Source: Ignavibacteria bacterium (lineage in GTDB: Bacteria > Bacteroidota > Ignavibacteria > Kapaibacteriales > UBA2268). From it: a DNA stretch of 64,000 nt. The position numbers and the translations under genes are program-made. Every line of letters begins with the position of its first letter. Positions within the stretch are counted from its first letter, which is position 1. The stretch is from positions 136,985 through 200,984 of the forward strand of contig JAOADV010000002.1 in NCBI GenBank assembly GCA_026417135.1, written 5' to 3'. The notes under the pieces are model-generated. The model ran no database searches, was not told the DNA's origin, and saw only the letters and a list, made by a program, of their open reading frames with translations. Shown here piece by piece: positions 1 to 64,000 of this stretch.

Positions 1-225
1 ACCTTTATTTCTTTCTCCTATAATATTGGCTCTACTTGGCCTCAATTTGAATCAATAAAAATTAGCCAGTTGAAGCACGGTGTTGCTATTCAAGTTGGAT
101 GGGATACTCCAATCGGTCCAGTTAGCTTTGCTTTGGGAAAAGGTTTTTATTTTTTAAAGACTCCACAAATCACTGTTTGGACACCAGTGAAGACCTACTT
201 TTCAATTGGCAAAAAAATCTTTTAA
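1..225 (+). CDS. C-terminal end of an outer-membrane beta-barrel protein (partial)
   Basis: The first reading frame is open from base 1 to a TAA at 223-225 and gives the last 74 residues of a protein whose start lies outside the window. The segment alternates hydrophobic and polar residues, contains a 'WDTPIGPVSFALG' stretch and ends in phenylalanine. A terminal aromatic residue and a 'TPIGP...G' strand near the end are typical of Omp85/BamA-like barrels, including those attached to patatin-like proteins. The assignment to a barrel is fairly safe; the exact family is inference because only the tail is visible. Confidence 0.6.
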   Translation, partial: TFISFSYNIGSTWPQFESIKISQLKHGVAIQVGWDTPIGPVSFALGKGFYFLKTPQITVWTPVKTYFSIGKKIF

Positions 226-364
226 GACTTAATTTTTTTATCTTAGTTGTTGGTCAAATTTCGCTTTTACTTTATTTCTATTTCACCAAGTATTTTCTAA
301 AGTTGTAATTAATGATTTAACTCGATTAGTTCTGCGTTTTCAAAAGCACAATAATTTAAGCTTG

Positions 365-2437
365 TTAAATTAGATAGTAGGTGAGAGTGCCACTGGAAGG
401 ATATACAATTGTCCCAAGTTCAGTTTCGAGTTCTATAAGAAATTCAATGGAAGATTCCTCGAATTTAATATTTTCGCCAATTAAAAATTCGATATCTATT
501 CCTATTACATAATTTCTTTTGAAAGAGAAGAAAATTTTTCTTAAATCCCTATTCGAAAATGTAGATTCCAAACTGAAGTCCTCACAATTAATCTTAAAGA
601 CCAATCCGCTTGGATTAGTAAAAATAACTTTGATGGAGTCGTTTAATTTTAATTCTTTGGATAGAACAATTCCAAGAAGGAACAAGTTTGATGTATTCCC
701 AAAATAAATCTCATTCACCAACTCTTTTTCTGAGTGCATTGTACCAATCGAGGCAGAAGGTTTGAATCGGCCCCAGCCGAACTCTGTGTTTAAATTTTTT
801 AAGTTACTCTCCGAAATTCTTTGTGTAGCTGGAACAAAAGGAAAATCAGCAAAATCAATTTGAAGTGGTTGAAAAAGTTCTTTTGGGACTTCCTCCTCTA
901 AGCATTCGTAAATTTTTCTTAGATAATACCGATATAGAACGTCAAAATCTTCCTTGTTCGGAGCTATATTGTCGTCCCCATACCACCAAAACCAATCTGA
1001 GCCTTCGGCTATTAACATCAATTCCATTGCATTATTAAATTTGGTTTCATTTGATTTGTATTTTTCGACAAGTTTGCGGGTTCGCGAAAGCCAAAACCAA
1101 GCCTTTTGTTTTGGTTTTTGACCAATCCAAGTGTAGAAGTTGGCATCAATCCAAGAACCGGGAAAAATTTCTTTTAAAACATAGGAATAGTCGCTTGGCA
1201 TTTGCGAAACAACATCGGTGAAAAAGGTTGTTTTAAATTCATCTAATTCTTGCAGTCTGCTGTAAAGAGATTTGAGGAAGGGAAGTCCATTTTCAGGGTA
1301 GAATTCCCAACAATTTTCACCGTCTAATATTATCGGCACACAAGCAATTTCGAGATGCTCTTCTCCGAAACTATTGATAATTTGTTGTCGAATGTAGAAA
1401 AGTCTATTAATAAAATCATCGACTGCTTTTTCTGTGTTCCAGTGGTGATAGGTAAAACCAATTGCATCGGATAATCCACGGTCCCGGAAGAAAACGAACA
1501 ACTTTTTCCCATTTTCTTCGTAAAGGAAAGGAAAGTATTGTATTTCGGGTTTTTCAATATTTATTGTTTTGAACAACAACTTGGGGTCGGTTGCTGTCCA
1601 AAGGAAACCTTCCGAAAGAATTATTTGCAAAGCCTCGGTTGAAAGTGCTCCTTCGGACGGCCAAATTCCAAGTGGAGTAAAGCCAAAATGAGAGTAGAAA
1701 AAACTTTTGCCTTTTTGTATATGTAGAAGTGCGTCTCCAGGATAACGGAACTCTTCTTCGCCGAGTTCGATATCTGGCAAGCCAAGTTTAGCGATACCAT
1801 TGTCAATCAACAATGGCAAAATTGGATGGTAAAAAGGCGAAATACTCAAATCTATTTGTTGCAAGACTTTTAGCCTTTTTAGGGTAGGGACAATTTCCTC
1901 TAATGTTTTAAGATGTAAATTCAAAAGTAATTCTTTTTCTGTTTGGGTGAAATTCTTTCCTTTTTGAAAAAATCTTTGAAAATATGACCTTTGCCTTGTA
2001 ATTGGTCCTACCCAAGCAAGATTGTACCAAACTTGAAGGTCGAGCAGCTCTTCTTCGTTCAATTCGAAACCATTTTTTACCTTCTCGTAAAGTTGAAGAT
2101 ACCTTGGATATGGTGCAATAAGGTTTTGATAATTACACACAAAGAATTGCTTTAAAATTTCGTTCTTTTCTTCTTTAGTTAATTCACTTGGATGTTTAAA
2201 GCTAAGCACTTGAATTTTGTCTTTCACCTGGTTGGACAAATACTCTTCAATTTGAAGAAGGAGAGAAGGGACGATGTTGAATGTCTGCTTTATATTTGGA
2301 AATTCATCGAGGAGTAGCGCTAAATCTAAATAGTCTTTAACACTATGGAACCTAACCCAGGGAAGAATAAAAATTTCTTCACTGCGGTAATATGGTTGAT
2401 GTTGGTGCCAAAGGAAACAAATCCGTAAAGGTTTCAT
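365..2437 (-). CDS. Glycoside hydrolase family 57 protein
   Basis: A 690-residue protein of the GH57 (alpha-amylase/4-alpha-glucanotransferase) type, which acts on alpha-glucans with retention. The family's N-terminal motif is clear ('HQHQPYY', residues 11-17). A 'GIWPSEGALS' segment near residue 259 is where the GH57 catalytic glutamate is expected, and 'FRDRGLSDAIGF' and 'DGENCWEFY' (near 371) match the later conserved motifs with the Asp. There is no signal peptide, so it is probably cytoplasmic and involved in glycogen or maltodextrin turnover. The C-terminal 150 residues are beta-rich and may be a carbohydrate-binding or structural domain. Substrate cannot be told from sequence. It is the last gene of the minus-strand block but seems to have its own promoter. 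Confidence 0.85.
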   Translation of the reverse strand: MKPLRICFLWHQHQPYYRSEEIFILPWVRFHSVKDYLDLALLLDEFPNIKQTFNIVPSLLLQIEEYLSNQVKDKIQVLSFKHPSELTKEEKNEILKQFFVCNYQNLIAPYPRYLQLYEKVKNGFELNEEELLDLQVWYNLAWVGPITRQRSYFQRFFQKGKNFTQTEKELLLNLHLKTLEEIVPTLKRLKVLQQIDLSISPFYHPILPLLIDNGIAKLGLPDIELGEEEFRYPGDALLHIQKGKSFFYSHFGFTPLGIWPSEGALSTEALQIILSEGFLWTATDPKLLFKTINIEKPEIQYFPFLYEENGKKLFVFFRDRGLSDAIGFTYHHWNTEKAVDDFINRLFYIRQQIINSFGEEHLEIACVPIILDGENCWEFYPENGLPFLKSLYSRLQELDEFKTTFFTDVVSQMPSDYSYVLKEIFPGSWIDANFYTWIGQKPKQKAWFWLSRTRKLVEKYKSNETKFNNAMELMLIAEGSDWFWWYGDDNIAPNKEDFDVLYRYYLRKIYECLEEEVPKELFQPLQIDFADFPFVPATQRISESNLKNLNTEFGWGRFKPSASIGTMHSEKELVNEIYFGNTSNLFLLGIVLSKELKLNDSIKVIFTNPSGLVFKINCEDFSLESTFSNRDLRKIFFSFKRNYVIGIDIEFLIGENIKFEESSIEFLIELETELGTIVYPSSGTLTYYLI

Positions 2438-2486
2438 ACTTTATGATGAAGTAATAAAAAGATAAAATTAATATATTTTAGAAAAC

Positions 2487-2516
2487 CAAACGTACAACTA
2501 AAAAAGAGAAACCAAA
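2487..2516 (-). promoter_or_regulatory. Candidate Bacteroidota-type promoter for the GH57 gene
   Basis: Read on the minus strand, TTTG (2513-2516) is followed after 18 bases by TACGTTTG (2487-2494), fitting the Bacteroidota primary-sigma pattern TTTG...TAnnTTTG. It would start transcription about 45 bases before the GH57 start codon at 2437. Confidence 0.4.
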
Positions 2517-2554
2517 TTTGTAAGTTATTCAAAATATCAAAATTGGTTTTAATT

Positions 2555-3901
2555 CTAAGTGCCAGCAAGATAATCTCTTAAATACATTTCTTGTTCGGGA
2601 GTAAGCTTATCAATTTCTATTCCCATAGATTTTAGTTTCAAGGAGGCAATGTATTCATCTTGTTCGGGAGGCAAATCCATTACTTCATTTGGAAAACGAA
2701 TGCCTTGTTTATGTGCTTCGACAAATCGAAGAAGTGCCATAAATTGGTTTGCAAAACTCATATCCATTACTTCCGAAGGATGTCCTTCCGCCGCAGCAAG
2801 ATTAATCAATCTACCTTGCGCAAGAAGATATATTCTTTTACCATTTTTTAGGGTATATTCTTCGCAATTGGGACGAATTGTCCTTTTCGAAATAGCAATT
2901 TCTTCGAGCTCTTTAATATTAATTTCGACATCATAATGTCCAGTATTACAAACTATAGCACCATCTTTCATCTTTTCAAGATGCCATTTGCGTATGACAT
3001 CTTTACAACCAGTTGCAGTTATAAATATATCGCCGATTTCAGCAGCTTCGTCCATCGTCATTACTTGATGGCCTTCGAGTAAGCCTTTTATCGCTGCTGT
3101 TGGTTTGACTTCAGTAATTATAGTTGTTGCCCCGAGTCCTTTCGCTCGTTTTGCAACGCCAGAGCCGCAATGACCATGCCCGGCGACAACGACAGTTTTT
3201 CCAGCAATGAGAACAGACGTTGCGCGCATAATTCCATCGAGGGTCGATTGTCCCGTTCCATAGACATTGTCAAAATCCCACTTGGTTTCAGTATCATTAA
3301 CTGCGTAAACGGGGTAGAAGAGCTGGCCAGCTTGTTGTCTTGCGCGAAGTCTATGAACTCCGGTTGTTGTTTCTTCGGTACCACCAATTACAAAGTTGCG
3401 TGCGATTTCGGGAAATTTCTCGTGGACAGTGTTGATAAGGTCGCACCCGTCATCTAAAGTTAAATGAGGTGGTTTGTCGATTGTGCGCTCTATACACCAA
3501 TAGAAATCATCTTTGTTGTCGTACCAAGCAAAAATAGACACGCCTTCTTTTGCCAAAGCAGCAGCGACCGCATCGTTAGTTGATAAAGGGTTACATCCGC
3601 TCCAAGCAACTTCAGCTCCGGTTTCCACAAGTGTTCTGATTAAAACTGCAGTTTCTTTTGTAACATGAAGACACCCTGCAATCTTGTAACCTGCAAATGG
3701 CTTTGTTTTTTTATAAATTTCACGTAGATGCATTAGAACTGGCATCCGAGATTCTGCCCAATCGATTAATTTGAAGCCTTCATCTGCAAGTGAAAGGTCT
3801 CGAACGCAATAAAGTCCAACTACTTCGTCGAAACTCCCCTTAGATTTTTTTGGTGGATATTGCATAACCTCATTTGAATAATTAATATCGAACTTTTCCA
3901 T
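2555..3901 (-). CDS. ahcY: Adenosylhomocysteinase
   Basis: S-adenosylhomocysteine hydrolase (448 aa) splits S-adenosylhomocysteine into adenosine and homocysteine, removing the product that inhibits methyltransferases. An N-terminal substrate domain has the 'GCLHVTKETAVLI' and 'WSGCNPLSTND' motifs. An NAD-binding Rossmann segment ('VVVAGHGHCGSGVAKRAKG') follows, with 'TATGCKDVI' and 'NTGHYDVEI'; many homologues have Phe where this has Tyr. The C-terminal 'YLRDY' tail, which helps close the NAD site, is present. Length is normal for the type without the long insertion. The gene lies 21 bases downstream of metK, so the two activated-methyl-cycle genes are almost certainly cotranscribed. Confidence 0.97.
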   Translation of the reverse strand: MEKFDINYSNEVMQYPPKKSKGSFDEVVGLYCVRDLSLADEGFKLIDWAESRMPVLMHLREIYKKTKPFAGYKIAGCLHVTKETAVLIRTLVETGAEVAWSGCNPLSTNDAVAAALAKEGVSIFAWYDNKDDFYWCIERTIDKPPHLTLDDGCDLINTVHEKFPEIARNFVIGGTEETTTGVHRLRARQQAGQLFYPVYAVNDTETKWDFDNVYGTGQSTLDGIMRATSVLIAGKTVVVAGHGHCGSGVAKRAKGLGATTIITEVKPTAAIKGLLEGHQVMTMDEAAEIGDIFITATGCKDVIRKWHLEKMKDGAIVCNTGHYDVEINIKELEEIAISKRTIRPNCEEYTLKNGKRIYLLAQGRLINLAAAEGHPSEVMDMSFANQFMALLRFVEAHKQGIRFPNEVMDLPPEQDEYIASLKLKSMGIEIDKLTPEQEMYLRDYLAGT

Positions 3902-3922
3902 AGGTAACCTAAATTTTTAGTT

Positions 3923-5071
3923 TTATAAAAGAGTTTTGAAAGTATCGACTAAATCGAGTTGTTCCCAAGGGAACTCATCACGACCAAAGTGCCCAAAGAC
4001 AGCAGTAGGTCGATAAATTGGTCTTCGGAGCCCAAAACGATTTATTATTCCCGATGGTGTTAAATCGATATTTTCTTTAATAAAATCTTCAATAACTTGT
4101 TCGGGGATTAAAGAGTTTTCAGGTAAATGCACAGTAATTGAAACGGGTTGAGCAATACCAATTGCATAGGACAATTGAATCGTACATTTATCTGCCAGAC
4201 CAGCTGCAACTATATTCTTTGCAAGGTGGCGGGCGGCATAAGCTGCGGAGCGGTCAACCTTCGTAGGGTCTTTGCCGGAAAATGCACCTCCTCCGTGTGG
4301 AGCACGTCCGCCGTAGGTATCGACAATGATTTTCCTTCCAGTTAAGCCAGTGTCGCCGTGTGGACCGCCTATTACAAATTTTCCAGTTGGGTTAACATAG
4401 TATTTAGTTCGATTATCTAATAGCGATTCGGGTATAACTTTTTTTACAACATATTCCAGAACATCTTCTTTAATCTTGCTTTGGTGAACGTCGGGGTCGT
4501 GTTGTGTCGAAACAACAACTGTATCGACACGTAAAATTTCATCTCTATCGGAATATTCAATAGTTACTTGGGATTTGCAGTCTGGCCTCAAATAAGGCAT
4601 TAAATGTGGTTCTTTTTTTCGAATATCTGAAAGTCTTTTAACTAATTTATGTGCGTACATAATAGGAGCGGGCATTAGTTCGGGTGTTTCACGGACTGCG
4701 AAACCGAACATCATACCTTGGTCCCCAGCTCCTCCTGTATCGACACCAAGTGCGATATCTTCACTTTGGTGATTAATAACATTTATTACAGCGACCGAAT
4801 TAGCGTCGAAACGATATCCATCTTTGTCGTATCCTATTTGTTTTATCACACTACGAACGAGTTGTTGCAAGTCGATGTAGGTACTTGTGGTAATTTCTCC
4901 ACCGACTATGATAAGTCCAGTAGTTGCGAAACATTCGCAAGCCACTCTGCTTTGAGGGTCGTCTGTAAGCATAGCATCTAAAACGGCATCAGAAACTTGG
5001 TCACATATTTTGTCTGGATGGCCTTCCCCGACAGATTCAGATGTAAATAAATAGGTTCTTCGTTTTTCCAT
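3923..5071 (-). CDS. metK: S-adenosylmethionine synthase
   Basis: Methionine adenosyltransferase (382 aa) makes S-adenosylmethionine from methionine and ATP. Both signatures are intact: the ATP/methionine-binding '[19 protein letters not shown]' near the N terminus and the phosphate-binding glycine loop '[19 protein letters not shown]' near residue 260. It starts at an ATG 17 bases after the end of the upstream nucleotidyltransferase gene and ends 21 bases before ahcY, so it sits in the middle of a probable three-gene transcript. Length is typical of the family. Confidence 0.97.
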
Positions 5072-5088
5072 ATCTAAACTATATTTTT

Positions 5089-6066
5089 TTAAATAATAAT
5101 TTCACTTGCATTACCAACGTTTATTTGATAAAAACTACCTTGCACGATTGCATCATTTCCAATAATTGAAGAGTCAAGTAAATATGATTCAACGCTTGCT
5201 CCATCACTAATTATAGAATTTTTGATGACGCTATCGATTACCTTTGCTCCAGATGCAATGGTTGTGAAAGGACCTATTACAGAGCGTTTAACTATTGCAT
5301 CTTCAGCAATGTAAACTGGTGGAATTATAACACAATCTGGTAAGTTCCCATAAAATGTGTTCCGAGTTAACAGATGCTTGTTTGTTAGGAGCAAAGTTTC
5401 TGGTTTACCACAATCGTACCATCCTTCGACTGGAAATGTTAGAAATTTCTCGCCTTTGTCTATCATCAATTGTAAAGCATCGGTGAGTTGGAATTCACCA
5501 CGGGTTTTGATTTGCTTTTCTAGTAGTTCATCCAAGCAAATTGAAAGCAAGTCGGAGTTATTTATGTAATAGACACCTACAATTGCAAGATTCGAAATAA
5601 AATTTTCGGGCTTTTCGACGAGTTTCGTGATTTCTCCTTTTTCATTTGTAACTACTACACCAAAGCGAGATGGGTCGTCGACTTCCTTAACTCCTAATGA
5701 GGAGCACTCTTTGTTTTTGAGGAAATTGTTAAAGTCAATCTCGAAAATTGTATCTCCAAGGATAATTATTAAAGGTTGACCATCGAAATATTCAGATGCA
5801 CACCAAATTGCATGACCTAAACCTAATGGTTCTTCTTGGGAAACAAATCTGAAATTAGCAGTAAAATTAGAACGGACATATTTCTCAATATCGTCTCCAA
5901 GGTGACCAGTAACAAGAATTATCTCTTCCAAATCAAGAGTTAATAAATCATCGAGAATGTGTTTCAAGATTGGTTTGCCTGCAACATTCAAAAGCACTTT
6001 TGGCAAAAAGTAAGTGTGGGGCTTTAAACGACTTCCTATTCCTGCTACTGGGATAACAGCTTTCAT
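5089..6066 (-). CDS. Sugar-1-phosphate nucleotidyltransferase
   Basis: An NDP-sugar pyrophosphorylase (325 aa from the preferred start). The N terminus has the nucleotide-binding signature '[18 protein letters not shown]' with the catalytic lysine in '[12 protein letters not shown]'. The C-terminal third contains hexapeptide left-handed beta-helix repeats (V/I every six residues: '[23 protein letters not shown]'), as in glucose-1-phosphate thymidylyl- or uridylyltransferases with acyltransferase-like tails. I start it at the ATG at 6066, directly before the signature; an ATG six codons further upstream (6084) is also possible. It makes an activated sugar for envelope polysaccharide or glycogen; the exact nucleotide and sugar cannot be told. 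It is first in the transcript with metK and ahcY. Confidence 0.85.
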
Positions 6067-6152
6067 ATCAAGATAAAAAAACAAAATTACTAAATAAACC
6101 AGATTTGTTAATGCTACTTTTCTCGATTGTTTTAAGAAAGTTAAAGATGTAA

Positions 6153-7613
6153 TTACCCCTTGGTTTCACCTTTGAAATAGTTTACGTTGATGTATCTTGC
6201 AGCTCTTGCATCGTCCACCCTTCGCACTGGCGTATTGTGCGGTGCGGTAAGAAGAATTTCTGGGTTTGTTTCTGCTTCTTCTGCAATTTTGAGCATCACT
6301 TCTGCAAATTGGTCGATTCTTTCCTTTGCTTCCGTATCGGTTGGTTCTATAAGCATAGCTTCGTGAATAATCAATGGGAAATAAATTGTTGGGGCATAAA
6401 ATCCGTAATCAAGGATTCGTTTAGCTATATCTTTAGTTGTTACACCAAATTGTTTTTGGTTTTCGCCAGTTAAAAGAAATTCGTGCATACAATGTTCGTT
6501 AAACGGGTCGTGGAACTTACTTTTGAGTTTGGAGTAAAGGTAATTTGCATTAATAATTGCCGAGCGAGAAACTTCTTTTAAGCCCTCGGTCCCGTTGATA
6601 AGAATGTAGGTGTATGCTCTTACTAGAACGAGAAAATTTCCAAAAAATGTATGAATTTTGCCGATACTCTTTTCTAAATTGTACTCAAAGTGGTATTTTG
6701 CCCCGTCGAATGTTATTTGAGGAATAGGTAAGTATGGCACGAGTTTTTCACTCACACAAAGAGGTCCGGAACCTGGTCCACCGCCACCGTGTGGGGTCGA
6801 AAATGTTTTATGAAGGTTCAAGTGGACACAATCGAAGCCCATATCTATAGGTTTTACAATTCCAAGAAGGGCATTTAAATTTGCCCCATCCATATACATA
6901 AGTCCACCACAATCGTGTATTATCTTTTCTATTTGTAGTATATCCTTTTCGAAAAGCCCTACTGTGTTTGGATTTGTCAACATAAAACCAGCAGTCGTTG
7001 CATCAGCAAGCTTTTTCAATTCTTCGAGATTGACTCTACCATCGGAATTTGTCTTAATTGTAACAGTTTGGAAACCAGCGATGACTGCAGAAGCGGGATT
7101 AGTGCCATGAGCGGAATCTGGTATTAATATTTTTGTACGATTAGTGTCATTTCTATCTAAATGATAGGCTCGGATAAGAAGTAAGCCAGTAAGCTCTCCT
7201 TGGGCTCCAGACGCAGGTTGAAGAGTAACACCGTGAAAACCAGTAATTTTTTTAAGGGCTTCTCCAAGTTCGTACATTAGCTGTAAAGCACCTTGTATCG
7301 AATCTTCATTCAAATGAGGATGCAAATTTGCAAAGCCATCGAAAGATGCGACTTTGTCGTTTACTTTTGGATTATATTTCATCGTGCAAGAGCCAAGTGG
7401 ATAAACGTTGTCTTCGATGCAGTAATTCATTTTAGAAAGATGATGAAAATGACGAGCAACCTCGTTCTCGCTCAATTCAGGTAAGTTTAGCTCTACCTTT
7501 CTTTTAAACTTCTCGGGAAGAAGTTTTTCGTAGCTAAATTCATCCAAATTACATTTTGGTAGAGTATAGGCTTTTCTACCTTTAACGCTTTTTTCGAAAA
7601 TCAACTTTTCCAC
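6153..7613 (-). CDS. gcvPB: Glycine dehydrogenase (decarboxylating) subunit 2
   Basis: PLP-dependent P-protein beta subunit of the glycine cleavage system (486 aa), which decarboxylates glycine and passes the aminomethyl group to the lipoylated H protein. The PLP lysine lies in 'NLHKTFSTPHGGGGPG' near residue 268, followed by the glycine-rich loop of the family. The N-terminal 'RHFHHLSKMNYCIEDNVYPLGSCTMKYNP' region is also diagnostic. The length is that of the two-subunit form, so a separate gcvPA is expected elsewhere; it is not in this window. It starts 4 bases after the end of rnc. Confidence 0.95.
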   Translation of the reverse strand: MEKLIFEKSVKGRKAYTLPKCNLDEFSYEKLLPEKFKRKVELNLPELSENEVARHFHHLSKMNYCIEDNVYPLGSCTMKYNPKVNDKVASFDGFANLHPHLNEDSIQGALQLMYELGEALKKITGFHGVTLQPASGAQGELTGLLLIRAYHLDRNDTNRTKILIPDSAHGTNPASAVIAGFQTVTIKTNSDGRVNLEELKKLADATTAGFMLTNPNTVGLFEKDILQIEKIIHDCGGLMYMDGANLNALLGIVKPIDMGFDCVHLNLHKTFSTPHGGGGPGSGPLCVSEKLVPYLPIPQITFDGAKYHFEYNLEKSIGKIHTFFGNFLVLVRAYTYILINGTEGLKEVSRSAIINANYLYSKLKSKFHDPFNEHCMHEFLLTGENQKQFGVTTKDIAKRILDYGFYAPTIYFPLIIHEAMLIEPTDTEAKERIDQFAEVMLKIAEEAETNPEILLTAPHNTPVRRVDDARAARYINVNYFKGETKG

Positions 7614-7617
7614 GTAA

Positions 7618-8499
7618 CTACTCCTTATTTTTTACTAAAAGTTTTTCAATTGCCTTTTTTGCTGCGTTTTGTTCTGCTTGCTTTTTGCTGAAACCACTGC
7701 TTGTTGCAATTAACAAGTTATCTATGTAAACACCAACGTAAAAAATCCTTTCGTGGGGTGGACCTGATTCTTCCAAAACCTTGTAAACGGGTGGGGCTTT
7801 TCCAACAGCTTGAACCTTTTCCATCAAAATACTTTTATAGTTTTTGTCTTGGAAAATATCTTCGGATTCAAGAATTGGTATTAATTTGGCAATAATGAAT
7901 TTTCTTGCAGTCTCAATTCCACTGTCGAGGTAAATTGCTCCGATTAAAGCTTCGAGGGCGTTTGATAAAATCGTTCCAGCAGAACGTTCTAACGCTCGCA
8001 ATGTTCCAAAGCTCATTTGCACAAACTTTTCGAGTTCTAACTTTTTTGCTGCAAAAGCAAGCGATTGTTTGTTTACAAGCCAAGAACGCATCTTGGTCAA
8101 TTCACCTTCTGGTTTATTAGGATATTGTGAGAAAAGGAACTCGGAAATAATTAAATTTAGTACCGAGTCGCCAAGAAATTCAAGTCTTTCGTTGGATTGA
8201 AATTGGTCTTTAGGCAATAAGTGAAGATATGAGCGATGTATTAAGGCTTGGTGAAAAAGTTCAGCATTGTGAATTTCAATTCCTAAAATATTTTCTAAAT
8301 CTTTTTGCTTTTCGAATGGGAAAAAATCAAGATTGTTCGACTCACTTTTAACCGAAGTGGTTTCTGTTATCGAATGAAAGTTAAATACTTTTTCGAACAA
8401 ACAATTTATAATTTTTTTCAATGCGTTCAAAGAAATGAGTTTAATATTGTAATTCTTTAAAAGCCAAAGTAATGTTGTGCCCACCGAAACCGAAAGCAT
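7618..8499 (-). CDS. rnc: Ribonuclease III
   Basis: Double-strand-specific endoribonuclease for rRNA and mRNA processing. The catalytic domain has the family signature 'NERLEFLGDSVLNLIISE' (acidic residues of the metal site). A C-terminal double-stranded-RNA-binding domain ends in 'SGFSKKQAEQNAAKKAIEKLL'. The coordinates use the only upstream ATG (8499; 293 aa), but this makes the gene overlap the end of fabF by 59 bases. TTG codons at 8430 or 8421, just after the fabF stop, are attractive alternatives and would remove about 23 residues that resemble nothing. Placement directly after the fab genes is common in bacteria. Confidence 0.92.
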   Translation of the reverse strand: MLSVSVGTTLLWLLKNYNIKLISLNALKKIINCLFEKVFNFHSITETTSVKSESNNLDFFPFEKQKDLENILGIEIHNAELFHQALIHRSYLHLLPKDQFQSNERLEFLGDSVLNLIISEFLFSQYPNKPEGELTKMRSWLVNKQSLAFAAKKLELEKFVQMSFGTLRALERSAGTILSNALEALIGAIYLDSGIETARKFIIAKLIPILESEDIFQDKNYKSILMEKVQAVGKAPPVYKVLEESGPPHERIFYVGVYIDNLLIATSSGFSKKQAEQNAAKKAIEKLLVKNKE

Positions 8500-9700
8500 T
8501 GTTCAGCGCAGCACGAACCTTGCGTTGTACTGGTTTGTTCACAGTGTAGTTAAGGTCGCAATCGGGGTCTGGTGTAAAGTAGTTTATTGTGGGTGGAATA
8601 AATCCTTCTTTAATAGCGAGCAGGGTAGCAATAGTTTCGATAGCACCAGCGGCTCCAAGCAAGTGTCCGTGCATTGATTTTGTTGAACTAATGTTTAGGT
8701 TATAAGCCCATTCCCCAAACACAGCTTTTATAGCCTCGGTTTCGTTTTTGTCGTTGTAAGGTGTTGATGTGCCGTGAGCATTAATATAGTCAACATCTTC
8801 GGGTTGCAACCCAGCATCAGCCAAAGCAAGTTTCATCGACCTTTGTGCTCCTTCCCCTTGCGGAGCAGGTTGGGTGATGTGGAAAGCATCGTCGGACATA
8901 CCAAAGCCTGCGAATTCAGCGTAGATTTTGGCTCCCCGATTTAATGCATGTTCTAACGTTTCAAGGATAAGAACAGCTGCACCTTCGCCCATCACAAATC
9001 CATCTCGGTCTTTATCGAAAGGTCGGGATGCTGTCTTTGGGTCATCATTTCTTGTCGATAATGCTTTCATTGCATTGAAACCACCAACTCCCATTGGGCA
9101 GATGGAAGCTTCTGTTCCACCAGCCACCATTACATCGGCATCCCCACGTTGAATCAACATCAAAGCATCGGCTAATGAATGCGAAGAGGTAGCACAAGCA
9201 GAAGTAGTTGCGTAATTGGGTCCTTTGAATCCCCATCTAATGGCAATTTGTCCAGCAGCAATATCCGATATCATCATAGGAATAAAAAAAGGAGAAATGC
9301 GGTCGGGCCGTCCATTATTTTGGTAAACGATTTCTTGCTGATAATGATAAGTCCACATTCCGCCAATACCAGAGCCAATTATGACTCCAATTCTTTCTTT
9401 ATCGACACTATTTAAGTTGAGACCAGAATCTTCCAACGCTTGTGATGTCGCTGCGATTGCATATTGGGTGAACAAATCCATTCGTTGAACTTCTTTTCGA
9501 GAAAGATAAAGTAGTGGGTCGAAGTTTTTTACTTCGCACGCGAATTTTGTTTCGAAATAAGTTGTATCGAAACGAGTTATAAAGTCTGCACCACTTCGAC
9601 CTTCTAAAAGTGAAGCACGAAATTCTTCCAAATTATTACCAATGGGAGATATTACTCCCATTCCAGTAACAACAACTTTAGGATAATTGTACTTAGGCAT
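8441..9700 (-). CDS. fabF: 3-oxoacyl-[acyl-carrier-protein] synthase II
   Basis: Beta-ketoacyl-ACP synthase (419 aa), the condensing enzyme that elongates acyl-ACP with malonyl-ACP. The catalytic triad is visible: Cys in 'TTSACATSSHSLADAL' near residue 168, His in 'AHGTSTPYND' and His in 'GHLLGAAGAIE'. The C terminus 'NNAFGFGGHN' is typical. It follows acpP by 21 bases on the same strand and overlaps the annotated start of rnc. No anomalies. Confidence 0.97.
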   Translation of the reverse strand: MPKYNYPKVVVTGMGVISPIGNNLEEFRASLLEGRSGADFITRFDTTYFETKFACEVKNFDPLLYLSRKEVQRMDLFTQYAIAATSQALEDSGLNLNSVDKERIGVIIGSGIGGMWTYHYQQEIVYQNNGRPDRISPFFIPMMISDIAAGQIAIRWGFKGPNYATTSACATSSHSLADALMLIQRGDADVMVAGGTEASICPMGVGGFNAMKALSTRNDDPKTASRPFDKDRDGFVMGEGAAVLILETLEHALNRGAKIYAEFAGFGMSDDAFHITQPAPQGEGAQRSMKLALADAGLQPEDVDYINAHGTSTPYNDKNETEAIKAVFGEWAYNLNISSTKSMHGHLLGAAGAIETIATLLAIKEGFIPPTINYFTPDPDCDLNYTVNKPVQRKVRAALNNAFGFGGHNITLAFKELQY

Positions 9701-9721
9701 AAAACCACGAAATTTGTTTTA

Positions 9722-9964
9722 CTACTCACTTCCAACTTTTTCTTTTAGGAAGTTGATTGCATCACCGACCGTTTGGATTTTTTCGGCTTCCGTATCTTCA
9801 ATTGTTATTCCAAATTCTTTTTCAAATTCCATAATGAGTTCGACAGTGTCAAGAGAATCAGCCCCAAGGTCTTTAATGAAATTTGCTGATTCAGTAACTT
9901 GAGATTCTTCGACTCCAAGCTTGCGAACAACAATTTCAGTAATCTTTTCTTTAATATCTGCCAT
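9722..9964 (-). CDS. acpP: Acyl carrier protein
   Basis: A small acidic carrier (80 aa) that holds growing acyl chains on a phosphopantetheine arm. The attachment serine lies in the signature '[11 protein letters not shown]'. I start it at the ATG at 9964, which has an AGGT-type ribosome binding site a few bases upstream; a TTG four codons earlier is in frame but has no support. It lies between fabG and fabF in the fatty-acid operon, its usual place. Confidence 0.97.
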
Positions 9965-9997
9965 TTTGTACCTCAAATAATTTGTTAAACATAAGAT

Positions 9998-10744
9998 TTA
10001 CATTACTAAACCACCATCGACATTAATAACTTGCCCAGTTATGTAGCTTGATTCTTCGGATGCAAGAAATAGCACAACTTTTGCAACATCGTCTGGTTCG
10101 CCAATTTTTCGTAAAGGTATATTTTTTAGGAAATTTTCCTTTTGTTCTTCAGTTAATTTATCTGTCATAGGAGTTCGAATGTAACCTGGTGCAACCGCAT
10201 TTACAAGAATATTTCTCGAAGCAACTTCTTTTGCCAAAGATTTGGTAAAGCCAATTATTCCAGCTTTCGATGCAGAATAGTTCGCTTGACCAGCGTTTCC
10301 AATTTCACCGACAATTGAACTAATATTTATTATTCGTCCCCACCTTTGTTTTATCATTGCAGAAATCACTGCTTTAGTGCATAAGTATGTTCCTTTTAGG
10401 TTTGTTGAAAGTACAGAATCCCACTCCTCTTCGCTCATTCTTATAAGTAAATTATCTCGGGTAATACCAGCGTTGTTTACAAGTATATCGATTTTACCTC
10501 CCTTTCGAATTGTCTCTTCGTATGCAGAATTTACAGAGTCGATATTACTAACATCGACTTGCTGAAAAAAGACATTTTCTTTTAGATTGGAATCAGTCTC
10601 GAAAAAATCGTTTTCATCTGGTAAGATATAATCCCAAACGAAAACAGTTCCACCAGACTTAGCAAAGTTCTTTGCTATTGCCTTTCCGATACCTCTTGAA
10701 CCACCAGTAACGATTATTGTCTTATCTTTGAAATTATAACACAT
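9998..10744 (-). CDS. fabG: 3-oxoacyl-[acyl-carrier-protein] reductase
   Basis: A short-chain dehydrogenase (248 aa) that reduces 3-oxoacyl-ACP with NADPH. Visible are the cofactor loop 'TGGSRGIGKAI', the 'NNAG' motif in 'ILVNNAGITRDNLL' and the catalytic Ser and Tyr-x3-Lys in 'NISSIVGEIGNAGQANYSAS'. The 'GQVINVDGG' C-terminal motif is typical of FabG. The first residues are a little longer than usual but begin with a true ATG. It lies between fabD and acpP. Confidence 0.95.
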   Translation of the reverse strand: MCYNFKDKTIIVTGGSRGIGKAIAKNFAKSGGTVFVWDYILPDENDFFETDSNLKENVFFQQVDVSNIDSVNSAYEETIRKGGKIDILVNNAGITRDNLLIRMSEEEWDSVLSTNLKGTYLCTKAVISAMIKQRWGRIINISSIVGEIGNAGQANYSASKAGIIGFTKSLAKEVASRNILVNAVAPGYIRTPMTDKLTEEQKENFLKNIPLRKIGEPDDVAKVVLFLASEESSYITGQVINVDGGLVM

Positions 10745-10782
10745 TCAAAATGCATTTAATTAAAACTACAAAAATACAAATT

Positions 10783-11721
10783 TCAAATATAATTGAGTTT
10801 CGAGAAAGCCATTATGTCTTTGTAATTATCTAAACCTACAATCTCGCAATCTTGGACCGTTCTTTTTATTAAGCCTTGCAAAACATTACCCGCTCCGCAC
10901 TCAATAAATTTTCTAACTCCATTTTCATACATAGCTTGAACACTTTGCTGCCATTTAACAGGAGAGGTGAGTTGTTTAATAAGAGCATCTTTTAGGTCTA
11001 TTCGATTAGTTAAAGGTTCAGCAGAAAAGTTAACATAAACGGATGCATTTGCATCATTAAAATTTGTGGCTTCAATAGCTTTTGCAAGTTCTTCTTTTGC
11101 TGGTTCCATCAAAGGAGAATGGAATGCTCCACTTACCGTTAACTCTTTAACAATTTTTGCTCCTATTCCTTTAAAACTCGAGGCTTTGCTTCGTAGGTAA
11201 TCTGCTGAGCCAGAGACAACAAGCTGTCCGGGACAATTGTAGTTAGCTGGCGTTATTACATTTCCATTTCCTTCGTCGGTAAGTTCCTTACAAAGCTTTT
11301 CTACATCGGAGTCGCTTGCACCTATGATTGCAAACATTGTTCCGGGAGCATATTCCCCAGCTTTGAACATAAGTTCGCCCCGCAGTGCTACAAGACGCAA
11401 AGCATCTTCGAAAGATAGAACGCCAGCAAAATAAAGAGCTGCATATTCACCAACAGAATGCCCAGCAACACAATCGAAATGTAAGTTGCTTTTGACAATT
11501 TCGTAAACAGCTACAGAATGAAGGAAAAGAGCAGGTTGAGTATGTTTAGTTTTAGTGAGCTCTTCGAGAGGACCATTGAAACAGATTTCACTAAGTTTGT
11601 AACCTAAAATTTCATCGGCAAGGTGAACTAACGACTTAGCAATTTCGAAGTTTTCATACAAGTCTTTAATCATACCAACGTATTGAGAACCTTGGCCTGG
11701 AGCGACAAGAGCAGTTTTCAT
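10783..11721 (-). CDS. fabD: Malonyl-CoA:ACP transacylase
   Basis: This enzyme (312 aa) moves malonyl groups from CoA to ACP to feed the condensing enzymes. The N-terminal 'APGQGSQYVGM' and the nucleophile motif 'GHSVGEYAAL' are present, with the catalytic His in 'SGAFHSPLM'. The preferred start is the ATG at 11721, whose ATGA overlaps the stop of fabH by 4 bases; an ATG 12 codons earlier inside fabH would add a stretch the family lacks. The overlap suggests translational coupling to fabH. Confidence 0.95.
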   Translation of the reverse strand: MKTALVAPGQGSQYVGMIKDLYENFEIAKSLVHLADEILGYKLSEICFNGPLEELTKTKHTQPALFLHSVAVYEIVKSNLHFDCVAGHSVGEYAALYFAGVLSFEDALRLVALRGELMFKAGEYAPGTMFAIIGASDSDVEKLCKELTDEGNGNVITPANYNCPGQLVVSGSADYLRSKASSFKGIGAKIVKELTVSGAFHSPLMEPAKEELAKAIEATNFNDANASVYVNFSAEPLTNRIDLKDALIKQLTSPVKWQQSVQAMYENGVRKFIECGAGNVLQGLIKRTVQDCEIVGLDNYKDIMAFSKLNYI

Positions 11722-12707
11722 TTTCCCATACTCCAACGCATATAAACAGCACCCCAAGTAAAGCCAGCACCAAAACTTGCCAGAATTAATTTGTCGCCTC
11801 TTTTAAGTTTGCCTTCTTCCCACCATTGAGAAAGACAAGTCGGAATTGTTGCCGCAGTAGTATTAGCAAACTTATCTATATTGACCATAACTTTCTCGAG
11901 TGGCAATCCCATTCTTTCAGCTGTTGCGGAAATTATTCTCATATTAGCTTGGTGGGGTACAAGATATGCAATGTCATCTTTTGTTAGGTTGTTTCTTTGC
12001 AAAATTTCCAAAGAAACGTCGGCCATACCTTTTACTGCAGCTTTGAAAACAGCTTGTCCTTCTTGATGGATGTAATGTTCACGATTTTGGACTGTTTCTA
12101 ACGAAGCTGGTTTGGCACTACCTCCAGCAGCTTGATAGAGATATTTGCCACCTTCTCCGTCTATGTAGAGAACTTGGTCGAGTATGCCAAGTTCTTCGTC
12201 GTCGGACATTTCAATTAATGCAACACCGGCGCCGTCGCCAAAAAGCACAGCTTGTGCTCTATCTTGGAAATCAACTATTGCGCTCATCTTGTCGGCACCA
12301 CAAAGAAGGACATTCCGAGCGGTTCCAGCTTCCACAATGTTTGCAGCGGTAACTAAAGCAAAAAGAAAACCAGAACAAGCAGCCGATAGGTCGAATCCCC
12401 AAGCCCTTGGAATTCCCAACTTGTGTTGAACAATAGCTGCGGTTGCTGGGAACATGTGGTCGGGAGTCACCGTTGCAACGATTATACAGTCAATATCGGA
12501 AGGTTTCAATCCTCTTTGTTCAATACAGGCTTTTGCAGCTGGGACAATCAAATCGGATGTTGCCCCATTGTTTGCAAAACGGCGTTCCAAAATTCCAGTT
12601 CTTTCGACTATCCATTCGTTCGAGGTTTCCAAATACTGTTCAAAGTATGAATTTGGATAAACATCAGGAGGAAAATAATGGGCGATTGAAGTTATTGTAG
12701 CTGGCAT
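11718..12707 (-). CDS. fabH: 3-oxoacyl-[acyl-carrier-protein] synthase III
   Basis: The initiating condensing enzyme (329 aa) joins acetyl-CoA or a branched acyl-CoA to malonyl-ACP. The Cys-His-Asn triad is seen as 'SAACSGFLFAL', 'LVPHQANMRI' and 'FANTTAATIP'. The N-terminal 'NEWIVERTGI' is also diagnostic. It follows plsX by 9 bases and overlaps fabD by 4. Confidence 0.97.
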   Translation of the reverse strand: MPATITSIAHYFPPDVYPNSYFEQYLETSNEWIVERTGILERRFANNGATSDLIVPAAKACIEQRGLKPSDIDCIIVATVTPDHMFPATAAIVQHKLGIPRAWGFDLSAACSGFLFALVTAANIVEAGTARNVLLCGADKMSAIVDFQDRAQAVLFGDGAGVALIEMSDDEELGILDQVLYIDGEGGKYLYQAAGGSAKPASLETVQNREHYIHQEGQAVFKAAVKGMADVSLEILQRNNLTKDDIAYLVPHQANMRIISATAERMGLPLEKVMVNIDKFANTTAATIPTCLSQWWEEGKLKRGDKLILASFGAGFTWGAVYMRWSMGK

Positions 12708-12716
12708 AAAGTCCTA

Positions 12717-13760
12717 CTATTTCTTTTCAACATAATTCGGATTCAATGCTCGTTCAATGTTTTTATTTATTCCTTTTTTCAATTGCTCGCAAGCAGTCAA
12801 AATCATATTCTGTATTGCAAGGGGGGAAGACTTTCCGTGGCCAATTATTACAACACCATTTACACCTAAAAGAGGAACACCACCATAGTGTTGATAATCC
12901 ATATCCTTTAAGATGTTTTTTAATGCTGGTTTGATTAATAAAACTTTCAAGGCATTCAATAAACTTTTTTTTGCATAATTTCGCACCCTAGTTTTTAAAA
13001 GACCGAGGACACTTTCGGCAAACTTCAATATTATATTTCCCACAAAGCCGTCGCAAATTATTATATTGGCTGTTCCCAATAAGACATCGCGACCTTCAAC
13101 GTTGCCAATGAAGTTTAAAGAGGAGTCTTTTAAAATTTTATGTGTTTTAAGCATAATTTCCGACCCTTTCGTTTCTTCTTCCCCGATATTCAACAAGCCA
13201 ATCTTTGGGTTTTCAATACCAAACATACTCCTATAATAGATTGACCCCATAACAGCAAATTCATATAGATATTGGGGTTTAACTTCGATATTTGCACCTA
13301 CATCGAGCACGAGGGAAGGAAATTTACTAACAGTTGGAAAGAAAGAACCAATGGTTGGACGGCTCACTCCTTCGATTCTTCCAAGTAGAACAGTTGCTGT
13401 CGAAAGCACAGCCCCAGTGTTACCAGCAGAAACGAATGCGTCGACATAATTTTCCGCAAGTAACTTTATTCCCTTGTATAATGAAGAATTTTTTTTCCTT
13501 TTCAAGATAGCGGTAGGTTCGTCATCCATAGTTACAACATCTTCGGCATGCACAATTGAATAATTAAAATCTTTACGCATATAATTCTTTATAGCTTCTT
13601 GAATTCGCTTTTCATCGCCAACGAAGACAATTTCAAAGTCTAAGAAGCGCTCCTTTTTTTCATAAGCGAGGATTGCCCCTTGAACTTCGTTCAATGGTGC
13701 AAAATCGCCGCCCATAGCGTCGATGCAAATCCGATAGAATTTCTTTTTCAACAATTCCAT
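12717..13760 (-). CDS. plsX: Phosphate acyltransferase PlsX
   Basis: PlsX (347 aa) converts acyl-ACP into acyl phosphate, the donor for the first step of phospholipid synthesis with PlsY. The start 'ICIDAMGGDFAPLNEVQGA' and internal 'FVSAGNTGAVLS', 'LDVGANIEVKP' and 'GLLNIGEEETKGSE' are characteristic. It sits between rpmF and fabH, the most common arrangement of these genes, and links ribosome and lipid synthesis in one transcript. Confidence 0.96.
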   Translation of the reverse strand: MELLKKKFYRICIDAMGGDFAPLNEVQGAILAYEKKERFLDFEIVFVGDEKRIQEAIKNYMRKDFNYSIVHAEDVVTMDDEPTAILKRKKNSSLYKGIKLLAENYVDAFVSAGNTGAVLSTATVLLGRIEGVSRPTIGSFFPTVSKFPSLVLDVGANIEVKPQYLYEFAVMGSIYYRSMFGIENPKIGLLNIGEEETKGSEIMLKTHKILKDSSLNFIGNVEGRDVLLGTANIIICDGFVGNIILKFAESVLGLLKTRVRNYAKKSLLNALKVLLIKPALKNILKDMDYQHYGGVPLLGVNGVVIIGHGKSSPLAIQNMILTACEQLKKGINKNIERALNPNYVEKK

Positions 13761-13780
13761 AATGCTTTGATTTTAATTTT

Positions 13781-13957
13781 CTAAATTTTGGAAATAACCT
13801 TTCGCCCGTTGTAATATCCGCATTCGGGGCAGGCTCTATGAGGCAACTTTGTAGCACCACATTGCGGGCAAGTTGAAATTGTTATGTTTTGTGGCTTGTA
13901 GTGTGCCCTCCGATTATCACGACGAGACTTAGACATTCTTCTTTTTGGATTAGGCAT
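13781..13957 (-). CDS. rpmF: 50S ribosomal protein L32
   Basis: A short gene starting at the ATG at 13955-13957 and ending with TAG at 13781-13783; it encodes 58 residues. The product begins 'MPNPKRRMSKSRRDNRRAHY', the classical basic L32 N terminus. It then has two CxxC pairs ('CPQCG' near residue 30 and 'CPECG' near 43) forming the zinc ribbon of the four-cysteine (zinc-binding) version. It lies between the YceD/DUF177 gene (11 bases upstream) and plsX (20 bases downstream), its standard position. Confidence 0.95.
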   Translation of the reverse strand: MPNPKRRMSKSRRDNRRAHYKPQNITISTCPQCGATKLPHRACPECGYYNGRKVISKI

Positions 13958-13968
13958 TTTTTTACTCC

Positions 13969-14514
13969 TTAATTACTTTTAAATTTCAATTTTTTTAGTT
14001 CGTTCCATCGTTCATCGACATCATCTTCGCTGTTTTGTTCGGTAGTTTTTTCCGAAAAGTTTGCAGAATATTGAGGATATATGTCTTCGAAAGTTTTATC
14101 CCTATACTTAGGGGCTATTCTTTTCATAGGTAAATTTATTGCGAGTTCTTGACGAACATCTTCTGTTATATCAATGAATTTATCGTCTTCGTGGATGATG
14201 TGTTCATCTGTTTCTCTAAGTTCCTCGCTAATACCTTTCATTTTATAATATAATTCATTATTAGCGTAAAAGGAACTTGAAATTTCGACGCTTATTGTTT
14301 CGGTATACTCCTCTAAAGTTAAATCGCAAAGAAGGTGAGCTTGGCATTCAGCTGTTCCAATAACAGTATAACGTTTTCCTAAGATTCTAAGTTTTCCTTG
14401 GAAACGCACTTCACCAAAAAATTCGGGGAAAAACCCGTTTAGCTCTTCGACTGGGCTACTTAAATTTATATCGTAAACTCCGTCTTTGATTCCTTTGACT
14501 AAAATGCGTAACAT
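13969..14514 (-). CDS. YceD/DUF177 family protein
   Basis: A 181-residue protein of the YceD (DUF177) family, found directly upstream of rpmF across bacteria and linked to 23S rRNA accumulation. The paired-cysteine core ('GTAECQAHLLCDLTLEEYTE') and the late 'LAINLPMKRIAPKY' segment fit the family. The C-terminal tail is acidic and ends with 'RWNELKKLKF'. It is the first gene of the fatty-acid block, downstream of a good promoter. Confidence 0.85.
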   Translation of the reverse strand: MLRILVKGIKDGVYDINLSSPVEELNGFFPEFFGEVRFQGKLRILGKRYTVIGTAECQAHLLCDLTLEEYTETISVEISSSFYANNELYYKMKGISEELRETDEHIIHEDDKFIDITEDVRQELAINLPMKRIAPKYRDKTFEDIYPQYSANFSEKTTEQNSEDDVDERWNELKKLKFKSN

Positions 14515-14540
14515 AATACAAATTTTAAGGTAAAGAAATA

Positions 14541-14573
14541 CAAAATTAAGGAAAAATTAAAAAAACTCCCAAA
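14541..14573 (-). promoter_or_regulatory. Promoter for the YceD-rpmF-plsX-fab operon
   Basis: On the minus strand TTTG (14570-14573) is followed after 21 bases by TAATTTTG (14541-14548), matching TTTG-N19-21-TAnnTTTG. The predicted start point is about 22 bases before the first start codon at 14514. Confidence 0.55.
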
Positions 14574-14723
14574 ACGAAAGCCTCGATTTTTTGTTTTGCA
14601 ATGAAGGAATTTAAAAGTTGAAAAAGAATTTGAACTTTTCCCTTATATGCAAAAGATTGTAACAAAAAGGGTTATATCCGAAAAATTATTCATTTCCATT
14701 CTTTTTCGTAAATTTGTTTTTTT

Positions 14724-14797
14724 GGTCCCGTAGTTCAGCTGGATAGAACAGCAGTTTCCTAAACTGCGTGTCGGAGGTTCGAGTCCTCTCGGGACCA
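14724..14797 (+). tRNA. tRNA-Arg (anticodon CCT)
   Basis: A 74-base cloverleaf. The acceptor arm pairs GGTCCCG (14724-14730) with CGGGACC (14790-14796), with A as discriminator. The anticodon stem GCAGT/ACTGC encloses loop TTCCTAA with CCT at 14758-14760. The T arm has GGTTCGAGTCC. CCA is not encoded. It reads AGG arginine codons. Confidence 0.97.
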
Positions 14798-15119
14798 CAA
14801 GGAATCTGTAATTTTCTCTAATATTTGTTTCGATTTCAAAATTCAATTTTTTCAATTTAAGCCTGTTGGAATTTTGTCTAAGTTGCTCGTGATGTGTGGG
14901 TTATTTTTTTGACTTTTTTCTAAAGTAACTTCGCAACGATAGTGATGGCAACTTTATCTTAATCTTACAAATGAGAACTTATTTGATTGTGTTATTGAGG
15001 TTTAGTTGCAGAATAAAACACTTTATTTACAGAATGAATAACAAGAATTTTCGGTTGTAGAAATTTAAATTTGAAATAAACGAAATTTGTAAATTTGTAG
15101 TTTCAAATAAAATAATACT
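14798..15119 (+). other. Gene-free stretch upstream of nfnA
   Basis: No coding sequence or RNA gene is supported here; only very short unsupported open frames occur. The last 60 bases are AT-rich and hold a candidate promoter. The rest carries no clear hairpin or repeat. Confidence 0.5.
15070..15097 (+). promoter_or_regulatory. Candidate promoter for nfnAB
   Basis: TTTG (15070-15073), a 16-base spacer and TAAATTTG (15090-15097) approximate the Bacteroidota promoter, with a spacer shorter than usual. Transcription would begin some 20 bases before the ATG at 15120. Confidence 0.35.
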
Positions 15120-17400
<2,281 letters not shown>

Positions 17401-17779
17401 AAATTTGGGAAATTTGTTATAAAAGTTTATTTAGAATTTATATTTAATTATTCATAAGAATTTTAAATTTTTTCTTCTCACAAATCCTTTTTTTTTCAAT
17501 TTTCTCAATAAAATCTATAAGTACTTTCCGTTGGACTTCGTGAAGTATTTAGTCTACTTTTTTAAGTTCCTTTGTCATTTTTAAAGCTAAGAGTTTCAAT
17601 TCTATTGTCGTTCGAATTTATTTTGTTTCTTTCACAACTTTACAAAGTAGTGCTTTTGCAAAATTGCTCTTAAAAGGAAAAAGTATTTATTAAAAGATGA
17701 AAGGAAAATAAATAATAATAAAACGATAAAATCTTATGCTAAATGCTTAGTTCCAACAAATTTATTCGATAGTTAAAGT
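17401..17779. other. Gene-free AT-rich stretch between nfnB and rpsU
   Basis: The two flanking genes converge here. I see no coding frame, no tRNA and no convincing terminator hairpin; the sequence is AT-rich with several T-runs on the plus strand. It may hold the 3' ends of both transcripts or a small RNA, but nothing in it is recognisable. Confidence 0.4.
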
Positions 17780-17974
17780 TTATTGTTCTTCAAGGGATGT
17801 TCGTCGTATTCGACGAAGAGCTTTTAATCTTGCCATTCTCTTTTCGACGGATGGTTTTACGTATGCTGTTCTTTTCTTGTATTCTCGTAAAATGCCACTT
17901 TTTTCGTATTTCTTTTTGAAACGGCGTAAAGCTCTGTCGATATTCTCGTTTTGCTGAATAGTTACACCAACCAA
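17780..17974 (-). CDS. rpsU: 30S ribosomal protein S21
   Basis: A basic 64-residue protein with the S21 core 'NENIDRALRRFKKKYEKSGILREYKKR'. S21 sits on the 30S platform near the anti-Shine-Dalgarno end of 16S rRNA. The start is a TTG at 17974 supported by an AGAGG motif a few bases upstream; there is no in-frame ATG nearby. It lies 26 bases downstream of the CarD/Tudor-like gene and probably shares its promoter. Confidence 0.93.
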   Translation of the reverse strand: MVGVTIQQNENIDRALRRFKKKYEKSGILREYKKRTAYVKPSVEKRMARLKALRRIRRTSLEEQ

Positions 17975-18000
17975 AACAACCTCTTAATTTTTATACATAA

Positions 18001-18405
18001 TTATTTTTTTAAGCTTTCAATCAATCTCTTTTCGTTGTTTTTTTGAAACTGAACTACAATTGCGTTCATCCCATTGCTTATTGTAACTTTGTCGCGCACG
18101 ATACCAACATCTTCCCATATTGGGTGATAAATGATATCGCCAATCTGATAATCTTCGTGAATATCGTATTTTTTTGCATCTTCGATCGAAATGTTCAACA
18201 CGGCACGGGATTTATCTAATTCTGATTCAATAATATCGAGATTTAGCAATTGCATTTGACGGCTCCGAGTACAACGAGCCCATTGCATTCGTCCATTTGG
18301 TGTTTCGACTGGCTCGCCTACAAGTTCGTGTTTAGTTTCTTTCATTACGAAAGGAGAATAAATTACAACATATTTGGCGCGTCGAACCTTTTTTGTTCTT
18401 GGCAT
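18001..18405 (-). CDS. Small protein with a CarD/Tudor-like C-terminal domain
   Basis: 134 residues, not assignable to a named gene. The N terminus is strongly basic ('MPRTKKVRRAKYVV') and the middle has 'GRMQWARCTRSRQMQLLNL'. The last 50 residues ('YQIGDIIYHPIWEDVGIVRDK' and on to 'IVVQFQKNNEKRLIE') resemble the small beta-barrel seen in CarD/CdnL and at the C terminus of PcrA/UvrD helicases, which bind RNA polymerase. A role in transcription or ribosome-linked regulation is inference from that resemblance and from its cotranscription with rpsU. It has its own strong promoter. Confidence 0.6.
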   Translation of the reverse strand: MPRTKKVRRAKYVVIYSPFVMKETKHELVGEPVETPNGRMQWARCTRSRQMQLLNLDIIESELDKSRAVLNISIEDAKKYDIHEDYQIGDIIYHPIWEDVGIVRDKVTISNGMNAIVVQFQKNNEKRLIESLKK

Positions 18406-18435
18406 TTTTTGGCTAATTTGTTAAAAATACAGATA

Positions 18436-18467
18436 CAAAATTATTAAATTTTTTTAAAATAATCAAA
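18436..18467 (-). promoter_or_regulatory. Promoter for the CarD/Tudor-like gene and rpsU
   Basis: On the minus strand TTTG (18464-18467), a 20-base spacer and TAATTTTG (18436-18443) match the Bacteroidota promoter closely. Predicted leader before the ATG at 18405 is about 26 bases. Confidence 0.55.
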
Positions 18468-18499
18468 TTATTCGTAACAAGTGGTTTGAATTATTATTT

Positions 18500-19540
18500 T
18501 TATGTTAATTTTTTTAAGAATTGAGTTGCTGGGATTGGGGTAGGGTCGGTTTCATTCAATATGGCAAGATAAAAACTTATCCAATCCAGTAAATAAAGGA
18601 GCTCGAACATTCGGATTAAAAAGGAAGACTTTTCGCTTCGCAACAAAACTACATTTGTGTTTTTTGTAAGGATTTTTTCTAAGGCAATGATTTTCCGCTT
18701 GTTGCCTTCGAAATCATTATCATCGGCAAGTATTATGATTTGCAAAAAATTTAGCAAATCTGATGGGAATTCAAAAGAGTTAATTTCGTTGTGAGACATT
18801 TCTGGAATTGGACTTGCAAATGCAAGGTTTTTTGCATTTTCTTGGACTTGCGCCTTGAACCGCATTGCAATTGGATACAATGTTTCTTCGCAAGCAAAAG
18901 TTACAAGTATTTTATTAAAGAATTTTTCAGCGAAATTTAGGGCACGATTACCTTCGGTAATGGAAGAGAATTCGGTTGCTAAATCTTTGATATTACTTTT
19001 TAGTTTATCAAATTCGGAAATCAAAATTTCGTGTTTTCTTATAGACCTAAGAATCAATAATAAAATAGAAAAAAAAGAAAAGGCTAATGCACAGCGTGGT
19101 TGGTACCCCGAAGGAATAGAGATTATTGGAAAACCATCACCTTGTAGTTCTTGTTTTATTTGCCCACCACTTGTAATACCAATAATATTTTTGGTATTTC
19201 TTTTTGCTAAATGGTAAGAAGAAATTGTTTCTTCTGTATTCCCCGAGTAAGTACTTACAATCAAATTTGTAGCGTCGCATATTGGAACGAGAGGATAAAA
19301 ATTTCGGTTTACAATTATTTCCAAATCCATAAGGTTGTAATTCATTAGCAACGCTTTTACAATGTCGCCAGCAATGGCGGAGCCCCCGATACCCAAAATA
19401 ACAAATCGTGTATTGTTATTATTGAAGCAGGGTGCTTTCAACCCAATTTCAATTGCCGTTTCGACTTGTTTAGGGAAGTCCCGAAGTACTCCGAACATAT
19501 TTGACTTATCGTGCTCAGAAATTTTTTCTTGTGTCATCAT
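18500..19540 (-). CDS. Bifunctional phosphoglucose/phosphomannose isomerase (SIS domain)
   Basis: A 346-residue sugar isomerase of the small archaeal/bacterial PGI/PMI type, interconverting glucose- or mannose-6-phosphate with fructose-6-phosphate. The first SIS domain has 'ILGIGGSAIAGDIVKAL' and 'IVSTYSGNTEETIS'. The family-specific active-site pieces 'GYQPRCALAFSF' and 'IPEMSHNEINSFE' (Glu/His region) follow in the second domain. The gene is divergent from rodA. It may serve as the main glycolytic isomerase or feed mannose sugars to the envelope. Confidence 0.88.
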   Translation of the reverse strand: MMTQEKISEHDKSNMFGVLRDFPKQVETAIEIGLKAPCFNNNNTRFVILGIGGSAIAGDIVKALLMNYNLMDLEIIVNRNFYPLVPICDATNLIVSTYSGNTEETISSYHLAKRNTKNIIGITSGGQIKQELQGDGFPIISIPSGYQPRCALAFSFFSILLLILRSIRKHEILISEFDKLKSNIKDLATEFSSITEGNRALNFAEKFFNKILVTFACEETLYPIAMRFKAQVQENAKNLAFASPIPEMSHNEINSFEFPSDLLNFLQIIILADDNDFEGNKRKIIALEKILTKNTNVVLLRSEKSSFLIRMFELLYLLDWISFYLAILNETDPTPIPATQFLKKLT

Positions 19541-19599
19541 AAACCTTCTTTAAATAAATTTGTATTTAAACTTTGATTAAGTTAGCAAAAATTTTTATA

Positions 19600-20700
19600 A
19601 TGGTTACGAAGTTAGATTGGAGTTTACTTTTAGCGGTCGTCGTACTTTTGCTTTTCAGTGTTGCTGCTGTTTATAGTGCGAGTGCTTCGCTTGCTGAGTT
19701 CAAGTTTGGGGCGTACGATTTATTTCTTAAAAATCACATTCGTAATTTAATTGTAACCTTTATAACTGTTGTTGTCGTAACTTTTATTAATTATCAATTT
19801 TGGAAAAAATTCGCAAATATAATACTTACAATTTCTATTTTCTTTTTAATCCTTGTGCTATTTTTCGGGGTCGATACAAAAGGTGCGGCCCGCTGGTTGG
19901 ATTTTGGTTGGTTTAATTTTCAACCTTCGGAATTAGCTAAATTTGCCATAGTCTTATACATTGCAAAAATTCTTGACGAGCGGAAAGAAATTAAAGACGA
20001 TTTTTGGTTTGTTCCTTTTCCAATTTTTTTCAATCTTTTTTTGATAATCTTACTAATTGCGGTTCAGCCTAATTTTTCATCTTCATTTATTATTTTCTTG
20101 ATTGTTATAGGTTTATTGGTTATCGCAAATATTAAATTCAAATATTTAGCCACTTTTTCACTTTTAACTGCTCTAATCAGTATCGTTTACGCTGTTTCTG
20201 CAGAATATAGGTTAAACAGACTTCTTGCTTTTTTCAATGAGTCTACCTTGAACGAAATCACAAATACAAATTATCAATCTATCCAATCTCTTGTTGCGTT
20301 AGGTAATGGTGGACTTTTTGGATTGGGTCCGGGAGGTAGCCGACAAAGTTTACTTTTCCTTCCCGAAGCATACAGCGATTTTATATTTGCAATTATTGGC
20401 GAAGAATATGGTTTTATTGGTTTGTCTATTTTTACCTTGCTTTTTGTATTTGTTTTATTCCGAGTTTACCTAATTTGCAAGAATGCACCAGACTTTTTTT
20501 CATTTTTTATTTCAAGCGGTTTCCTTTTAACCTTGTCAATTTACTTTTTCATTAATGCATTAGTGAATCTTGGCTTATTGCCAACGACGGGTGTCCCAAT
20601 GCCTTTTATTAGTTATGGTGGGAGTGCGATGCTTACTTATGGGCTTATTATTGGAGTACTTTTAAATATTTCGATTAATATAAATTTAAAGAAAAGTTAA
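19600..20700 (+). CDS. rodA: Rod shape-determining protein RodA (SEDS family)
   Basis: A polytopic SEDS-family glycan polymerase (366 aa) that builds peptidoglycan during elongation with a class B penicillin-binding protein. About ten membrane segments are visible. The family signature 'LGLLPTTGVPMPFISYGGSA' lies near the C terminus, and 'NFQPSELAKFAIVLYIAK' carries the conserved loop before it. I use the ATG at 19600; a TTG nine codons upstream is in frame but less likely. RodA is preferred over FtsW by context and start, but the two are similar. No mreBCD or pbp2 is in the window. Confidence 0.85.
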   Translation: MVTKLDWSLLLAVVVLLLFSVAAVYSASASLAEFKFGAYDLFLKNHIRNLIVTFITVVVVTFINYQFWKKFANIILTISIFFLILVLFFGVDTKGAARWLDFGWFNFQPSELAKFAIVLYIAKILDERKEIKDDFWFVPFPIFFNLFLIILLIAVQPNFSSSFIIFLIVIGLLVIANIKFKYLATFSLLTALISIVYAVSAEYRLNRLLAFFNESTLNEITNTNYQSIQSLVALGNGGLFGLGPGGSRQSLLFLPEAYSDFIFAIIGEEYGFIGLSIFTLLFVFVLFRVYLICKNAPDFFSFFISSGFLLTLSIYFFINALVNLGLLPTTGVPMPFISYGGSAMLTYGLIIGVLLNISININLKKS

Positions 20701-20778
20701 AAATTGGAATTTTAAGTGCTTTTTTTGTAGATTACCATTTTTATTTTATTTTTGAGTTAGGTTAATTCGGGTTTTTTA

Positions 20779-21618
20779 ATGGTTTGGTTTTTACGTTCGA
20801 AAGAGAACATCGAAAGTGAAAAATCCAAAGAGATGCCAGATGGACTTTGGACAAAATGTCCATCTTGCAACGAAATTATCTTCAAGAAACAATTAGAAGA
20901 AAATTTTTTCACTTGCATTAAATGTGGACATCATTATCGAATTGGGGTCAAGGAATACATTGGTATTTTGCTCGACGAAGGTTCCTTTGTTGAAATAAAT
21001 AGTAATTTAACTTCTGCCGACCCGTTAAATTTCTACGATTCTAAAGCATACACTGAGAGAATTGCTCAAGCAATTGCAAGCACAAATTTAAACGAAGCCT
21101 TAGTTACTGGTATGGGTTCTATTGATAAAATTCCTGTTGGGATTGGTTTTATGAGCTTCAACTTTATTGGTGGAAGTATGGGCTCTACTGTAGGTGAAAA
21201 ATTCTTTCGGCTAACTCGCCTTTGTATCGAAAAATCTTTGCCCCTAATAATTGTATGTGCTTCGGGAGGGGCAAGAATGCAAGAGGCTGCTCTTTCACTT
21301 ATGCAAATGGCAAAAACATCTGCTGTGTTGACTGAATTAGCCGAAGCAAGGTTGCCATACATTAGTGTTTTGACAGACCCAACAACAGGAGGAGTTACTG
21401 CGTCTTATGGTATGCTCGGCGATGTCATTCTCGCCGAACCCGGTGCATTAATTGGTTTTGCTGGACCAAGAGTTATCGAGCAAACCATTAAAAGAAAATT
21501 GCCACCGAATTTTCAGAGGGCTGAATTTCTTCTCGAAAAAGGTTTTGTCGATTCTGTAGTGCCTCGAAAGGATTTAAAGAAAACAATTGCAACTATCCTT
21601 CGATGGTTTCAAAATTAG
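20779..21618 (+). CDS. accD: Acetyl-CoA carboxylase carboxyltransferase subunit beta
   Basis: The beta subunit (279 aa) of acetyl-CoA carboxylase, which makes malonyl-CoA with AccA, AccB and AccC. An N-terminal four-cysteine zinc ribbon ('CPSCNEIIFKK...CIKCGHHYRIG') is followed by the crotonase-like carboxyltransferase domain with 'CASGGARMQEAALSLMQMAKT' split by the oxyanion-hole glycines, and 'DPTTGGVTASYGMLGDVILAE'. Length and order are normal. It supplies the substrate for the fab genes at the start of the window but is transcribed separately. Confidence 0.96.
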   Translation: MVWFLRSKENIESEKSKEMPDGLWTKCPSCNEIIFKKQLEENFFTCIKCGHHYRIGVKEYIGILLDEGSFVEINSNLTSADPLNFYDSKAYTERIAQAIASTNLNEALVTGMGSIDKIPVGIGFMSFNFIGGSMGSTVGEKFFRLTRLCIEKSLPLIIVCASGGARMQEAALSLMQMAKTSAVLTELAEARLPYISVLTDPTTGGVTASYGMLGDVILAEPGALIGFAGPRVIEQTIKRKLPPNFQRAEFLLEKGFVDSVVPRKDLKKTIATILRWFQN

Positions 21619-22376
21619 TCTCTTATTTTATCATAACCTTAACTTCATTACTTGCATTTTTGAATGCAAAGGAAAAGTATAATATTTTCAAAGTCGAAGG
21701 AATTGAAATTTGTTATAATTTTCCTATTAATCAGATATCAAAGGATTTTTTCGATACCTACAACAAATTTTCAAAATCGGGGGCATACGAGTTTAACTTC
21801 AAGAATTTTCCTTCAATTAAAGTCGATTTCAAGCTTCCTTGGAATTTTAATATAACTTTGGGATTCGAGCGGATGTATTTAGGTTTTTTTTCATCTTTTG
21901 GTCGCGTAGATAATTTCTCATATCAGTCAATCTTTAGGTCTTATAGTGAAAATTTTGAGTTTGTATTTTTCCCAGTAGCTTTTTCGTTCCATTTCGCACC
22001 TTATCCAGCGGATTTTTACAGTGTATTCCATTTCCAACTTGGTGCATCGTTCGATAAAGTAAAATGGGTCGAAACAGTTGACTCTGAATTCGATTCTGAC
22101 CCCTTGCAAGGAACAAAAACCGTTAATATTCGTCAAGTTTCACCTTTCCTCGGCGTTGGCTTTAAGGTGGTCTATCCGTTTGACATAATTACGGCGGACC
22201 AAGTTCTCGATTATTTTTTTTTCGAAGCAAAAGTCAACCTTGCTTATCGAAGAATGAAACTTTTCACATCTATTACCGATAGAGAAAAAATTGATGGATT
22301 TGTAATGGTCCTACCATTTTCAATAACCTTTGTTGTTGGTGTTCGTTTTGATACTCGTTCTCTTTTGGTGATTTAA
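21603..22376 (+). CDS. Predicted exported beta-barrel-like protein, unknown function
   Basis: A 257-residue protein that I do not recognise. It begins with a signal peptide ('MVSKLVSYFIITLTSLLAFLNA') and continues as alternating beta strands rich in aromatic residues, like a small outer-membrane barrel ('FDIITADQVLDYFFFEAKVNLAYRR' region, final strands 'FSITFVVGVRFDTRSLLVI'). The start overlaps the end of accD by 16 bases, so it is probably translated from the same message. No homologue is claimed. Confidence 0.55.
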   Translation: MVSKLVSYFIITLTSLLAFLNAKEKYNIFKVEGIEICYNFPINQISKDFFDTYNKFSKSGAYEFNFKNFPSIKVDFKLPWNFNITLGFERMYLGFFSSFGRVDNFSYQSIFRSYSENFEFVFFPVAFSFHFAPYPADFYSVFHFQLGASFDKVKWVETVDSEFDSDPLQGTKTVNIRQVSPFLGVGFKVVYPFDIITADQVLDYFFFEAKVNLAYRRMKLFTSITDREKIDGFVMVLPFSITFVVGVRFDTRSLLVI

Positions 22377-22410
22377 TTAATCAATTTTGTTTAATTAACA
22401 AGGTGATATT

Positions 22411-22698
22411 ATGCATACAAAAGTAACATTTAGGCACCTCAAAGCAAAACCAGAATTACAAGAAGCTGCGATTGACGCTATCAAAAAAATGGAGAAGTTT
22501 TCGGGTCAAATAACAAGTGCAAGTGTAGAATTCACTTCCGATAGCGAACAAAAGGTCCAATTCACTTTAAACGTTCAAGGGAATACACTTGTTGTTTGCG
22601 AAAGTTCAGAGGATTTGATGAAAGCATTACGAGTTGCCACCGATAAGATGATTCGTCAGTTGAAAAAATATAAAGGTAAACAAATTGATAAAAACTGA
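22411..22698 (+). CDS. hpf: Ribosome hibernation promoting factor
   Basis: A short-type HPF/RaiA (95 aa) that binds the 30S decoding site and helps silence ribosomes in stationary phase. The family pattern is visible: 'HLKAKPELQEAAIDAIKKMEKF', the strand 'VQFTLNVQGNTLVV', and 'EDLMKALRVATDKMIRQLKKYK' at the end. There is an AGGTGA ribosome site before the ATG. The gene is closed by a strong intrinsic terminator at 22721-22749. Confidence 0.92.
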   Translation: MHTKVTFRHLKAKPELQEAAIDAIKKMEKFSGQITSASVEFTSDSEQKVQFTLNVQGNTLVVCESSEDLMKALRVATDKMIRQLKKYKGKQIDKN

Positions 22699-22720
22699 AA
22701 GTATGTGTTGGAATTTTTTT

Positions 22721-22749
22721 AAAAGGCTGTCGAAACGACAGCCTTTTTT
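22721..22749 (+). terminator. Intrinsic terminator after hpf
   Basis: A 12-base stem (AAAAGGCTGTCG, 22721-22732, with its complement from 22736) closes a three-base loop and runs into a T-tract; an upstream T-run makes it potentially bidirectional. It separates hpf from the peroxidase/Rieske operon. Confidence 0.92.
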
Positions 22750-22759
22750 GTTTTCAGAA

Positions 22760-22790
22760 TTTGGATTTCTCATTTAAGTTATTAATTTTG
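22760..22790 (+). promoter_or_regulatory. Promoter for the peroxidase/Rieske operon
   Basis: TTTG (22760-22763), a 19-base spacer and TAATTTTG (22783-22790) match the Bacteroidota promoter exactly. Transcription should begin near 22795, only a few bases before the first ATG (22801). This slightly favours the next ATG at 22813 as the real start. Confidence 0.55.
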
Positions 22791-22800
22791 AGTCCGTCCA

Positions 22801-23883
22801 ATGCGTAGGAAAATGATTAGAAGTGGTTATAGTTTTTCAATCCTGCTTTTCGAGATTCTTTTTGTGTTTTCCCTTGTTCTTTTTTACAGTTGCGAAAAGC
22901 CGGCGGCCACTTCCAATCTTTCAGAAGAGAAAGATTTCTCCGTACCACCAAAGGGTTTCCCACCTATACCTTTCCCAAAAGAAAATCCTTATTCAAGGGC
23001 AAAATTTGAACTTGGGCGCCGATTGTTTTACGAGAAACTTTTGGTTCGCGATAGTTCTTTCAAATCTTGTTCACATTGTTTAAAGCAAGAATACAACTTC
23101 GACAACAATATTCCAAATACTCTTGGATATAACAGGATTGCTGAATTTCGCACAACTATGACCTTGACTAATGTTGCTTACTATCCGCGACTTTTTTGGG
23201 ATGGTCGCTTAGAAGGAGCACAGATTGAGCGTGTAGCCTATAGAAGTATGTTCTTACCATATATATTTGGGAACGACACCAATGTGATTAATTCAAGACT
23301 TACAAACCATCCAATATATCCCAAATTATTTCGAGAGACTTTTGGAGAAAATGCCAAACCTTCGGCTTGGTTAGCTGCACAAGCAATAGCAACATTCGTG
23401 CGATGTTTAGTAAGTGGAAATTCAGCTTACGACAGATATATTCGCGGCGATTCCAATGCTTTGACAGCATCTCAAAAAAGGGGTATGGTTCTCTTTTTTA
23501 GTGAACGAACTAATTGCTCGGTGTGTCATTCAGGATTTCTGTTCTCTGACTTTAAATTTCATAATACTGGAAACACTTTACATTACTTCGATTTAGGCAG
23601 ATTTTACGTTACTGGTCGTTACGAAGATAGATATAAATTTATGACGCCTTCCTTAAGAAATGTTGAAGTTTCCGCTCCTTATATGCATCACGGAATGTTT
23701 AAAACATTAGAAGAAGTTTTGGAAAGTTACAATCGTGGCGGCTTCCCTTCCATAAATAAAGATAGTATTGTTAAACCATTGAATTTAAACGAACAAGAAA
23801 AGCAAGACTTAATAAATTTTCTAAAGTCTTTAACAGATTGGAATTTCTTAAGAAATCCAGACTTTTCTGAACCAAAGTGGTAA
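22801..23883 (+). CDS. Di-heme cytochrome c peroxidase family lipoprotein lacking the first heme histidine
   Basis: A 360-residue member of the bacterial cytochrome c peroxidase/MauG family. A lipoprotein signal ends at 'LVLFYSC', so it is membrane anchored. The second heme motif is intact (CSVCH, residues 239-243). At the first heme position the sequence is CSHCL (residues 90-94): both cysteines are kept but the axial histidine is leucine. 'FWDGR' and 'TPSLRNVEVSAPYMHHG' are typical of the family. The next gene is a close paralogue with both motifs. It may be a mono-heme electron carrier or have an altered active site; catalytic activity is doubtful. An alternative start is the ATG at 22813. 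Confidence 0.88.
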   Translation: MRRKMIRSGYSFSILLFEILFVFSLVLFYSCEKPAATSNLSEEKDFSVPPKGFPPIPFPKENPYSRAKFELGRRLFYEKLLVRDSSFKSCSHCLKQEYNFDNNIPNTLGYNRIAEFRTTMTLTNVAYYPRLFWDGRLEGAQIERVAYRSMFLPYIFGNDTNVINSRLTNHPIYPKLFRETFGENAKPSAWLAAQAIATFVRCLVSGNSAYDRYIRGDSNALTASQKRGMVLFFSERTNCSVCHSGFLFSDFKFHNTGNTLHYFDLGRFYVTGRYEDRYKFMTPSLRNVEVSAPYMHHGMFKTLEEVLESYNRGGFPSINKDSIVKPLNLNEQEKQDLINFLKSLTDWNFLRNPDFSEPKW

Positions 23884-23952
23884 ATGAAATCACCTAATTT
23901 CAAATTAAATAAAGCAATTAACTAAATTTCTTTGGAAATTTTAAATGGGCGA

Positions 23953-23987
23953 CAATATTAGAAACCTTCGATTTCTAATTAATATTG
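23953..23987 (+). repeat. Imperfect inverted repeat between the two peroxidase genes
   Basis: TTAGAAA (23958-23964) pairs with TTTCTAA (23972-23978) around loop CCTTCGA. An outer stem pairs CAATA (23953-23957) with TATTG (23983-23987) across a small bulge. No T-tract follows, so it is not a standard terminator. It touches the upstream element of the next promoter. Confidence 0.5.
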
Positions 23988-24015
23988 GTTCAAGTTGATA
24001 GTTTTTTTAAATTTG
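23985..24015 (+). promoter_or_regulatory. Candidate internal promoter for the second peroxidase gene
   Basis: TTG (23985-23987), a 20-base spacer and TAAATTTG (24008-24015) fit the Bacteroidota pattern; the leader to the ATG at 24043 would be about 23 bases. It suggests that the second peroxidase and the Rieske genes can be expressed apart from the first. Confidence 0.45.
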
Positions 24016-24042
24016 TTAGTGTAATTTTTGAAGATTAATGTT

Positions 24043-25086
24043 ATGAATAAAACAGTTATATTAAAAATACTTTTGTTTTTTTTGATTCTCTTTCTTTTCA
24101 TTTGTTGCGAAAATTCAATAAAAGAGCCAAAGGATTACGAGTTCAATTATTCATCTCCTCCGCCAGGTTTCCCTCCAATTCCTTTTCCAGTTGATAACCC
24201 TTTCTCGAGTTCGAAGGAAAAGCTCGGACGATATCTGTTCTTCGAAAAAATACTTTCGCGAGATTCATCATTCAGCTGTGCAAGTTGTCATAATCCAAAA
24301 TATGCCTTTGCTGGAAATGTTCCAAATCCATTAACTATCAATAAATTTCCATTATTTAGAAATACTCTCTCTTTAGTTAATGTTGCTTATCGAAGGACAT
24401 TAGGATGGAGTGGGGAAGATATTACATTAGAGCATGCTATATATAATGATTTTTTCAGCCCACTTTTTTTCGATAACGATACAAATGTAATATTTCAAAG
24501 ACTGAGCAGTCATCCATTTTACCCGAAGATGTTCGAGGAAGCATTTGGAAAAGGAGTCAAACCTTATCCATACCTAGCTGCCAAAGCGATTGCAACATTT
24601 GTTCGAACACTCGTCTCTGGAAATTCTCAATACGATAAATATCTACGCGGCGACTCGAATGCTTTAACAACTAAGCAAAAGTTGGGGATGAGTCTATTTT
24701 TTAGCGAAAGAACAAAATGTTCGTTTTGTCACAGCGGCTTTTTATTTACTAATGAAAAATTCCACAATACCGGTACAACACCACACTATTTTGACTTTGG
24801 AAGGTACTACGTTACTGGAAAATTGGAAGACCGAAGTAAACTCAAGACTCCTTCGTTAAGAAATGTGGCTTTGACGGCTCCATACATTCACGATGGAACA
24901 ATGAGAACCCTTTGGGATGTAATTGAAAATTATAGCCGTGGAGGTTTTCCTTTTTTCAATAAGGATACAATAATTAAACCTTTAAACTTGACATACGAAG
25001 AAAAGGAAGCTCTTGTCGAATTTCTTAAAGCATTAACAGATATGGAATTTATCAACTCTCCACGCTTTAAAAGTTTTGGCTATTGA
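24043..25086 (+). CDS. Di-heme cytochrome c peroxidase family lipoprotein
   Basis: A 347-residue peroxidase/MauG-family protein with a lipoprotein signal ending at 'FLFICC'. Both c-type heme motifs are complete: CASCH (79-83) and CSFCH (226-230). 'FHNTGTTPHYFDFGRYYVTGKLEDR' and 'TPSLRNVALTAPYIHDG' follow. Family members reduce hydrogen peroxide with electrons from small carriers or, in MauG-like cases, oxidise protein side chains. The start is the ATG at 24043; a TTG five codons upstream is in frame. It closely resembles the preceding gene over its full length, showing a tandem duplication. Confidence 0.9.
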   Translation: MNKTVILKILLFFLILFLFICCENSIKEPKDYEFNYSSPPPGFPPIPFPVDNPFSSSKEKLGRYLFFEKILSRDSSFSCASCHNPKYAFAGNVPNPLTINKFPLFRNTLSLVNVAYRRTLGWSGEDITLEHAIYNDFFSPLFFDNDTNVIFQRLSSHPFYPKMFEEAFGKGVKPYPYLAAKAIATFVRTLVSGNSQYDKYLRGDSNALTTKQKLGMSLFFSERTKCSFCHSGFLFTNEKFHNTGTTPHYFDFGRYYVTGKLEDRSKLKTPSLRNVALTAPYIHDGTMRTLWDVIENYSRGGFPFFNKDTIIKPLNLTYEEKEALVEFLKALTDMEFINSPRFKSFGY

Positions 25087-25140
25087 AATATTAATTATTC
25101 CTCTTCGTTTTTTTAGTAGAGATGTTGCCAAATTAAGCAG

Positions 25141-25908
25141 ATGATAGATAGGAGAGATATATTAAAGCTCCTCTTTACCGCTATTGTAACGACACCATTT
25201 TTTCCTCATAAAATTCTTGGGAAAATTACACCAGACCTTAAACAAAAGGGTGACTCTTTGTTGGGAATATATGGAATAAGTTTAATAGACTATCCCGATT
25301 TGCAAAAAATTTGGGGCTCTGTTCGTATTAAAATTCAAGGAACTCTAATGTTTTATCCTAAAGTAATTATTGTTCGAGTACCAAAGGAAGAATATAATGT
25401 GGAGTTTATTGCAATTTCTGAACGATGTCCCCACGAAGGTTTCATCGTAAAAGATTTCGACCCCGAGTTGAAAATATTTGAATGTCCTGGCCACGGGACT
25501 CTGTTCGACGTTACTGGAAAATATGTTTGGGGGCCAGCAGCCCGCGACCTCGAGAGAATACAGGTCGAATACAATGGAACTGACACAATTTATCTTGAAA
25601 TTCCACTTTATCCACATAATGTCGAAGACCTAAATCCAAAAGAGAATTTGAACATAAATTTAATACGCGATATAGTCTCTCAAGAAAAACCTACTATCGA
25701 ATTTCAAATGACATTGGAAACTGTCTCGAATATAAAGATAAGCCTTTATGACTCTTTGGGCCGCTTAGTCTCTACATTATTCGAAGGAAATACCGATAGT
25801 AGATATTTTTCTTTCCCAGTCAGCTACTTAAAAGATGGAATATATTTCTTGAGATTATTCTTGAATAATCAACCAAAGATTACCAAAAAAATTATTATTG
25901 CAAGGTGA
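25141..25908 (+). CDS. Rieske [2Fe-2S] protein with a C-terminal T9SS sorting domain
   Basis: 255 residues in three parts. The N terminus has a twin-arginine-like signal ('DRRDILKLLFTAIVTT'), as expected for a cofactor-containing exported protein. The middle is a Rieske domain with both ligand boxes, Cys96-x-His98 ('RCPHEG') and Cys115-x2-His118 ('CPGHGTLFD'). From about residue 182 it is a T9SS type A sorting domain ('SLYDSLGRLVSTLF' and 'LKDGIYFLRLF' are the diagnostic strands), which normally directs a protein through the outer membrane to the cell surface. The protein is thus predicted to be a surface or secreted electron carrier. Its stop overlaps the next start by 4 bases. Confidence 0.88.
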   Translation: MIDRRDILKLLFTAIVTTPFFPHKILGKITPDLKQKGDSLLGIYGISLIDYPDLQKIWGSVRIKIQGTLMFYPKVIIVRVPKEEYNVEFIAISERCPHEGFIVKDFDPELKIFECPGHGTLFDVTGKYVWGPAARDLERIQVEYNGTDTIYLEIPLYPHNVEDLNPKENLNINLIRDIVSQEKPTIEFQMTLETVSNIKISLYDSLGRLVSTLFEGNTDSRYFSFPVSYLKDGIYFLRLFLNNQPKITKKIIIAR

Positions 25909-26444
25909 AGATTAAAATAACGCGTAGGTTGTTTTTAAAGGAACTATCTGATTTAATAAAGGGTGTCGGTGTTAGTGTAGTTATTTTACCTTTGATATCT
26001 TGTGAAAATGATTGGATAGTTCCACCAAAAATTTCAGGGAAGAGCATAGAATTAGATTTGACAAACGAAAGAAGCGATATTTTAAACTTGCCAGTGCTTA
26101 ATTTTCTTGGCGCTGGCTTGACAAAGCAATTTGAGGAAGTTAACTATGGTATTCCAGTTATTATTGTTCGTTTTAAGCGAGAAAATAAAGAGGATGATTT
26201 CCTATGTTTTTCAGGGATGTGTACTCACGACCAATGCTTTGGAAAGAATAAGGTTCGCGCTCCCTTAAAAATAGAAACTTTAAGTAATGGAGAAAAAGTT
26301 TGCCGTGTTATATGCACTTGTCACGGGTCTGAATTCGATTTACTTAGTGGTGGAAAAGTTCTAAAAGGACCTGCAGAAAAACCTTTACGAAAATTCGAAT
26401 GCTCTTTTAATCCTTCAAAAAACATATTAACGATTTACTACTGA
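25905..26444 (+). CDS. Rieske [2Fe-2S] lipoprotein with a Tat-type signal
   Basis: A 179-residue Rieske protein. It begins at a GTG that overlaps the stop of the previous gene (GTGA). The N terminus has a good twin-arginine motif ('TRRLFLKEL') followed by a hydrophobic stretch ending in 'LPLISC', a lipobox, so it should be a Tat-exported lipoprotein. The cluster ligands are Cys106-x-His108 ('MCTHDQC') and Cys137-x2-His140 ('CTCHGSEFD'); extra cysteines between them may form the disulfide usual in high-potential Rieske proteins. It resembles the stand-alone Rieske subunits of quinol oxidising complexes, but no cytochrome b gene is nearby. Confidence 0.88.
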   Translation: MKIKITRRLFLKELSDLIKGVGVSVVILPLISCENDWIVPPKISGKSIELDLTNERSDILNLPVLNFLGAGLTKQFEEVNYGIPVIIVRFKRENKEDDFLCFSGMCTHDQCFGKNKVRAPLKIETLSNGEKVCRVICTCHGSEFDLLSGGKVLKGPAEKPLRKFECSFNPSKNILTIYY

Positions 26445-26833
26445 TGAAAAAGGCTTGTGGTCTTGTTTTCATAGCAATTGCATTGCTAACAAGTTGTAAT
26501 GAAACCTCGATTCATAATCCCGAAGAAATAATTATTCCAGATTCTAATGTTAGTTTTCAAAATCACGTTTTACCGGTATTGCGTTACTCTTGTGGATTGT
26601 CGTATTGCCACGGAGAAATAGCACCTCAAGCAAACGTAATGATATACGATTATTATACTCTGATGTTTTCTTATGGAGGTGCTCTTGTGATACCAAGGCA
26701 ACCCGATGGAAGTGTTCTTGTGCAAATTATCGAATACAGATTGCCACATAAACCCACAATTGTTTGGAAAATTACCGAGAATCAAAGGAAGGGAATACGC
26801 CGCTGGATTTTAGAAGGTGCGTTTAATAATTAA
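26444..26833 (+). CDS. Small lipoprotein with a cytochrome-c-like heme motif
   Basis: 129 residues. The signal ends in 'ALLTSC' (lipobox). 'NHVLPVLRYSCGLSYCHGE' holds a Cys-x4-Cys-His motif, a longer spacing than the usual CxxCH. The rest ('VIPRQPDGSVLVQII' and 'ITENQRKGIRRWILEGAFNN') matches the small cytochrome c-like lipoproteins of Bacteroidota, where the terminal 'I..W..EGA..N' helix is typical. Whether heme is attached to the x4 motif is uncertain. The ATG shares one base with the stop of the preceding Rieske gene, so the three last genes of the operon are coupled. Confidence 0.72.
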   Translation: MKKACGLVFIAIALLTSCNETSIHNPEEIIIPDSNVSFQNHVLPVLRYSCGLSYCHGEIAPQANVMIYDYYTLMFSYGGALVIPRQPDGSVLVQIIEYRLPHKPTIVWKITENQRKGIRRWILEGAFNN

Positions 26834-26891
26834 TTTTATTATTTTGTAATTCTTAGTGTAATAATATTTGAAAAAAATAAAGGAGCTTTTT

Positions 26892-27911
26892 ATGAAAAAG
26901 AATCTTACTTTGTATTTGGCAGTTGTTTTTATTCTTCTTTTGTTTGCTTGCGAAGAAAAGAAAAAAATTGCAGAAATCAAGGAAATAGAAACCTACAGCG
27001 ACCCCGCTATGGGATTTAGTATCGAATATCCGTCGAATTGGGAAATACAAAAATATCCCGGCGACCGTTTTCTGGCTTTTACCACGAAAACGGTAATTAA
27101 ACGCTTTCGCACTTTTGATTCAGACGGTGAATCTGGAGCTAAAATCGAACTATTGGTTATTAGACTAAAGGAAGGTCAAACGCTTGATTCAGTAATGGCA
27201 ATAAAACAGTTTACACCAGATACTTATTCCCCGCCAACCAAATTGACAATAGATGGGGTGGAAGCATTTAAGCAAGAATATCGTTTCCAACTTAATGATG
27301 GTGAATTCCAAGGCGAAATTTATTATGCCCAAAAAGACCCAAGAGTTGCGACCGTAATTTCTTTCGAAGCATTTGGAGGTACTTTTGGTTCTTATAAACC
27401 GTTTTTCGAACGTGTTTTGAGCTCGGTCAAGTTGGCATACCAACCAGAAGTTGCACCCGATACCGTGAAGAAGATTGTAGAAGCTCCACCGCCATCTCAA
27501 AACTTAATAAAATACGATGGCGATGGTTTTTCTATAAAAATTCCCGATAACTTCGATGTTCGAAATCCAAAAGTCGGAGGTGCTTTAAAATCTTATCAAT
27601 ATATAGGTGAAAGACGGCTTGATTGCGATATTCGGGTAGATATCTTCGACGCATCCAAGCAACAAAATCTTGAAAAGATAGTCGAAGATAATAAAGCTAA
27701 GCATAAAAATGCTGAACCCAGACCTACCACAATCGGTGGTGCAAAAGCATATTACTTTGAATACTCGCCGATAGCTAACGTTAAAAGTCGCGTTTATTAT
27801 GCAATTCACAATAATAAGCTTTATCGAGTAACATTGAATTGGTTTACTGGTGAAGAGCAATTATACAAACCAGTATTTGAAAATTCGATTAGCTCGTTCA
27901 AATTTCAATGA
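26892..27911 (+). CDS. Lipoprotein with two PsbP-like domains
   Basis: A 339-residue lipoprotein starting at the ATG at 26892, which has a good AGGAG site; a TTG eight codons upstream is in frame but unlikely. The signal ends in 'LLLFAC'. Two similar halves each begin with a 'GFSI.. P..(W/F)' motif ('DPAMGFSIEYPSNWEIQ' and 'DGDGFSIKIPDNFDVR') and run about 140 residues, like the PsbP/DUF1795 fold. Function unknown. It follows the redox operon by some 60 bases, but nothing links its function to it. Confidence 0.65.
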   Translation: MKKNLTLYLAVVFILLLFACEEKKKIAEIKEIETYSDPAMGFSIEYPSNWEIQKYPGDRFLAFTTKTVIKRFRTFDSDGESGAKIELLVIRLKEGQTLDSVMAIKQFTPDTYSPPTKLTIDGVEAFKQEYRFQLNDGEFQGEIYYAQKDPRVATVISFEAFGGTFGSYKPFFERVLSSVKLAYQPEVAPDTVKKIVEAPPPSQNLIKYDGDGFSIKIPDNFDVRNPKVGGALKSYQYIGERRLDCDIRVDIFDASKQQNLEKIVEDNKAKHKNAEPRPTTIGGAKAYYFEYSPIANVKSRVYYAIHNNKLYRVTLNWFTGEEQLYKPVFENSISSFKFQ

Positions 27912-27978
27912 ACTAATTTAATCGAAGGGCAAGGATTTAAGAAAAATTCGGTACAATAATCCAAAAGAAATTCTTAGG

Positions 27979-29280
27979 ATGAAATTTTTGGTAAGCGTTC
28001 TTGTTATCCTTTTTCTCGTGATTGGTGAATTTACTATCCTTTTATCAAAGGAGAATCATTTCGAAAAAGGCTTGTCTGCTTTTTTTAGAAAAAAATATAT
28101 CGACGCTGTCAAACATTTCGATAAGGCACTTACCAAAGGAGATACAACTTTCGAAATACTTTACTACAGAGGTCTTGCTAATTTGTATGCACAAAGGTTC
28201 GAAGATGCACTAAACGATTTCGATATTTGTATTAGGTTAGGTTATGAAACACCAGATTTATTTCAAAATAGAGCCTTAGCATATTTTTATCTGGGAGATT
28301 TAAAACTTGCCTTTGACGATTTCACCCGAGCAATTTCATTGGATTCCAATTTTGCCGAAGCTTTTGTGGGTCGTGCCTCCGTCAACATAGAAACTGGGGA
28401 ATATTCAGATGCTATTGATGATTTAAACAAAGCAATTAAAAAAAATCCGAAAAATCCACTTGCATATTACGAAAGGGGAAGAGCTTATTACAAATTAAAA
28501 AATTACGAAAAAGCTATACACGATTTCGATAAATGCGAAAAATTAAAGTTCAAAAACCCCAAATTATACTATAATAGAGGTAATGCATATTACAAGCTTG
28601 AAAAGTACGAGCTTGCGATTAGGGATTACTCTAAATGCTTGGAATTGGACTCGAACGAAGTTGATGCTTTGAACAACCGTGCTGTTTCGTACGACAAAAT
28701 TGGCAAAAAAGAGCTTGCTAATGCTGATAGGCGACGTTTAGCAAGAATTTTGGGAAATGAAAATCTCTTTGTTCCAATCGATGAGATATCATTTGTAGAG
28801 TTTACCGATACTTTAAATGCTTTTAAAATAATGATTCCAAGAAATTGGTATATTTTTCAAAAATACAATTCAGATTTCGACGAAGTTATTATCTCCCCCG
28901 AACGAATAGTATCCGATACAGATTCTTACTCGGTTGGCGTTAAGCTCTCGTTCAATAGGAATATGGGACAAAACTATAATGTAAAGACCCAAAGCGAAAT
29001 AATGGATTTTTGGAGAGGTAGTTTAGAAAAAAATGCAAATGAATATCATCATTATCGATATCTACAACAGAAAATTTTTATGAAACAAGAATATACTGGC
29101 AATATTTTCGAGACATTGGTTCAATTTCGTGAAAATGGGCCACTTTATCAATTTTACGAGTTGGCTCTAACAAAGGAAGATACACTTTTTTATGGTTTTT
29201 TCCAATCGCCAGCCAACCAATTTAGTTATTTTAGAGAAATTTTCGATAGAATTATTAAAAGCTTAGAATTTCTTAAGTAG
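27979..29280 (+). CDS. Exported TPR-repeat protein with a C-terminal PsbP-like domain
   Basis: 433 residues with an N-terminal signal/anchor segment. About six tetratricopeptide repeats cover residues 25-250 (patterns such as 'ALAYFYLGDLKLAFDDFTRAI' and 'GRAYYKLKNYEKAIHDFDKC'). The C-terminal 170 residues contain 'LNAFKIMIPRNWYIFQKYN', similar to the domain repeated in the preceding lipoprotein. TPRs make it a likely scaffold for an envelope complex. Partners are unknown. The end overlaps the convergent glycosyltransferase gene by 8 bases. Confidence 0.7.
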   Translation: MKFLVSVLVILFLVIGEFTILLSKENHFEKGLSAFFRKKYIDAVKHFDKALTKGDTTFEILYYRGLANLYAQRFEDALNDFDICIRLGYETPDLFQNRALAYFYLGDLKLAFDDFTRAISLDSNFAEAFVGRASVNIETGEYSDAIDDLNKAIKKNPKNPLAYYERGRAYYKLKNYEKAIHDFDKCEKLKFKNPKLYYNRGNAYYKLEKYELAIRDYSKCLELDSNEVDALNNRAVSYDKIGKKELANADRRRLARILGNENLFVPIDEISFVEFTDTLNAFKIMIPRNWYIFQKYNSDFDEVIISPERIVSDTDSYSVGVKLSFNRNMGQNYNVKTQSEIMDFWRGSLEKNANEYHHYRYLQQKIFMKQEYTGNIFETLVQFRENGPLYQFYELALTKEDTLFYGFFQSPANQFSYFREIFDRIIKSLEFLK

Positions 29281-30397
29281 TTTCGAAAACCTGTCCTTTC
29301 CAATGAACTTTGCTTTCCCAGACGATGAAAGGAATAATCAGCTCGACAAAAAGGAAAAATGGTATTGCGATTGGCAGGTAACGAAAATATTCTTCCTTTT
29401 TTAAAATTTTCAGTGGATAAGCAAGTAACAAGAAATCACAGAAAAAGCGAATAAAAAGCAGAAGAAAGAAAAAAGGGAAAAGAAGATTGGTTAAAAAATA
29501 CAACATTCCACCCCATAAGCTGAAACTGGAAAGGACAAAAAAAACTGCTCTCCAACCTAAAGTGAGTCCTCCGCGTGCCCAGCGATGATGCTGGGAAATA
29601 TATTCTTTAAAATTTGAGCAAGGCTTCGTGTTAACAAGGGCGTTTGGTCCAATGTAGTAGCGGACTTTATAATTGTTTTTAAACATTGCTTGTTGAAGGG
29701 AAAGGTCTTCGGTTACAGAAAATGGTATGTTTTTGTACCCGCCTATACTTTCGTAAGCAGACTTTAAAAAGGTTAAGTTGTTCCCATAGCAACCCATAGG
29801 TTGATTCATACCAACGCCACCCATACCCATTGTATTCATATAAATCCATTCGATGGATTGAATTTTATCGAAGAGCCTATTTCCCGTTACGCTGGTATAG
29901 GAAGTAAGAAAACCAACTCCCGGCTCGTTATATATACCTACAAGAGATAGTAGCCACTTTTGGGGGACGGTGCAATCGGCATCTGTATTGAAAATTATCT
30001 TGCCTTTCGAGTTTTTAACACCAATGTGAATAGTGCCGGCTTTGCCCGGAATTCCGTCTTTTTGTTCGTCGTTTTCGAGATTCACAATTTTTAAATTCGG
30101 TGTATCTTTTTGAAGAGATTCAAGTATGGACCTTGTATTGTCTGTAGAGCGGTCGTTGACAGCGATAATTTCAAATTTGTTACTTGGATAGTCGAGTTCT
30201 TTTAGCGAACGGATGCATTGCTCAATATTTGCTTCTTCGTTGCGCGCTGGGACGATGACCGAAACAAAAGGTAGCTCCACCGGTGGCTCTGGATTTTTTG
30301 TCCTTTTATTTTCGCGAAAAAAACCGATTAAAAAAAAACCAATTCTAAGGAACAAAATACTCGTGCTTAATATAATTATGAGTATTTCTGTATTCAT
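29273..30397 (-). CDS. Membrane glycosyltransferase, family 2
   Basis: A 374-residue GT2 enzyme. A hydrophobic N-terminal segment precedes the catalytic domain ('VSVIVPARNEEANIEQCIRSL'), with the metal-binding 'NTDADCTVP' and the product-site 'QHHRWARGG' that marks processive or chain-forming members of the family. Several membrane segments follow. It probably builds an envelope or secreted glycan or glycolipid. No polysaccharide cluster surrounds it, so the product is unknown. Confidence 0.85.
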   Translation of the reverse strand: MNTEILIIILSTSILFLRIGFFLIGFFRENKRTKNPEPPVELPFVSVIVPARNEEANIEQCIRSLKELDYPSNKFEIIAVNDRSTDNTRSILESLQKDTPNLKIVNLENDEQKDGIPGKAGTIHIGVKNSKGKIIFNTDADCTVPQKWLLSLVGIYNEPGVGFLTSYTSVTGNRLFDKIQSIEWIYMNTMGMGGVGMNQPMGCYGNNLTFLKSAYESIGGYKNIPFSVTEDLSLQQAMFKNNYKVRYYIGPNALVNTKPCSNFKEYISQHHRWARGGLTLGWRAVFFVLSSFSLWGGMLYFLTNLLFPFFFLLLFIRFFCDFLLLAYPLKILKKEEYFRYLPIAIPFFLFVELIIPFIVWESKVHWKGQVFETT

Positions 30398-30439
30398 ATT
30401 CCAGAACAGAAAAACTACAAAATTACAACAACAAAAGGG

Positions 30440-30482
30440 AAATTTGATATTGAAACGGCTAAGATTTTATAAATTTGATATT
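30440..30482 (+). promoter_or_regulatory. Direct repeat and candidate promoter upstream of umuDC
   Basis: The 12-mer AAATTTGATATT occurs twice (30440-30451 and 30471-30482), starts 31 bases apart, about three helical turns. The second copy is part of TAAATTTG (30470-30477), preceded by TTG at 30450-30452 with a 17-base spacer, a fair promoter. A repressor bound to both copies would cover the promoter; this is inference. Confidence 0.45.
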
Positions 30483-30505
30483 CGTTATTGGCATAGATTG
30501 AGAAA

Positions 30506-30958
30506 ATGAAATTGAAAAAACTTTATTCTGCTATAACACTCGATTTTTTTTCCCCAAGTTTCGATTCGAAAGTCGATATTCCGATTGCTGGATTTTCTGT
30601 CCCGGCGGGTTTCCCATCGCCCGCTGATGAGTATTTGGAGCCGAAACTTGATTTAAATCAATACTTGATTAAACATCCTACTGCAACATTTTTTGTAAGA
30701 GTTAAGGGCAACTCTATGATTGGCGCTGGAATTTGCGACGGCGATATTCTGATTGTCGATAGAGCAATTGAGCCGAAGTCTGGCGACATTGCTGTGTGCG
30801 TAATAGACGGCGAGTTTACTGTCAAAAGATTGCAGATTGAAAACGATGAGTTGTATCTCGCTCCCGAAAACGGTAGCTTCGATTTAATCAAGGTTTCTGA
30901 GTTTCAAGATTTTAAAGTTTGGGGTGTTGTAACCTATGTAATTCATAAAACTATGTGA
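30506..30958 (+). CDS. umuD: UmuD-like S24 autoprotease
   Basis: A 150-residue LexA/UmuD-type peptidase without the LexA DNA-binding domain. The cleavage region is '[14 protein letters not shown]', the catalytic Ser lies in '[16 protein letters not shown]' and the Lys in 'EFTVKRL'. On RecA stimulation UmuD removes its own N terminus and then activates the polymerase encoded by the next gene, four bases downstream. The leader contains a direct repeat that could be the damage-response operator. Confidence 0.93.
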
Positions 30959-30962
30959 AAAA

Positions 30963-32237
30963 ATGATTGCTTTAGTAGATTGCAATAACTTTTATGTATC
31001 TTGCGAACGTGTTTTCAATCCCAAATTGGTAGGATGCCCAGTTGTGGTCCTTTCAAACAATGATGGCTGTATTGTTGCTCGTTCGGAAGAAGCAAAGGAA
31101 TTGGGAATTCCTATGGGAGCACCGTTGTTCCAGTGGAAAGATTTTTTACAAAGAAATAAGGTTTTCGTGCTTTCGTCGAACTATACTCTCTACGGAGATA
31201 TGTCGGAGCGCGTAATGAATACATTGGCTATGTTTAGCCCAGATGTAGAAATATATTCTATCGACGAAGCTTTCGTTGGCCTGTCTCATCTTGCTGGGAT
31301 TAGTAGTTCACCTCGAAGTTTACTTGAATATGCAAAAGAGATTCGCTCTACAATTTTGAAGTGGACAGGTATTCCAGTTTCTATAGGTATTGCACAGACT
31401 AAAGTGCTTGCCAAGGTGGCGGGGAAGAAAGCGAAGAAGGCTGGTGGGGTTTATGGCTTGTTCACAAAGGAGGAGATAGAGAATACACTTGCTACTTTTG
31501 ATGTAGAGGATATTTGGGGAATCGGAAGAGCCTATACAAAGTTTCTTCGTAAACATAATATAAATACAGCCTTAGAGCTTGCTCGGGCAAAAGATTCTTG
31601 GGTAAAAAAGAACCTCACTGTTGTAGGATTAAGAATTGTCGAAGAACTTCGTGGGAAAAAATGCATTGGGTTGGAGTTGCTTCCGGCTCCAAGAAAATCT
31701 GTTGGCTCGCAGAAATCTTTTGGCGAACCTCAAACAGAATTTGCTCCGATGTTCAACGCACTCGCTTGCTATATCGATGAATGTGCAATAAAACTCCGTC
31801 GCGAAAGGAATGTTGCAAGTGTTATGGGCGTGTATGTTGCAACCAATCCATTTAATCCAAAAGAGCCACAGTATTTCCAAAGCAAGTTTGTTCGACTTCC
31901 CGTCCCGTCTAATTTTACTGGCGAATTAATCAAATATGGCTATAATTTGTTAAGAGATATTTTTCGTGAAGGTTATCGATATAAACGAGTAGGAGTGATT
32001 TTTTCTGGCTTAGTTCGCGAAGAAAAGTTTCAATATAATCTTTTCGACGGTCTCGACCGCCCAAAAGTTTTTAAACTAATGGAAGTTTACGACCAGCTAA
32101 ATAAAAAGTACGGAAAAGGTATTATTAAATTCTCTGCCCAAGGGGTTGAAAGAGAATGGAAAATGAAGCAAGAAAACTTGACGGAGCATTTCACCACCTC
32201 TTGGAATGAACTTTTGACTATAAACATAGACAAATAA
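30963..32237 (+). CDS. umuC: Translesion DNA polymerase V catalytic subunit
   Basis: A Y-family DNA polymerase (424 aa) that copies past lesions with UmuD'. The N-terminal '[19 protein letters not shown]' carries the first metal aspartate, and '[11 protein letters not shown]' the second acidic pair; '[21 protein letters not shown]' and the helix-hairpin-helix 'DIWGIGRAY' follow. The C-terminal UmuC-specific domain is complete. It is cotranscribed with umuD. Confidence 0.95.
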
Positions 32238-32262
32238 GTTACCAGGTTAAAAGAGTAAAGCA

Positions 32263-32694
32263 ATGTATAAAATACTTATTCTATGTACGGGAAATTCTTG
32301 TCGGAGCCAGATGGCAGAAGGATTTCTCAAATCTTTGGATTCGACACTCGAGGTATTTTCGGCGGGAACAAGTCCAGCTTCCAAAGTTAACCCTTATGCT
32401 ATAAAAGTGATGAATGAAATCGGAATCGATATAAGCAATAATAGACCTAAACATCTGGATGAATTTCTCGATAATTCCTTCGATTATGTTATCACCGTAT
32501 GTGACAATGCTAAGCAAACTTGTGTCGTTCCACCTAAAAATGCGGATAAGATATTACATATTGGCTTCGAAGACCCAGCAGATGCAACTGGTACCGAAGA
32601 AGAGATACTAAGAACTTTCCGAAAAGTTAGAGATGAAATCAGAGAAGCTTTCTCTGATTTCTATTTCCGAAATCTGCGAAAAAACCGAGACTAA
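32263..32694 (+). CDS. arsC: Arsenate reductase, low-molecular-weight phosphatase fold
   Basis: A 143-residue thioredoxin-type arsenate reductase. The P-loop 'CTGNSCRS' is at the N terminus, and the two further redox cysteines of ArsC are in 'VCDNAKQTC' near residues 82-89. It reduces arsenate to arsenite in the cytoplasm, using thioredoxin. The Asp of 'FEDPADATG' is the general acid. No arsenite pump or ArsR lies beside it, so it may act as a stand-alone detoxifier; a protein phosphatase role is less likely because the three cysteines are conserved. Confidence 0.9.
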   Translation: MYKILILCTGNSCRSQMAEGFLKSLDSTLEVFSAGTSPASKVNPYAIKVMNEIGIDISNNRPKHLDEFLDNSFDYVITVCDNAKQTCVVPPKNADKILHIGFEDPADATGTEEEILRTFRKVRDEIREAFSDFYFRNLRKNRD

Positions 32695-32911
32695 CTACCT
32701 TTGTTAAAGTTCCCTTCTGTTTTTCTTTAATCCTAAAGTTGAACACACCTTTATAGCTTCTAAGGGACTTCGTCAAAAAGAATATTAGAAAGAAAAATTT
32801 ACGAAGATATAATGGTTGCTTAATGAGTTTAAGGGCATATTCGAATATTTAGAATAAACTAAATTTTTTTAATTTCGTTATTTAAAAGTTAAAGGTTTTC
32901 GTTAAATCGGT

Positions 32912-33967
32912 ATGAAAGGTCTGATTTTAGGGCTAAGCGTTCTTATAGGCATCGTTCTTGGATTATATCCTTCGATAGACAAACCTAAACCATTGTGGTG
33001 GAAGCTGGTAGTAATTATAACGCTATTTTTGACGATTTTTTTAACCTTTGCACCACATATTGGGTCGAACTTTGCAACATTCAGATATATAGCCCAAAAT
33101 GTCGAAAATTTTTCGGGTCCTCTATATTTCCAAATCGCTGAAAATTCAAAGGTAAATGTTGGAACTGATGAAAATCCAATTTACAAGATGGAAATCTTTA
33201 ACCCCAAATTACCTGTGGTAAAAGACACCCTAATAGTATTCGGTAATATTCCTTATGAAATCAATTCAAAAACACCCCTAATAGCAGAAGTTCGATACGA
33301 TAGTACAGAAGACAATTTTATTTTTGTAAAACTTGTTTCGATAAATCCTTTATTTGTTTTACCGTTAGTCCCTCAACTTGGTGAACAAATCAGAATTATG
33401 AATTTCCACGTTCCTTGTGCTTGGGTTGCTGTCGTTGCATATCTTTTTTCTTTATTTTATTCAGTTAAATACTTAAAGCATAGAAACTTTGAATACGACC
33501 AAAAAGCATATTCTTCGATATATTTAGGGACTATTTTCGCTTTTTTAGCAACTGTTACTGGGATGATTTGGGCTAAGTTCAACTGGGGTTCTTTTTGGAA
33601 TTGGGACCCTCGGCAAACAACTATGTTTGTCTTATTATTAATATACCTTGCATATTTTGTGTTAAGACAAAGTTTGAACAACCCCGATATTAGAGCAAGA
33701 TTAAGTTCTTCTTACTCCATTGTTGCATTTCTAACTGTTCCCTTTTTAGTTTTTGTTTTACCGCGACTTTTGGAAAGTAATCATCCCGGTTCGATTAATA
33801 GTCCAAATATTGGTCCTATTATTAGTACGCAAGAAGAGACTCTTAATCCTCTTCAAACATTAGGTTTTGGCTTCGGTTTTACTTCTTTTACCCTAATTTT
33901 CTTTTGGTTACTTAATATTAAAGTAAGGTTCCATAGAATTGAAAATCTTTTCAAGAGGAGTTTATGA
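32912..33967 (+). CDS. ccmC: Cytochrome c maturation heme-handling protein CcmC, N-terminally extended
   Basis: The core (about residues 150-350) is CcmC: 'MNFHVPCAWVAVVAYLFSLFYS' and the tryptophan-rich heme loop 'WGSFWNWDPRQT', with six membrane segments. It passes heme to CcmE. In front are about 150 additional residues with two membrane segments and a periplasmic beta-rich part that most CcmC proteins lack. The stop overlaps the next small gene by 4 bases (ATGA). The gene opens a maturation cluster with a CcmD-like gene, ccmE, ccmF and a thioredoxin. The ABC subunits ccmA and ccmB are absent from the window. Confidence 0.87.
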   Translation: MKGLILGLSVLIGIVLGLYPSIDKPKPLWWKLVVIITLFLTIFLTFAPHIGSNFATFRYIAQNVENFSGPLYFQIAENSKVNVGTDENPIYKMEIFNPKLPVVKDTLIVFGNIPYEINSKTPLIAEVRYDSTEDNFIFVKLVSINPLFVLPLVPQLGEQIRIMNFHVPCAWVAVVAYLFSLFYSVKYLKHRNFEYDQKAYSSIYLGTIFAFLATVTGMIWAKFNWGSFWNWDPRQTTMFVLLLIYLAYFVLRQSLNNPDIRARLSSSYSIVAFLTVPFLVFVLPRLLESNHPGSINSPNIGPIISTQEETLNPLQTLGFGFGFTSFTLIFFWLLNIKVRFHRIENLFKRSL

Positions 33968-34116
33968 TTAGTTTTCTCGTGCAAAATCAATTATTTGTCG
34001 TCTTGATTGTTGTATTCATAATCTGGATTGTCTTCATATTTTGGCTATTTAAAATCGACAAAGCTTTGTTTGAAATTGAAAAGAAAGTCAGAAATTTCGA
34101 AAACTTTAAGCAATAG
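33964..34116 (+). CDS. CcmD-like single-span membrane peptide
   Basis: A 50-residue frame from ATG 33964 to TAG 34114-34116. It has one hydrophobic segment ('VVLIVVFIIWIVFIFWLF', residues 12-29) followed by a charged tail ('KIDKALFEIEKKVRNFENFK'). Size, topology and position between ccmC and ccmE are those of CcmD, which holds CcmC, CcmE and the ABC transporter together; the sequence itself is too short for firm homology. Its ATG overlaps the ccmC stop. Confidence 0.6.
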   Translation: MISFLVQNQLFVVLIVVFIIWIVFIFWLFKIDKALFEIEKKVRNFENFKQ

Positions 34117-34127
34117 ATGGTTAAATT

Positions 34128-34526
34128 ATGAAAAAATATATTTTAATAGCTTTTGCAACTATTATCTTTCTAATTCTTATCCTTGTTTCGTTCAATAAAA
34201 GTGCGATTGTATATACAGATTTTCAAAATGCTAAGAAACTTGGGAAACGAGTGCAAGTGGTTGGTTCTTGGATTAAGGAGATGCCAATAAGATACGACAT
34301 AAATTCGAGCAAATTTGAATTTTATATGAAAGATAAAAAAGGCGAGGTTATGTTCGTTTCCCATAATGGTGCTCAACCAAATAATTTCACCATTGCACCA
34401 GAAATTGTTGTGCAAGGTTTTGTTAAAGATACAACTTTTGTTGCCTCGCAAATTATCACAAAGTGTCCCTCGAAATATGAAGGTGAAGTTGAACATTTAA
34501 AGTATGGAGGCGAAATTGTTAGGTAA
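34128..34526 (+). CDS. ccmE: Cytochrome c maturation protein CcmE, cysteine-type
   Basis: A 132-residue heme chaperone with an N-terminal membrane anchor and an OB-fold domain. In the classical protein a histidine (HxxxY) binds heme covalently. Here the corresponding motif is 'TKCPSKYEG', with Cys113 and Tyr117 (CxxxY). Cysteine-type CcmE proteins are known from archaea and Desulfovibrio and go with the 'System I*' variant lacking CcmH. It passes heme to CcmF, whose gene overlaps its end by 23 bases. Confidence 0.9.
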   Translation: MKKYILIAFATIIFLILILVSFNKSAIVYTDFQNAKKLGKRVQVVGSWIKEMPIRYDINSSKFEFYMKDKKGEVMFVSHNGAQPNNFTIAPEIVVQGFVKDTTFVASQIITKCPSKYEGEVEHLKYGGEIVR

Positions 34527-36789
34527 AATCATTTTATATTTATCAGCTTTAAGTTGGTTACAATCTTTTTTGCTCCTTCTTTTTGGTTCTAAAAAAAACG
34601 AGATTTCCGATAATCTGAATAAATACGGACTTTGGGCTTTTTACTCTGGTATTTTAACTATTGTTCTTGCATCAATTTATTTGCTATTCAATATACTTTC
34701 CTACAATTTTACTTTAAGTTATGTTTGGAGCTACTCTTCTCGGAAATTACCTTTCCTTCTTCTAATTTCTTCTTTCTATGCTGGGCAAGAAGGCTCTTTT
34801 CTCCTTTGGGCATTATTTCTTTCACTTGTTGGATTTTTCTTATATCTATATTTAAAAAAATATTCTTTCGAGTTTTTGCCTCTTTCGTTTCTTTCGCTCG
34901 TAGTTTTTTTTATTACAATTATTCTAATTTTCAAAAGTCCATTTGCCGATATTTGGGAAACATTTCCCGATGGAAACATTCCTAAGGATTTTGTGCCCCA
35001 AGACGGTAGAGGTTTAAACCCAGTCTTAGAAAATTACTGGATTGCAATACACCCACCAATCTTATTTTTGGGGTATTCGCTATTAACGGTTCCATTTGTG
35101 CTTTTACTCTCTTCCTTTGTTAAAAAAGACTTTTATGGATTTCAAAAAGCAAGTTCTTTTTGGGCACTACTTGCTGCTGGTGTTTTAGGATTAGGAATTA
35201 TGCTTGGAGGTTTCTGGGCTTACGAAACATTAGGTTGGGGTGGGTATTGGGGTTGGGACCCCGTAGAAAATTCATCTCTTGTACCTTGGATTTTTGTAAC
35301 TGCGCTTGTCCATACATTAATACTCCAAAGAGTAAATGGTGGCTTCATTCGAACAAATTATATTTTGAGTTGGTTAAGTTTTGTTGGCGTACTTTACGCT
35401 ACTTATCTTACAAGGAGTGGGGTATTAAGTGATACCTCAGTTCATTCATTTGTCGACCCCGGTAAAGTTGTAAATGCCTTGTTACTCACTGGCCTCGGAA
35501 TTTTCATCCTTTTTCCTATTGTCATTTTTTTCTTTGCGACCAAAAGTATCCCTAAAGAAAATCGCCGCATAGGCTCTTTTTCAAGAGAATCTTTTACAAT
35601 TTTTGGGACCATTGTTCTAATCCTTGCTGCTTTGGTGATTATTGTCGGAACTAGTCTCCCCATCATACAAGATGTAATTGGCGCTCCAAAAGTTGCACTT
35701 GAACCTTCTTTCTACAATCAATGGATGCTACCCATCGCAATATTGATTCTAATTTTAAATGCCCTTTCTTTGTATTTTAAATGGAAAGATGCACAGTTGA
35801 ATTTTATAACAAAGCAGATTATTCTAAATTTCAGTCTTTCCCTTGCTTTTGCAATAATATTCTTTCTTTTTATAAATAAAAGTATTCCATTTGCGATTTT
35901 GGTTTTTAGCATTGTGTTTGCTATTACAATAAATTTAAAGAAATCTGTTGAAAAGATTCTTAGTGGTAACTTAAAGCTTGGCGCCTTTCTTTCTCATTTA
36001 GGAATAGCTTTGCTTTTTCTTGGCTCTTTACTTTCTGGTGGTCTTGAAGAAACTAAAACTATCAATTTGATTGAAGGCAAACAAGCGTCCGCTTTCGGTT
36101 ATGACTTTATCCTTTTTAAAAAGGAACAAATAGAGTTAGATAAACCAGATAGAGAAAAGTATAAATTCCACATAAAGGTAAACTCTTCCGGAGTCTCGAC
36201 AGTTGTTAAACCAATAGTATATTGGAGCGAATTTAATAATTTCGAGCAACCATTTTTCGAGCCAGACATAAAAACTTTTGTAACTAAGGATTTGTATTTT
36301 TCTCCAAAATCACTTGCCTTTACCGACCTTTTTAGCCCCATCACGCTGAAAAAAGGGCAAAAGGTGCCTGCACCTTGGTCTTCTAATGATAGTATTCATT
36401 TTGTAAGTTATGATATGAGCTCAATGCATCGTAATCCAAATCAGAATTTCTTCAATTTTGGGCTGGTAATTAATTACTTTATCGATGGCAAAGAGTTTGT
36501 TGATACAGTTTATTCACTTTTGAACTTAAATATGAACTCTTTTAATCCTGTATGGAGTATCGTCCCAACGAAGGACTTTTCAATCGGTTTTATAAAATTT
36601 TCGCCCGAGGAGAATCTCGAAAATTCAACTGTCGAATTGGCTTTCGGACAAGAAGTTTTCATCGCTGATGTTTCAATTAAACCTTTTATTTTATTAGTCT
36701 GGATTGGTGTGATTTTTACGGTTGCTGGGTTTATTATTGCGGTATTCAAATATAGACATCAAATAAACAATACTAATTTCACAACCTAG
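34504..36789 (+). CDS. ccmF: Cytochrome c heme lyase subunit CcmF
   Basis: A large membrane protein (761 aa, longer than the about 650 of E. coli). The heme-handling tryptophan-rich loop 'GWGGYWGWDPVENSSLVPWI' and 'PVLENYWIAIHPPILFLGYS' are clear. About 14-15 membrane segments are visible. A long periplasmic domain near the C terminus (residues about 510-730) precedes the last membrane segment. With the CcmG-like thioredoxin it attaches heme to apocytochromes. No ccmH is found downstream. Confidence 0.95.
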   Translation: MEAKLLGKIILYLSALSWLQSFLLLLFGSKKNEISDNLNKYGLWAFYSGILTIVLASIYLLFNILSYNFTLSYVWSYSSRKLPFLLLISSFYAGQEGSFLLWALFLSLVGFFLYLYLKKYSFEFLPLSFLSLVVFFITIILIFKSPFADIWETFPDGNIPKDFVPQDGRGLNPVLENYWIAIHPPILFLGYSLLTVPFVLLLSSFVKKDFYGFQKASSFWALLAAGVLGLGIMLGGFWAYETLGWGGYWGWDPVENSSLVPWIFVTALVHTLILQRVNGGFIRTNYILSWLSFVGVLYATYLTRSGVLSDTSVHSFVDPGKVVNALLLTGLGIFILFPIVIFFFATKSIPKENRRIGSFSRESFTIFGTIVLILAALVIIVGTSLPIIQDVIGAPKVALEPSFYNQWMLPIAILILILNALSLYFKWKDAQLNFITKQIILNFSLSLAFAIIFFLFINKSIPFAILVFSIVFAITINLKKSVEKILSGNLKLGAFLSHLGIALLFLGSLLSGGLEETKTINLIEGKQASAFGYDFILFKKEQIELDKPDREKYKFHIKVNSSGVSTVVKPIVYWSEFNNFEQPFFEPDIKTFVTKDLYFSPKSLAFTDLFSPITLKKGQKVPAPWSSNDSIHFVSYDMSSMHRNPNQNFFNFGLVINYFIDGKEFVDTVYSLLNLNMNSFNPVWSIVPTKDFSIGFIKFSPEENLENSTVELAFGQEVFIADVSIKPFILLVWIGVIFTVAGFIIAVFKYRHQINNTNFTT

Positions 36790-36828
36790 TCGTTAATATA
36801 TTCTTTAATAGCAATATTAGGAGGAATT

Positions 36829-37482
36829 ATGTTTTCCAAGGTTCTTGTAACATCGTCAATGTTGTTTTTATTTTTGCTACATATTTCTTCTTGCAAATCC
36901 GAAACGAGAGAAATCGAACAGACTAAAGTTCAAAAAGAAGAACTTACAGTTTTCGAAGAGATAGCTCAGAATGAGATTTTATCTGATAACACACAAAGCA
37001 AAACGCCTGAATTCATTCCCCTCGTATTTGTGGCTTCGTCGGTATCGACTGGCAAACCCGGCACTTTGGTTAATTTCACTTGGAAGCAAAATGGAAAAGA
37101 AGTAAATTTTAGCGATTTTGCAAAAAACAAAATTGTTCTCCTAAACTTTTGGGGAACTTGGTGTCCACCTTGTCGAAAAGAATTACCCGATTTAATCGAA
37201 ATTCATAACGAAAGCGAAGGCCAAGATTACGTCGTTGTCGGAGTTACTTTGGAACGTGACCCTGCAAATGCTGAAACTATCGTGAAAGATTTTGCTAAGA
37301 AACAAGGTATAAAGTATCTAAATATTGTCGACAAAGACCATTCTATTGCGCGTGCCTATGGAGGTATTTCGGCGGTTCCAACCACATTCATTATCGACAA
37401 AAAGGGGAAAATTGTCGAAACACTTGTGGGAGCAAGACCAAAGCGAGACTTTATTGATGCAATTAGCAGGGCAAGGAAATAG
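36829..37482 (+). CDS. Lipoprotein thioredoxin, TlpA/ResA/CcmG-like
   Basis: A 217-residue thiol-disulfide reductase. It begins after a strong AGGAGG site, has a signal ending in the lipobox 'LHISSC', a 70-residue linker, and a thioredoxin fold with the active site 'WGTWCPPCRKELPDL'. The cis-proline region 'ISAVPTTFIIDKKGK' is present. Directly after ccmF it most likely keeps apocytochrome CxxCH motifs reduced for heme attachment (CcmG role). Confidence 0.9.
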   Translation: MFSKVLVTSSMLFLFLLHISSCKSETREIEQTKVQKEELTVFEEIAQNEILSDNTQSKTPEFIPLVFVASSVSTGKPGTLVNFTWKQNGKEVNFSDFAKNKIVLLNFWGTWCPPCRKELPDLIEIHNESEGQDYVVVGVTLERDPANAETIVKDFAKKQGIKYLNIVDKDHSIARAYGGISAVPTTFIIDKKGKIVETLVGARPKRDFIDAISRARK

Positions 37483-37540
37483 TTTTTTCGCTGTTTTTTG
37501 TTTTTTAATTAAATTGTATTTAATTTTGCAATTGTAGGAA

Positions 37541-37630
37541 GGAGAGGTGGCCGAGTGGCTGAAGGCAACGGTTTGCTAAACCGTCGTAGGGGCTAAACTC
37601 CTACCGCGAGTTCGAATCTCGCCCTCTCCG
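37541..37630 (+). tRNA. tRNA-Ser (anticodon GCT)
   Basis: A 90-base tRNA with a long variable arm. Acceptor GGAGAGG (37541-37547) pairs with CCTCTCC (37623-37629) and the discriminator is G. The anticodon GCT is at 37575-37577 in loop TTGCTAA between ACGGT and ACCGT. It reads AGC and AGT serine codons. Confidence 0.97.
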
Positions 37631-37647
37631 CAAAATTTACATTTGAA

Positions 37648-39096
37648 CTAACCTTTGATTACAGCAATGGGTTTCATTTTTGCTAATGGTTTCGCTATTT
37701 CTAATTGCTGTACTACATTTACAACAACTTCCACATCTTTGTAAGCTTCGGGAGCTTCTTCTGCTAAGGAAGAAAGACTTGGTGTTTTAATGTATATCCC
37801 TTTCGATTCTAATTCTTCTTTTAACGCATTTCCACTTATAGATTTTTTTGCTTGCGACCGACTCATTGTTCGCCCAGCACCGTGACAAGAACTTCCAAAA
37901 GACAAATCCAACGAGCGTTCTTGTGCTACCAAAAGATAAGAAGAAGTTCCCATTGAGCCCGGGACAAGAACTGGCTGACCAATTCCTTTAAACCTGTCAG
38001 TTAGTTTTGTTGAGGGATATGCTCTTGTAGCACCTTTTCGGTGTACAACAACCTTGCGTTCTTTACCATTTATATTATGTTTTTCAAGTTTTGCAATGTT
38101 GTGTGCAAGGTCGTAAAGCAAATAAAATTCGAGTGGTTTTATTTTTTTTAAATGCTTTTCGAAAATTTTTTTAATTGTATTAGCAATTAGTTGCCTGTTT
38201 ACGAAAGCGAAGTTAGCGGCGGAATTCATCGCAGCGTAATATTTTTGTCCCTCTTCTGAACTAAATGGGGCACAAGCAAGGCCACGGTCGACAAGTTCAA
38301 TTCCGTATTTCTTTGAAACAGCTTGATAATCCCTTGCAAAGTCTGAACAAATTTGGTGACCGTAGCCACGAGAACCAGTGTGAATCCAAATGACGACCTG
38401 ATTCAAAAATAATCCAAGCTTTTGAGCAAGTTCGTTGTCGTAAATTTTATTTACGTAAGCAATTTCAATAAAATGATTTCCAGAGCCTAAGCTTCCTATC
38501 TCAGTTATGCCTCGTTCAAATGCTTTCTGGGAAACTCCAGATAAACTTTGAACGGGAAGTTCACCTTTATCCTCTACTGCATCTTTATCTGAGCTTGTAG
38601 CAAAATTATTTTCAACAGCCCATTTCATTCCACTTTGAACAAGAATTTCAAATTCTTTCTTCGAAATGGAAACTAAAGCTCCTTTTCCAGCGCCAAGGGG
38701 AACGGTTGAGTAAACTTCATCGACAATTTTTTTCAGCTCTTTCTGAATTTCTGATTTAGAAAAATTTGTAATGTTAAGACGAATTCCGCAATTGATATCG
38801 TAACCTACGCCACCGGGAGAGATAATTCCATCGTTGGCATCGAAGGCGGCAACCCCACCAATAGGAAAGCCGTAACCTTGATGAATGTCTGGCATAGCTA
38901 AAGAATAATTCACAATACCCGGAAGTGTTGCAACGTTAATTAATTGTTGGAGTGAGCCATCCTTTTGTAAAATTTCTAGTTGATTTTTATCTGCGAAAAA
39001 ACGTGCTGGAACTTTCATTAATCGATGTGAATCGGAAGGAATTTCATAAACAAATTCATCTATTTTATTGATTTTTAGATTCATAGTTTCCCCCAT
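37648..39096 (-). CDS. rtcB: RNA-splicing ligase RtcB
   Basis: A 482-residue GTP-dependent RNA ligase that joins 2',3'-cyclic phosphate or 3'-phosphate ends to 5'-hydroxyl ends. The metal/GMP-site motifs are present: 'GGVGYDINCGIRL' (Asp, Cys), 'LGSGNHFIEI', 'HTGSRGYGHQ' and, near the C terminus, 'GSCHGAGRTMSRSQAKK' with the guanylated His. The ATG at 39096 overlaps the stop of the archease gene by one base; an ATG at 39084 with a G-rich site before it is an alternative. It works with archease in RNA repair or tRNA healing. Confidence 0.95.
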   Translation of the reverse strand: MGETMNLKINKIDEFVYEIPSDSHRLMKVPARFFADKNQLEILQKDGSLQQLINVATLPGIVNYSLAMPDIHQGYGFPIGGVAAFDANDGIISPGGVGYDINCGIRLNITNFSKSEIQKELKKIVDEVYSTVPLGAGKGALVSISKKEFEILVQSGMKWAVENNFATSSDKDAVEDKGELPVQSLSGVSQKAFERGITEIGSLGSGNHFIEIAYVNKIYDNELAQKLGLFLNQVVIWIHTGSRGYGHQICSDFARDYQAVSKKYGIELVDRGLACAPFSSEEGQKYYAAMNSAANFAFVNRQLIANTIKKIFEKHLKKIKPLEFYLLYDLAHNIAKLEKHNINGKERKVVVHRKGATRAYPSTKLTDRFKGIGQPVLVPGSMGTSSYLLVAQERSLDLSFGSSCHGAGRTMSRSQAKKSISGNALKEELESKGIYIKTPSLSSLAEEAPEAYKDVEVVVNVVQQLEIAKPLAKMKPIAVIKG

Positions 39097-39491
39097 TAAA
39101 TATCAAAAACGACAGTACAGAAATAAAGTTCTCCTTTTTTTTCTATATTAAAATTATGATAAGTAGCCGATTTAATTAATAAATTTAATTTATTAAATGT
39201 GTTGAACCAAGCTTTTGCTTTTACAGAATTTTCATTTATTTCTATTATAGCATTTATTAAATAAAAATTGTTATTTAACTTAAAGATTATATAGTTAAGC
39301 CATTCAATGAATAAAACATTTATATCGTCATTGCTATCATAATAGATTTCGTTAGTTATATTAGAACAATTGATAAACTCAACATCAGCTAACTGGGTTA
39401 ATCCAATTGCCGCATCATAAAATAAATAATTTAAATCGATTGCTTCAATGTAAAGAGCTTTGTCTGCTGTGTGATGTAATTCCTTAAACAT
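39096..39491 (-). CDS. Archease
   Basis: A 131-residue archease, the metal-binding cofactor that lets RtcB turn over. The N-terminal 'ELHHTADKALYIEA' with its Asp, 'NVLFIEWLNYIIF' in the middle and the C-terminal 'YFCTVVFDI' fit the family. Its base composition is unusual: 84 of 360 bases (39121-39480) are G or C, about 23%, and the protein is rich in Asn, Ile and Tyr. It lies directly upstream of rtcB, overlapping by one base. Confidence 0.85.
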   Translation of the reverse strand: MFKELHHTADKALYIEAIDLNYLFYDAAIGLTQLADVEFINCSNITNEIYYDSNDDINVLFIEWLNYIIFKLNNNFYLINAIIEINENSVKAKAWFNTFNKLNLLIKSATYHNFNIEKKGELYFCTVVFDI

Positions 39492-39493
39492 TT

Positions 39494-40771
39494 TTACTTT
39501 TTAACAAATTCTTTTATTGCTGTTATAAAGAAATCTAAGTCGCTTTTTAGGGTGTAAATATTTGGAGTTATTCGTATTCCAGAAATACTTTCCCAATTTA
39601 TTGGAGTTACAAATATTTTATATTTGTTGAATAAAAAGTCAGAAATTTCTTCTGGTTTTTTACCTTCTATTGAAAAGAGACCAAGACCACAAGAAAATTC
39701 TTTCGACAGTGGAGTTAAAATCTTACAATTTTCCAACTTCATCAACTCGTTTGTCCAATATTGCTTTAATTCGTATAGTCTGTTTTCTTTTCGCTTTATT
39801 CCTATGATTTGGTGGAAGTTGATTGCCTCCGAAATTGCAATTTCGGCGGGAAAAGACCGCGTCCCAAGCGATTCAAATTTTCTTATGTCCTCGCTGTAAG
39901 GTTTTTCGGTTGGATGAAGAGGCGGTATTTCTTTTATATGTTCTTTTTTAATATACAACATTCCAGTGCCAAACGGGGCACAAAGCCATTTGTGTAAACT
40001 TGTAGCTAAAAAATTACAATTTAAATCGGTTATTTTGAAATCAATATGAGCAAAAGTGTGGGCTGCATCGACCAGGACATAAATATTTCTTTTCTGCGCC
40101 TCTTTTGCGATTTCTTGTACTGGTAAAATTTGGCCGTTCCAATTCAACATATGTGTTAGATTTACGACTTTGGTGCGTGGCGAAAACTTGGAAACATATG
40201 CATCGATAAGGTAATTTTTATCTTCCGATGGCAAATTTAAATCGACCCAAACCAATTTTATTTTATCGCGCAATTCACGAAATTTCCAGGCATTAATTAC
40301 ATTTGGATAATCTTGTTTAGAAAGGACGACTTCATCCAATGGTTTAAGGTTTAAACCGAAAATAATCGTATTAATACCCTCAGTAGTATTTCTGTTTATT
40401 GCAATTTCCTCTGGCGAGACAGCTCCAAGCTCAGCAAGGTATCTTCGAACAGTTTCTCTCCCTTGGTCTAAAATTCGCCACATAAAATAAGTTGGACCTT
40501 CATTTGATAGTTGATAGTATCTTATGAATGCATCTTGAACGGGTTTGGGTTGAGGCGAAACCCCACCGTTGTTTAAATTTAATATGTTTTTAGACACGGT
40601 AAAAGTTTGCCGAACCCAATGCCAAAATTCTTCAGTTTTGGTGTTCTTTTCTTCAAAATCCTCGAGACGTAATGTCAAATTCTTTTCTTTCGAATGTGTA
40701 AAGAATTTAGAACCAGAAAATAAACCAAGGGTAAATAAAGTGTTTATCAAAGCCCTGCGATTAATTCCCAT
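39494..40771 (-). CDS. Exported class V aminotransferase-like PLP enzyme
   Basis: A 425-residue PLP enzyme of the class V/isopenicillin N epimerase-like (CsdB/NifS fold) group. The PLP lysine is in 'ATSLHKWLCAPFGTG', and 'NRNTTEGINTIIFGL' and 'VDAAHTFAH' are the phosphate- and ring-binding loops. The N terminus ('GINRRALINTLFTLGLFSG') looks like a twin-arginine signal, implying export after folding with cofactor. The reaction is unknown. It ends 2 bases before the archease gene. Confidence 0.82.
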   Translation of the reverse strand: MGINRRALINTLFTLGLFSGSKFFTHSKEKNLTLRLEDFEEKNTKTEEFWHWVRQTFTVSKNILNLNNGGVSPQPKPVQDAFIRYYQLSNEGPTYFMWRILDQGRETVRRYLAELGAVSPEEIAINRNTTEGINTIIFGLNLKPLDEVVLSKQDYPNVINAWKFRELRDKIKLVWVDLNLPSEDKNYLIDAYVSKFSPRTKVVNLTHMLNWNGQILPVQEIAKEAQKRNIYVLVDAAHTFAHIDFKITDLNCNFLATSLHKWLCAPFGTGMLYIKKEHIKEIPPLHPTEKPYSEDIRKFESLGTRSFPAEIAISEAINFHQIIGIKRKENRLYELKQYWTNELMKLENCKILTPLSKEFSCGLGLFSIEGKKPEEISDFLFNKYKIFVTPINWESISGIRITPNIYTLKSDLDFFITAIKEFVKK

Positions 40772-40850
40772 TGCTTTACAAAATGAACAACATCATATAC
40801 AAATTTAAAAATTTTATTAGTTTTGTTTTTCGTTCTCCTCTCGATAGGAT

Positions 40851-41809
40851 ATGTTTGACTTAGTAATAATCTCTTATAATAATAAAACACTCACATCTTC
40901 AACTATTGAAAGTGCGTTAAACAATACAGTTATACCAGAGAATATTATAATTGTTGACAATGCATCAACTGACGGAACAGTTCCTTTTATCAAAGAGCGT
41001 TTTCCGCAGGTTAAAATAATTGAGAACACGCATAACTTAGGATATTCAAGGGCAGTCAATATTGGAGTTGAACAATCAAAAAATAATTACGTTGTAATAT
41101 CAAACAATGACGTTATCTTTGCGAAGACATCTTTCGAAAAAATGCTTGAAGCAATAAGTCTTATTAAAAGTAATTTTGGAGTAATTGGATTTTTACAATA
41201 TTACCCAAATGGCAAACCCCAGTTTTCTTATTCTTTATTTTCGGGCATCGGGGATGCTGTTTTACATTTATTTTTTCTGCATACCCTTTTCTTAAAATTC
41301 TTTTTTCTATTACGCAAATTTAATCTATCTCCCAGGTTGATTCCAGTCGGTTATGTTGACGGGGCAGCGATGTGTGTAAATAGAGAGGCATTTAAAAGAA
41401 TTGATGGCTTCGATGCAAGTTTTTTTTTTATTCCGAAGATGCCGACTTTTGTTGGCGACTAAGAAAAAATGGTTATAAAGTCCTTGCCGACTTAAAAAAT
41501 CCTATCATTCATTTCAGGGGCCAAGGTCAAAATAACAAGCTCGGGTTAAGCGAAAAAAATTTAAAATATTTCGTTTCTGCAAAAGCTCAGCTATGTCGTA
41601 AGAACTTATCAAAGATTGAAACAATAATTTATTTCGCCATAGTTGCTCTAAATTATTTAGTTTTGTCGTTCATTTATAATATAATTTCCAAACTTACTGG
41701 GAAACAAAAGGCGAATGAACTTTCCAGAATTTACACTATGCTGGGAAAGGAATTTTTAAAAGTTTCAAAAAAGATTACAACAGGCAATATACAAAATGAC
41801 CTATTATGA
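40851..41809 (+). pseudogene. Glycosyltransferase family 2 gene with a frameshift in a T10 tract
   Basis: The first frame codes for 203 residues of a rhamnosyltransferase-like GT2 enzyme ('VIISYNNKTLTSS', 'VDNASTDGT', 'ISNNDVIF', 'YVDGAAMCVNREAF') and stops at 41462. At a run of ten T (41420-41429) the family pattern passes into another frame: 'YSEDADFCWRLRKNGYKVLA' and a further 100 residues with a C-terminal membrane segment, ending at TGA 41807-41809. One extra T would restore one open frame of about 319 residues. This may be a sequencing error, a natural on/off switch by slippage, or a dead gene. Confidence 0.8.
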
Positions 41810-41867
41810 GTAAATTTTTGAAATGAAAATTCTTAATTTTGTTTGCCTTCGGGCTAAGTTTTTTTAA

Positions 41868-42077
<210 letters not shown>

Positions 42078-42309
42078 ATTTACCATATACTTTAATTTTG
42101 GCAAATAAGTTTTTACGCGGAAAACTGCGTTTCGATTTATATAGATTAGACTTTTTTCTATTTTTTAAGTTATTAATTTTTTTCTGAAGCAATTTTTACT
42201 TGTTTTTTTCTATTCTTCAAATAGTTATCTTCTTAAATTATTTCCACTGAAATAAAATTTTTATATATTCTAACGTCTAAACAAAAAAGTAACAAATTTT
42301 AGGTAGCCT

Positions 42310-45300
42310 ATGAATATTAAAGGATTAATTTTTTTACTCATTACATCCTTTGTATTAAATTCTTTTTACTTATTAGCCCAGTTTGGTAAAAATAAAGTAC
42401 AATATCAAAAGTTTGAATGGAGATATATTCAATCAAAGCATTTCGATATATACTTTCACGACAAAAACAAAGTCTTAGCAACATTTACTGCTTTGATTGC
42501 AGAAAAATCAATAGAGTCTATTCAAAAAACATTGAAGTACAAGATAACTCGTCGAATACCAATCATTGTTTATAATAGTCACAATCAGTTCCAACAAACT
42601 AATGTTGTGGATTTATATCTTCCAGAAGGAGTTGGTGGGTTTACCGAATTATTTAAAAATAGGGTAGTTTTACCTTTCGAAGGTAACTACAGCCAGTTTC
42701 GTCATGTAATTCATCACGAATTAGTCCACGCTGTTCTGAACGATATGTTTTATGGCGGAACAATTCAATCTGCTATTTCGAGAGGTAACACAGTCGAAAT
42801 ACCTATTTGGATGAACGAAGGTTTATGCGAGTGGGAAAGTATTGGTGGACTCGATGTGAATACTGACGTTTACATTCGTGATTTAACATTAAACGAAAGC
42901 CTCCCAAATCTTTCCCAATTGGATGGTTACAATGCATATAGGGGTGGACAAGTTTTTTGGTGGTATGTCTCCGAAAGGTATGGAACACATAAAATCCCAG
43001 AATTGCTAAGTAAACTTAAAAGTACTGGTAGTGTCGAAAGTGCATTTCGGAATACATTTAATTTGAAACTCGACGATTTTTCCGAAGAATGGAAAAGATT
43101 TTTGAAGAAATTCTATTTCCCTGACATCGAAAAATTTTCATATCCAGATGACTTTTCTTTAAGATTAACCGACCATAAGAAAAAAGGGAATTTCTATAAT
43201 ACTTCGCCATCTTTGTCCCCGCAAGGAAATAAAATAGCTTTTATCGCCGATAAGAATGGTTTGTTCTCACTTTATATTATGGACTTAGACAACAAAAATC
43301 AAGTTACCGAAATTGTTTCTAGTTTTAGGCAACAAGACTTTGAAGAGCTAAATGTACTAACCCCGGGGATATCTTGGAGTCCTGACGGCAAACAATTGGC
43401 AATATCCGCTAAGTTTGAAGGAGAAGACATTATTTATTTGGTAAATGTTGAAACTAAAAAATATGAAAGACTTAGATTAGGCTTCCATCAAATTTCTTCT
43501 GTTGCATGGTCGCCAAAGGGCAACTTTCTTGCCTTTTCGGGAACAATTTTGGATAGGAGAGATATTTTTATCTACAATCTTAACTCAAAGACTCTAACCA
43601 GACTGACAAACGATATTTTTTATGATGATTTTCCCATTTGGTCGAAAGATGGTAAACATATTTATTTCATTTCTGAACGAGAAGGATTTCTTAACACCGA
43701 TGAGAATGAATTGAGTGTTAAACCTTGGAATATTAACTTCGGTACGCGAGACATTTACTCGCTAAATTTAGAGTCGAAACAGATTTCACGCATAACCGAA
43801 ACGCCTCAATTCAACAAAACCAGTTTAGCCTTAAGTTCAGATAATAAATTTTTATATTTCGTTGCCAATGATAATGGAATAGGAAATATTTATCGTCTAA
43901 ACCTTAGCACTAAGAAATATGTTCCAATTACTAACTCACTATCAAATATAATGCAAGTTACACATTCTGAAGTTGGAGACAATTTGGTTTTTTCGGCCTT
44001 AACTCAAGGTGGTTTCAATTTATTTTTACTGAAGAACCCATCTTTGGTGGATTTGAAAAGAGATACACTACCATTGACGAAGCTTAGATTTGGTGAACTC
44101 GAAGCAAAAAAGAAAGCGGAAAGTGAACAAGCCATCGTTGAAGAACCGTCAGATACAATGCAAATTGATGTTTCATATGGCAATTTTGTTGTTGACTTTT
44201 CTCGTCAATCTCATATTAAACCAAACAGAGACTTATCGGCAAATCAATTTCAATCTACTTTTCAAATGCCAAATGATACAAATTTTGTAGATTATGAGTA
44301 TAAATTAACATTAACCCCCGACATCATATTGGGAAACCCTTATTATAGTTCATTCTGGGGATTTCAAGGGTTGGCTCAAATGCTTTTTAGCGATATTCTT
44401 GGTGACCATCAAATCTATGTAGCTGCAAATTTGTGGCTTGACTTGAAAAACAGCAATTTTTATGTTCAGTACTCATACCTTCCGAATATTATTGATTATA
44501 GGTTTTTGCTCTATCAGAGTACCTTGTTTTATTCTACCAGTTTCGGTAGTCAATTTTCCAGTATTTATAGACTCAGAAATTACGGTGCCGGGGTTTCAGC
44601 TTCGTATCCTTTAAGTTTATTCAACCGTTTCGAGTTTAACCTTTTGTTCTTTAACGTTTCACGCGAAAATACAACTGACCTTAATGACCCAACTATTTCA
44701 AGAACTTTGCTTTTCCCAGAAATTCGATATGTATATGATGATGTAATTTATGGTTCATTTGCACCAGTGAACGGTACAAGATGGTATGCGTCTTTTCAAG
44801 CAGTTCCTAAAATTTTCGCCAATTCTCTAAATTTCTACACTGTAAAGTTCGACTACCGCAGATATTGGGATTTCGGATACTTTTTGAAGTTAGCGTTTCG
44901 CACCGCTGGCGGAGCAAGCTTTGGCACTAACTCGCAAAGATTTTTCTTAGGCGGTTTAGACAATTGGATAAACTATTCAATTAATAATAGAAATTTCTTG
45001 TTCGAAAATCCCGAAGATTTTGCTTTTATGGAGCTTATAACTCCGCTTCGTGGATGGAATTATTCCGAGCAAGTTGGAACTCGCTTTTTTATTACAAATA
45101 TCGAGCTTCGTTTCCCTTTATTCACTGCTTTGCTACCCGGACCTATTCCAATTGTATTCAATGATATACTTGGTGTAATCTTTATGGACTTGGCTGGTGC
45201 TTGGTCTGGAGCACCTTCGAATTTCAAATTTTCCCCCCCAAAAGTTTCGAACGAAGGGTTTGTCCTGGAAAACGGAAGGATTTTATTGAGCCTTGGTGTT

Positions 45301-45414
45301 GGAGCTCGCGCTTGGATTTTAGGTTTGCCATTTAAGTTTGATGTTGCTTGGAAAAAATATTACGAAAATTGGTCGAAACCAACATATCTTTTTTCAATCG
45401 ATTATGATTTTTAG
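42310..45414 (+). CDS. Large exported protein: zinc-metallopeptidase-like domain, TolB-type propeller and outer-membrane barrel
   Basis: 1034 residues. After a signal peptide ('LLITSFVLNSFYLLAQF') comes a peptidase-MA-like domain with HExxH (His136, Glu137, His140 in 'HHELVHAVLND') and a downstream 'NEGLCEWES' that supplies the third zinc ligand. Residues about 290-600 have repeated TolB/PD40 beta-propeller units ('SPSLSPQGNKIAFIAD', 'GISWSPDGKQLAI', 'FPIWSKDGKHIYFIS'). The C-terminal 330 residues are alternating strands like an Omp85-type barrel, ending 'FSIDYDF' with a terminal Phe. It probably lies in the outer membrane with protease and propeller in the periplasm; substrate unknown. Confidence 0.83.
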   Translation: MNIKGLIFLLITSFVLNSFYLLAQFGKNKVQYQKFEWRYIQSKHFDIYFHDKNKVLATFTALIAEKSIESIQKTLKYKITRRIPIIVYNSHNQFQQTNVVDLYLPEGVGGFTELFKNRVVLPFEGNYSQFRHVIHHELVHAVLNDMFYGGTIQSAISRGNTVEIPIWMNEGLCEWESIGGLDVNTDVYIRDLTLNESLPNLSQLDGYNAYRGGQVFWWYVSERYGTHKIPELLSKLKSTGSVESAFRNTFNLKLDDFSEEWKRFLKKFYFPDIEKFSYPDDFSLRLTDHKKKGNFYNTSPSLSPQGNKIAFIADKNGLFSLYIMDLDNKNQVTEIVSSFRQQDFEELNVLTPGISWSPDGKQLAISAKFEGEDIIYLVNVETKKYERLRLGFHQISSVAWSPKGNFLAFSGTILDRRDIFIYNLNSKTLTRLTNDIFYDDFPIWSKDGKHIYFISEREGFLNTDENELSVKPWNINFGTRDIYSLNLESKQISRITETPQFNKTSLALSSDNKFLYFVANDNGIGNIYRLNLSTKKYVPITNSLSNIMQVTHSEVGDNLVFSALTQGGFNLFLLKNPSLVDLKRDTLPLTKLRFGELEAKKKAESEQAIVEEPSDTMQIDVSYGNFVVDFSRQSHIKPNRDLSANQFQSTFQMPNDTNFVDYEYKLTLTPDIILGNPYYSSFWGFQGLAQMLFSDILGDHQIYVAANLWLDLKNSNFYVQYSYLPNIIDYRFLLYQSTLFYSTSFGSQFSSIYRLRNYGAGVSASYPLSLFNRFEFNLLFFNVSRENTTDLNDPTISRTLLFPEIRYVYDDVIYGSFAPVNGTRWYASFQAVPKIFANSLNFYTVKFDYRRYWDFGYFLKLAFRTAGGASFGTNSQRFFLGGLDNWINYSINNRNFLFENPEDFAFMELITPLRGWNYSEQVGTRFFITNIELRFPLFTALLPGPIPIVFNDILGVIFMDLAGAWSGAPSNFKFSPPKVSNEGFVLENGRILLSLGVGARAWILGLPFKFDVAWKKYYENWSKPTYLFSIDYDF

Positions 45415-45464
45415 TTTTATTTCTAAATTAGTATTAATTTTGATTTTTTTTATTAACAACCTTT

Positions 45465-46592
45465 ATGCCAGGACAACCACATAGGCTAATATTCATTTAT
45501 AAAAAATTACTTCAAGGAGAAGTTCTTACTTCGAACCAAATTCAAGATATGATATCTGAAGAAATCGAAATTGTTAGTATTCGAACTATTCAGCGGGACC
45601 TTCGTTTGCTACAAAAGATAGACCCTTCGATAATCGGCAAAGTCAAAGGGAAAGAAATATATTGGATGATACCAAGCGAGACAAGATATCCAAAACAAAT
45701 CTTTCGTTTCGAAACGAATGAGCTATTGGCTCTACATTTTTTAAAAGCACACCTTAAAACTTTTAAAGGGACTAAAATAGAAAAGGATGCTGAAAAATTA
45801 TTCAAAAAAATAGAAAAGTTAGCACCCGAAGATGTTGTTTTGGACGAGACTATATACTGGGACCAAAATGTTGGCTATTATGATTATTCACAGCACAACG
45901 AGCTGATTGAAAATGTAATCCAAGCTACCGCAAAAAAAAATTGGTACCAGATTTCTTATACTGCTGCAAAAACAGGAACAACTAAAGATATAATTGTCAG
46001 ATTCGAAACAATTTTCTCTTATCTTGGATTGCTTTATGTTGTTGCCTATGTGCCGAAACATAAGGCACATGTAAGTCTTGCTATACACAACATATCTGAA
46101 ATCAAAGAACTTAAAGACTATGTCAATGTTGCTCCACCATTTAGTTTTAGAGAATGGGCAAATTATCGCTTTGGAGTATTTTCGGGCGAATTACACGATG
46201 TCAAACTTTTGATTAAGAATGAATTTAAGCATTTCTTCTTGAATAGAACTTGGCACGTTTCCCAAGTGGAAAAATTGGATAAAGATGGAAATTTGATTTT
46301 GGAAATGAGAGTACCTATTGGTGTTGACCTAATTAATTGGATTTCTAGTTGGAGCGATGCAATTATAGTTCTCGAACCTCAAGAGTTAATTAAAAAAATA
46401 ATTAATCGTTTGACACAAGCTTTGTCCAATTACCATATTGCTCAACAATCAATTCTGAAGGCAGTTGACCCACAGAAATCGGTTCTTTTTTCTAATGAGG
46501 ATAGAATGTATGAAGCCTTAAAGAAATCTGTTGAAAGTGAACCAGCTAAATATAAATTATCCTTGAAAAACAGAAGAAAGAAGGATACCTAA
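45465..46592 (+). CDS. WYL-domain transcriptional regulator
   Basis: A 375-residue regulator. The N-terminal winged helix is of the DeoR type ('LIFIYKKLLQGEVLTSNQIQ' and 'IVSIRTIQRDLRLLQ'). The WYL domain begins near residue 145 ('KKNWYQISYTAAKTGTTKDI') and a WCX extension follows ('VRVPIGVDLIN'-like strand). WYL regulators sense nucleic acid or nucleotide ligands and control DNA repair or defence genes; here no defence genes are adjacent. A TAATTTTG element sits at 45435-45442 upstream. The end overlaps convergent dtd by 4 bases. Confidence 0.88.
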   Translation: MPGQPHRLIFIYKKLLQGEVLTSNQIQDMISEEIEIVSIRTIQRDLRLLQKIDPSIIGKVKGKEIYWMIPSETRYPKQIFRFETNELLALHFLKAHLKTFKGTKIEKDAEKLFKKIEKLAPEDVVLDETIYWDQNVGYYDYSQHNELIENVIQATAKKNWYQISYTAAKTGTTKDIIVRFETIFSYLGLLYVVAYVPKHKAHVSLAIHNISEIKELKDYVNVAPPFSFREWANYRFGVFSGELHDVKLLIKNEFKHFFLNRTWHVSQVEKLDKDGNLILEMRVPIGVDLINWISSWSDAIIVLEPQELIKKIINRLTQALSNYHIAQQSILKAVDPQKSVLFSNEDRMYEALKKSVESEPAKYKLSLKNRRKKDT

Positions 46593-47032
46593 GTATCTAT
46601 AATTATTGTTACTGGACCATCGTTGATTAATTCTACATCCATCATTTCGCCAAATTCGCCAGTCGAGATATTTACTTTGCTAATAGTTTTAATATGTTCT
46701 ACAAAGGTTTCATATAATCGCTTTGCAGTGGTTGGGTCAGCTGAATCTGTGAAGCTTGGTCTGAACCCTCGATTTACATCACCATAAAGTGTGAAGTTCG
46801 ATACAATTAAAATTTCGCCACCATAATCTTGAACTGAAATGTTCATTTTGTCATTAGAATCTGGAAAAATCCTAAGGTTCAAGATTTTATTGGTAAGCCA
46901 TTTAACATCCTCGAAAGAATCTCCGTTTTTGATAGCCAGAAGAACCAGAAGTCCTTTTCCAATGCTTCTTTCGAGTGCCTTTTCGGGAATTTTTACGCTT
47001 GCTTTCTTTACTCTTTGTATTACTGCTCGCAT
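46589..47032 (-). CDS. dtd: D-aminoacyl-tRNA deacylase
   Basis: DTD (147 aa) removes D-amino acids from mischarged tRNAs. The start 'MRAVIQRVKKASVKI', the 'GLLVLLAIKNGD' strand, 'NFTLYGDVNRGFRPSF' (the Thr-containing active site) and 'GPVTIIIDT' at the end are characteristic. Length is typical. Confidence 0.96.
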   Translation of the reverse strand: MRAVIQRVKKASVKIPEKALERSIGKGLLVLLAIKNGDSFEDVKWLTNKILNLRIFPDSNDKMNISVQDYGGEILIVSNFTLYGDVNRGFRPSFTDSADPTTAKRLYETFVEHIKTISKVNISTGEFGEMMDVELINDGPVTIIIDT

Positions 47033-47123
47033 AAATTTTAAGGATTATTGCAAAATTAAAGAAATGTAATAAAAAAAATTGCTTTTCGTTTAATTGTCAT
47101 TCATAACAATCAAGTGGTGGCTT

Positions 47124-47417
47124 ATGCCAATTTACGAGTATAAATGCAAAACTTGTGGAAAAAATTTTGAATATTACCAAAAAATGAGTGATGAGCCTTT
47201 GAAAAATTGCTTGCCCGAAATTTGCGATTCCATCGAGCACAAAGGGAAAGGTGAAGTTTATCGTGTTTTTAGTAAAGGAGTTGGTTTGATATTCAAAGGT
47301 AATGGTTTTTATATAACCGACTATTCAAGAAAGAATAGCTCGATTGCCGAAGGTGATAAAGAAAGTAATCCTAAAAACGGAACTAAAGAAGTATCCACCC
47401 CAAAAGAAACTGTTTAA
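47124..47417 (+). CDS. FmdB-type zinc-ribbon protein
   Basis: A 97-residue protein that starts at the ATG at 47124 with 'MPIYEYKCKTCGKNFEYYQKM', the FmdB/regulatory zinc-ribbon family. The second cysteine pair is 'NCLPEIC'. The tail ('SSIAEGDKESNPKNGTKE') is charged and disordered. The function of the family is not established. It is followed by a terminator. Confidence 0.85.
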   Translation: MPIYEYKCKTCGKNFEYYQKMSDEPLKNCLPEICDSIEHKGKGEVYRVFSKGVGLIFKGNGFYITDYSRKNSSIAEGDKESNPKNGTKEVSTPKETV

Positions 47418-47439
47418 CCAACAAAATCTATAACTTGGA

Positions 47440-47470
47440 AGGGGAGGTTTATGTTTGCCTTCCCTTTTTT
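47440..47470 (+). terminator. Intrinsic terminator after the zinc-ribbon gene
   Basis: AGGGGAGG (47440-47447) pairs with CCTTCCCT (47458-47465), with one G-T pair, around a ten-base loop; six T follow from 47465. It ends the zinc-ribbon transcript before the helicase gene. Confidence 0.75.
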
Positions 47471-47506
47471 ATTTTTGTATTTTAATGTCGTTCCAGAGGT
47501 TCCTAT

Positions 47507-49705
47507 TTGTATTCAAGTATAGAAGATAGTGCTGTTCTAAGTAATTTAAATCCAGCTCAGCTCGAAGCTGTTTGTTCTGTCGAAGGTCCAAATTTAATAA
47601 TTGCTGGTGCTGGTAGTGGAAAAACAAGGGTTCTCACTCATAAAATTGCATATCTAATTGAGATTGGAATTCCACCGCAAAATATACTTGCTTTGACATT
47701 TACAAACAAGGCAGCCTATGTGATGAAAGAAAGGATTGCTTCGCTTGTTAATCCCGAGGCATCCAAAAGAATTTGGGCTGGGACATTCCATTCAATTTTT
47801 GCTCGCATCCTACGTTTCGAGGCTAATTCATTAGGTTTCACACCAAACTTCTCTATTTACGATGCCGAAGATTCTTTAAACATTATCAAAAAACTTTTAA
47901 GCGAGAACAATATCTCGAACAATCGAATTTCAGCAGAATCTGTCCAACACATTATTTCTAAGGCAAAAAACTCTGTTCTTTCACCCGAGGAGTTTGCAAA
48001 AGAAGCAAAGAATTCAATCGAGCGACAAGTTGCATATTTTTATAAGGAGTATCAAGAGTATGTTAGAAAAAACAACGCAATGGATTTCGATGATTTATTA
48101 GTTAACACTTTTGAACTATTCCAACTGTATCCTGAGATACTTGAAAAGTACCAGAACCGCTTTACATTTATACTTGTCGATGAATACCAAGATACAAACA
48201 GAGTTCAATACTTTATTATCAAGCAACTTTCTTCGAAACACCAAAACATAACTGTCGTAGGGGATGATGCACAAAGTATCTATCGTTGGAGAGGAGCAGA
48301 CATTCGCAATATTTTGGATTTTCAAAAAGATTTTCCAAATGCTAAAATATTTAGACTTGAGCAAAATTATCGCTCGACAAAAAATATACTTGGAGCTGCC
48401 GATAGTTTGATTAGACATAATCGAAAACAAATCGAAAAGAAGCTTTGGACCGAAAATGAAGAAGGCGATTTAATTGAGCTCATTACTTGCCAAGATGAAA
48501 AGGACGAGGCATCGAAAGTTGTTCAAAAAATAAAAGAGTTGGTCAAGGTTGATAAATTTACTTACAAAGACATTGCTATCTTTTATAGAACTAATGCTCA
48601 ATCTTTGGAGTTCGAAAATGCTTTGCGTAAAGAAAACATATCCTACGTCGTTGTTGGGGGGATGTCATTTTACAAGCGAAAGGAAATAAAAGATGTTCTT
48701 GCTTATTTGCGAGTGATGGTGAATCCATACGACGACGAAGCCTTAATCCGAATTATTAACGAGCCAAATCGGGGCATTGGGAAAGCAACTCTAAATCATT
48801 TGTTGACATATGCAAATGAAAAAAGAATCTCGTTATTCGAAAGCTTTAATTTTCTCGATGAAATAGTGAATTTACAGCAAAAGGCAAAAGTTGTTATTTC
48901 AAATTTTCAGAATTGGATTAAAAGTTTCCAAGAAAAGTTGGAAACGAGATTTAATCTTTTCGATGTAATTTTAGAATATATAAACCAATCTGGGTTGATT
49001 CAGATGTATGAAGAAATAAATACGGAAGATTCGTACGATAGAATTGATAATATCAAAACATTATTGGGTGATATATACAACTTCTTGAAATTGAATCCGG
49101 AGCTTGGCTTGGAGGATTATTTACAACAAATTAGCTTGATATCTGATGTGGATGATAAAAATTTTTCGACTGAACAAATAAAATTGATGACATTACATTC
49201 TGCAAAAGGGCTTGAATTTCCTGTTGTGTTTATTGTTGGTTTGGAACAAGGACTTTTCCCACTTGTTCGTTATAAGACAACTAACGAAGATGAAGAAGAA
49301 GAACGCAGATTGTTTTACGTAGGTTTGACAAGAGCAATGAATAAGCTTTTTCTTACATATGCCAAGGTTAGATATAGATTTGGAACGGAAAATTACCAGA
49401 TTCCATCGAAATTCTTAAATGAAATTGACCCAAAATACATTCGAGAAATTAAACCAGAAAAGGTTTCCTCTTGGACATATCAAAAGTCATCCGAATACGA
49501 AGACTTACATAGTTATCATGAAAGTTATGACCAAACTGTCGAAGAAACTCTCCGAGTCGGCGATAAAGTACTTCATCCATTTTTTGGTCTTGGCCGAGTC
49601 GAAAAATTAGAAGGAAGTGGAAACTATGCCCAAGCGTTGGTGAACTTCGAAAACGTTGGAAGAAAGAAGCTTATGCTACAATATGCAAGGTTAAAAAAGG
49701 TATAA
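47507..49705 (+). CDS. pcrA: UvrD/PcrA superfamily 1 DNA helicase
   Basis: A 732-residue 3'-5' helicase for repair and for removing RecA or stalled polymerases. Motifs appear in order: 'GAGSGKTRVLTHKI' (Walker A), 'AGTFHSIFARIL', 'LVDEYQDTN', 'GDDAQSIYRWRGAD', 'LEQNYRST', 'TLHSAKGLEFPVVFIVG' and 'VGLTRAM'. The C-terminal Tudor-like barrel ('VGDKVLHPFFGLGRVEKLEG') is present. No in-frame ATG exists at the N terminus; the start is the TTG at 47507, supported by an AGAGG site about 8 bases upstream. Confidence 0.95.
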   Translation: MYSSIEDSAVLSNLNPAQLEAVCSVEGPNLIIAGAGSGKTRVLTHKIAYLIEIGIPPQNILALTFTNKAAYVMKERIASLVNPEASKRIWAGTFHSIFARILRFEANSLGFTPNFSIYDAEDSLNIIKKLLSENNISNNRISAESVQHIISKAKNSVLSPEEFAKEAKNSIERQVAYFYKEYQEYVRKNNAMDFDDLLVNTFELFQLYPEILEKYQNRFTFILVDEYQDTNRVQYFIIKQLSSKHQNITVVGDDAQSIYRWRGADIRNILDFQKDFPNAKIFRLEQNYRSTKNILGAADSLIRHNRKQIEKKLWTENEEGDLIELITCQDEKDEASKVVQKIKELVKVDKFTYKDIAIFYRTNAQSLEFENALRKENISYVVVGGMSFYKRKEIKDVLAYLRVMVNPYDDEALIRIINEPNRGIGKATLNHLLTYANEKRISLFESFNFLDEIVNLQQKAKVVISNFQNWIKSFQEKLETRFNLFDVILEYINQSGLIQMYEEINTEDSYDRIDNIKTLLGDIYNFLKLNPELGLEDYLQQISLISDVDDKNFSTEQIKLMTLHSAKGLEFPVVFIVGLEQGLFPLVRYKTTNEDEEEERRLFYVGLTRAMNKLFLTYAKVRYRFGTENYQIPSKFLNEIDPKYIREIKPEKVSSWTYQKSSEYEDLHSYHESYDQTVEETLRVGDKVLHPFFGLGRVEKLEGSGNYAQALVNFENVGRKKLMLQYARLKKV

Positions 49706-49752
49706 CAGCTACTCGTTAACTTTGATTAAAAGAAACAATGTACTTAGTGAAA

Positions 49753-49794
49753 CAATCCACAAATTTTCCACATTTTATCCACAATTTTTCCACA
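49753..49794 (+). promoter_or_regulatory. Array of four DnaA-box-like sites at 11-bp spacing
   Basis: Four 9-mers in the same direction start at 49753, 49764, 49775 and 49786, exactly 11 bases apart. The third is a perfect DnaA box (TTATCCACA); the second and fourth are TTTTCCACA (one change) and the first has two changes. They are followed by an AT-rich stretch and the start of the AlbA_2-type gene. Binding of DnaA is inferred from the sites only. Confidence 0.6.
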
Positions 49795-49838
49795 TTTTTT
49801 TCCCAATTAATTTTTAATGAATTTTCTGTTAATAAAAA

Positions 49839-50489
49839 ATGGACATAGAAAGATTTAAAGAAATTGTTGCAGAAGGGGAGAATTCTAAAGTCGAGTTTAA
49901 AAGAAAATTAACATCTCCCGAAAAAATTGCTCGTGAGATATGCGCCTTTGCAAATACAAAAGGAGGTGTAATCATTATTGGTATTGACGACGACCGTAAA
50001 GTTGTTGGTATTGATTCAGAAAAAAGTGAAATTGGTATTATCGAAACTGCTTGTCAATTCAATATCGACCCCCCAATTACACCTCGGTCTATCGAAATAT
50101 TTAATTATAACAAGAAGGACGTGTTAATTATTGAAATAGAAGAAAGTAAAAACAAACCCCATACTATAGAAGGATTCGATGATAAAGGTAGAAAACATAG
50201 ATATGCATACATTAGAATAGGAGAAAAATCTGTATTAGCCAGTAAGGAAATGAAGAGATTACTTTCTGGCTTGCGACCCAATTCTAAACCTGATAAGATA
50301 TACATAGGTGAACAAGAAAAAAGACTTTTCGAATACCTCCAAAAATATGAAAAAATCACAGTAAGCGAATTTGCTCGACTAGCAAATATTTCACGCCGAA
50401 GGGCATCGGCAATTTTGGTAAAACTTGTCAAATTTGGGGTATTGCAAATTTATACCGATATGAATACCGATTATTTTGCTTTGCTATAA
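49839..50489 (+). CDS. AlbA_2 (Schlafen-type) domain transcriptional regulator
   Basis: A 216-residue protein. The N-terminal AlbA_2 domain is clear ('GENSKVEFKRKLTSPEKIAREICAFANTKGGVIIIGIDDD'). The last 60 residues look like a winged helix ('KYEKITVSEFARLANISRRRASAILVKLVKFGVL'). The combination suggests a DNA-binding regulator; its targets are unknown. It follows the DnaA-box-like array by about 45 bases, and its end overlaps convergent lpxK by 19 bases. Confidence 0.82.
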   Translation: MDIERFKEIVAEGENSKVEFKRKLTSPEKIAREICAFANTKGGVIIIGIDDDRKVVGIDSEKSEIGIIETACQFNIDPPITPRSIEIFNYNKKDVLIIEIEESKNKPHTIEGFDDKGRKHRYAYIRIGEKSVLASKEMKRLLSGLRPNSKPDKIYIGEQEKRLFEYLQKYEKITVSEFARLANISRRRASAILVKLVKFGVLQIYTDMNTDYFALL

Positions 50490-51484
50490 TTACTAAGTTT
50501 CGAAAGTAATGTCTCTCGAAAACCGTTTTCTTCGACAATTTTAATGTCCAATCTTGCAACGAAAACATTAATTTCACTTCCCGAAAAAACATTTTGAAAT
50601 TCTTCTAACTTGACCCAATCTTTTTCTGTGGTTATTAAGTTATTGACTCGGTATTTTTTCAGATCTTCAATTACCCTAATTAGGTCGGAGGTTCGATAAA
50701 GAAAGTGGTCGGAAAATTTATGATGTTTTATAATATTAAGTCCCAAATTCCTAAGGCTTTCATAAAATTTGTTATTATTTGCAATTCCACTTAAAGCAAT
50801 TAAAGGAATAGTTTTCAAATAACTTAATTCAACTTTTATTGTATTGTTAAGAAAAACGGAGCTTATTTCTTTGAAATAGTAGAACTTGTTTTGGGCTTTC
50901 AAATTTTCAAATATGTAGTCAATGCCCTTTTCAATTAATATAATATCCGCCCTTCTGTAATTGCCAAATGGCTCTCTTAAAAAACCTTTTGGAGCAACAA
51001 ATGGACGTTCGACAGTTCTTTTATCGATTAATAAAATATCAATATTTCTAAACAATTTTCTGTGCTGAAAACCATCGTCAACAATAACAACATCGAAATC
51101 AAACTTTTTTTCGATAAACTCAATGGACTTATGCTTGTTTGAACATACAACGATTGGAACATCAAGCTTGGTTGCAATTAAAAACATTTCGTCGCCAGCA
51201 AGATTCCAAGTTGTTAAAATTTCAGTTTCAGTTCGAACAATTCCCAATCCTTTACCTTTGCGTCTATATCCCCGCGAAATAATAATTGGTCGCCAATTAT
51301 TTTCCTTCAAAAAATTAGAAATGTAAATTGTCAAAGGGGTTTTTCCAGTACCGCCGAACGACAAATTTCCTATGCTTACAACTGGAAATTTTGATTGAAC
51401 TTGCTTGATTAATTTTGTGTCGAAAAGTTTGTTTCTTAATTGGACACCAACAGTGATAATAGAAGATAAAAAAGATTGAAACAT
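50471..51484 (-). CDS. lpxK: Tetraacyldisaccharide 4'-kinase
   Basis: A 337-residue lipid A kinase that phosphorylates the 4' position of the tetraacyl disaccharide precursor. The N terminus has an LpxK-type ATP site ('VVSIGNLSFGGTGKTPLTIY'), then 'RGYRRKGKG', 'VVDDGFQHRKL' and 'EKDWVKL' near the end. It shows that the organism makes lipopolysaccharide. It lies 3 bases after the MEMO-AMMECR1 gene. Confidence 0.93.
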   Translation of the reverse strand: MFQSFLSSIITVGVQLRNKLFDTKLIKQVQSKFPVVSIGNLSFGGTGKTPLTIYISNFLKENNWRPIIISRGYRRKGKGLGIVRTETEILTTWNLAGDEMFLIATKLDVPIVVCSNKHKSIEFIEKKFDFDVVIVDDGFQHRKLFRNIDILLIDKRTVERPFVAPKGFLREPFGNYRRADIILIEKGIDYIFENLKAQNKFYYFKEISSVFLNNTIKVELSYLKTIPLIALSGIANNNKFYESLRNLGLNIIKHHKFSDHFLYRTSDLIRVIEDLKKYRVNNLITTEKDWVKLEEFQNVFSGSEINVFVARLDIKIVEENGFRETLLSKLSNYSKAK

Positions 51485-51487
51485 TTT

Positions 51488-52954
51488 TTACGATTTAATA
51501 ATTAACGCCTCGAAGGAATAAATTTCCGCCTCTGGGTCGAGATAGGTGTTTTTCGCAAGGCCAGCTTTAAGACATAAATTTTCGAGGAATGTAGTTAAAT
51601 TCCAATTCCTTGTGCTTGCTACTTGTGGAAGTAAAAGACCAGTATGGTTTTTATATCTAATGTATAGCCCATTTTTTCCAACGTTAATTTGTTTGAAGTC
51701 GAAGACTTTCTTAAATCTCGAAATTATTGTTATTTCATAAGTTAAGTAGGGTAGTTCATTTGGATGAATTGGACCAAATCTCCAATCACCCGTGGCGCTT
51801 AAACGTGCAACATCTTGTATTTCGAGGATTAAAGGCTTCGTTGGGACAATATGTCCCATACAAGCTCTCAACTCGTCGTTTTTGTTTATTGTTACAAATC
51901 CAGTAAGTGAAAGGGTTAAAAGAGGCGAAGAATCTTTAATTTCAATCGGTTTGATTTCAGTTCTGTTCGCGGTCGCTTCGACAGTTTGCTTTACAATCTC
52001 GAGTAATTTCTTCTTTTCCTCATCTGGTAGAGAAGGGATTTCAGTTCGAGAGTAGTTGGGGTCCGAAATCAAAGCCCCAGAAAAGTATCCTACAACTGAT
52101 TGATGTTCTGAGCGAGCAAAAGGGGAATCACCACTTGTAGCATAGTACAAATTAATTGCACGGTTTGCTCCGAAAGATTCAGAAACAGCCATTACCACTG
52201 CAATAGGACCAGCTCCACAAGCTTCGACTTCTCTGTTTTGCAATTCATTAATGAGCTTAAAATAATCGAACATCGAAAAGGTAGAGAGGAATTCCTCGTC
52301 TATTGCATATGCTGTTTTATAGGAATGATAATGGGAAAGGTCTGAACTTGCTATAAGTAAGATGTTGTTAGAAGTTTCACTTTTTTTTATCGCATTGTAT
52401 ATTGCCATACTTAGTTGATGAATGACATTTTGTTCTTGGGACCCCATAACTATAGGTACAATTTTAGAATCTGGGAAAATCGTTTGAACAAAGGGTATTT
52501 GGACTTCCAAAGAATGTTCTGCATCACCTTTGTGTCCACTATGCCCTTCGAGCCCGAATTTTACTAGAGGTAATTCAGAAGAAATTAATTTTGCCAATTG
52601 TTTATCGACGAAGGCTGGGCCCAACGGAGTAAGATATGCATCTCCCGGAAAAACCGATGCAAAAGGAAAGTAAGCCCTATGTGAAGGTGAAATGATTATT
52701 ACTGTCGAATAACTTCCATTTCTCAACTCTCTATAAACTTTACCAGCAACGAAGCCACTATAGACATATCCTGCGTGAGGAGAAACAATGCCTATTATTT
52801 TTTCACCTTTTGAAAAAAAATTAGGTTTGTCGATTTCCAAAAATTTTTCAATGTCTTCTCGAAGTTTCTCTTTATTTGAAGGATAAAATGAACCTGAAAC
52901 TACGGGTTCCCTCAAAAAAATGTTCGAATCGGAGGTAACTCCATTATAACTCAT
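51488..52954 (-). CDS. MEMO-AMMECR1 fusion protein (AmmeMemoRadiSam system)
   Basis: A 488-residue fusion of two domains that are separate in many organisms. Residues about 15-290 are MEMO-like and keep the metal ligands corresponding to human His49, His81, His192 and Cys244 ('SPHAGYVYSG', 'SPSHRAYF', 'SSDLSHYHSY' and 'VEACGAGP'). Residues about 310-485 are AMMECR1-like ('TINKNDELRACMGHIVP' and 'TYEITIISR'). In the AmmeMemoRadiSam system these two occur with a radical SAM protein, which is not in the window. The biochemical role is unknown. Confidence 0.9.
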   Translation of the reverse strand: MSYNGVTSDSNIFLREPVVSGSFYPSNKEKLREDIEKFLEIDKPNFFSKGEKIIGIVSPHAGYVYSGFVAGKVYRELRNGSYSTVIIISPSHRAYFPFASVFPGDAYLTPLGPAFVDKQLAKLISSELPLVKFGLEGHSGHKGDAEHSLEVQIPFVQTIFPDSKIVPIVMGSQEQNVIHQLSMAIYNAIKKSETSNNILLIASSDLSHYHSYKTAYAIDEEFLSTFSMFDYFKLINELQNREVEACGAGPIAVVMAVSESFGANRAINLYYATSGDSPFARSEHQSVVGYFSGALISDPNYSRTEIPSLPDEEKKKLLEIVKQTVEATANRTEIKPIEIKDSSPLLTLSLTGFVTINKNDELRACMGHIVPTKPLILEIQDVARLSATGDWRFGPIHPNELPYLTYEITIISRFKKVFDFKQINVGKNGLYIRYKNHTGLLLPQVASTRNWNLTTFLENLCLKAGLAKNTYLDPEAEIYSFEALIIKS

Positions 52955-53016
52955 TTTAAAGAAGTTTGTGAACTTAGTGGAAGTAATTTAATAAAAAAAA
53001 ATTGATTAGCAAAGGA

Positions 53017-54045
53017 TTAAAGTAGTTCATCAGAAAAAGAAACAATTTCATTTATCTTACGGTAGATGTGATTGCTACCGCTTTTATAATCTCTCCTTTC
53101 AATTACTTTCAAAGCCGAAGAATATATTTGGCGCCAAGTTAACCCAAAGTATTCAAGCAACTCCTCTGGTTCGCCACTTAGCCCAAATCGGTCAGGCATA
53201 CCAACAAACTCGATTGGAACTGGATAATTTTTAGCCAGAACTTCAGCAATGGCACTACCTAAACCACCGTGAACTTGATGTTCTTCTGCTGTAACTACTG
53301 CACCACATTCCCGTGCCGATTCGACAATCGTTTTGATATCTATTGGTTTGATGGTGTGGTTATTTATTACTTTTGCGGATATGCCTTTACGTTTTTGAAG
53401 TTCTTCGGCAGCTATTAACGCTTCCCAGACCATTGTTCCACAGGCAATAATAGCAACATCTTTTCCTTCGCGAAAAATTTCAGCTCGCCCTAAGGTGAAT
53501 GGGGTATCTTCGGTTGTGAAATAGGGTAGAGGAGCGCGACCAAATCGAATAAATGCTGGTCCATATATTTCTGCTATGGAATGAGTTGCTTTCTTTGTTT
53601 CAAGATAGTCGCAAGGCACTACAACAGTCATATTGGGTAATGTTCTCAATAGCGCAAGTTCTTCGAGTGATTGATGGGTAGCTCCATCTGCCCCGACAGT
53701 TATACCAGAATGACCACCTCCGATTTTGACATTGGCATTATTGTAGCAAACCGATATTCTAAGTTGGTCTGCATTCCGGAAAGCTGAAAATGCGCTATAA
53801 GATGCAAAAAAAGGGATTTTTCCAGAAAGAGCGAGTCCGACAGCAATTGTTGTGGCGTTTTGTTCGGCTATTCCAATGGAAAAAAACCTTTCTGGAAAAC
53901 GGTCTCGAAAAAATGAAGTGAGAACGGAAGTTGTTACATCGGCACCTAAGACAACAATCTTGTCATTTTTTTCACCTAATTCTACAAGAGCTTCCCCGAA
54001 GCCGAAACGGGTTGCCTTTTTCCCAAGCAATTTAAACACCTTCAT
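53017..54045 (-). CDS. Transketolase, C-terminal subunit
   Basis: The pyrimidine-binding and C-terminal domains (342 aa) of a split transketolase of the pentose phosphate pathway. 'RFFSIGIAEQNATTIAVGLALSG' carries the catalytic Glu, and 'GGGHSGITVGADGATHQSLEELALLRTLP' the His residues. The C-terminal 'VTAEEHQVHGGLGSAIAEVLA' is typical. The N-terminal subunit is encoded upstream, separated by a lipoprotein gene which overlaps this start by 14 bases. The two proteins must associate for activity. Confidence 0.93.
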   Translation of the reverse strand: MKVFKLLGKKATRFGFGEALVELGEKNDKIVVLGADVTTSVLTSFFRDRFPERFFSIGIAEQNATTIAVGLALSGKIPFFASYSAFSAFRNADQLRISVCYNNANVKIGGGHSGITVGADGATHQSLEELALLRTLPNMTVVVPCDYLETKKATHSIAEIYGPAFIRFGRAPLPYFTTEDTPFTLGRAEIFREGKDVAIIACGTMVWEALIAAEELQKRKGISAKVINNHTIKPIDIKTIVESARECGAVVTAEEHQVHGGLGSAIAEVLAKNYPVPIEFVGMPDRFGLSGEPEELLEYFGLTWRQIYSSALKVIERRDYKSGSNHIYRKINEIVSFSDELL

Positions 54046-54640
54046 TACCTCGTCTTTTTAATAAATTTTCAAGATGTTCAAGATTTAGAGAATTCAATAT
54101 CTCGAAAATTACGTCTTGGAAATTGTCATAGTTAATCGCTTCAATTTTTATGTGAAATCTTTGAAGATAGACAAAGTCGCAATGGCCGCTTCCTAAGTAA
54201 ACATCTTTCGATAATCTACCAATCCCATTCTTGAATTGAAAAATCTCCTTGTTTCCGGACAACTCGAAAAGATTTTTAAGGTGATATGGAAGATATTTAT
54301 ATGTAATGTAATCGTAAATATAAATTACTATTAAGCCATTCGAAGAAACATACTCTGCTGAAACTGTATTGACATTTATCCCACTTAACCAAGTAGTTCC
54401 TTTATTTACTTTATCAAGTCTTATGTCAAGAATTGTTTTAGGGACGATTTCGGCTAACTGGTCTAATTTAAGTGGACTTGCCTTTGTCTCGGAATAGAAT
54501 TCTTTATTGATAGATTCTTTAGTTGATTGTTTTTCTACTTGACTCTTAGAATCGATATTTTGGGATAGTTTCTCATTTCGTTCCTTCGAACAAGAGGACG
54601 AAAATAAGACCATTAAAAATATGGGTATTAGAAACCTCAT
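54032..54640 (-). CDS. Hypothetical lipoprotein between the transketolase halves
   Basis: A 202-residue protein I do not recognise. The signal ends with 'VLFSSSC' (lipobox), followed by a Ser/Lys/Glu-rich linker and a domain with 'YIYDYITYKYLPYHLKNLF' and 'YLGSGHCDFVYLQRFH'. It lies between the two transketolase genes, overlapping the upstream one by 4 and the downstream one by 14 bases, so translation is coupled although the product is predicted to be exported. Confidence 0.65.
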   Translation of the reverse strand: MRFLIPIFLMVLFSSSCSKERNEKLSQNIDSKSQVEKQSTKESINKEFYSETKASPLKLDQLAEIVPKTILDIRLDKVNKGTTWLSGINVNTVSAEYVSSNGLIVIYIYDYITYKYLPYHLKNLFELSGNKEIFQFKNGIGRLSKDVYLGSGHCDFVYLQRFHIKIEAINYDNFQDVIFEILNSLNLEHLENLLKRRGNEGV

Positions 54641-55515
54641 AGTAGTTCCGATAATGCTTGAATCATTTGTTGTTCATTTGGTGGTATTCCGTGCCATTCA
54701 TAACTATCGTTCATAAAAGAAATAGGGAAACCCATTTTAGTTTTGGCGATTATTACGGTAGGTTTACCGATTTTATTTTTATGATTTTGGTGAAATGTTT
54801 GGAAAGCCGATAGTATCTCCGAAAAGTTATGCCCATCTATTTCAATAACAAAAAAATTAAAAGCTTCGAATTTTTTGTCGAGAGGGTAAATGCTCATCAC
54901 ATCGTGAACACGGCCATCAATTTGGCAATCGTTATTGTCAACAATCCAGCATAAATTGTCAAGTTTATAATGTGCAGCTGCCATTGCAGCTTCCCAAACC
55001 GAGCCTTCTTGAAGTTCGCCATCTCCGGTGAGAGCGAAAACCCGCCTTTCATTTTTATCTAAGTATTTGTCGTTTATTGCCATACCAACAGCAATTGAAA
55101 TACCTTGCCCAAGGGATGCAACAGAAGTTTCCAGACCGGGTAGCTCCATATCTATTCCAGGATGCCCTTGCAATCGTGAGCCTAATTTACGAAGAGTTCT
55201 AAGTTCTTCGACTGGGAAAAAACCAGCTCTTGCAAGCGAAGCGTAAAGTATAGGGCAAATATGCCCAGCACTAAGTACAAATCTATCGCGCTCGTTCCAA
55301 TTAGGATTGGTAGGGTCGTATCGCATCACTGCGCCAAAGAACAAAACTGCAAAAATATCGGCAGTTCCAAGCGACCCACCACTATGTCCCGACCTTGCTA
55401 AGTAAAGACTCTTAATAACATCTCGCCGGAGCTCTTTCGCAATATCAGCAAATTCTTCGGGGGTTCTAGCCCGATTCTCGAAGGTAAATTGCTCGAATTC
55501 TATTTTTGTAGTCAT
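54637..55515 (-). CDS. Transketolase, N-terminal subunit
   Basis: The thiamine-diphosphate-binding half (292 aa). 'SGHSGGSLGTADIFAVL', the ThDP signature 'ALTGDGELQEGSVWEAAM' through 'IVDNNDCQIDG', and 'DGHNF' are present. The start is taken at the ATG at 55515 (MTTKIEF); an ATG seven codons upstream would add an unlikely hydrophobic leader. It is the first gene of this three-gene unit and diverges from flhF. Confidence 0.93.
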   Translation of the reverse strand: MTTKIEFEQFTFENRARTPEEFADIAKELRRDVIKSLYLARSGHSGGSLGTADIFAVLFFGAVMRYDPTNPNWNERDRFVLSAGHICPILYASLARAGFFPVEELRTLRKLGSRLQGHPGIDMELPGLETSVASLGQGISIAVGMAINDKYLDKNERRVFALTGDGELQEGSVWEAAMAAAHYKLDNLCWIVDNNDCQIDGRVHDVMSIYPLDKKFEAFNFFVIEIDGHNFSEILSAFQTFHQNHKNKIGKPTVIIAKTKMGFPISFMNDSYEWHGIPPNEQQMIQALSELL

Positions 55516-55625
55516 AATTGAAAAAAGAAAAAACAAAATTAATAAATATAAAAATTGTAATTTAATTTTTTTCGAAATCTTTTTCTATGTTTGGCACAAT
55601 ATTTTCATTTTAACAATTTTTATCG

Positions 55626-56744
55626 ATGACGATGAAAATAAGGAAATTTATCGCAAGGACAATCCAAGAAGGGAGAGAAAAAATATTAGCGGAGCTTGGT
55701 AACGAAGCTATCATCTTATCCACAAGAGTTCTTCCTCCGGCGCCCCCAGAAATGGAGGAATTAATCGAGTTTGTGGCTGCTGTGGATAAACCAGATGAAG
55801 AAATTAATCGAAAAAAAATCGAAAAAGACTCTCTTGGGAAAGATATTAACAAAGAAGATTTTTTAGCGATTACTTCACAAGTTATCAAAGAAATAACAAC
55901 ACTCAAAGAAATGGTTTGGAAGTTGTCCGAAAAAATTTCTTATAAATTTCTTGCAAATTTAGAGACAGAATATTCTGAGCTTGCAACTTTAATGGTTTCT
56001 AATGGTTATACAAGCGATTTTATATTAAACTTTATCCAGAATTTTAAAAATGTGAACTACTCGGATTTCGAGGATTTAAGACAAAAAGCCGTTGTGTCGC
56101 TGGCAAAAAAAATTGTTTACGAAAAACCTTTGAAAAAAAACTCGAAATGTCAATCTTATTTATTTATAGGTCCGACTGGGGTAGGGAAAACATTAACGAT
56201 TATCAAACTTGGAATATTATATAAAATCTTGCTCGAAAGTAGGGTAGCAATTATTTCTTGCGACACCAGAAAAGTCGGTGGGTGGGAGCAAATGCAAGTT
56301 ATTTCAGCAATCTCGAGTATCCCAGCAATTTTTTGCCAAACAAAATCCGAATTCTTTTTGAATTACGAAAGCTTTCGAAACTATGATTTTATACTTGTAG
56401 ATACCAGCGGAGGTAGCCAAAAAGATAAAGAATATCTCGAAGAACTAACAGCTAATGTCGAAATGCATAATTGGGATAGAATATTTCTTACATTGTCAGT
56501 TACTTCGGATAAATTGAATTTTAAAGATAACGTTTCTGTATTTAAAGAATTCAAACCAACAAATCTGATATTGACAAAGTTCGACGAAGTTGCTACAATT
56601 GGTCATATTTACGAGACTTTATGTGAAATATCGCAAGAAATTCCCCTTGCATATTTATCTTTAGGAGTCGAGATACCAAATTCTATAGAACCAGCAAAAG
56701 AAGAAATTCTTGGGAAGTTCTTAATTAATTATTTACCCCAATGA
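55626..56744 (+). CDS. flhF: Flagellar biosynthesis GTPase FlhF
   Basis: A 372-residue SRP-type GTPase that sets flagellar number and position. The N-terminal basic region is followed by helices and the GTPase domain from about residue 175: 'IGPTGVGKTLTIIKLG' (G1), 'SCDTRKVGGWEQM', 'LVDTSGGSQKD' (G3) and 'LTKFDE' (G4). The start could also be the ATG two codons in. It overlaps flhG by 4 bases. Confidence 0.93.
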   Translation: MTMKIRKFIARTIQEGREKILAELGNEAIILSTRVLPPAPPEMEELIEFVAAVDKPDEEINRKKIEKDSLGKDINKEDFLAITSQVIKEITTLKEMVWKLSEKISYKFLANLETEYSELATLMVSNGYTSDFILNFIQNFKNVNYSDFEDLRQKAVVSLAKKIVYEKPLKKNSKCQSYLFIGPTGVGKTLTIIKLGILYKILLESRVAIISCDTRKVGGWEQMQVISAISSIPAIFCQTKSEFFLNYESFRNYDFILVDTSGGSQKDKEYLEELTANVEMHNWDRIFLTLSVTSDKLNFKDNVSVFKEFKPTNLILTKFDEVATIGHIYETLCEISQEIPLAYLSLGVEIPNSIEPAKEEILGKFLINYLPQ

Positions 56745-57517
56745 CACAAAACATTGACAACAGAATTATTTTTTCATTCATAAGTGGAAAGGGTGGTGTA
56801 GGTAAAAGTATAATTCTTTCTAATCTTGCGAAACTCTTTGCAAAGGACTTTTCTCCCATATTGATTTGGGATAACGATTTCTTTACGCCGATTCAACATT
56901 TGCTTGCTGGAGTTGAACCAAACATTCGCTTAATCGATGTATTAGAAAGAAAGATTTCCATCGACAAGGCCATTTGTAAGATTTCAAATGAAATTTATTT
57001 GTTGGGCGGTCCAACTAACCTTGATTGGGATATAGAAACTGATTATACAGATATTTTATTACCTTCCTTCCTTCAGCTATTAAAAGTAAAAAATTTCAAT
57101 ATTATCTTTTTCGATTTTCACTCTGGGGTTTATAAGAGTTTGATAGATTTTGCGCGAATATCATCATTAAATCTACTTTTTATAACAGATGACCCTACAT
57201 CTGTTTTCGATGCATACGGGCTTGCCAAAATTCTATTTAAGATTTATGGTCTCACAAATATTGGAATTGTCGTAAATAATGTTGTCGACAAGGAAGATGC
57301 TTATGATATTTTCGATAAATTCAATAGTGCAACAAAAAATTTCTTAAAAATTGAATTTCCTCTTCTCGGTTTTATTCCTTACAACAAGGATGTAAAAAAG
57401 CAATTTTTTCATCATACTAATTTTTTAAAAAACTCGAACGAAGATGAATTTTACAATTCATTAGTAAACTTGAAAGAACGGATTCTGGAACATACATTAG
57501 TCAAACATAAAACATAA
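56741..57517 (+). CDS. flhG: MinD/ParA-type ATPase FlhG (FleN)
   Basis: A 258-residue ATPase with the deviant Walker A 'SGKGGVGKSIILSNLA', which together with FlhF limits flagellar number. Other signs are 'IWDNDFFTPIQHLLAGVEP' near the switch and 'FFDFHSGVYKSLIDF' (Walker B). The second switch Asp is kept. Its place right after flhF and before fliA supports FlhG over other ParA proteins. Confidence 0.9.
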   Translation: MTQNIDNRIIFSFISGKGGVGKSIILSNLAKLFAKDFSPILIWDNDFFTPIQHLLAGVEPNIRLIDVLERKISIDKAICKISNEIYLLGGPTNLDWDIETDYTDILLPSFLQLLKVKNFNIIFFDFHSGVYKSLIDFARISSLNLLFITDDPTSVFDAYGLAKILFKIYGLTNIGIVVNNVVDKEDAYDIFDKFNSATKNFLKIEFPLLGFIPYNKDVKKQFFHHTNFLKNSNEDEFYNSLVNLKERILEHTLVKHKT

Positions 57518-57554
57518 ATGTATTATTTTTGTAGATAACTAACTATCGACTAAA

Positions 57555-58103
57555 ATGGCAAAGACAAAAGTTCAAAGTAAAGACATAAAGCCTAAAGAAC
57601 AGAGTAAATCTCCAAAGGAGAAAGAAAAGCTCAAGCAACAACAAGAAGCAACATTCAAAAAAAGGATAAAAAAAGAAAAGAAAAGGCTGGACAAACTCGT
57701 GTCGTTCCCATTTAGGGCACTTTTTATTATTGGTAGTGTAATTGGAATAGTTTACTTTTTGTATAACTTCTATTTCGAGATGAATTCTTTAATCGTATCA
57801 ATTCTAAAAGGTTTTCTACTCTTTGTTTTCATTTATGTTGGGCTTGGCTTGTTGTTTTTTATTTGGTTCTTGATTGTGGCAAATGCGCGACGACGCGAAG
57901 AAATTGAAAAAAGTAAGGAAGAGGACTTCAACAATGAAAAGGGCAAGCCTCATCTTGAAGGAATATACGAGCGCGAACTTTTACTCAAACAAGCAGAAGA
58001 AAAACGCGAACAAGAGGTTCGTCGGTTGCGTGAACAATTGAGCCAAAGTAAAGCTCAAAGCTCGCCCCCAACGAGTTCCTCCGAAAATTTTGAAGTGATG
58101 TAA
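57555..58103 (+). CDS. Membrane protein with charged ends, unknown function
   Basis: 182 residues, not recognised. The first 55 are lysine-rich and probably coiled ('KEKEKLKQQQEATFKKR'). Two membrane segments follow ('ALFIIGSVIGIVYFLY' and 'GFLLFVFIYVGLGLLFFIWF'), then a charged helix with 'EKREQEVRRLREQL'. It lies between flhG and fliA, 2 bases before fliA, so a flagellar function is plausible but is only inferred from position. Confidence 0.6.
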   Translation: MAKTKVQSKDIKPKEQSKSPKEKEKLKQQQEATFKKRIKKEKKRLDKLVSFPFRALFIIGSVIGIVYFLYNFYFEMNSLIVSILKGFLLFVFIYVGLGLLFFIWFLIVANARRREEIEKSKEEDFNNEKGKPHLEGIYERELLLKQAEEKREQEVRRLREQLSQSKAQSSPPTSSSENFEVM

Positions 58104-58105
58104 TA

Positions 58106-58885
58106 ATGTATACTATGGAACAAAAGGATGAATTGACTAAAGATAAGCTATGGTTAGAGTTTTCCAGAAATCCTTCTAAAGAACTTAGAAATAAATTGGT
58201 TTTAAGATATATTTCATTAGTCAAAACCGTTTTAAGAACCATCAAAATACCCCAAACTTCTATACTTACGAAACAAGACCTAATCAACTTTGGAATAATT
58301 GGATTAATCGAGGCGATAGAAAGGTTCGACCTTCGGAAAGAAGTTAAATTCGAAACATTTGCATATCAAAGAATTCGTGGTTCTATGCTCGATGAAATTC
58401 GACGAGTGGATTGGCTTTCCCGTTCTGCAAGACAAAAAGCTCAAGAAGTTCTTAACTCAGCTGAACAAAAGTCGTCGTCAGATAACCTTGATTTTCCAAA
58501 AAGTATTGACAAAGCCCAACTTAACGAAAAGGAGCTAGCACAATTTGCCCTTGCACTCCAATCATCGCAAGAAGCATTTTTCATTGGGGAAGTTTCGCCT
58601 ACTGAGAATGAAAACAACGATATTAACTTCTTGGAAAATTTACCATATCCGGACGACAAATCTCCTTTGGAGAAAATGGTCGATAACGAAAAAATTCAAT
58701 TAATTGTAGATATATTAAAATCACTTCCCGAAAGGGACCGACTGATAATAACATTACATTATTACGAAAATCTTAAATTCAGAGAAATTTCTGCTTTCTT
58801 GGGAATTTCGGAAAGTAGAATTTCACAAATACACTCGGCGGTAATTAAAAGAATTAGAGAAAAGTTTAGAAAATTGGAGGAGTAA
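58106..58885 (+). CDS. fliA: Flagellar/motility sigma factor, FliA/WhiG type
   Basis: A 259-residue sigma-70 family factor of group 3 (sigma-28). Region 2 has 'LINFGIIGLIEAIERFDL' and 'FETFAYQRIRGSMLDEIRRVDWL', the region-2/3 junction typical of FliA. Region 4 ends with 'ERDRLIITLHYYENLKFREI' and the helix-turn-helix 'ISAFLGISESRISQIHSAVIKRIR'. It directs RNA polymerase to late flagellar genes. It closes the flhF-flhG-orf-fliA unit. Confidence 0.92.
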   Translation: MYTMEQKDELTKDKLWLEFSRNPSKELRNKLVLRYISLVKTVLRTIKIPQTSILTKQDLINFGIIGLIEAIERFDLRKEVKFETFAYQRIRGSMLDEIRRVDWLSRSARQKAQEVLNSAEQKSSSDNLDFPKSIDKAQLNEKELAQFALALQSSQEAFFIGEVSPTENENNDINFLENLPYPDDKSPLEKMVDNEKIQLIVDILKSLPERDRLIITLHYYENLKFREISAFLGISESRISQIHSAVIKRIREKFRKLEE

Positions 58886-59386
58886 CTAAAAGTAAGTCTC
58901 ATCTCTCCAATAAGAAATTTGCCAGATAGAGTCGAATGGATTAAAAATTAACTTAAAATTAGCTTTACCTTGTAATCTTACAATGTCGTTAGCCGAAAAA
59001 ACAATAGTTAAGTAAAATCCTCGCTGGACAACCTTTTCGAGAGAGTCCCCAAATGTTAAATATGCGTCGTTCCAAACTAAGTCTATATTAGTAGAGGATT
59101 GAAAAAGCCCAAAAGTTGCACGAACGTCTTCTTCTTTGCCCCAACTTTTATCGACCCCAAGTTCAAAGTCTCTATAAACGAAGACAAAATTGTTGGAAAG
59201 AAGTCGACTATAAACCAAAGTGTCTTTAAAGTTATATGCATATTGGAAATTTTTGAACACACCTTCGATTGTCTTTTGGTCGGTAATAATTGTCCCTTTA
59301 TCTAAAGGTTCGACAAGCCTCGGTGCAAATGGATTAATACACGAGGCTAAAAGAAGAAAACCTATAATTATTTTAAATATTCTCAC
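58886..59386 (-). CDS. Lipoprotein with an NTF2/SnoaL-like domain
   Basis: 166 residues. The signal ends in 'GFLLLASC' (lipobox). The following domain ('EGVFKNFQYAYNFKDTLVYSRLLSNNFVFVY' region, final 'SIWQISYWRDETYF') has the shape of an NTF2-like cone fold. The adjacent upstream gene looks like a distant paralogue with the same ending pattern ('IWKIGRWND'). Function unknown. Confidence 0.65.
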   Translation of the reverse strand: MRIFKIIIGFLLLASCINPFAPRLVEPLDKGTIITDQKTIEGVFKNFQYAYNFKDTLVYSRLLSNNFVFVYRDFELGVDKSWGKEEDVRATFGLFQSSTNIDLVWNDAYLTFGDSLEKVVQRGFYLTIVFSANDIVRLQGKANFKLIFNPFDSIWQISYWRDETYF

Positions 59387-59388
59387 AG

Positions 59389-59982
59389 TTAATTAACGAG
59401 TTTTGCTTTAAGATGGCTTATTGTTGGAAAATCGTCCAATTTTGAATTAAAGTCATTCCATCGCCCTATTTTCCAAATCCCACTTTTATCGAGGAATAGA
59501 ACTATCTGGAGAACACCTTTGTATGTATTATTAATAGCATTATCTTTTGAGAAAATACCAACTTCGTAATTAGCAAAGAAAGTGCTCGAATCTGGTCCAA
59601 AAGAATTAAATTCCTGATTGGTGAATAGCAAGGTAGGGGAATCCTCCGATGGGAATTTGCTAAAAAGATTTTTTGCAAAAGTTAATTCTGAATTTATATC
59701 CCAGTTGTCGAATACCTCCTTGTATAAAGAAAAAGCATCCGAGCTTGGTATAAAAAGATACTTCCTTTCTGAATTTGTAAAAAAACAAGATTGATAAGCC
59801 GAAAGGTTTTTGTTTTTGAAAGCAAGTTGAAAGTTTTCTATTAGAATTAAAGGGCTTGTAGCAAGTGGATAGTTCAAATTACCAGAATCAGGTTCTTCTG
59901 GGCTTCGCGTTTGAAAAATGTTGCAAGATGAAATAAAAAGAAATAGCAAAATCAAAACCAGTAGGTAGCACAACTTCATCAC
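59389..59982 (-). CDS. Lipoprotein, paralogue of the following NTF2-like gene
   Basis: 197 residues with a signal ending in 'FLFISSC'. The core ('LIENFQLAFKNKNLSAYQSCF' and 'GIWKIGRWND') matches the pattern of the next gene downstream (2 bases away), so they are probably an ancient duplication. Its ATG overlaps the recR stop by 4 bases. Ligand and role unknown. Confidence 0.65.
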   Translation of the reverse strand: MMKLCYLLVLILLFLFISSCNIFQTRSPEEPDSGNLNYPLATSPLILIENFQLAFKNKNLSAYQSCFFTNSERKYLFIPSSDAFSLYKEVFDNWDINSELTFAKNLFSKFPSEDSPTLLFTNQEFNSFGPDSSTFFANYEVGIFSKDNAINNTYKGVLQIVLFLDKSGIWKIGRWNDFNSKLDDFPTISHLKAKLVN

Positions 59983-60575
59983 TTTATTTCAGTTCTGTTT
60001 TCAATAGCATTCAATAAGGTTGCATCATCGACAAATTGGATTTCGCTTCCGATAGGTAAACCACGTGCAATACGAGTTAGCTTAATTGGATAATTCCTTA
60101 ATAGATTTACAATGTAATGGATTGTTACTTCGCCTTCGACGCTTGGGTTCAATGCGAAAATTATCTCTTTTGCTGATTTAGCGCGTTCGACTAATTCGGG
60201 TATTTTCAAGTTATTAATTGAATTACCTTCGAAATGGTCTATTGTTCCGTGAAGAATATGATAAACTCCTTTGTATTCGTTGGTTTTTTCAATTATTGGG
60301 ACATCATCTGGTTGTTCTACAACACAGATTAAGTCTCTTAGGCGCCGAGAATTAGAGCAGATAGGACAAGGGTCTTGTTCAGTAAAATTATAACAAATAC
60401 TGCAAAGTTTAATTTTCTTTTTTAAATCGTAAAGAGTATCGGCGAATTTTTGTATGAATTCTTCTGGTTGCTTAAGAAGAAAAAATGTTAAACGTTGTGC
60501 AGATTTTTTGCCTATTGTAGGTAAAGATGACAAAATTTCTATCATCTTTTCTATTGTTAACGATGTTGGTTGCAT
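59979..60575 (-). CDS. recR: Recombination mediator RecR
   Basis: A 198-residue RecR that acts with RecF and RecO to load RecA at gaps. The N-terminal helix-hairpin-helix ('LSSLPTIGKKSAQRLTFFLL'), the four-cysteine zinc finger ('CSICYNFTEQDPCPIC') and the Toprim domain ('LICVVEQPDDV' and 'ALNPSVEGEVT') are complete. It is cotranscribed with ebfC, 11 bases upstream, a widely conserved pair. Confidence 0.95.
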   Translation of the reverse strand: MQPTSLTIEKMIEILSSLPTIGKKSAQRLTFFLLKQPEEFIQKFADTLYDLKKKIKLCSICYNFTEQDPCPICSNSRRLRDLICVVEQPDDVPIIEKTNEYKGVYHILHGTIDHFEGNSINNLKIPELVERAKSAKEIIFALNPSVEGEVTIHYIVNLLRNYPIKLTRIARGLPIGSEIQFVDDATLLNAIENRTEIK

Positions 60576-60586
60576 ATAAGTTCTAA

Positions 60587-60904
60587 TTATTTGATATCGA
60601 TACCAAAAGACCCAGCAAGAGGATTTAAAAACTTTTGAAAATTCAATGCACCTTCGCTCTTTGCTTTGTCGAGAGCTTGGTTGATTGCTCCGATAATCAG
60701 ATTTTCGAGAAGTGCCTTGTCGTTCATAGAAAGTACTTCATCTGAAATTTTTAATTCAAGCAATTCCAAGTTACCATTAACTTTTGCAATTACCATACCA
60801 GCACCACTTGTGCCTTCGAAAGTTAAATGTTGTAAATCTTTACGAATCTTTTCGAATTGAGATTGAAAATTTTTAAATAAATCCATAATTTGTTCAAAAT
60901 TCAT
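60587..60904 (-). CDS. ebfC: YbaB/EbfC nucleoid-associated protein
   Basis: A 105-residue DNA-binding protein of the YbaB/EbfC family. The start is the ATG at 60904 ('MNFEQIMDLFKNFQSQFEK'); an ATG 25 codons further upstream gives a longer version with an AT-rich, unrelated leader. The central 'GMVIAKVNGNLELLELKISDEV' strand and 'LLENLIIGAINQALDKAKSE' helix are typical. It precedes recR, as in most bacteria. Confidence 0.88.
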   Translation of the reverse strand: MNFEQIMDLFKNFQSQFEKIRKDLQHLTFEGTSGAGMVIAKVNGNLELLELKISDEVLSMNDKALLENLIIGAINQALDKAKSEGALNFQKFLNPLAGSFGIDIK

Positions 60905-60996
60905 ATTGGTTTTCAATTCTAAATTCACATTTTGCAAATTAAAAATTTTTATTTTTGTAATTATTAAATTTTGTTTCAATTTTCGTTAGGTGAAAT

Positions 60997-61686
60997 ATGG
61001 GTATCTTTAGTCGTATTGCTGATATTTTTAAAGCAAATATTAATGATGTTCTCGACAAGGCCGAAGACCCCGAAAAGATGATAAAGCAAATGGTTTTGGA
61101 AATGGAGGAAAGCGTAAACAAAGCTACACTTGCAGTAGCGAATGCTATTGCAAACGAAAAGATGCTCGAAAGGAAAATAGAAAAAGCAAGAAAAGAATCG
61201 GAAGAGTGGGAATTTAAGGCTCGGCAAGCTCTTCAAGCAGGCCGAGAAGACTTAGCCAAAGCTGCACTTGAAAGGAAGTTGATAAGCGAGAAAAATTTCC
61301 AAGACTTACAACCTATTTATTTGCAAGCCAAAGAGACTACTAACAAGTTAAGAACCCAATTGAACAGTCTGAAAGCAAAACTTGATGAGGCAAGAGCTCG
61401 ACAAAGCACATTAATTGCTCGTTCCCAAGCCGCGAAAGCTCAGAAAGAAATTGCTAAGAACTTGAGTGGAGTAGGGTCGGATGCCTTTGCAAAATTTGAT
61501 AAATACGAGCAGAAAATTGCAAAACTTGAAGCCGAAGCTGTAGCCTTCGAAGAGCTTGGGAATGAAACTCGAAGCATCGACGACGAATTTAAAAAGTTAA
61601 CTTCCTCGTCCGATGTCGAACAAAAGCTTCTCGAGCTTAAGTCGAAAATGGGATTATTACCTTCAAATCAAACATCTGGAAGTTAA
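60997..61686 (+). CDS. pspA: PspA/IM30 family envelope stress protein
   Basis: A 229-residue coiled-coil protein of the PspA/Vipp1 (ESCRT-III-like) family that binds and repairs the inner membrane. 'MGIFSRIADIFKANINDVLDKAEDPEKMI' is the standard N terminus; long heptad-rich helices fill the rest. It is divergent from ebfC and followed 17 bases later by a YbjN-like gene. No PspF or PspBC is present. Confidence 0.93.
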   Translation: MGIFSRIADIFKANINDVLDKAEDPEKMIKQMVLEMEESVNKATLAVANAIANEKMLERKIEKARKESEEWEFKARQALQAGREDLAKAALERKLISEKNFQDLQPIYLQAKETTNKLRTQLNSLKAKLDEARARQSTLIARSQAAKAQKEIAKNLSGVGSDAFAKFDKYEQKIAKLEAEAVAFEELGNETRSIDDEFKKLTSSSDVEQKLLELKSKMGLLPSNQTSGS

Positions 61687-61703
61687 AAATTAATGGTGGA
61701 AAA

Positions 61704-62201
61704 ATGGAAGAACAATTAGCATTGTCTGCAAATGAAAAAGAAAATTTAATTGAAACACCTCAAGAATTGTTAGATAAAGTAACTCAGCAACTTGAAAAAA
61801 TACTTGACGAACACTTCCCAGAACATCTAAAATTTGGCGATGGAAGATTTACAATTCAAAAAGGTTCTTCGCAAATAATGGTAGTCGTACGACCGTACTT
61901 AGCTGATGAAGCAGTTGTTGAATTTATTTCCAATGTTGTAACGGGAGCACAAATTTCTTCTGAACTTATGCATTTCTTACTCAGGAAAAACGCTGAACTG
62001 CATTTTGGTTCGTTTGGTATAATTTTCGACAACACAATTACTTTTTCACATTCAATTTTAGGTAGTAGTCTAAACGATAGGTCTGTCAAGTTGATTTTAA
62101 CTACATTAGGAGTTATTTGCGACCATTATGATGACATCATCGTCAGCATTGCTGGAGGAAAACGAGCCACTGACCTTACAAGTGACCTTCAAAATGAATA
62201 A
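61704..62201 (+). CDS. YbjN-domain protein
   Basis: A 165-residue acidic protein with a YbjN/secretion-chaperone-like fold ('GDGRFTIQKGSSQIMVVVRPYLADEAVVEFISNVV' region and 'LMHFLLRKNAELHFGSFGI'). The family is often located next to pspA-type genes. It has no signal peptide. A role in handling PspA or a client protein is inference from the adjacent position. Confidence 0.65.
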   Translation: MEEQLALSANEKENLIETPQELLDKVTQQLEKILDEHFPEHLKFGDGRFTIQKGSSQIMVVVRPYLADEAVVEFISNVVTGAQISSELMHFLLRKNAELHFGSFGIIFDNTITFSHSILGSSLNDRSVKLILTTLGVICDHYDDIIVSIAGGKRATDLTSDLQNE

Positions 62202-62747
62202 TTAAGTGTTTTGAAACTTGACTTTTCTTTCTGCAATTTTATAGACACCAAAAAGAATAAAGGTATAGGAAATATCCCCAAGATAAGATAGAGCGAAAAG
62301 TTCAAGGGTGGTTGTCCTGTAAAAAGGCAATCCAAATGTATAGCATTGGAGAAGGCCAGCCAAAGTATGAGGATAAAGCCCGCTAAGCAACCATACAGCA
62401 AAGTTCGTAATTAGATAGAAGAGAAAAGACGAGGCAGAAGTAATCACGAATAATCGGCTAAAGCTAAATGCTTTCCTAAGATTAAATCCTAAAAGGACAA
62501 TCAACGCGAAGGATAAATAAACTGCCCAAATCGTTGTATGGAAACCGATAAATACATCCGAAATCAGCATTGCGATTAGCGGGATAAAAAAGCTTTTAAA
62601 TTTATTAGAGAATGAATAAGCTCCTAAAAGTGCAATTGCAGTGATTGGGGCAAAATTTGGCGGATGAGGAATAATTCTCGAGACCACTGCTATAATAATT
62701 AACGAAACTGAAAAAAGTTCGAGGCGTAAATTCTGCGATAGTTTCAT
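62202..62747 (-). CDS. DUF6580-type integral membrane protein
   Basis: 181 residues with about five membrane segments. The N-terminal part carries the family pattern 'SRIIPHPPNFAPITAIALLGAYSF', with the conserved PPNFAP loop. Members of this membrane family are poorly described; a transport role is suspected because of resemblance to ECF-type S components. It faces the YbjN gene tail to tail and has its own 200-base upstream region without a recognisable riboswitch. Confidence 0.7.
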   Translation of the reverse strand: MKLSQNLRLELFSVSLIIIAVVSRIIPHPPNFAPITAIALLGAYSFSNKFKSFFIPLIAMLISDVFIGFHTTIWAVYLSFALIVLLGFNLRKAFSFSRLFVITSASSFLFYLITNFAVWLLSGLYPHTLAGLLQCYTFGLPFYRTTTLELFALSYLGDISYTFILFGVYKIAERKVKFQNT

Positions 62748-62947
62748 TTTATGTTATCCTTTTAATGAGAACAAATTACAAAATTAAAAAAATAATTATT
62801 TACACAACATTGCTCCAAATTACACAAAAGGAGAGCTACCATAAATTTTAACTTTTTTTGTTTACATAATATAGATTATATTACATTTTATCGATCTTGT
62901 ATTTTTTTATTTAATTTAGAGTTTTAAGTCTGAATATAATTTAATAA

Positions 62948-63334
62948 ATGAGAACAATATCAAAAAAATTAAAAGTTGAAATTCTTTTTATTTTCGTATT
63001 ACTTTGCTTTTCTTGTGAAAATAATATTCAAGTTAATAAATATCCCAACAATCATCCACCTGTTATTGATAGCATCACTGTTACGTTTGATTTAATTTCA
63101 CTTGTTCCCGCTGCGACAATAATTTGTTTTGCTAAAGACCCCGATGGCGATTCCTTATCTTACAAATGGAAAGCCAGCGCTGGTGAATTCTATGGTTCCG
63201 GCCACTCTGTTTACTTTATTATTCCACCGTGTTGCGAAACTTTTAGCCATAAAGTTACAGTCGAAGTTTACGACCCTTACGATGGTAATGCTTCTCGAAC
63301 AATTTCCATCCGACCGCCTAAAATAGGTTTCTAA
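62948..63334 (+). CDS. Lipoprotein with an Ig/cadherin-like domain
   Basis: 128 residues. The signal ends with 'VLLCFSC' (lipobox). The mature part ('VIDSITVTFDLISLVPAATIICFAKDPDGDSLSYKWKA' region and 'YDPYDGNASRTISI') is a single bacterial Ig/PKD-type beta sandwich. The stop shares one base with the start of the next gene (TAATG), so the two are translated together. Confidence 0.7.
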   Translation: MRTISKKLKVEILFIFVLLCFSCENNIQVNKYPNNHPPVIDSITVTFDLISLVPAATIICFAKDPDGDSLSYKWKASAGEFYGSGHSVYFIIPPCCETFSHKVTVEVYDPYDGNASRTISIRPPKIGF

Positions 63335-64000
63335 TGAGAACATTTTTTTTTATTTTTTCGCTTTTGTGTTTCCATTTTTATGTTACTTTTTCACAAAGCT
63401 GTTGTAATATTTCTGTTGTCTCGGTCGGTAGCACCGAAAATAATGCAATTAAAACTCATAACTTGCAAGTTGGGTTAAGCTACTCTTACATAAATAGCTC
63501 TGCTGCCTATCAATTTGATAAAAAAGTTCAAGACCCTTTGCAACGCACAGCATTTGGACGTAATCTTATTTTTGATTTAGAATATGGAATTCTTGATAAG
63601 TTTAGTTTATATTTTCTCATACCATATAGCTCTTATCATCGTTCTCAAAGAATTTCGGAGCAATTACCAATAATTGAATACAAAAATTCGGGTTTTGGAG
63701 ATTTACTTTTTCTTTTAAAATACGATATTTTAAGCCCAAGATTTTCTCTCCCAATCTCTATTTCAGCAGGTTTTGGTATAAAGTTTCCAACTGGAAGTTT
63801 CGATGCAAGTATTAATGGGACTATGTTACCATTTGATGTTCAAACTGGAACAGGTAGCTTCGATTTCCCTTTTTGGGCTCTAATAAAATTTACCCCTTAC
63901 GAAAAAATTTCTCTCACCCAAAGTCTAATGTTCAAACTCAACGGCACCAATCCCCAAGGAAATATTTTAGGGAATGAGCTTAACTCCCAAACAACCCTTG
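63334..64000 (+). CDS. Outer-membrane barrel-like protein (partial, runs off the window)
   Basis: An open frame from ATG 63334 to the end of the window (222 codons seen). It has a signal peptide ('FIFSLLCFHFYVTFSQ') followed by 'SCCNISVVSVGSTENNAI' and many amphipathic strands ('HNLQVGLSYSYINSSAAY', 'FGDLLFLLKYDIL' and 'SAGFGIKFPTGSF'), like the transporter or MetA-type barrels of Bacteroidota. Function unknown. It shares a TAATG junction with the preceding lipoprotein gene. Confidence 0.6.
   Translation, partial: MRTFFFIFSLLCFHFYVTFSQSCCNISVVSVGSTENNAIKTHNLQVGLSYSYINSSAAYQFDKKVQDPLQRTAFGRNLIFDLEYGILDKFSLYFLIPYSSYHRSQRISEQLPIIEYKNSGFGDLLFLLKYDILSPRFSLPISISAGFGIKFPTGSFDASINGTMLPFDVQTGTGSFDFPFWALIKFTPYEKISLTQSLMFKLNGTNPQGNILGNELNSQTTL

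Follow-up and report, generated by a model that had tools for sequence, protein, structure and literature searches.

A Kapabacteria gene module of MbnH-type and Rieske proteins with a predicted loss of the peroxidatic heme site

CCP1, CCP2, RieT9 and RieLp are encoded by a linked four-gene core in Candidatus Kapabacteria, and we propose that they form a non-peroxidatic electron-transfer module that would run from the periplasm to the cell surface, a reading to which we give a probability of about 0.5. The module is real and, as far as searched, lineage-specific. What can be read from the sequences is the linkage of the genes, the export signals of the products, the loss of the peroxidatic residues and the retention of heme 2. 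An earlier note had described a five-gene envelope redox operon at 22801-26833 of the 64,000-nucleotide stretch analyzed (the window), and all five open reading frames are borne out, on the + strand and with matching coordinates. The features of the locus are the following:

22721-22747, + strand: terminator-like hairpin (12-pair stem, T tail) that ends the S30AE gene and parts it from the operon
22801-23883, + strand: CCP1, MbnH-type protein, predicted lipoprotein (Cys31) with a degenerate heme-1 site (PF03150, 4e-30; TIGR04039, 243 bits)
23068-23082, + strand: former heme-1 motif of CCP1, C90-S-H-C-L94, with the axial His replaced (orthologue alignment)
23263-23265, + strand: Ile155 of CCP1, at the catalytic Glu position (MauG Glu113); Ile in 12/12 orthologues
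23515-23529, + strand: heme-2 motif CSVCH of CCP1 (CXXCH invariant, 120/120)
23728-23730, + strand: Tyr310 of CCP1, aligned with MauG Tyr294, the heme-2 axial ligand (phmmer; Tyr in 12/12)
24028-25086, + strand: CCP2, MbnH-type di-heme protein, predicted lipoprotein (CCP_MauG Pfam domain)
24277-24291, + strand: CASCH heme motif of CCP2 (from the sequence)
24466-24468, + strand: Phe147 of CCP2, at the Glu position (sequence alignment)
25141-25908, + strand: RieT9, Rieske protein with a twin-arginine N-terminus and a T9SS tail (PF00355, PF18962)
25150-25155, + strand: twin-arginine motif of RieT9 (judged by eye)
about 25654-25899, + strand: T9SS sorting tail of RieT9 (PF18962, Por_Secre_tail)
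25905-26444, + strand: RieLp, Tat-type Rieske protein, predicted lipoprotein (RR7-8, Cys33; PF00355)
26444-26833, + strand: cytLp, small predicted lipoprotein, a genus-level neighbor and not core (homologue in 58/60 genomes)
26591-26611, + strand: CX4CH motif of cytLp (from the sequence)
26868-27911, + strand: PsbP-like predicted lipoprotein, old partner of cytLp (PF18933)

Locus and conservation of the core

Pfam finds CCP_MauG in both CCPs and Rieske in both Rieske genes, as the earlier note had claimed, and four products carry a lipobox cysteine, judged by eye, in agreement with its four predicted lipoproteins. Its description of two CCP/MauG paralogues holds for the domain in both proteins but not for the first heme motif of CCP1, which is CSHCL and not CXXCH. 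For CCP2, ATG 24043 is a more probable start than TTG 24028. The gap between CCP1 and CCP2 is 144 bases and that between CCP2 and RieT9 is 54 bases. The overlaps that had suggested translational coupling of the last three genes are present (4 bases at 25905-25908 and 1 base at 26444), but the second, between RieLp and cytLp, is not conserved, other members of the window's genus having a gap of about 4 to 13 bases there. A conserved promoter was rejected, the scan giving fewer hits than in shuffles.

The order S30AE-CCP1-CCP2-RieT9-RieLp-cytLp-PsbP is kept in 5/5 species of the window's genus, with the cluster of G004 split across two contig ends. The four-gene core is linked in the genera g1, g6, g15 and g19, all of one Kapabacteria family, and runs CCP-CCP-RieT9-RieLp in g6 and g19 and CCP1-RieT9-RieLp in g15; in g7 a CCP-RieT9 pair lies near a contig end, and g23 has its CCP and its Rieske pair on different contigs. 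Synteny in several lineages had been proposed earlier as the check on the cluster, and we find the core kept across several genera. That the order CCP-CCP-RieT9-RieLp persists there while the products share 35-58% protein identity with those of the window argues against chance neighbors, that is, adjacent genes without a shared function. We find this explanation scarcely credible, even though cytLp is a genus-level neighbor and the CSHC genes of G025 lack a recognized Rieske partner, both lying near contig ends.

The five-gene operon is real in the genus, but it consists of the four-gene core and, attached to it, a resident cytLp-PsbP pair. A cytLp homologue occurs in 58 of the 60 genomes, beside panB in most genera examined and often with a PsbP-like gene next to it, and we rejected cytLp as a member of the core on these grounds. 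The panB-cytLp-PsbP neighborhood is older and occurs throughout the order, and cytLp became attached to the core in the window's genus alone; hence, the window contains a junction of the core with an older pair. The cytLp of the window gave no match to the PSCyt1 Pfam model, and its G003 orthologue scored 21.8 bits against a cut-off of 22. Two other candidates for membership were rejected. In three genera a gene divergent from CCP1 encodes a thioredoxin-like lipoprotein, but it occurs in 54/60 genomes, with or without the module. Outside the family, the T9SS Rieske homologues examined have no CCPs beside them but a gene for a NuoE-like or an EB_dh/CX4CH protein.

Fold and heme sites of CCP1 and CCP2

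The MbnH/MauG fold is assigned to CCP1 by model and to CCP2 by sequence. TIGR04039 (MbnH) is the best model for both, with scores of 243 bits (CCP1) and 264 bits (CCP2) that lie below the cut-off of 362.85, and both proteins also fall well below the cut-off of the MauG model. Their closest solved relative by sequence (phmmer) is 6e1c, titled MauG-like protein associated with copper homeostasis, which we take to be MbnH. An AlphaFold model of CCP1 built from 106 sequences reached a pLDDT of 94.3 (58 with 10 sequences) and matched 6e1c with a Z score of 38.7 and an rmsd of 1.7 over 313 residues; other matches were bacterial CCPs (Z about 32-33), MauG (30) and BthA (27).

Like MbnH, CCP1 and CCP2 have a heme-2 CXXCH, found in 120/120 CCPs, and a tyrosine as the putative heme-2 ligand: Tyr310 of CCP1, which is Tyr in 12/12 orthologues, and Tyr302 of CCP2 align with MauG Tyr294 (phmmer register, CCP1 312 to MauG 296). 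MauG and BthA share the superfamily fold and likewise have Tyr replacing Met on heme 2 (PMC6405878). Bacterial cytochrome c peroxidases have this fold too, but their low-spin heme 2 carries a Met ligand, whereas the operon CCPs have Tyr and lack catalytic residues. The Met ligand was found only in an unlinked, ordinary CCP with intact residues that is encoded elsewhere in the window's genome (G000:C55).

At heme 1, CSHC is invariant in the 12 CCP1 orthologues from six genera and is followed at position 94 by L, M or K and never by His, whereas 108/108 other CCPs collected have His after this CXXC. The recurrence of CSHC without the next His in all 12 rules out a sequencing error behind CSHCL. 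In a scan of the genome collection, CSHC was seen in only six of the best 80 loci, all from Kapabacteria. The catalytic Glu position holds Ile in 12/12 CSHC proteins versus Glu in 98/100 ordinary relatives, which have Gln (94/100) and Pro (90/100) at the positions of MauG Gln103 and Pro107; the comparison set was picked by similarity to CCP1, so that these percentages describe near relatives only, and MauG positions were assigned by phmmer register and motif spacing. At the positions of MauG Gln103/Pro107/Glu113, the CSHC proteins have mostly Pro or Val/Ser or Thr/Ile and the operon CCP2s Ala or Met/Asp/Phe or Val. MauG and BthA both keep a distal Glu for acid-base chemistry (PMC6405878), and the operon CCPs thus have Ile, Phe or Val in its place. 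Judged from its residues, CCP1 has lost the peroxidatic site. The rest of the scaffold is largely kept: 43 of the 48 near-invariant family positions are retained in at least 10/12 CSHC proteins, and those that vary are the His and the Glu, plus only S82, D102 and T291. H92, E115, Y147, R148, S149 and I155 occur in at least 11/12 CSHC proteins and are rare elsewhere, Y147 being present also in the operon CCP2. Because the replacement residues are conserved, we conclude that the heme-1 site was remodeled under selection and did not simply decay.

These replacements bear on the peroxide removal suggested in the earlier note. A periplasmic peroxide reductase, with CCP2 (and, in some genera, an upstream CCP that has the Glu) reducing H2O2 on electrons from the Rieske proteins and CCP1, would fit the CCP fold and the two CXXCH motifs that CCP2 retains, heme 1 included, as well as the daily hyperoxia met by related hot-spring members (PMC6338057). 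The Glu is retained in the L039 upstream copy and in L045, and its presence in the upstream CCP of G009 and the CCP of G010 means that some lineages may retain catalysis. However, it is lost in 6/6 operon CCP2 copies from the window's genus (Phe in four) and g19 (Val in two), its Gln and Pro partners are replaced too, CCP1 lacks the proximal His and the distal Gln/Pro/Glu in every orthologue, and an intact Met-ligated CCP is encoded elsewhere (G000:C55). We consider a peroxide reductase improbable.

The MauG-like protein oxidation raised earlier fares no better. In a MauG/MbnH-like maturation system, CCP2 would oxidatively modify a residue of a Rieske or other exported protein; MbnH is the closest solved relative of CCP1, and the heme-2 Tyr ligand is kept, as such a system would have it. 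Against this, and unlike MbnH, CCP1 has neither the heme-1 ligand nor the Glu, the six operon CCP2 copies have lost the Glu for H2O2 activation, and the TIGR04039 scores are below cut-off. MbnH partners MbnP, its substrate protein, whereas the genomes with CCP1 and CCP2 have Rieske partners instead: MbnP (PF20243) was not found in G000-G004, G009, G010, G018, G022, G025 or G026. It is present in 12/60 relatives' genomes, mostly adjoining ordinary MbnH genes, and in none with a CSHC protein. With the peroxidatic residues gone and MbnP absent, maturation seems to us very improbable.

The former heme-1 pocket of CCP1 could also be a new catalytic site, where CSHC would bind a metal or act as a redox-active dithiol; with the Rieske proteins feeding it, the module would then work as an oxidoreductase of thiols or sulfur compounds. 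We regard this as possible but unlikely. The conservation of CSHC, E115, Y147, R148, S149 and I155 across genera, and their rarity elsewhere, does point to selection. Moreover, System I reads hardly more than CXXCH, and for CXXCK, as in NrfA, a dedicated lyase is required (PMC3601427); this casts doubt on a covalently attached heme at CSHC[LM] and leaves room for a thiol site. A sulfur link might be seen in dsrA, which is present in 8/11 genomes with CSHC proteins versus 6/43 without, with hypergeometric p values of 0.0003 when genomes are counted and 0.009-0.024 when genera are, in tests that ignore the tree. The co-occurrence is suggestive and not tight: dsrA gave no match in the window's own genome, G025 or G026, and six other genomes have dsrA without a CSHC protein (G011, G024, G029 and G075-G077). 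We rejected dsrA as a strict partner while keeping the weak association, and since the window's genome has no match, any sulfur link is not obligate. The presumed likeness of CSHC to the CPHC of DsbA lies in the motif rather than in a proven homology, which also counts against a thiol site. In its broadest form, CCP1 would be the founder of a subfamily whose peroxidatic site was rebuilt into a redox center (dithiol, metal or unusual heme) and which, with a surface Rieske protein exported by Tat and then T9SS along a hitherto undescribed route, would constitute a new envelope oxidoreductase, possibly tied to sulfur; this is a tentative idea that we do not expect to hold. In our leading model, by contrast, the remodeled pocket (CSHC, E115, Y147, R148, S149 and I155) probably serves for docking or holds a heme without its usual ligand.

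The two halves of the CCPs were also compared by phylogeny. In the tree of the N-half the CSHC proteins form a clade (12/12, support 0.91) that is sister to the Glu-less CCP2s; in the tree of the C-half the two CCPs of the window's genus cluster with each other. Within genomes, CCP1 and CCP2 are 64-89% identical in the heme-2 half and 43-55% identical in the N-half. Gene conversion of the heme-2 domain would be the simplest reading, and heme-2 halves that evolve together suggest a shared partner surface.

Rieske proteins and their export

RieT9 has an RR near the N-terminus that is invariant in 10/10 orthologues, all of which also carry the T9SS tail (PF18962), and the Rieske model matches 9/10. 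Its putative cluster ligands are C96/H98 and C115/H118, without a disulfide pair; in L040 the latter pair is one residue longer. The nearest solved relatives of RieT9 are Rieske subunits of arsenite oxidase (AioB), to which it adds the T9SS tail. In RieLp an RR is invariant (9/9) and a lipobox Cys is present, and the bc-type motif CTHxxC...CTCHGS, with its ligands and C111/C139, is invariant in 9 orthologues. RieLp thus shares with the cytochrome bc/b6f Rieske proteins the CTHxxC...CxCHGS pattern and the disulfide cysteines that are absent from RieT9. No solved structure matched RieLp by sequence, and both proteins score far below the curated Rieske cut-offs.

The AioB and bc/b6f systems have a molybdenum subunit or cytochrome b, whereas neither lies beside RieT9 and RieLp, and no ORF near the locus encodes cytochrome b. 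This supports the earlier view that the locus is neither a bc1 nor a Rieske-oxygenase locus; it encodes a predicted exported redox set with no linked cytochrome b. Genus relatives are reported to have ACIII and an aa3 oxidase and no complex III (PMC6338057); hence, RieT9 and RieLp probably do not belong to a complex III.

TatC is present in the window's genome (E-value of 1e-65), which also has sorting-tail homologues at several other sites. RieT9 shares the Por_Secre_tail C-terminus with T9SS cargo but, judged by eye, appears to carry a Tat-like signal in place of a Sec signal. According to a review of T9SS, all effectors carry Sec signals (PMC10202324), and a Tat-T9SS protein is therefore unexpected. 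Should the Tat signal of RieT9 stay uncleaved, the protein would be barred from the surface.

Proposed function and significance

We hypothesize that CCP1 and CCP2 act as electron-transfer proteins and not as H2O2-activating enzymes. RieLp, a protein of the high-potential type presumably exported by Tat, would trade electrons with CCP1 and CCP2 in the periplasm through the c-type heme 2 of each. RieT9 may leave by Tat in folded form, with the [2Fe-2S] cluster in place, and then be carried by T9SS; at the surface it may hand electrons to or receive them from a partner. What counts against this model is that the module encodes neither a porin nor a multiheme conduit. The resident cytLp-PsbP pair would have been appended to this core in the window's genus. 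The periplasm-to-surface chain of the earlier note still fits and is our leading model, but the peroxide removal and MauG-like oxidation offered with it are disfavored.

What defines the bCcP/MauG superfamily is its chemistry at the peroxidatic heme. In the CSHC proteins the scaffold is kept while exactly the residues of that site are swapped, which makes this conserved clade a natural experiment on the purpose of heme 1. If the proposed export of RieT9 is true, Tat and T9SS signals on a cofactor-bearing Rieske protein, kept in several genera, would contradict the view that T9SS cargo crosses the inner membrane unfolded by Sec only, and a route for folded, metal-loaded T9SS cargo would become directly testable.

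Surroundings of the operon and of cytLp

Cytochrome c maturation genes (CcmC-like, CcmF/NrfE-like and ResA-like) lie at 32912-37482 of the window, about 6 to 10 kb downstream of the operon. The panB-cytLp-PsbP neighbourhood, in which cytLp encodes a small lipoprotein, is kept order-wide (loci L175-L194), and the motif of the cytLp homologues alternates there between CX4CH in some and CXXCH in others. In three genera, a lipoprotein with a CxC motif is encoded divergently to CCP1 (L039:8087-8614, L040:2213-2737 and L041:11921-12493); judged by eye, it has a thioredoxin-like appearance, and it is near universal across the order.

Relatives of the CCPs and of RieT9

Two further MbnH-like proteins of Bacteroidota (L098:6839-7855 and L120:6860-7885) have Thr or Asn at the position of the catalytic Glu. 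RieT9-related Rieske genes in related families (L064-L073) neighbor either a NuoE-like gene or one for a CX4CH-bearing EB_dh protein.

A second Rieske cluster, and no dsrA match, in the window's genome

The window's own genome contains a second Rieske cluster, L232:6424-11213 (about 77.4-82.2 kb of its contig C60), encoding:
multiheme cytochromes
a 394-aa protein with CSACH at its N-terminus
a Tat Rieske lipoprotein
a small cytochrome
The 394-aa protein may be a porin-cytochrome. Similar clusters occur at L175, L176, L177 and L185.

A dsrA match is absent from this whole genome, whereas every other genome of the genus, four in all, has dsrA; this suggests that the window's species has lost dissimilatory sulfur metabolism.

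Follow-up and report, generated by a model that had tools for sequence, protein, structure and literature searches.

Proteins of the CCP_MauG superfamily carry two CxxCH motifs, and the described systems closest to the locus considered here are MbnH, MauG, and the bCcP-type peroxidases. MbnH of Methylosinus (6e1c; TIGR04039) has CxxCH at heme 1. MauG contains a His-ligated heme 1 with Gln103, Pro107, and Glu113, and the MauG-type heme 2 combines CxxCH with an axial Tyr (Tyr294). In NgBCCP, the peroxidatic heme is described as lined by Phe97, Gln108, Pro112, Glu118, and Met119; two of these residues, Glu118 and Gln108, take part in peroxide cleavage, and their single variants have been reported as inactive (PMC10094543). 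The counterpart trio given for BthA is Gln267/Pro271/Glu277 (PMC6405878). Natural departures from His at a CxxC heme, comparable to the one described below, occur in NrfA (CXXCK heme) and in hydrazine synthase, where Tyr591 is reported as the ligand of heme alpha-I and the motif His as binding zinc (PMC12607021). No mention of the present variant was found in the titles and abstract openings of the literature searched, most subscription papers being outside reach; a publication on MauG in Kapabacteria was not found in that literature either.

Gene Features and Family Placement

The analyzed window, a 64,000-nucleotide stretch of the genome of an Ignavibacteria bacterium, contains two tandem paralogues, here called P1 and P2, which are followed by two genes of Rieske proteins (Table 1). 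Residues 90–94 of P1 are encoded by TGT TCA CAT TGT TTA (Cys90-Ser-His-Cys93-Leu94), and the frame is intact. The initial annotation had read CSHCL at this place and CASCH in the paralogue about 1.2 kb downstream, and both readings proved correct. P1 has CSHCL at heme 1 and CSVCH at heme 2, the latter being its sole other CxxC motif; no further CxxCH was found in the N-terminal half of the protein. His243 and Tyr294, which together make up the MauG-type heme-2 site, were present in 12 of 12 P1-type sequences.

The CCP_MauG domain of P1 was recognized by Pfam with an E-value of 4e-30 (105.8 bits, cut-off 25.6), and P2 contains this domain as well. The best NCBIfam model for both paralogues was that of the MbnH family (TIGR04039), with scores under the family cut-off: 243.3 bits against 362.85 for P1, and 264 bits against 363 for P2. 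The nearest solved structure to P1 by sequence was MbnH 6e1c (E-value of 4.7e-40). The structural model of P1, made with a 48-row alignment, had a mean pLDDT of 94.0 and a pTM of 0.91, pLDDT being silent on heme occupancy. Its best structural match was again MbnH 6e1c (Z of 38.4, rmsd of 1.7, 313 residues aligned), followed by bCcPs and MauG (Z of 29.6 for MauG); the best 41 matches, with Z from 23 to 38, all belonged to the bCcP/MauG superfamily. According to the model, P1 has the MbnH/MauG/bCcP fold.

P1 resembles MbnH in fold, heme-2 CxxCH, and Tyr, but differs from it by CSHC[LMK] at heme 1, by the absence of the distal trio, and by its score under the family cut-off. With MauG it shares the fold, the heme-2 Tyr294-type position, and the inter-heme Trp, whereas the counterparts of the heme-1 His ligand and of Gln103, Pro107, and Glu113 are all lost. 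The two-domain fold, the CCP_MauG domain, and the inter-heme Trp are common to P1 and bCcP-type peroxidases; however, P1 lacks CxxCH at the peroxidatic heme as well as the catalytic Gln and Glu.

Table 1. Features of the P1 locus (positions in the window).
Feature	Position	Strand	Basis
P1: MbnH/MauG-family lipoprotein, 360 aa, altered heme-1 site	22801..23883	+	ORF, CCP_MauG Pfam domain, model
K88, one-residue insertion ahead of the heme-1 motif	23062..23064	+	found in P1-type proteins only
Altered heme-1 motif of P1, C90-S-H-C93-L94 (CxxCH in relatives)	23068..23082	+	codons and homologue alignment
W133, Trp between both heme domains (MauG/bCcP position), kept	23197..23199	+	Trp in 12/12 P1
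Former heme-1 distal pocket, positions 145/149/155 = V/S/I (Gln, Pro or Ala, Glu in relatives)	23233..23265	+	alignment
Intact heme-2 motif of P1, C239-S-V-C-H243	23515..23529	+	sequence and orthologues
Y294, heme-2 Tyr position of MauG type, kept	23680..23682	+	orthologue alignment
P2: paralogue downstream of P1, retains CASCH but not the distal Gln and Glu	24043..25086	+	ORF, alignment with P1, family alignment
Heme-1 motif of P2, CASCH	24277..24291	+	sequence
Rieske protein 1: leader containing RR, C-terminal type IX secretion tail, conserved neighbor	25141..25908	+	family searches, neighborhood
Rieske protein 2: RR-containing leader, lipobox-like Cys, conserved neighbor	25905..26444	+	family search, neighborhood
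Small lipoprotein-like protein with CX4CH motif (CGLSYCH)	26444..26833	+	linked to the cluster in its own genus only

Conservation of the Heme-1 Motif

An orthologue of P1 was present in 11 of 54 genomes of the family, distributed over six genera, and any homologue in 31 of the 54. The 11 genomes are those of uncultured Kapabacteria. The comparison set consisted of 100 sequences, three of which were dropped (one truncated at the motif and two distant ones having CxxCH). P1 of all 11 genomes carried SCSHC[LM], with Leu in five and Met in six; one genome (G015) has a second copy with CSHCK. Among these 12 P1-type sequences, position 94 was therefore Leu in five, Met in six, and Lys in one, and His was found there in all 85 other homologues compared. 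The residues S-C-S-H-C, including Ser91 and His92, were invariant in 12 of 12 P1; both cysteines are thus kept throughout, and the proximal His is lost. All 12 also had an extra residue just before the motif (Lys in five, Pro in five, Ala in two), which occurred in none of the 85 others. Leu and Met alternate at position 94 even within the window's genus, which suggests a hydrophobic residue in the protein interior and not a ligand. A conserved substitute ligand, as in the CXXCK-type heme, was not found at this position; NrfA and hydrazine synthase, for which such a ligand is known, are unrelated to P1, in which Leu and Met dominate.

Across 84,980 species, each represented by a single genome, a scan that used two seed peptides, one of them SCSHC[ML]KQ, found 57 related loci, and 10 of them had CSHC[LM]. 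These ten were labeled Kapabacteria, Kapaibacterium, Ignavibacteria bacterium, or Bacteroidetes/Chlorobi group. A genome scan with P1 alone gave no relative, whereas this one, run with the alignment, did. A search of 391 genomes sampled from the class at an E-value of 1e-118, a threshold that would miss fragmentary or more distant cases, matched 11 genomes: ten from the same family and one from a different family within the order.

The change of the motif is thus real and common to all close relatives checked. The initial annotation had asked whether CxxCL is conserved among orthologues, and CxxC[LM] was found in 11 of 11 genomes; the refuting outcome it named, CxxCH in all orthologues and a private mutant strain, did not occur. 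A sequencing or assembly error, or a mutation private to the strain, has next to no chance of explaining the motif; nothing was found in its favor, and it was rejected, since SCSHC is shared by 11 assemblies representing several isolates and sites. It is also very improbable that P1 is a decaying duplicate on its way to loss, in agreement with the earlier view that the gene is not decaying. The loss of the proximal ligand and of the catalytic trio would fit decay, as would the departures of the window's own P1 from its clade (a two-residue insertion after position 136 and Thr118). However, 11 of the 54 family genomes, from six genera, carry an intact gene with the same SCSHC, no frameshift or stop was found in the P1 frames (that of G037 is interrupted by a contig end), and P1 is the copy that persists in G018, where P2 is absent next door. 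Furthermore, protein identity was high against poorly matching four-fold sites: 92–97% for residues 86–125 in two genus pairs, with 4 of 12 and 6 of 13 four-fold sites matching, and 91–97% for residues 86–160 (G036 vs. G038 and G036 vs. G039), with matches from 1 of 7 to 6 of 13.

Distal Pocket of Heme 1

Pocket positions 132–133, 145, 149, and 155–156 of P1 were set by spacing and neighboring residues (F-W, Q, P four residues further, E-M six residues further) and were matched to F97-W98, Q108, P112, and E118-M119 of NgBCCP. In P1 (n = 12), position 145 was Pro in eight sequences, Val in two, Asn in one, and Asp in one; position 149 was Ser in 11 and Thr in one, and position 155 was Ile in all. 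In P2 (n = 6), the same positions were Ala in four and Met in two, Asp in all six, and Phe in four and Val in two, respectively. The 79 other homologues had Gln at position 145 in 74 cases, Pro (59), Ala (18), or Val (2) at position 149, and Glu at position 155 without exception. The distal Gln/Pro/Glu trio of active bacterial peroxidases and MauG was, accordingly, missing from 12 of 12 P1. The catalytic Glu is gone from both tandem paralogues, and the proximal His from P1 only.

With the distal trio lost from both proteins, H2O2 peroxidase activity is unlikely for either, and the label “peroxidase” given to P1 in the initial annotation is not supported. The alignment makes it likely that neither P1 nor P2 is an ordinary peroxidase, a conclusion firmer than either reading of heme 1 discussed below; P2 in particular, which kept CASCH but lost distal Gln and Glu in six of six copies, is probably not a peroxidase either. 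The heme-1 half is otherwise well kept: of 27 sites shared by 80% or more of the 79 other homologues, most P1 retained 21 and most P2 retained 20. The six such sites lost by P1 were H94, Q145, E155, and M156, named above around the iron, together with G115 and L142.

Paralogue P2 and the Histories of the Two Halves

P1 and P2 of the window had 59% identity over 295 aligned positions. In six intragenomic pairs, identity between the paralogues was 36–44% at residues 86–160 and 66–88% at residues 231–346. At residues 201–346, P1 and P2 of G036, a genome of the window's genus, had 80–96% protein identity in blocks, compared with 66–83% when P2 of G036 was set against its G038 orthologue. In the whole-protein tree, P2 of the window's genus was nested inside P1; the loss does not show there as one clean event within a P1 clade. 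In the tree of the heme-1 half (motif masked), the six P2 were grouped with support of 85/91, and neither a P1 clade (AU test, p = 0.214) nor a grouping of P1 and P2 of the window's genus (p = 0.266) was rejected. In the tree of the heme-2 half, P1 and P2 of this genus stood together at 100/100, and the AU test rejected the monophyly of P1 (p = 0.00104) as well as that of P2 (p = 0.00107). The conflicting trees of the two halves explain the nesting of P2 inside P1 at least partly. It seems that exchange between the paralogues (gene conversion) homogenizes the heme-2 half and leaves the heme-1 halves apart; alternatively, P2 may have regained CxxCH. In G003, a CxxCH copy was located upstream of P1.

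Neighboring Genes

P1 was followed by two Rieske genes, with or without P2 between them, in eight genomes (that of the window, G036, G038, G039, G003, G004, G005, and G018). Other genes adjoined P1 in G006 and at both copies of G015, and the contig ends in G037. In G022, a relative with CISCH also precedes Rieske 1. The Rieske cluster ligands were retained in all copies aligned. Rieske 1 of G004 and G005 (L068:4922-5731 and L069:2446-3255) has CVKGH in place of the CSGH, CTGH, or CPGH found elsewhere, with one additional residue between the ligands. No Pfam or NCBIfam match was obtained for the small CX4CH protein, the CGLSYCH motif of which was identical in four of four copies of the genus.

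MbnP is linked to MbnH as a partner. MbnP (PF20243) was found in six of the 54 family genomes, all of them without CSHC, and in none of the 11 CSHC genomes; it was rejected as a substrate of P1 in the latter.

Heme Maturation Machinery

The Ccm system of E. coli is reported to have failed on CXXCK, CXXCM, and CXXCR variants (PMC4158909, citing Allen 2005). Only two PF01578 proteins were encoded in 10 of the 11 CSHC genomes, and the third match in G006 was under the cut-off; a dedicated second lyase of the CcmF/NrfE type was not found in CSHC genomes by the PF01578 search of the 54 genomes. NrfA was present in eight of the 11 CSHC genomes, and no NrfA match was obtained in G039, G006, and G018, which have CSHC[LM]. 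The first NrfA motif was C[YW][AST]CK in the six genomes read. Since one CcmF apparently serves the CXXCK NrfA, this CcmF may be tolerant; a tolerant CcmF has been suggested for Shewanella (PMC12285233). The genome of the window itself contains NrfA (L164, G000:C61:93000-96000) with CYACK as the first motif, and one CcmF-sized PF01578 protein.

Interpretation of the Altered Heme-1 Site

The sequences show that P1 lost the proximal His and the distal trio, kept both cysteines, gained an invariant His between these, and has long been conserved. We interpret P1 as a conserved protein of the MbnH/MauG/bCcP superfamily without a peroxidatic function, whose heme-1 site would have been stripped of its iron-binding and its catalytic elements on both faces, with the fold and heme 2 remaining. 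Heme 1 would most likely no longer be covalently attached, the retained CxHC pair would serve as a thiol/disulfide or metal site, and P1 would possess one working c-type heme (His243/Tyr294). This reading, slightly favored over that of an unusual heme, has in our judgment an even chance of being right. With Leu or Met at position 94 and Ile at position 155, neither face offers an evident iron ligand; this favors the absence of heme 1. The invariance of His92 (12 of 12) fits a function, and the drift of position 94 among Leu, Met, and Lys argues against ligation from there. On the other hand, the kept cysteines, W133, and scaffold favor a heme, and more relaxation might be expected after the loss of heme 1, yet the heme-1 half of P1 is kept as in P2.

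It is quite possible, though the balance lies somewhat against it, that heme 1 is still covalently bound via Cys90 and Cys93 as a non-catalytic electron-transfer or tuning heme with unusual ligation: without a ligand from position 94, with His92, Met94, or Lys94, or with a residue of another domain. Such a heme would find no obvious ligand on either face where Leu94 (5 of 12) is combined with distal Ser/Thr149 and Ile155. In CxxC motifs, a His in the second X position normally faces away from the iron, which also counts against it. The invariant cysteines, W133, and a heme-1 half that is, for the rest, preserved to the same degree as in P2 speak for this heme, and so does the single CcmF of CSHC genomes, which seems to handle CXXCK NrfA, with the tolerance suggested for Shewanella (PMC12285233); CXXCM, however, is reported not to be matured by E. 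coli Ccm (PMC4158909). A precedent is described in hydrazine synthase heme alpha-I, where the CxxCH His does not ligate its own heme (PMC12607021). Much less probable is an oxidizing MauG/MbnH-like enzyme that would modify a partner by means of heme 2 or another oxidant. Heme-2 CxxCH and Tyr294 are kept in 12 of 12 P1, and WGS[VI]R of the adjoining Rieske 1 includes a Trp, invariant in 9 of 9 copies, which could be the modified residue; nevertheless, the peroxide-activating residues are lost from both paralogues, and the CSHC genomes have no MbnP.

For the preferred heme-1-less P1, the thiol-disulfide motifs CPHC of DsbA and CGHC of PDI offer a comparison, both having His ahead of the second Cys. 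The CxHC pattern, invariant in P1, is shared with them, but P1 has no thioredoxin fold, the likeness is confined to four residues, and a thiol-disulfide role is putative. A more specific scenario, tentative and rather doubtful, is that a di-heme lineage gave up its peroxidatic heme and acquired instead a redox-active CxHC site, thiol or metal, beside the remaining heme, the heme-2 half being kept in common through paralogue exchange with a neighbor that retained its heme-1 motif. From gene order, we infer a role of the Rieske neighbors in P1 function; P1, P2, and the two Rieske proteins would form a cell-envelope electron-transfer set and not an H2O2 peroxidase.

P1 is a natural example, stable in evolution, of a CxxCH motif that lost its His and kept both cysteines. 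It offers a way to test directly, outside E. coli, how strictly cytochrome c maturation depends on this His, and also what a di-heme scaffold can do without peroxide chemistry. In this lineage, gene annotations such as cytochrome c peroxidase or MauG call for caution, as the proteins are probably not peroxidases. The second copy of G015 (L073:9726-10802) places a CXXCK-type motif inside a MauG-family protein.

Follow-up and report, generated by a model that had tools for sequence, protein, structure and literature searches.

The window, a stretch of 64,000 nucleotides that is part of a 2.24-Mb, 98%-complete genome (G000), of an uncultured Kapabacteria-type bacterium, encodes a 255-residue protein, Rieske-CTD, which we regard with some confidence as a [2Fe-2S] electron carrier brought to the surface of the cell in folded form, first by Tat and then by T9SS, and as part of an outer-membrane redox relay in its genus. 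The protein would acquire its cluster in the cytoplasm and cross the inner membrane in folded form via Tat; its type A tail would be recognised in the periplasm, and after passing SprA/PorV it would be anchored or released at the surface by PorU. In the genus, it may work with two MbnH/MauG-like di-haem lipoproteins, a Tat-exported Rieske lipoprotein and a Cx4CH lipoprotein, which together would form the relay. We infer cluster loading, surface location, the electron-carrier role and the redox partners. T9SS substrates are folded when they pass the outer membrane, and the Fe-S and molybdopterin proteins transported by Tat are likewise folded in transit (PMC9251779). Neither a Tat-then-T9SS route nor a T9SS Rieske protein or other T9SS redox cargo was found in the literature searched (open-licence papers only). 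If the proposal is true, two folded-protein export machines are linked in series, a cargo loaded with its cofactor in the cytoplasm shows directly that T9SS carries folded, cofactor-bearing proteins, and redox proteins with iron-sulfur or molybdenum centres can be placed on the outside of a Gram-negative cell.

An earlier reading of this DNA from its letters alone (the sequence-only reading) had described an export signal, a Rieske domain and a T9SS tail within a single frame of 255 residues, and this frame is indeed present:

25141..25908, + strand: Rieske-CTD protein, 255 aa, ATG to TGA, with Tat-type N-terminus, Rieske domain and T9SS type A sorting domain
25147..25224, + strand: twin-arginine signal region, residues 3-28 (DRRDILKLLFTAIVTTPFFPHKILGK); RR in 36/36 aligned family members, TatC encoded in the genome
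25246..25620, + strand: Rieske fold, residues ~36-160, with ligand boxes C96-P-H98 and C115-P-G-H118
25642..25905, + strand: T9SS C-terminal sorting domain (Ig-like sandwich), residues ~168-255, from profiles and predicted structure

In profile searches, the Rieske domain scores 32.3 bits against PF00355 (cut-off 20.3, residues 75-138), and the cluster ligands C96, H98, C115 and H118 are those named in the sequence-only reading. The C-terminal domain, which that reading had assigned to T9SS type A, is of the T9SS type by two profiles: PF18962 (Por_Secre_tail) matches residues 172-253 with 35.8 bits (cut-off 27) and TIGR04183 matches residues 188-253 with 34.2 bits (cut-off 23), both matches ending 2 residues short of residue 255. 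The N-terminus (MIDRRDILKLLF) carries its twin arginines at residues 4-5 in the motif DRRDILK. None of the Tat signal profiles matches the protein of the window, which counts against export by Tat; among the 36 family members, RR is invariant, TIGR01409 is reached by 5/36 (E 0.01 or better) and PF10518 by 3/36.

The expected succession of a Rieske domain and an Ig-like sandwich was also obtained by structure prediction. An AlphaFold2 model built on nine aligned sequences has a mean pLDDT of 80.6, with a low-confidence linker at residues 165-181. Residues 36-160 of the model align to solved Rieske domains (VIA; 8hn2 Z 10.3, 5cxm Z 10.3, AioB Z about 10), and residues 168-254 align to Ig-like sandwiches with a VIA Z of about 9. 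In one known T9SS cargo the tail forms a beta-sandwich domain (PMC4804311), and the predicted layout is that expected of a Rieske domain joined to a T9SS tail.

Rieske-CTD resembles known T9SS type A cargo, such as the gingipains of Porphyromonas gingivalis, in its C-terminal Ig-like sorting domain and in the presence of translocon and sortase in the genome. It differs from such cargo, mostly hydrolases and adhesins with Sec signal peptides (PMC5445135, PMC4804311), in its Tat signal and its iron-sulfur domain. By motif inspection, a twin-arginine N-terminus stands where described T9SS cargo has a Sec signal peptide, though the protein may use Sec, and the description of T9SS cargo with Sec signal peptides (PMC5445135) is counted against export by Tat and T9SS in series.

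In 395 genomes of the phylum, a search with the single sequence gave full-length relatives from several families and also from G096, a genome of another class, and a profile search gave full-length matches in about 35/123 genomes of the order. Other families of the class also encode the protein (e.g. G208, G490, G494, G499, G505, G506 and G516, from a class-wide search), and G096 was the only such genome outside the class among the genomes sampled in a phylum-wide profile search. A first scan of contig sequences with the single protein detected no relatives, whereas an alignment-based scan did detect them in MAGs assigned to Candidatus Kapabacteria/Kapaibacterium, Ignavibacteria and the Bacteroidetes/Chlorobi group. 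The family alignment comprises 36 full-length proteins from 35 genomes, all counts being those of sampled genomes, with 22-55% identity to the protein of the window. Scanned singly, the members reach PF00355 in 34/36, PF18962 in 33/36 and TIGR04183 in 32/36 cases. Eleven positions are invariant in 36/36 (M1, R4, R5, L54, C96, H98, C115, H118, G126, G233 and Y235), a set that includes both twin arginines, every Rieske ligand and, in the sorting domain, G233 and Y235. Judging from this alignment, Rieske-CTD is a conserved family and not an accidental fusion. Moreover, since dozens of relatives keep both export signals, a finished electron carrier is probably displayed outside the cell in these bacteria.

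The same alignment bears on the idea that Rieske-CTD is secreted with a Rieske domain that has lost its cluster and acts as a scaffold or adhesin instead. In G423 and G422 (L102:1465-2271 and L103:1468-2274), the second ligand box is longer by one residue and reads CVKGH instead of CxGH, as might be expected of such a protein. Nevertheless, the four ligands are invariant in the aligned family at 22-55% identity to the window protein, and a protein without a cofactor would gain nothing from the Tat route, which makes this explanation very improbable.

Tat-exported Rieske proteins are otherwise known from b6f/bc1 complexes and from arsenite oxidase (AioB). With these Rieske-CTD shares the Rieske fold, the CxH...CxxH ligands and Tat export, and they are its best sequence and structure matches; it lies far under all equivalog cut-offs, has a T9SS tail added, is encoded near neither a cytochrome b nor an AioA partner and belongs to a clade without the disulfide cysteines. 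Identity as a bc1/b6f Rieske subunit was rejected on the score against NF045928 (35.2 bits vs 250), on neighbouring ORFs without cytochrome b and on the missing disulfide cysteines, and identity as an arsenite oxidase small subunit was rejected on the score against TIGR02694 (32 bits, cut-off 95.65) with no AioA partner nearby. In the Rieske-CTD clade the ligand boxes read CPHEGF and CPGHGT and thus lack the cysteines of the bc1-type disulfide. Absence of this disulfide goes with a low redox potential compared to bc1-type proteins, and a lower potential than that of bc1-type Rieske proteins is therefore suggested for Rieske-CTD by its sequence.

Classical Rieske subunits are held in the inner membrane by an uncleaved Tat anchor. 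Rieske-CTD might be anchored there in the same way, as in bc1/b6f; the C-terminal sandwich would then be a relic or serve for docking, and the protein would act in the periplasm as part of a respiratory chain. No obvious A-x-A cleavage site is seen in its N-terminus, so that an uncleaved membrane anchor is possible, and the models nearest in sequence are those of PetC and AioB. Elsewhere in the order, in several families, a nuoE-like gene (PF01257) often lies directly upstream of the Rieske-CTD gene (L121:6838-7314, L075:1003-1488, L126:5464-6003), which also favours a role of this kind. Nevertheless, the hydrophobic stretch of the signal is only about 14 residues long, and neither a cytochrome b nor an aioA gene is found nearby. 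Moreover, the order also contains tail-less Tat-Rieske homologues, whose matches stop near profile position 150-165; the tail, which exceeds the cut-off of the sorting profile, is thus a separable feature that the Rieske-CTD family has retained. Permanent residence in the inner membrane is for these reasons considered unlikely.

Passage on to the surface would depend on machinery that is encoded in the same genome. G000 encodes SprA (737 bits over the main stretch), the PorU sortase (803 bits) and TatC (187.5 bits) as well as several proteins of the PorV family, the best of which scores 282 bits, and has 75 TIGR04183 matches, so that T9SS core genes, as presupposed by the sequence-only reading, are there. 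Frames behind the other 74 tail matches were collected, five of them cut at a contig or region end with N-termini not visible. Only two tail-bearing proteins of the genome have a clear twin-arginine signal: Rieske-CTD and an IorB-like molybdopterin protein (SRRRFIFG; MoCoBD_1, MoCoBD_2 and Por_Secre_tail, the last at 48.1 bits), which answers the suggestion that further T9SS proteins with redox cofactors be sought in this genome. Its locus lies outside the window:

L227:6010-8812 (G000:C63): IorA-like [2Fe-2S] subunit, then Tat-signalled IorB-like molybdopterin protein with T9SS type A tail

The [2Fe-2S] subunit, of 148 aa and without a signal, is encoded immediately upstream of the IorB-like gene. 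Because the two tail proteins with a Tat motif are a Rieske protein and a molybdopterin enzyme encoded beside a [2Fe-2S] subunit, their sequences suggest that T9SS in G000 takes over cofactor-loaded Tat substrates. Molybdopterin and [2Fe-2S] subunits matching the IorB-like protein and its upstream partner are known from Tat-exported molybdenum hydroxylases of the IorAB/PaoABC type; the IorB-like protein of G000 differs from these in carrying a T9SS tail. Tat substrates of this kind receive their cofactors in the cytoplasm. Orthologues with RR and tail occur across the order, where 8/9 of the longer ones tested reach TIGR04183; in G385 and G196 the orthologue is shorter and stops ahead of the tail.

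In the order, 12 genomes encode both Rieske-CTD and the tailed IorB-like enzyme (Fisher p about 1e-4, shared ancestry uncorrected), and in 5 genomes the enzyme is present and the Rieske protein absent. With ancestry uncorrected and given these enzyme-only genomes, an electron partnership between the two stays a lead. A broader proposal, possible but rather doubtful, is that Tat and T9SS in series provide a general route by which assembled redox-cofactor proteins reach the outer surface. The Rieske carrier and the molybdopterin/[2Fe-2S] hydroxylase, an enzyme of two subunits of which the iron-sulfur one has no signal and would travel with the other, would then form an extracellular electron chain without multihaem cytochrome conduits. 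No CxxCH was found in the 74 other tail-bearing frames (five of them N-terminally cut), and thus no classical T9SS multihaem cytochrome. In one T9SS-tail protein (L168, G000:C18:10527-10763), the sequence NGCTCHGS close to the N-terminus may be a variant haem motif. Multihaem proteins (up to 13 CxxCH) and another Tat-type Rieske protein are encoded at L079:7429-14471 (G000:C60), probably as a separate respiratory system.

The candidate relay partners of Rieske-CTD in the genus are encoded around its gene, with both di-haem genes upstream:

22801..23883, + strand: MbnH/MauG/CCP-type di-haem family lipoprotein, paralogue A; CSHCLKQ replaces the first haem motif, second CxxCH intact
24028..25086, + strand: MbnH/MauG/CCP-type di-haem family lipoprotein, paralogue B; both CxxCH intact
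25905..26444, + strand: second Rieske protein, 179 aa; Tat-type TRRLFLK, lipobox LISC, CTHDQC...CTCHGS
26444..26833, + strand: small lipoprotein with one Cx4CH motif (CGLSYCH), conserved in the genus

The GTG start of the second Rieske gene overlaps the Rieske-CTD stop (GTGA), and the ATG of the Cx4CH lipoprotein gene overlaps the stop of the second Rieske gene (TGATG); the small lipoprotein has no Pfam or NCBIfam match. Other members of the genus share this gene order, and it is partly kept, with some genes lost, elsewhere in the family. Most of the Rieske-CTD family lies outside the MauG gene cluster, and the relay partner is therefore not general. The two di-haem proteins score 243 and 264 bits against the MbnH-family model TIGR04039, under its cut-off of 362.85, and 163 and 173 bits against the MauG model TIGR03791, under its cut-off of 443.85. 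In several genera, paralogue A has a conserved CSHC[LM]KQ where the first CxxCH is expected, so that this motif lacks its usual proximal His.

A tryptophan of Rieske-CTD follows the presence of these enzymes. Trp58 (25312-25314) is found in 9/9 members with an adjacent di-haem gene and in 1/26 without one, a further member lying at a contig end where its neighbourhood is not visible. CorA and MopE are surface proteins in which a Trp is oxidised to kynurenine, and they are co-transcribed with a di-haem peroxidase (PMC3912023). Like MopE/CorA with SACCP/CorB of methanotrophs, Rieske-CTD is a surface protein (as predicted here) encoded beside a MauG-family di-haem enzyme (PMC3912023); however, CorA and MopE are copper proteins and not Rieske proteins, the Rieske-CTD locus encodes two enzymes, one with an altered first haem motif, and its Trp oxidation is only putative. 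By analogy, Rieske-CTD in MauG-bearing lineages might mainly be a substrate of the neighbouring MbnH/MauG-like enzymes, which would oxidise Trp58 as proposed for SACCP/CorB acting on MopE/CorA and so yield a modified protein at the surface that binds metal or takes part in redox chemistry. Both the Trp58 count and the TIGR04039 scores of the neighbours speak for this, although these scores are under the cut-off and scans of the neighbouring genes gave no MbnP-type partner. All Trp58 carriers belong to one family, so that the pattern is confounded by ancestry and may reflect a single inherited event, and genomes without the enzymes still keep the Rieske-CTD protein. A main role as enzyme substrate thus appears quite unlikely compared with that of a surface electron carrier, and Trp58 itself may be taken as a testable target, a lead.

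Other neighbours of the Rieske-CTD gene vary. A rhomboid-type gene lies downstream in some families of the order, and in G096 a different Tat-type Rieske protein is encoded directly after the Rieske-CTD gene. Tandem pairs of Rieske-CTD genes occur at L122:5989-7747 (G472), on G494:C2 and on G506:C36.
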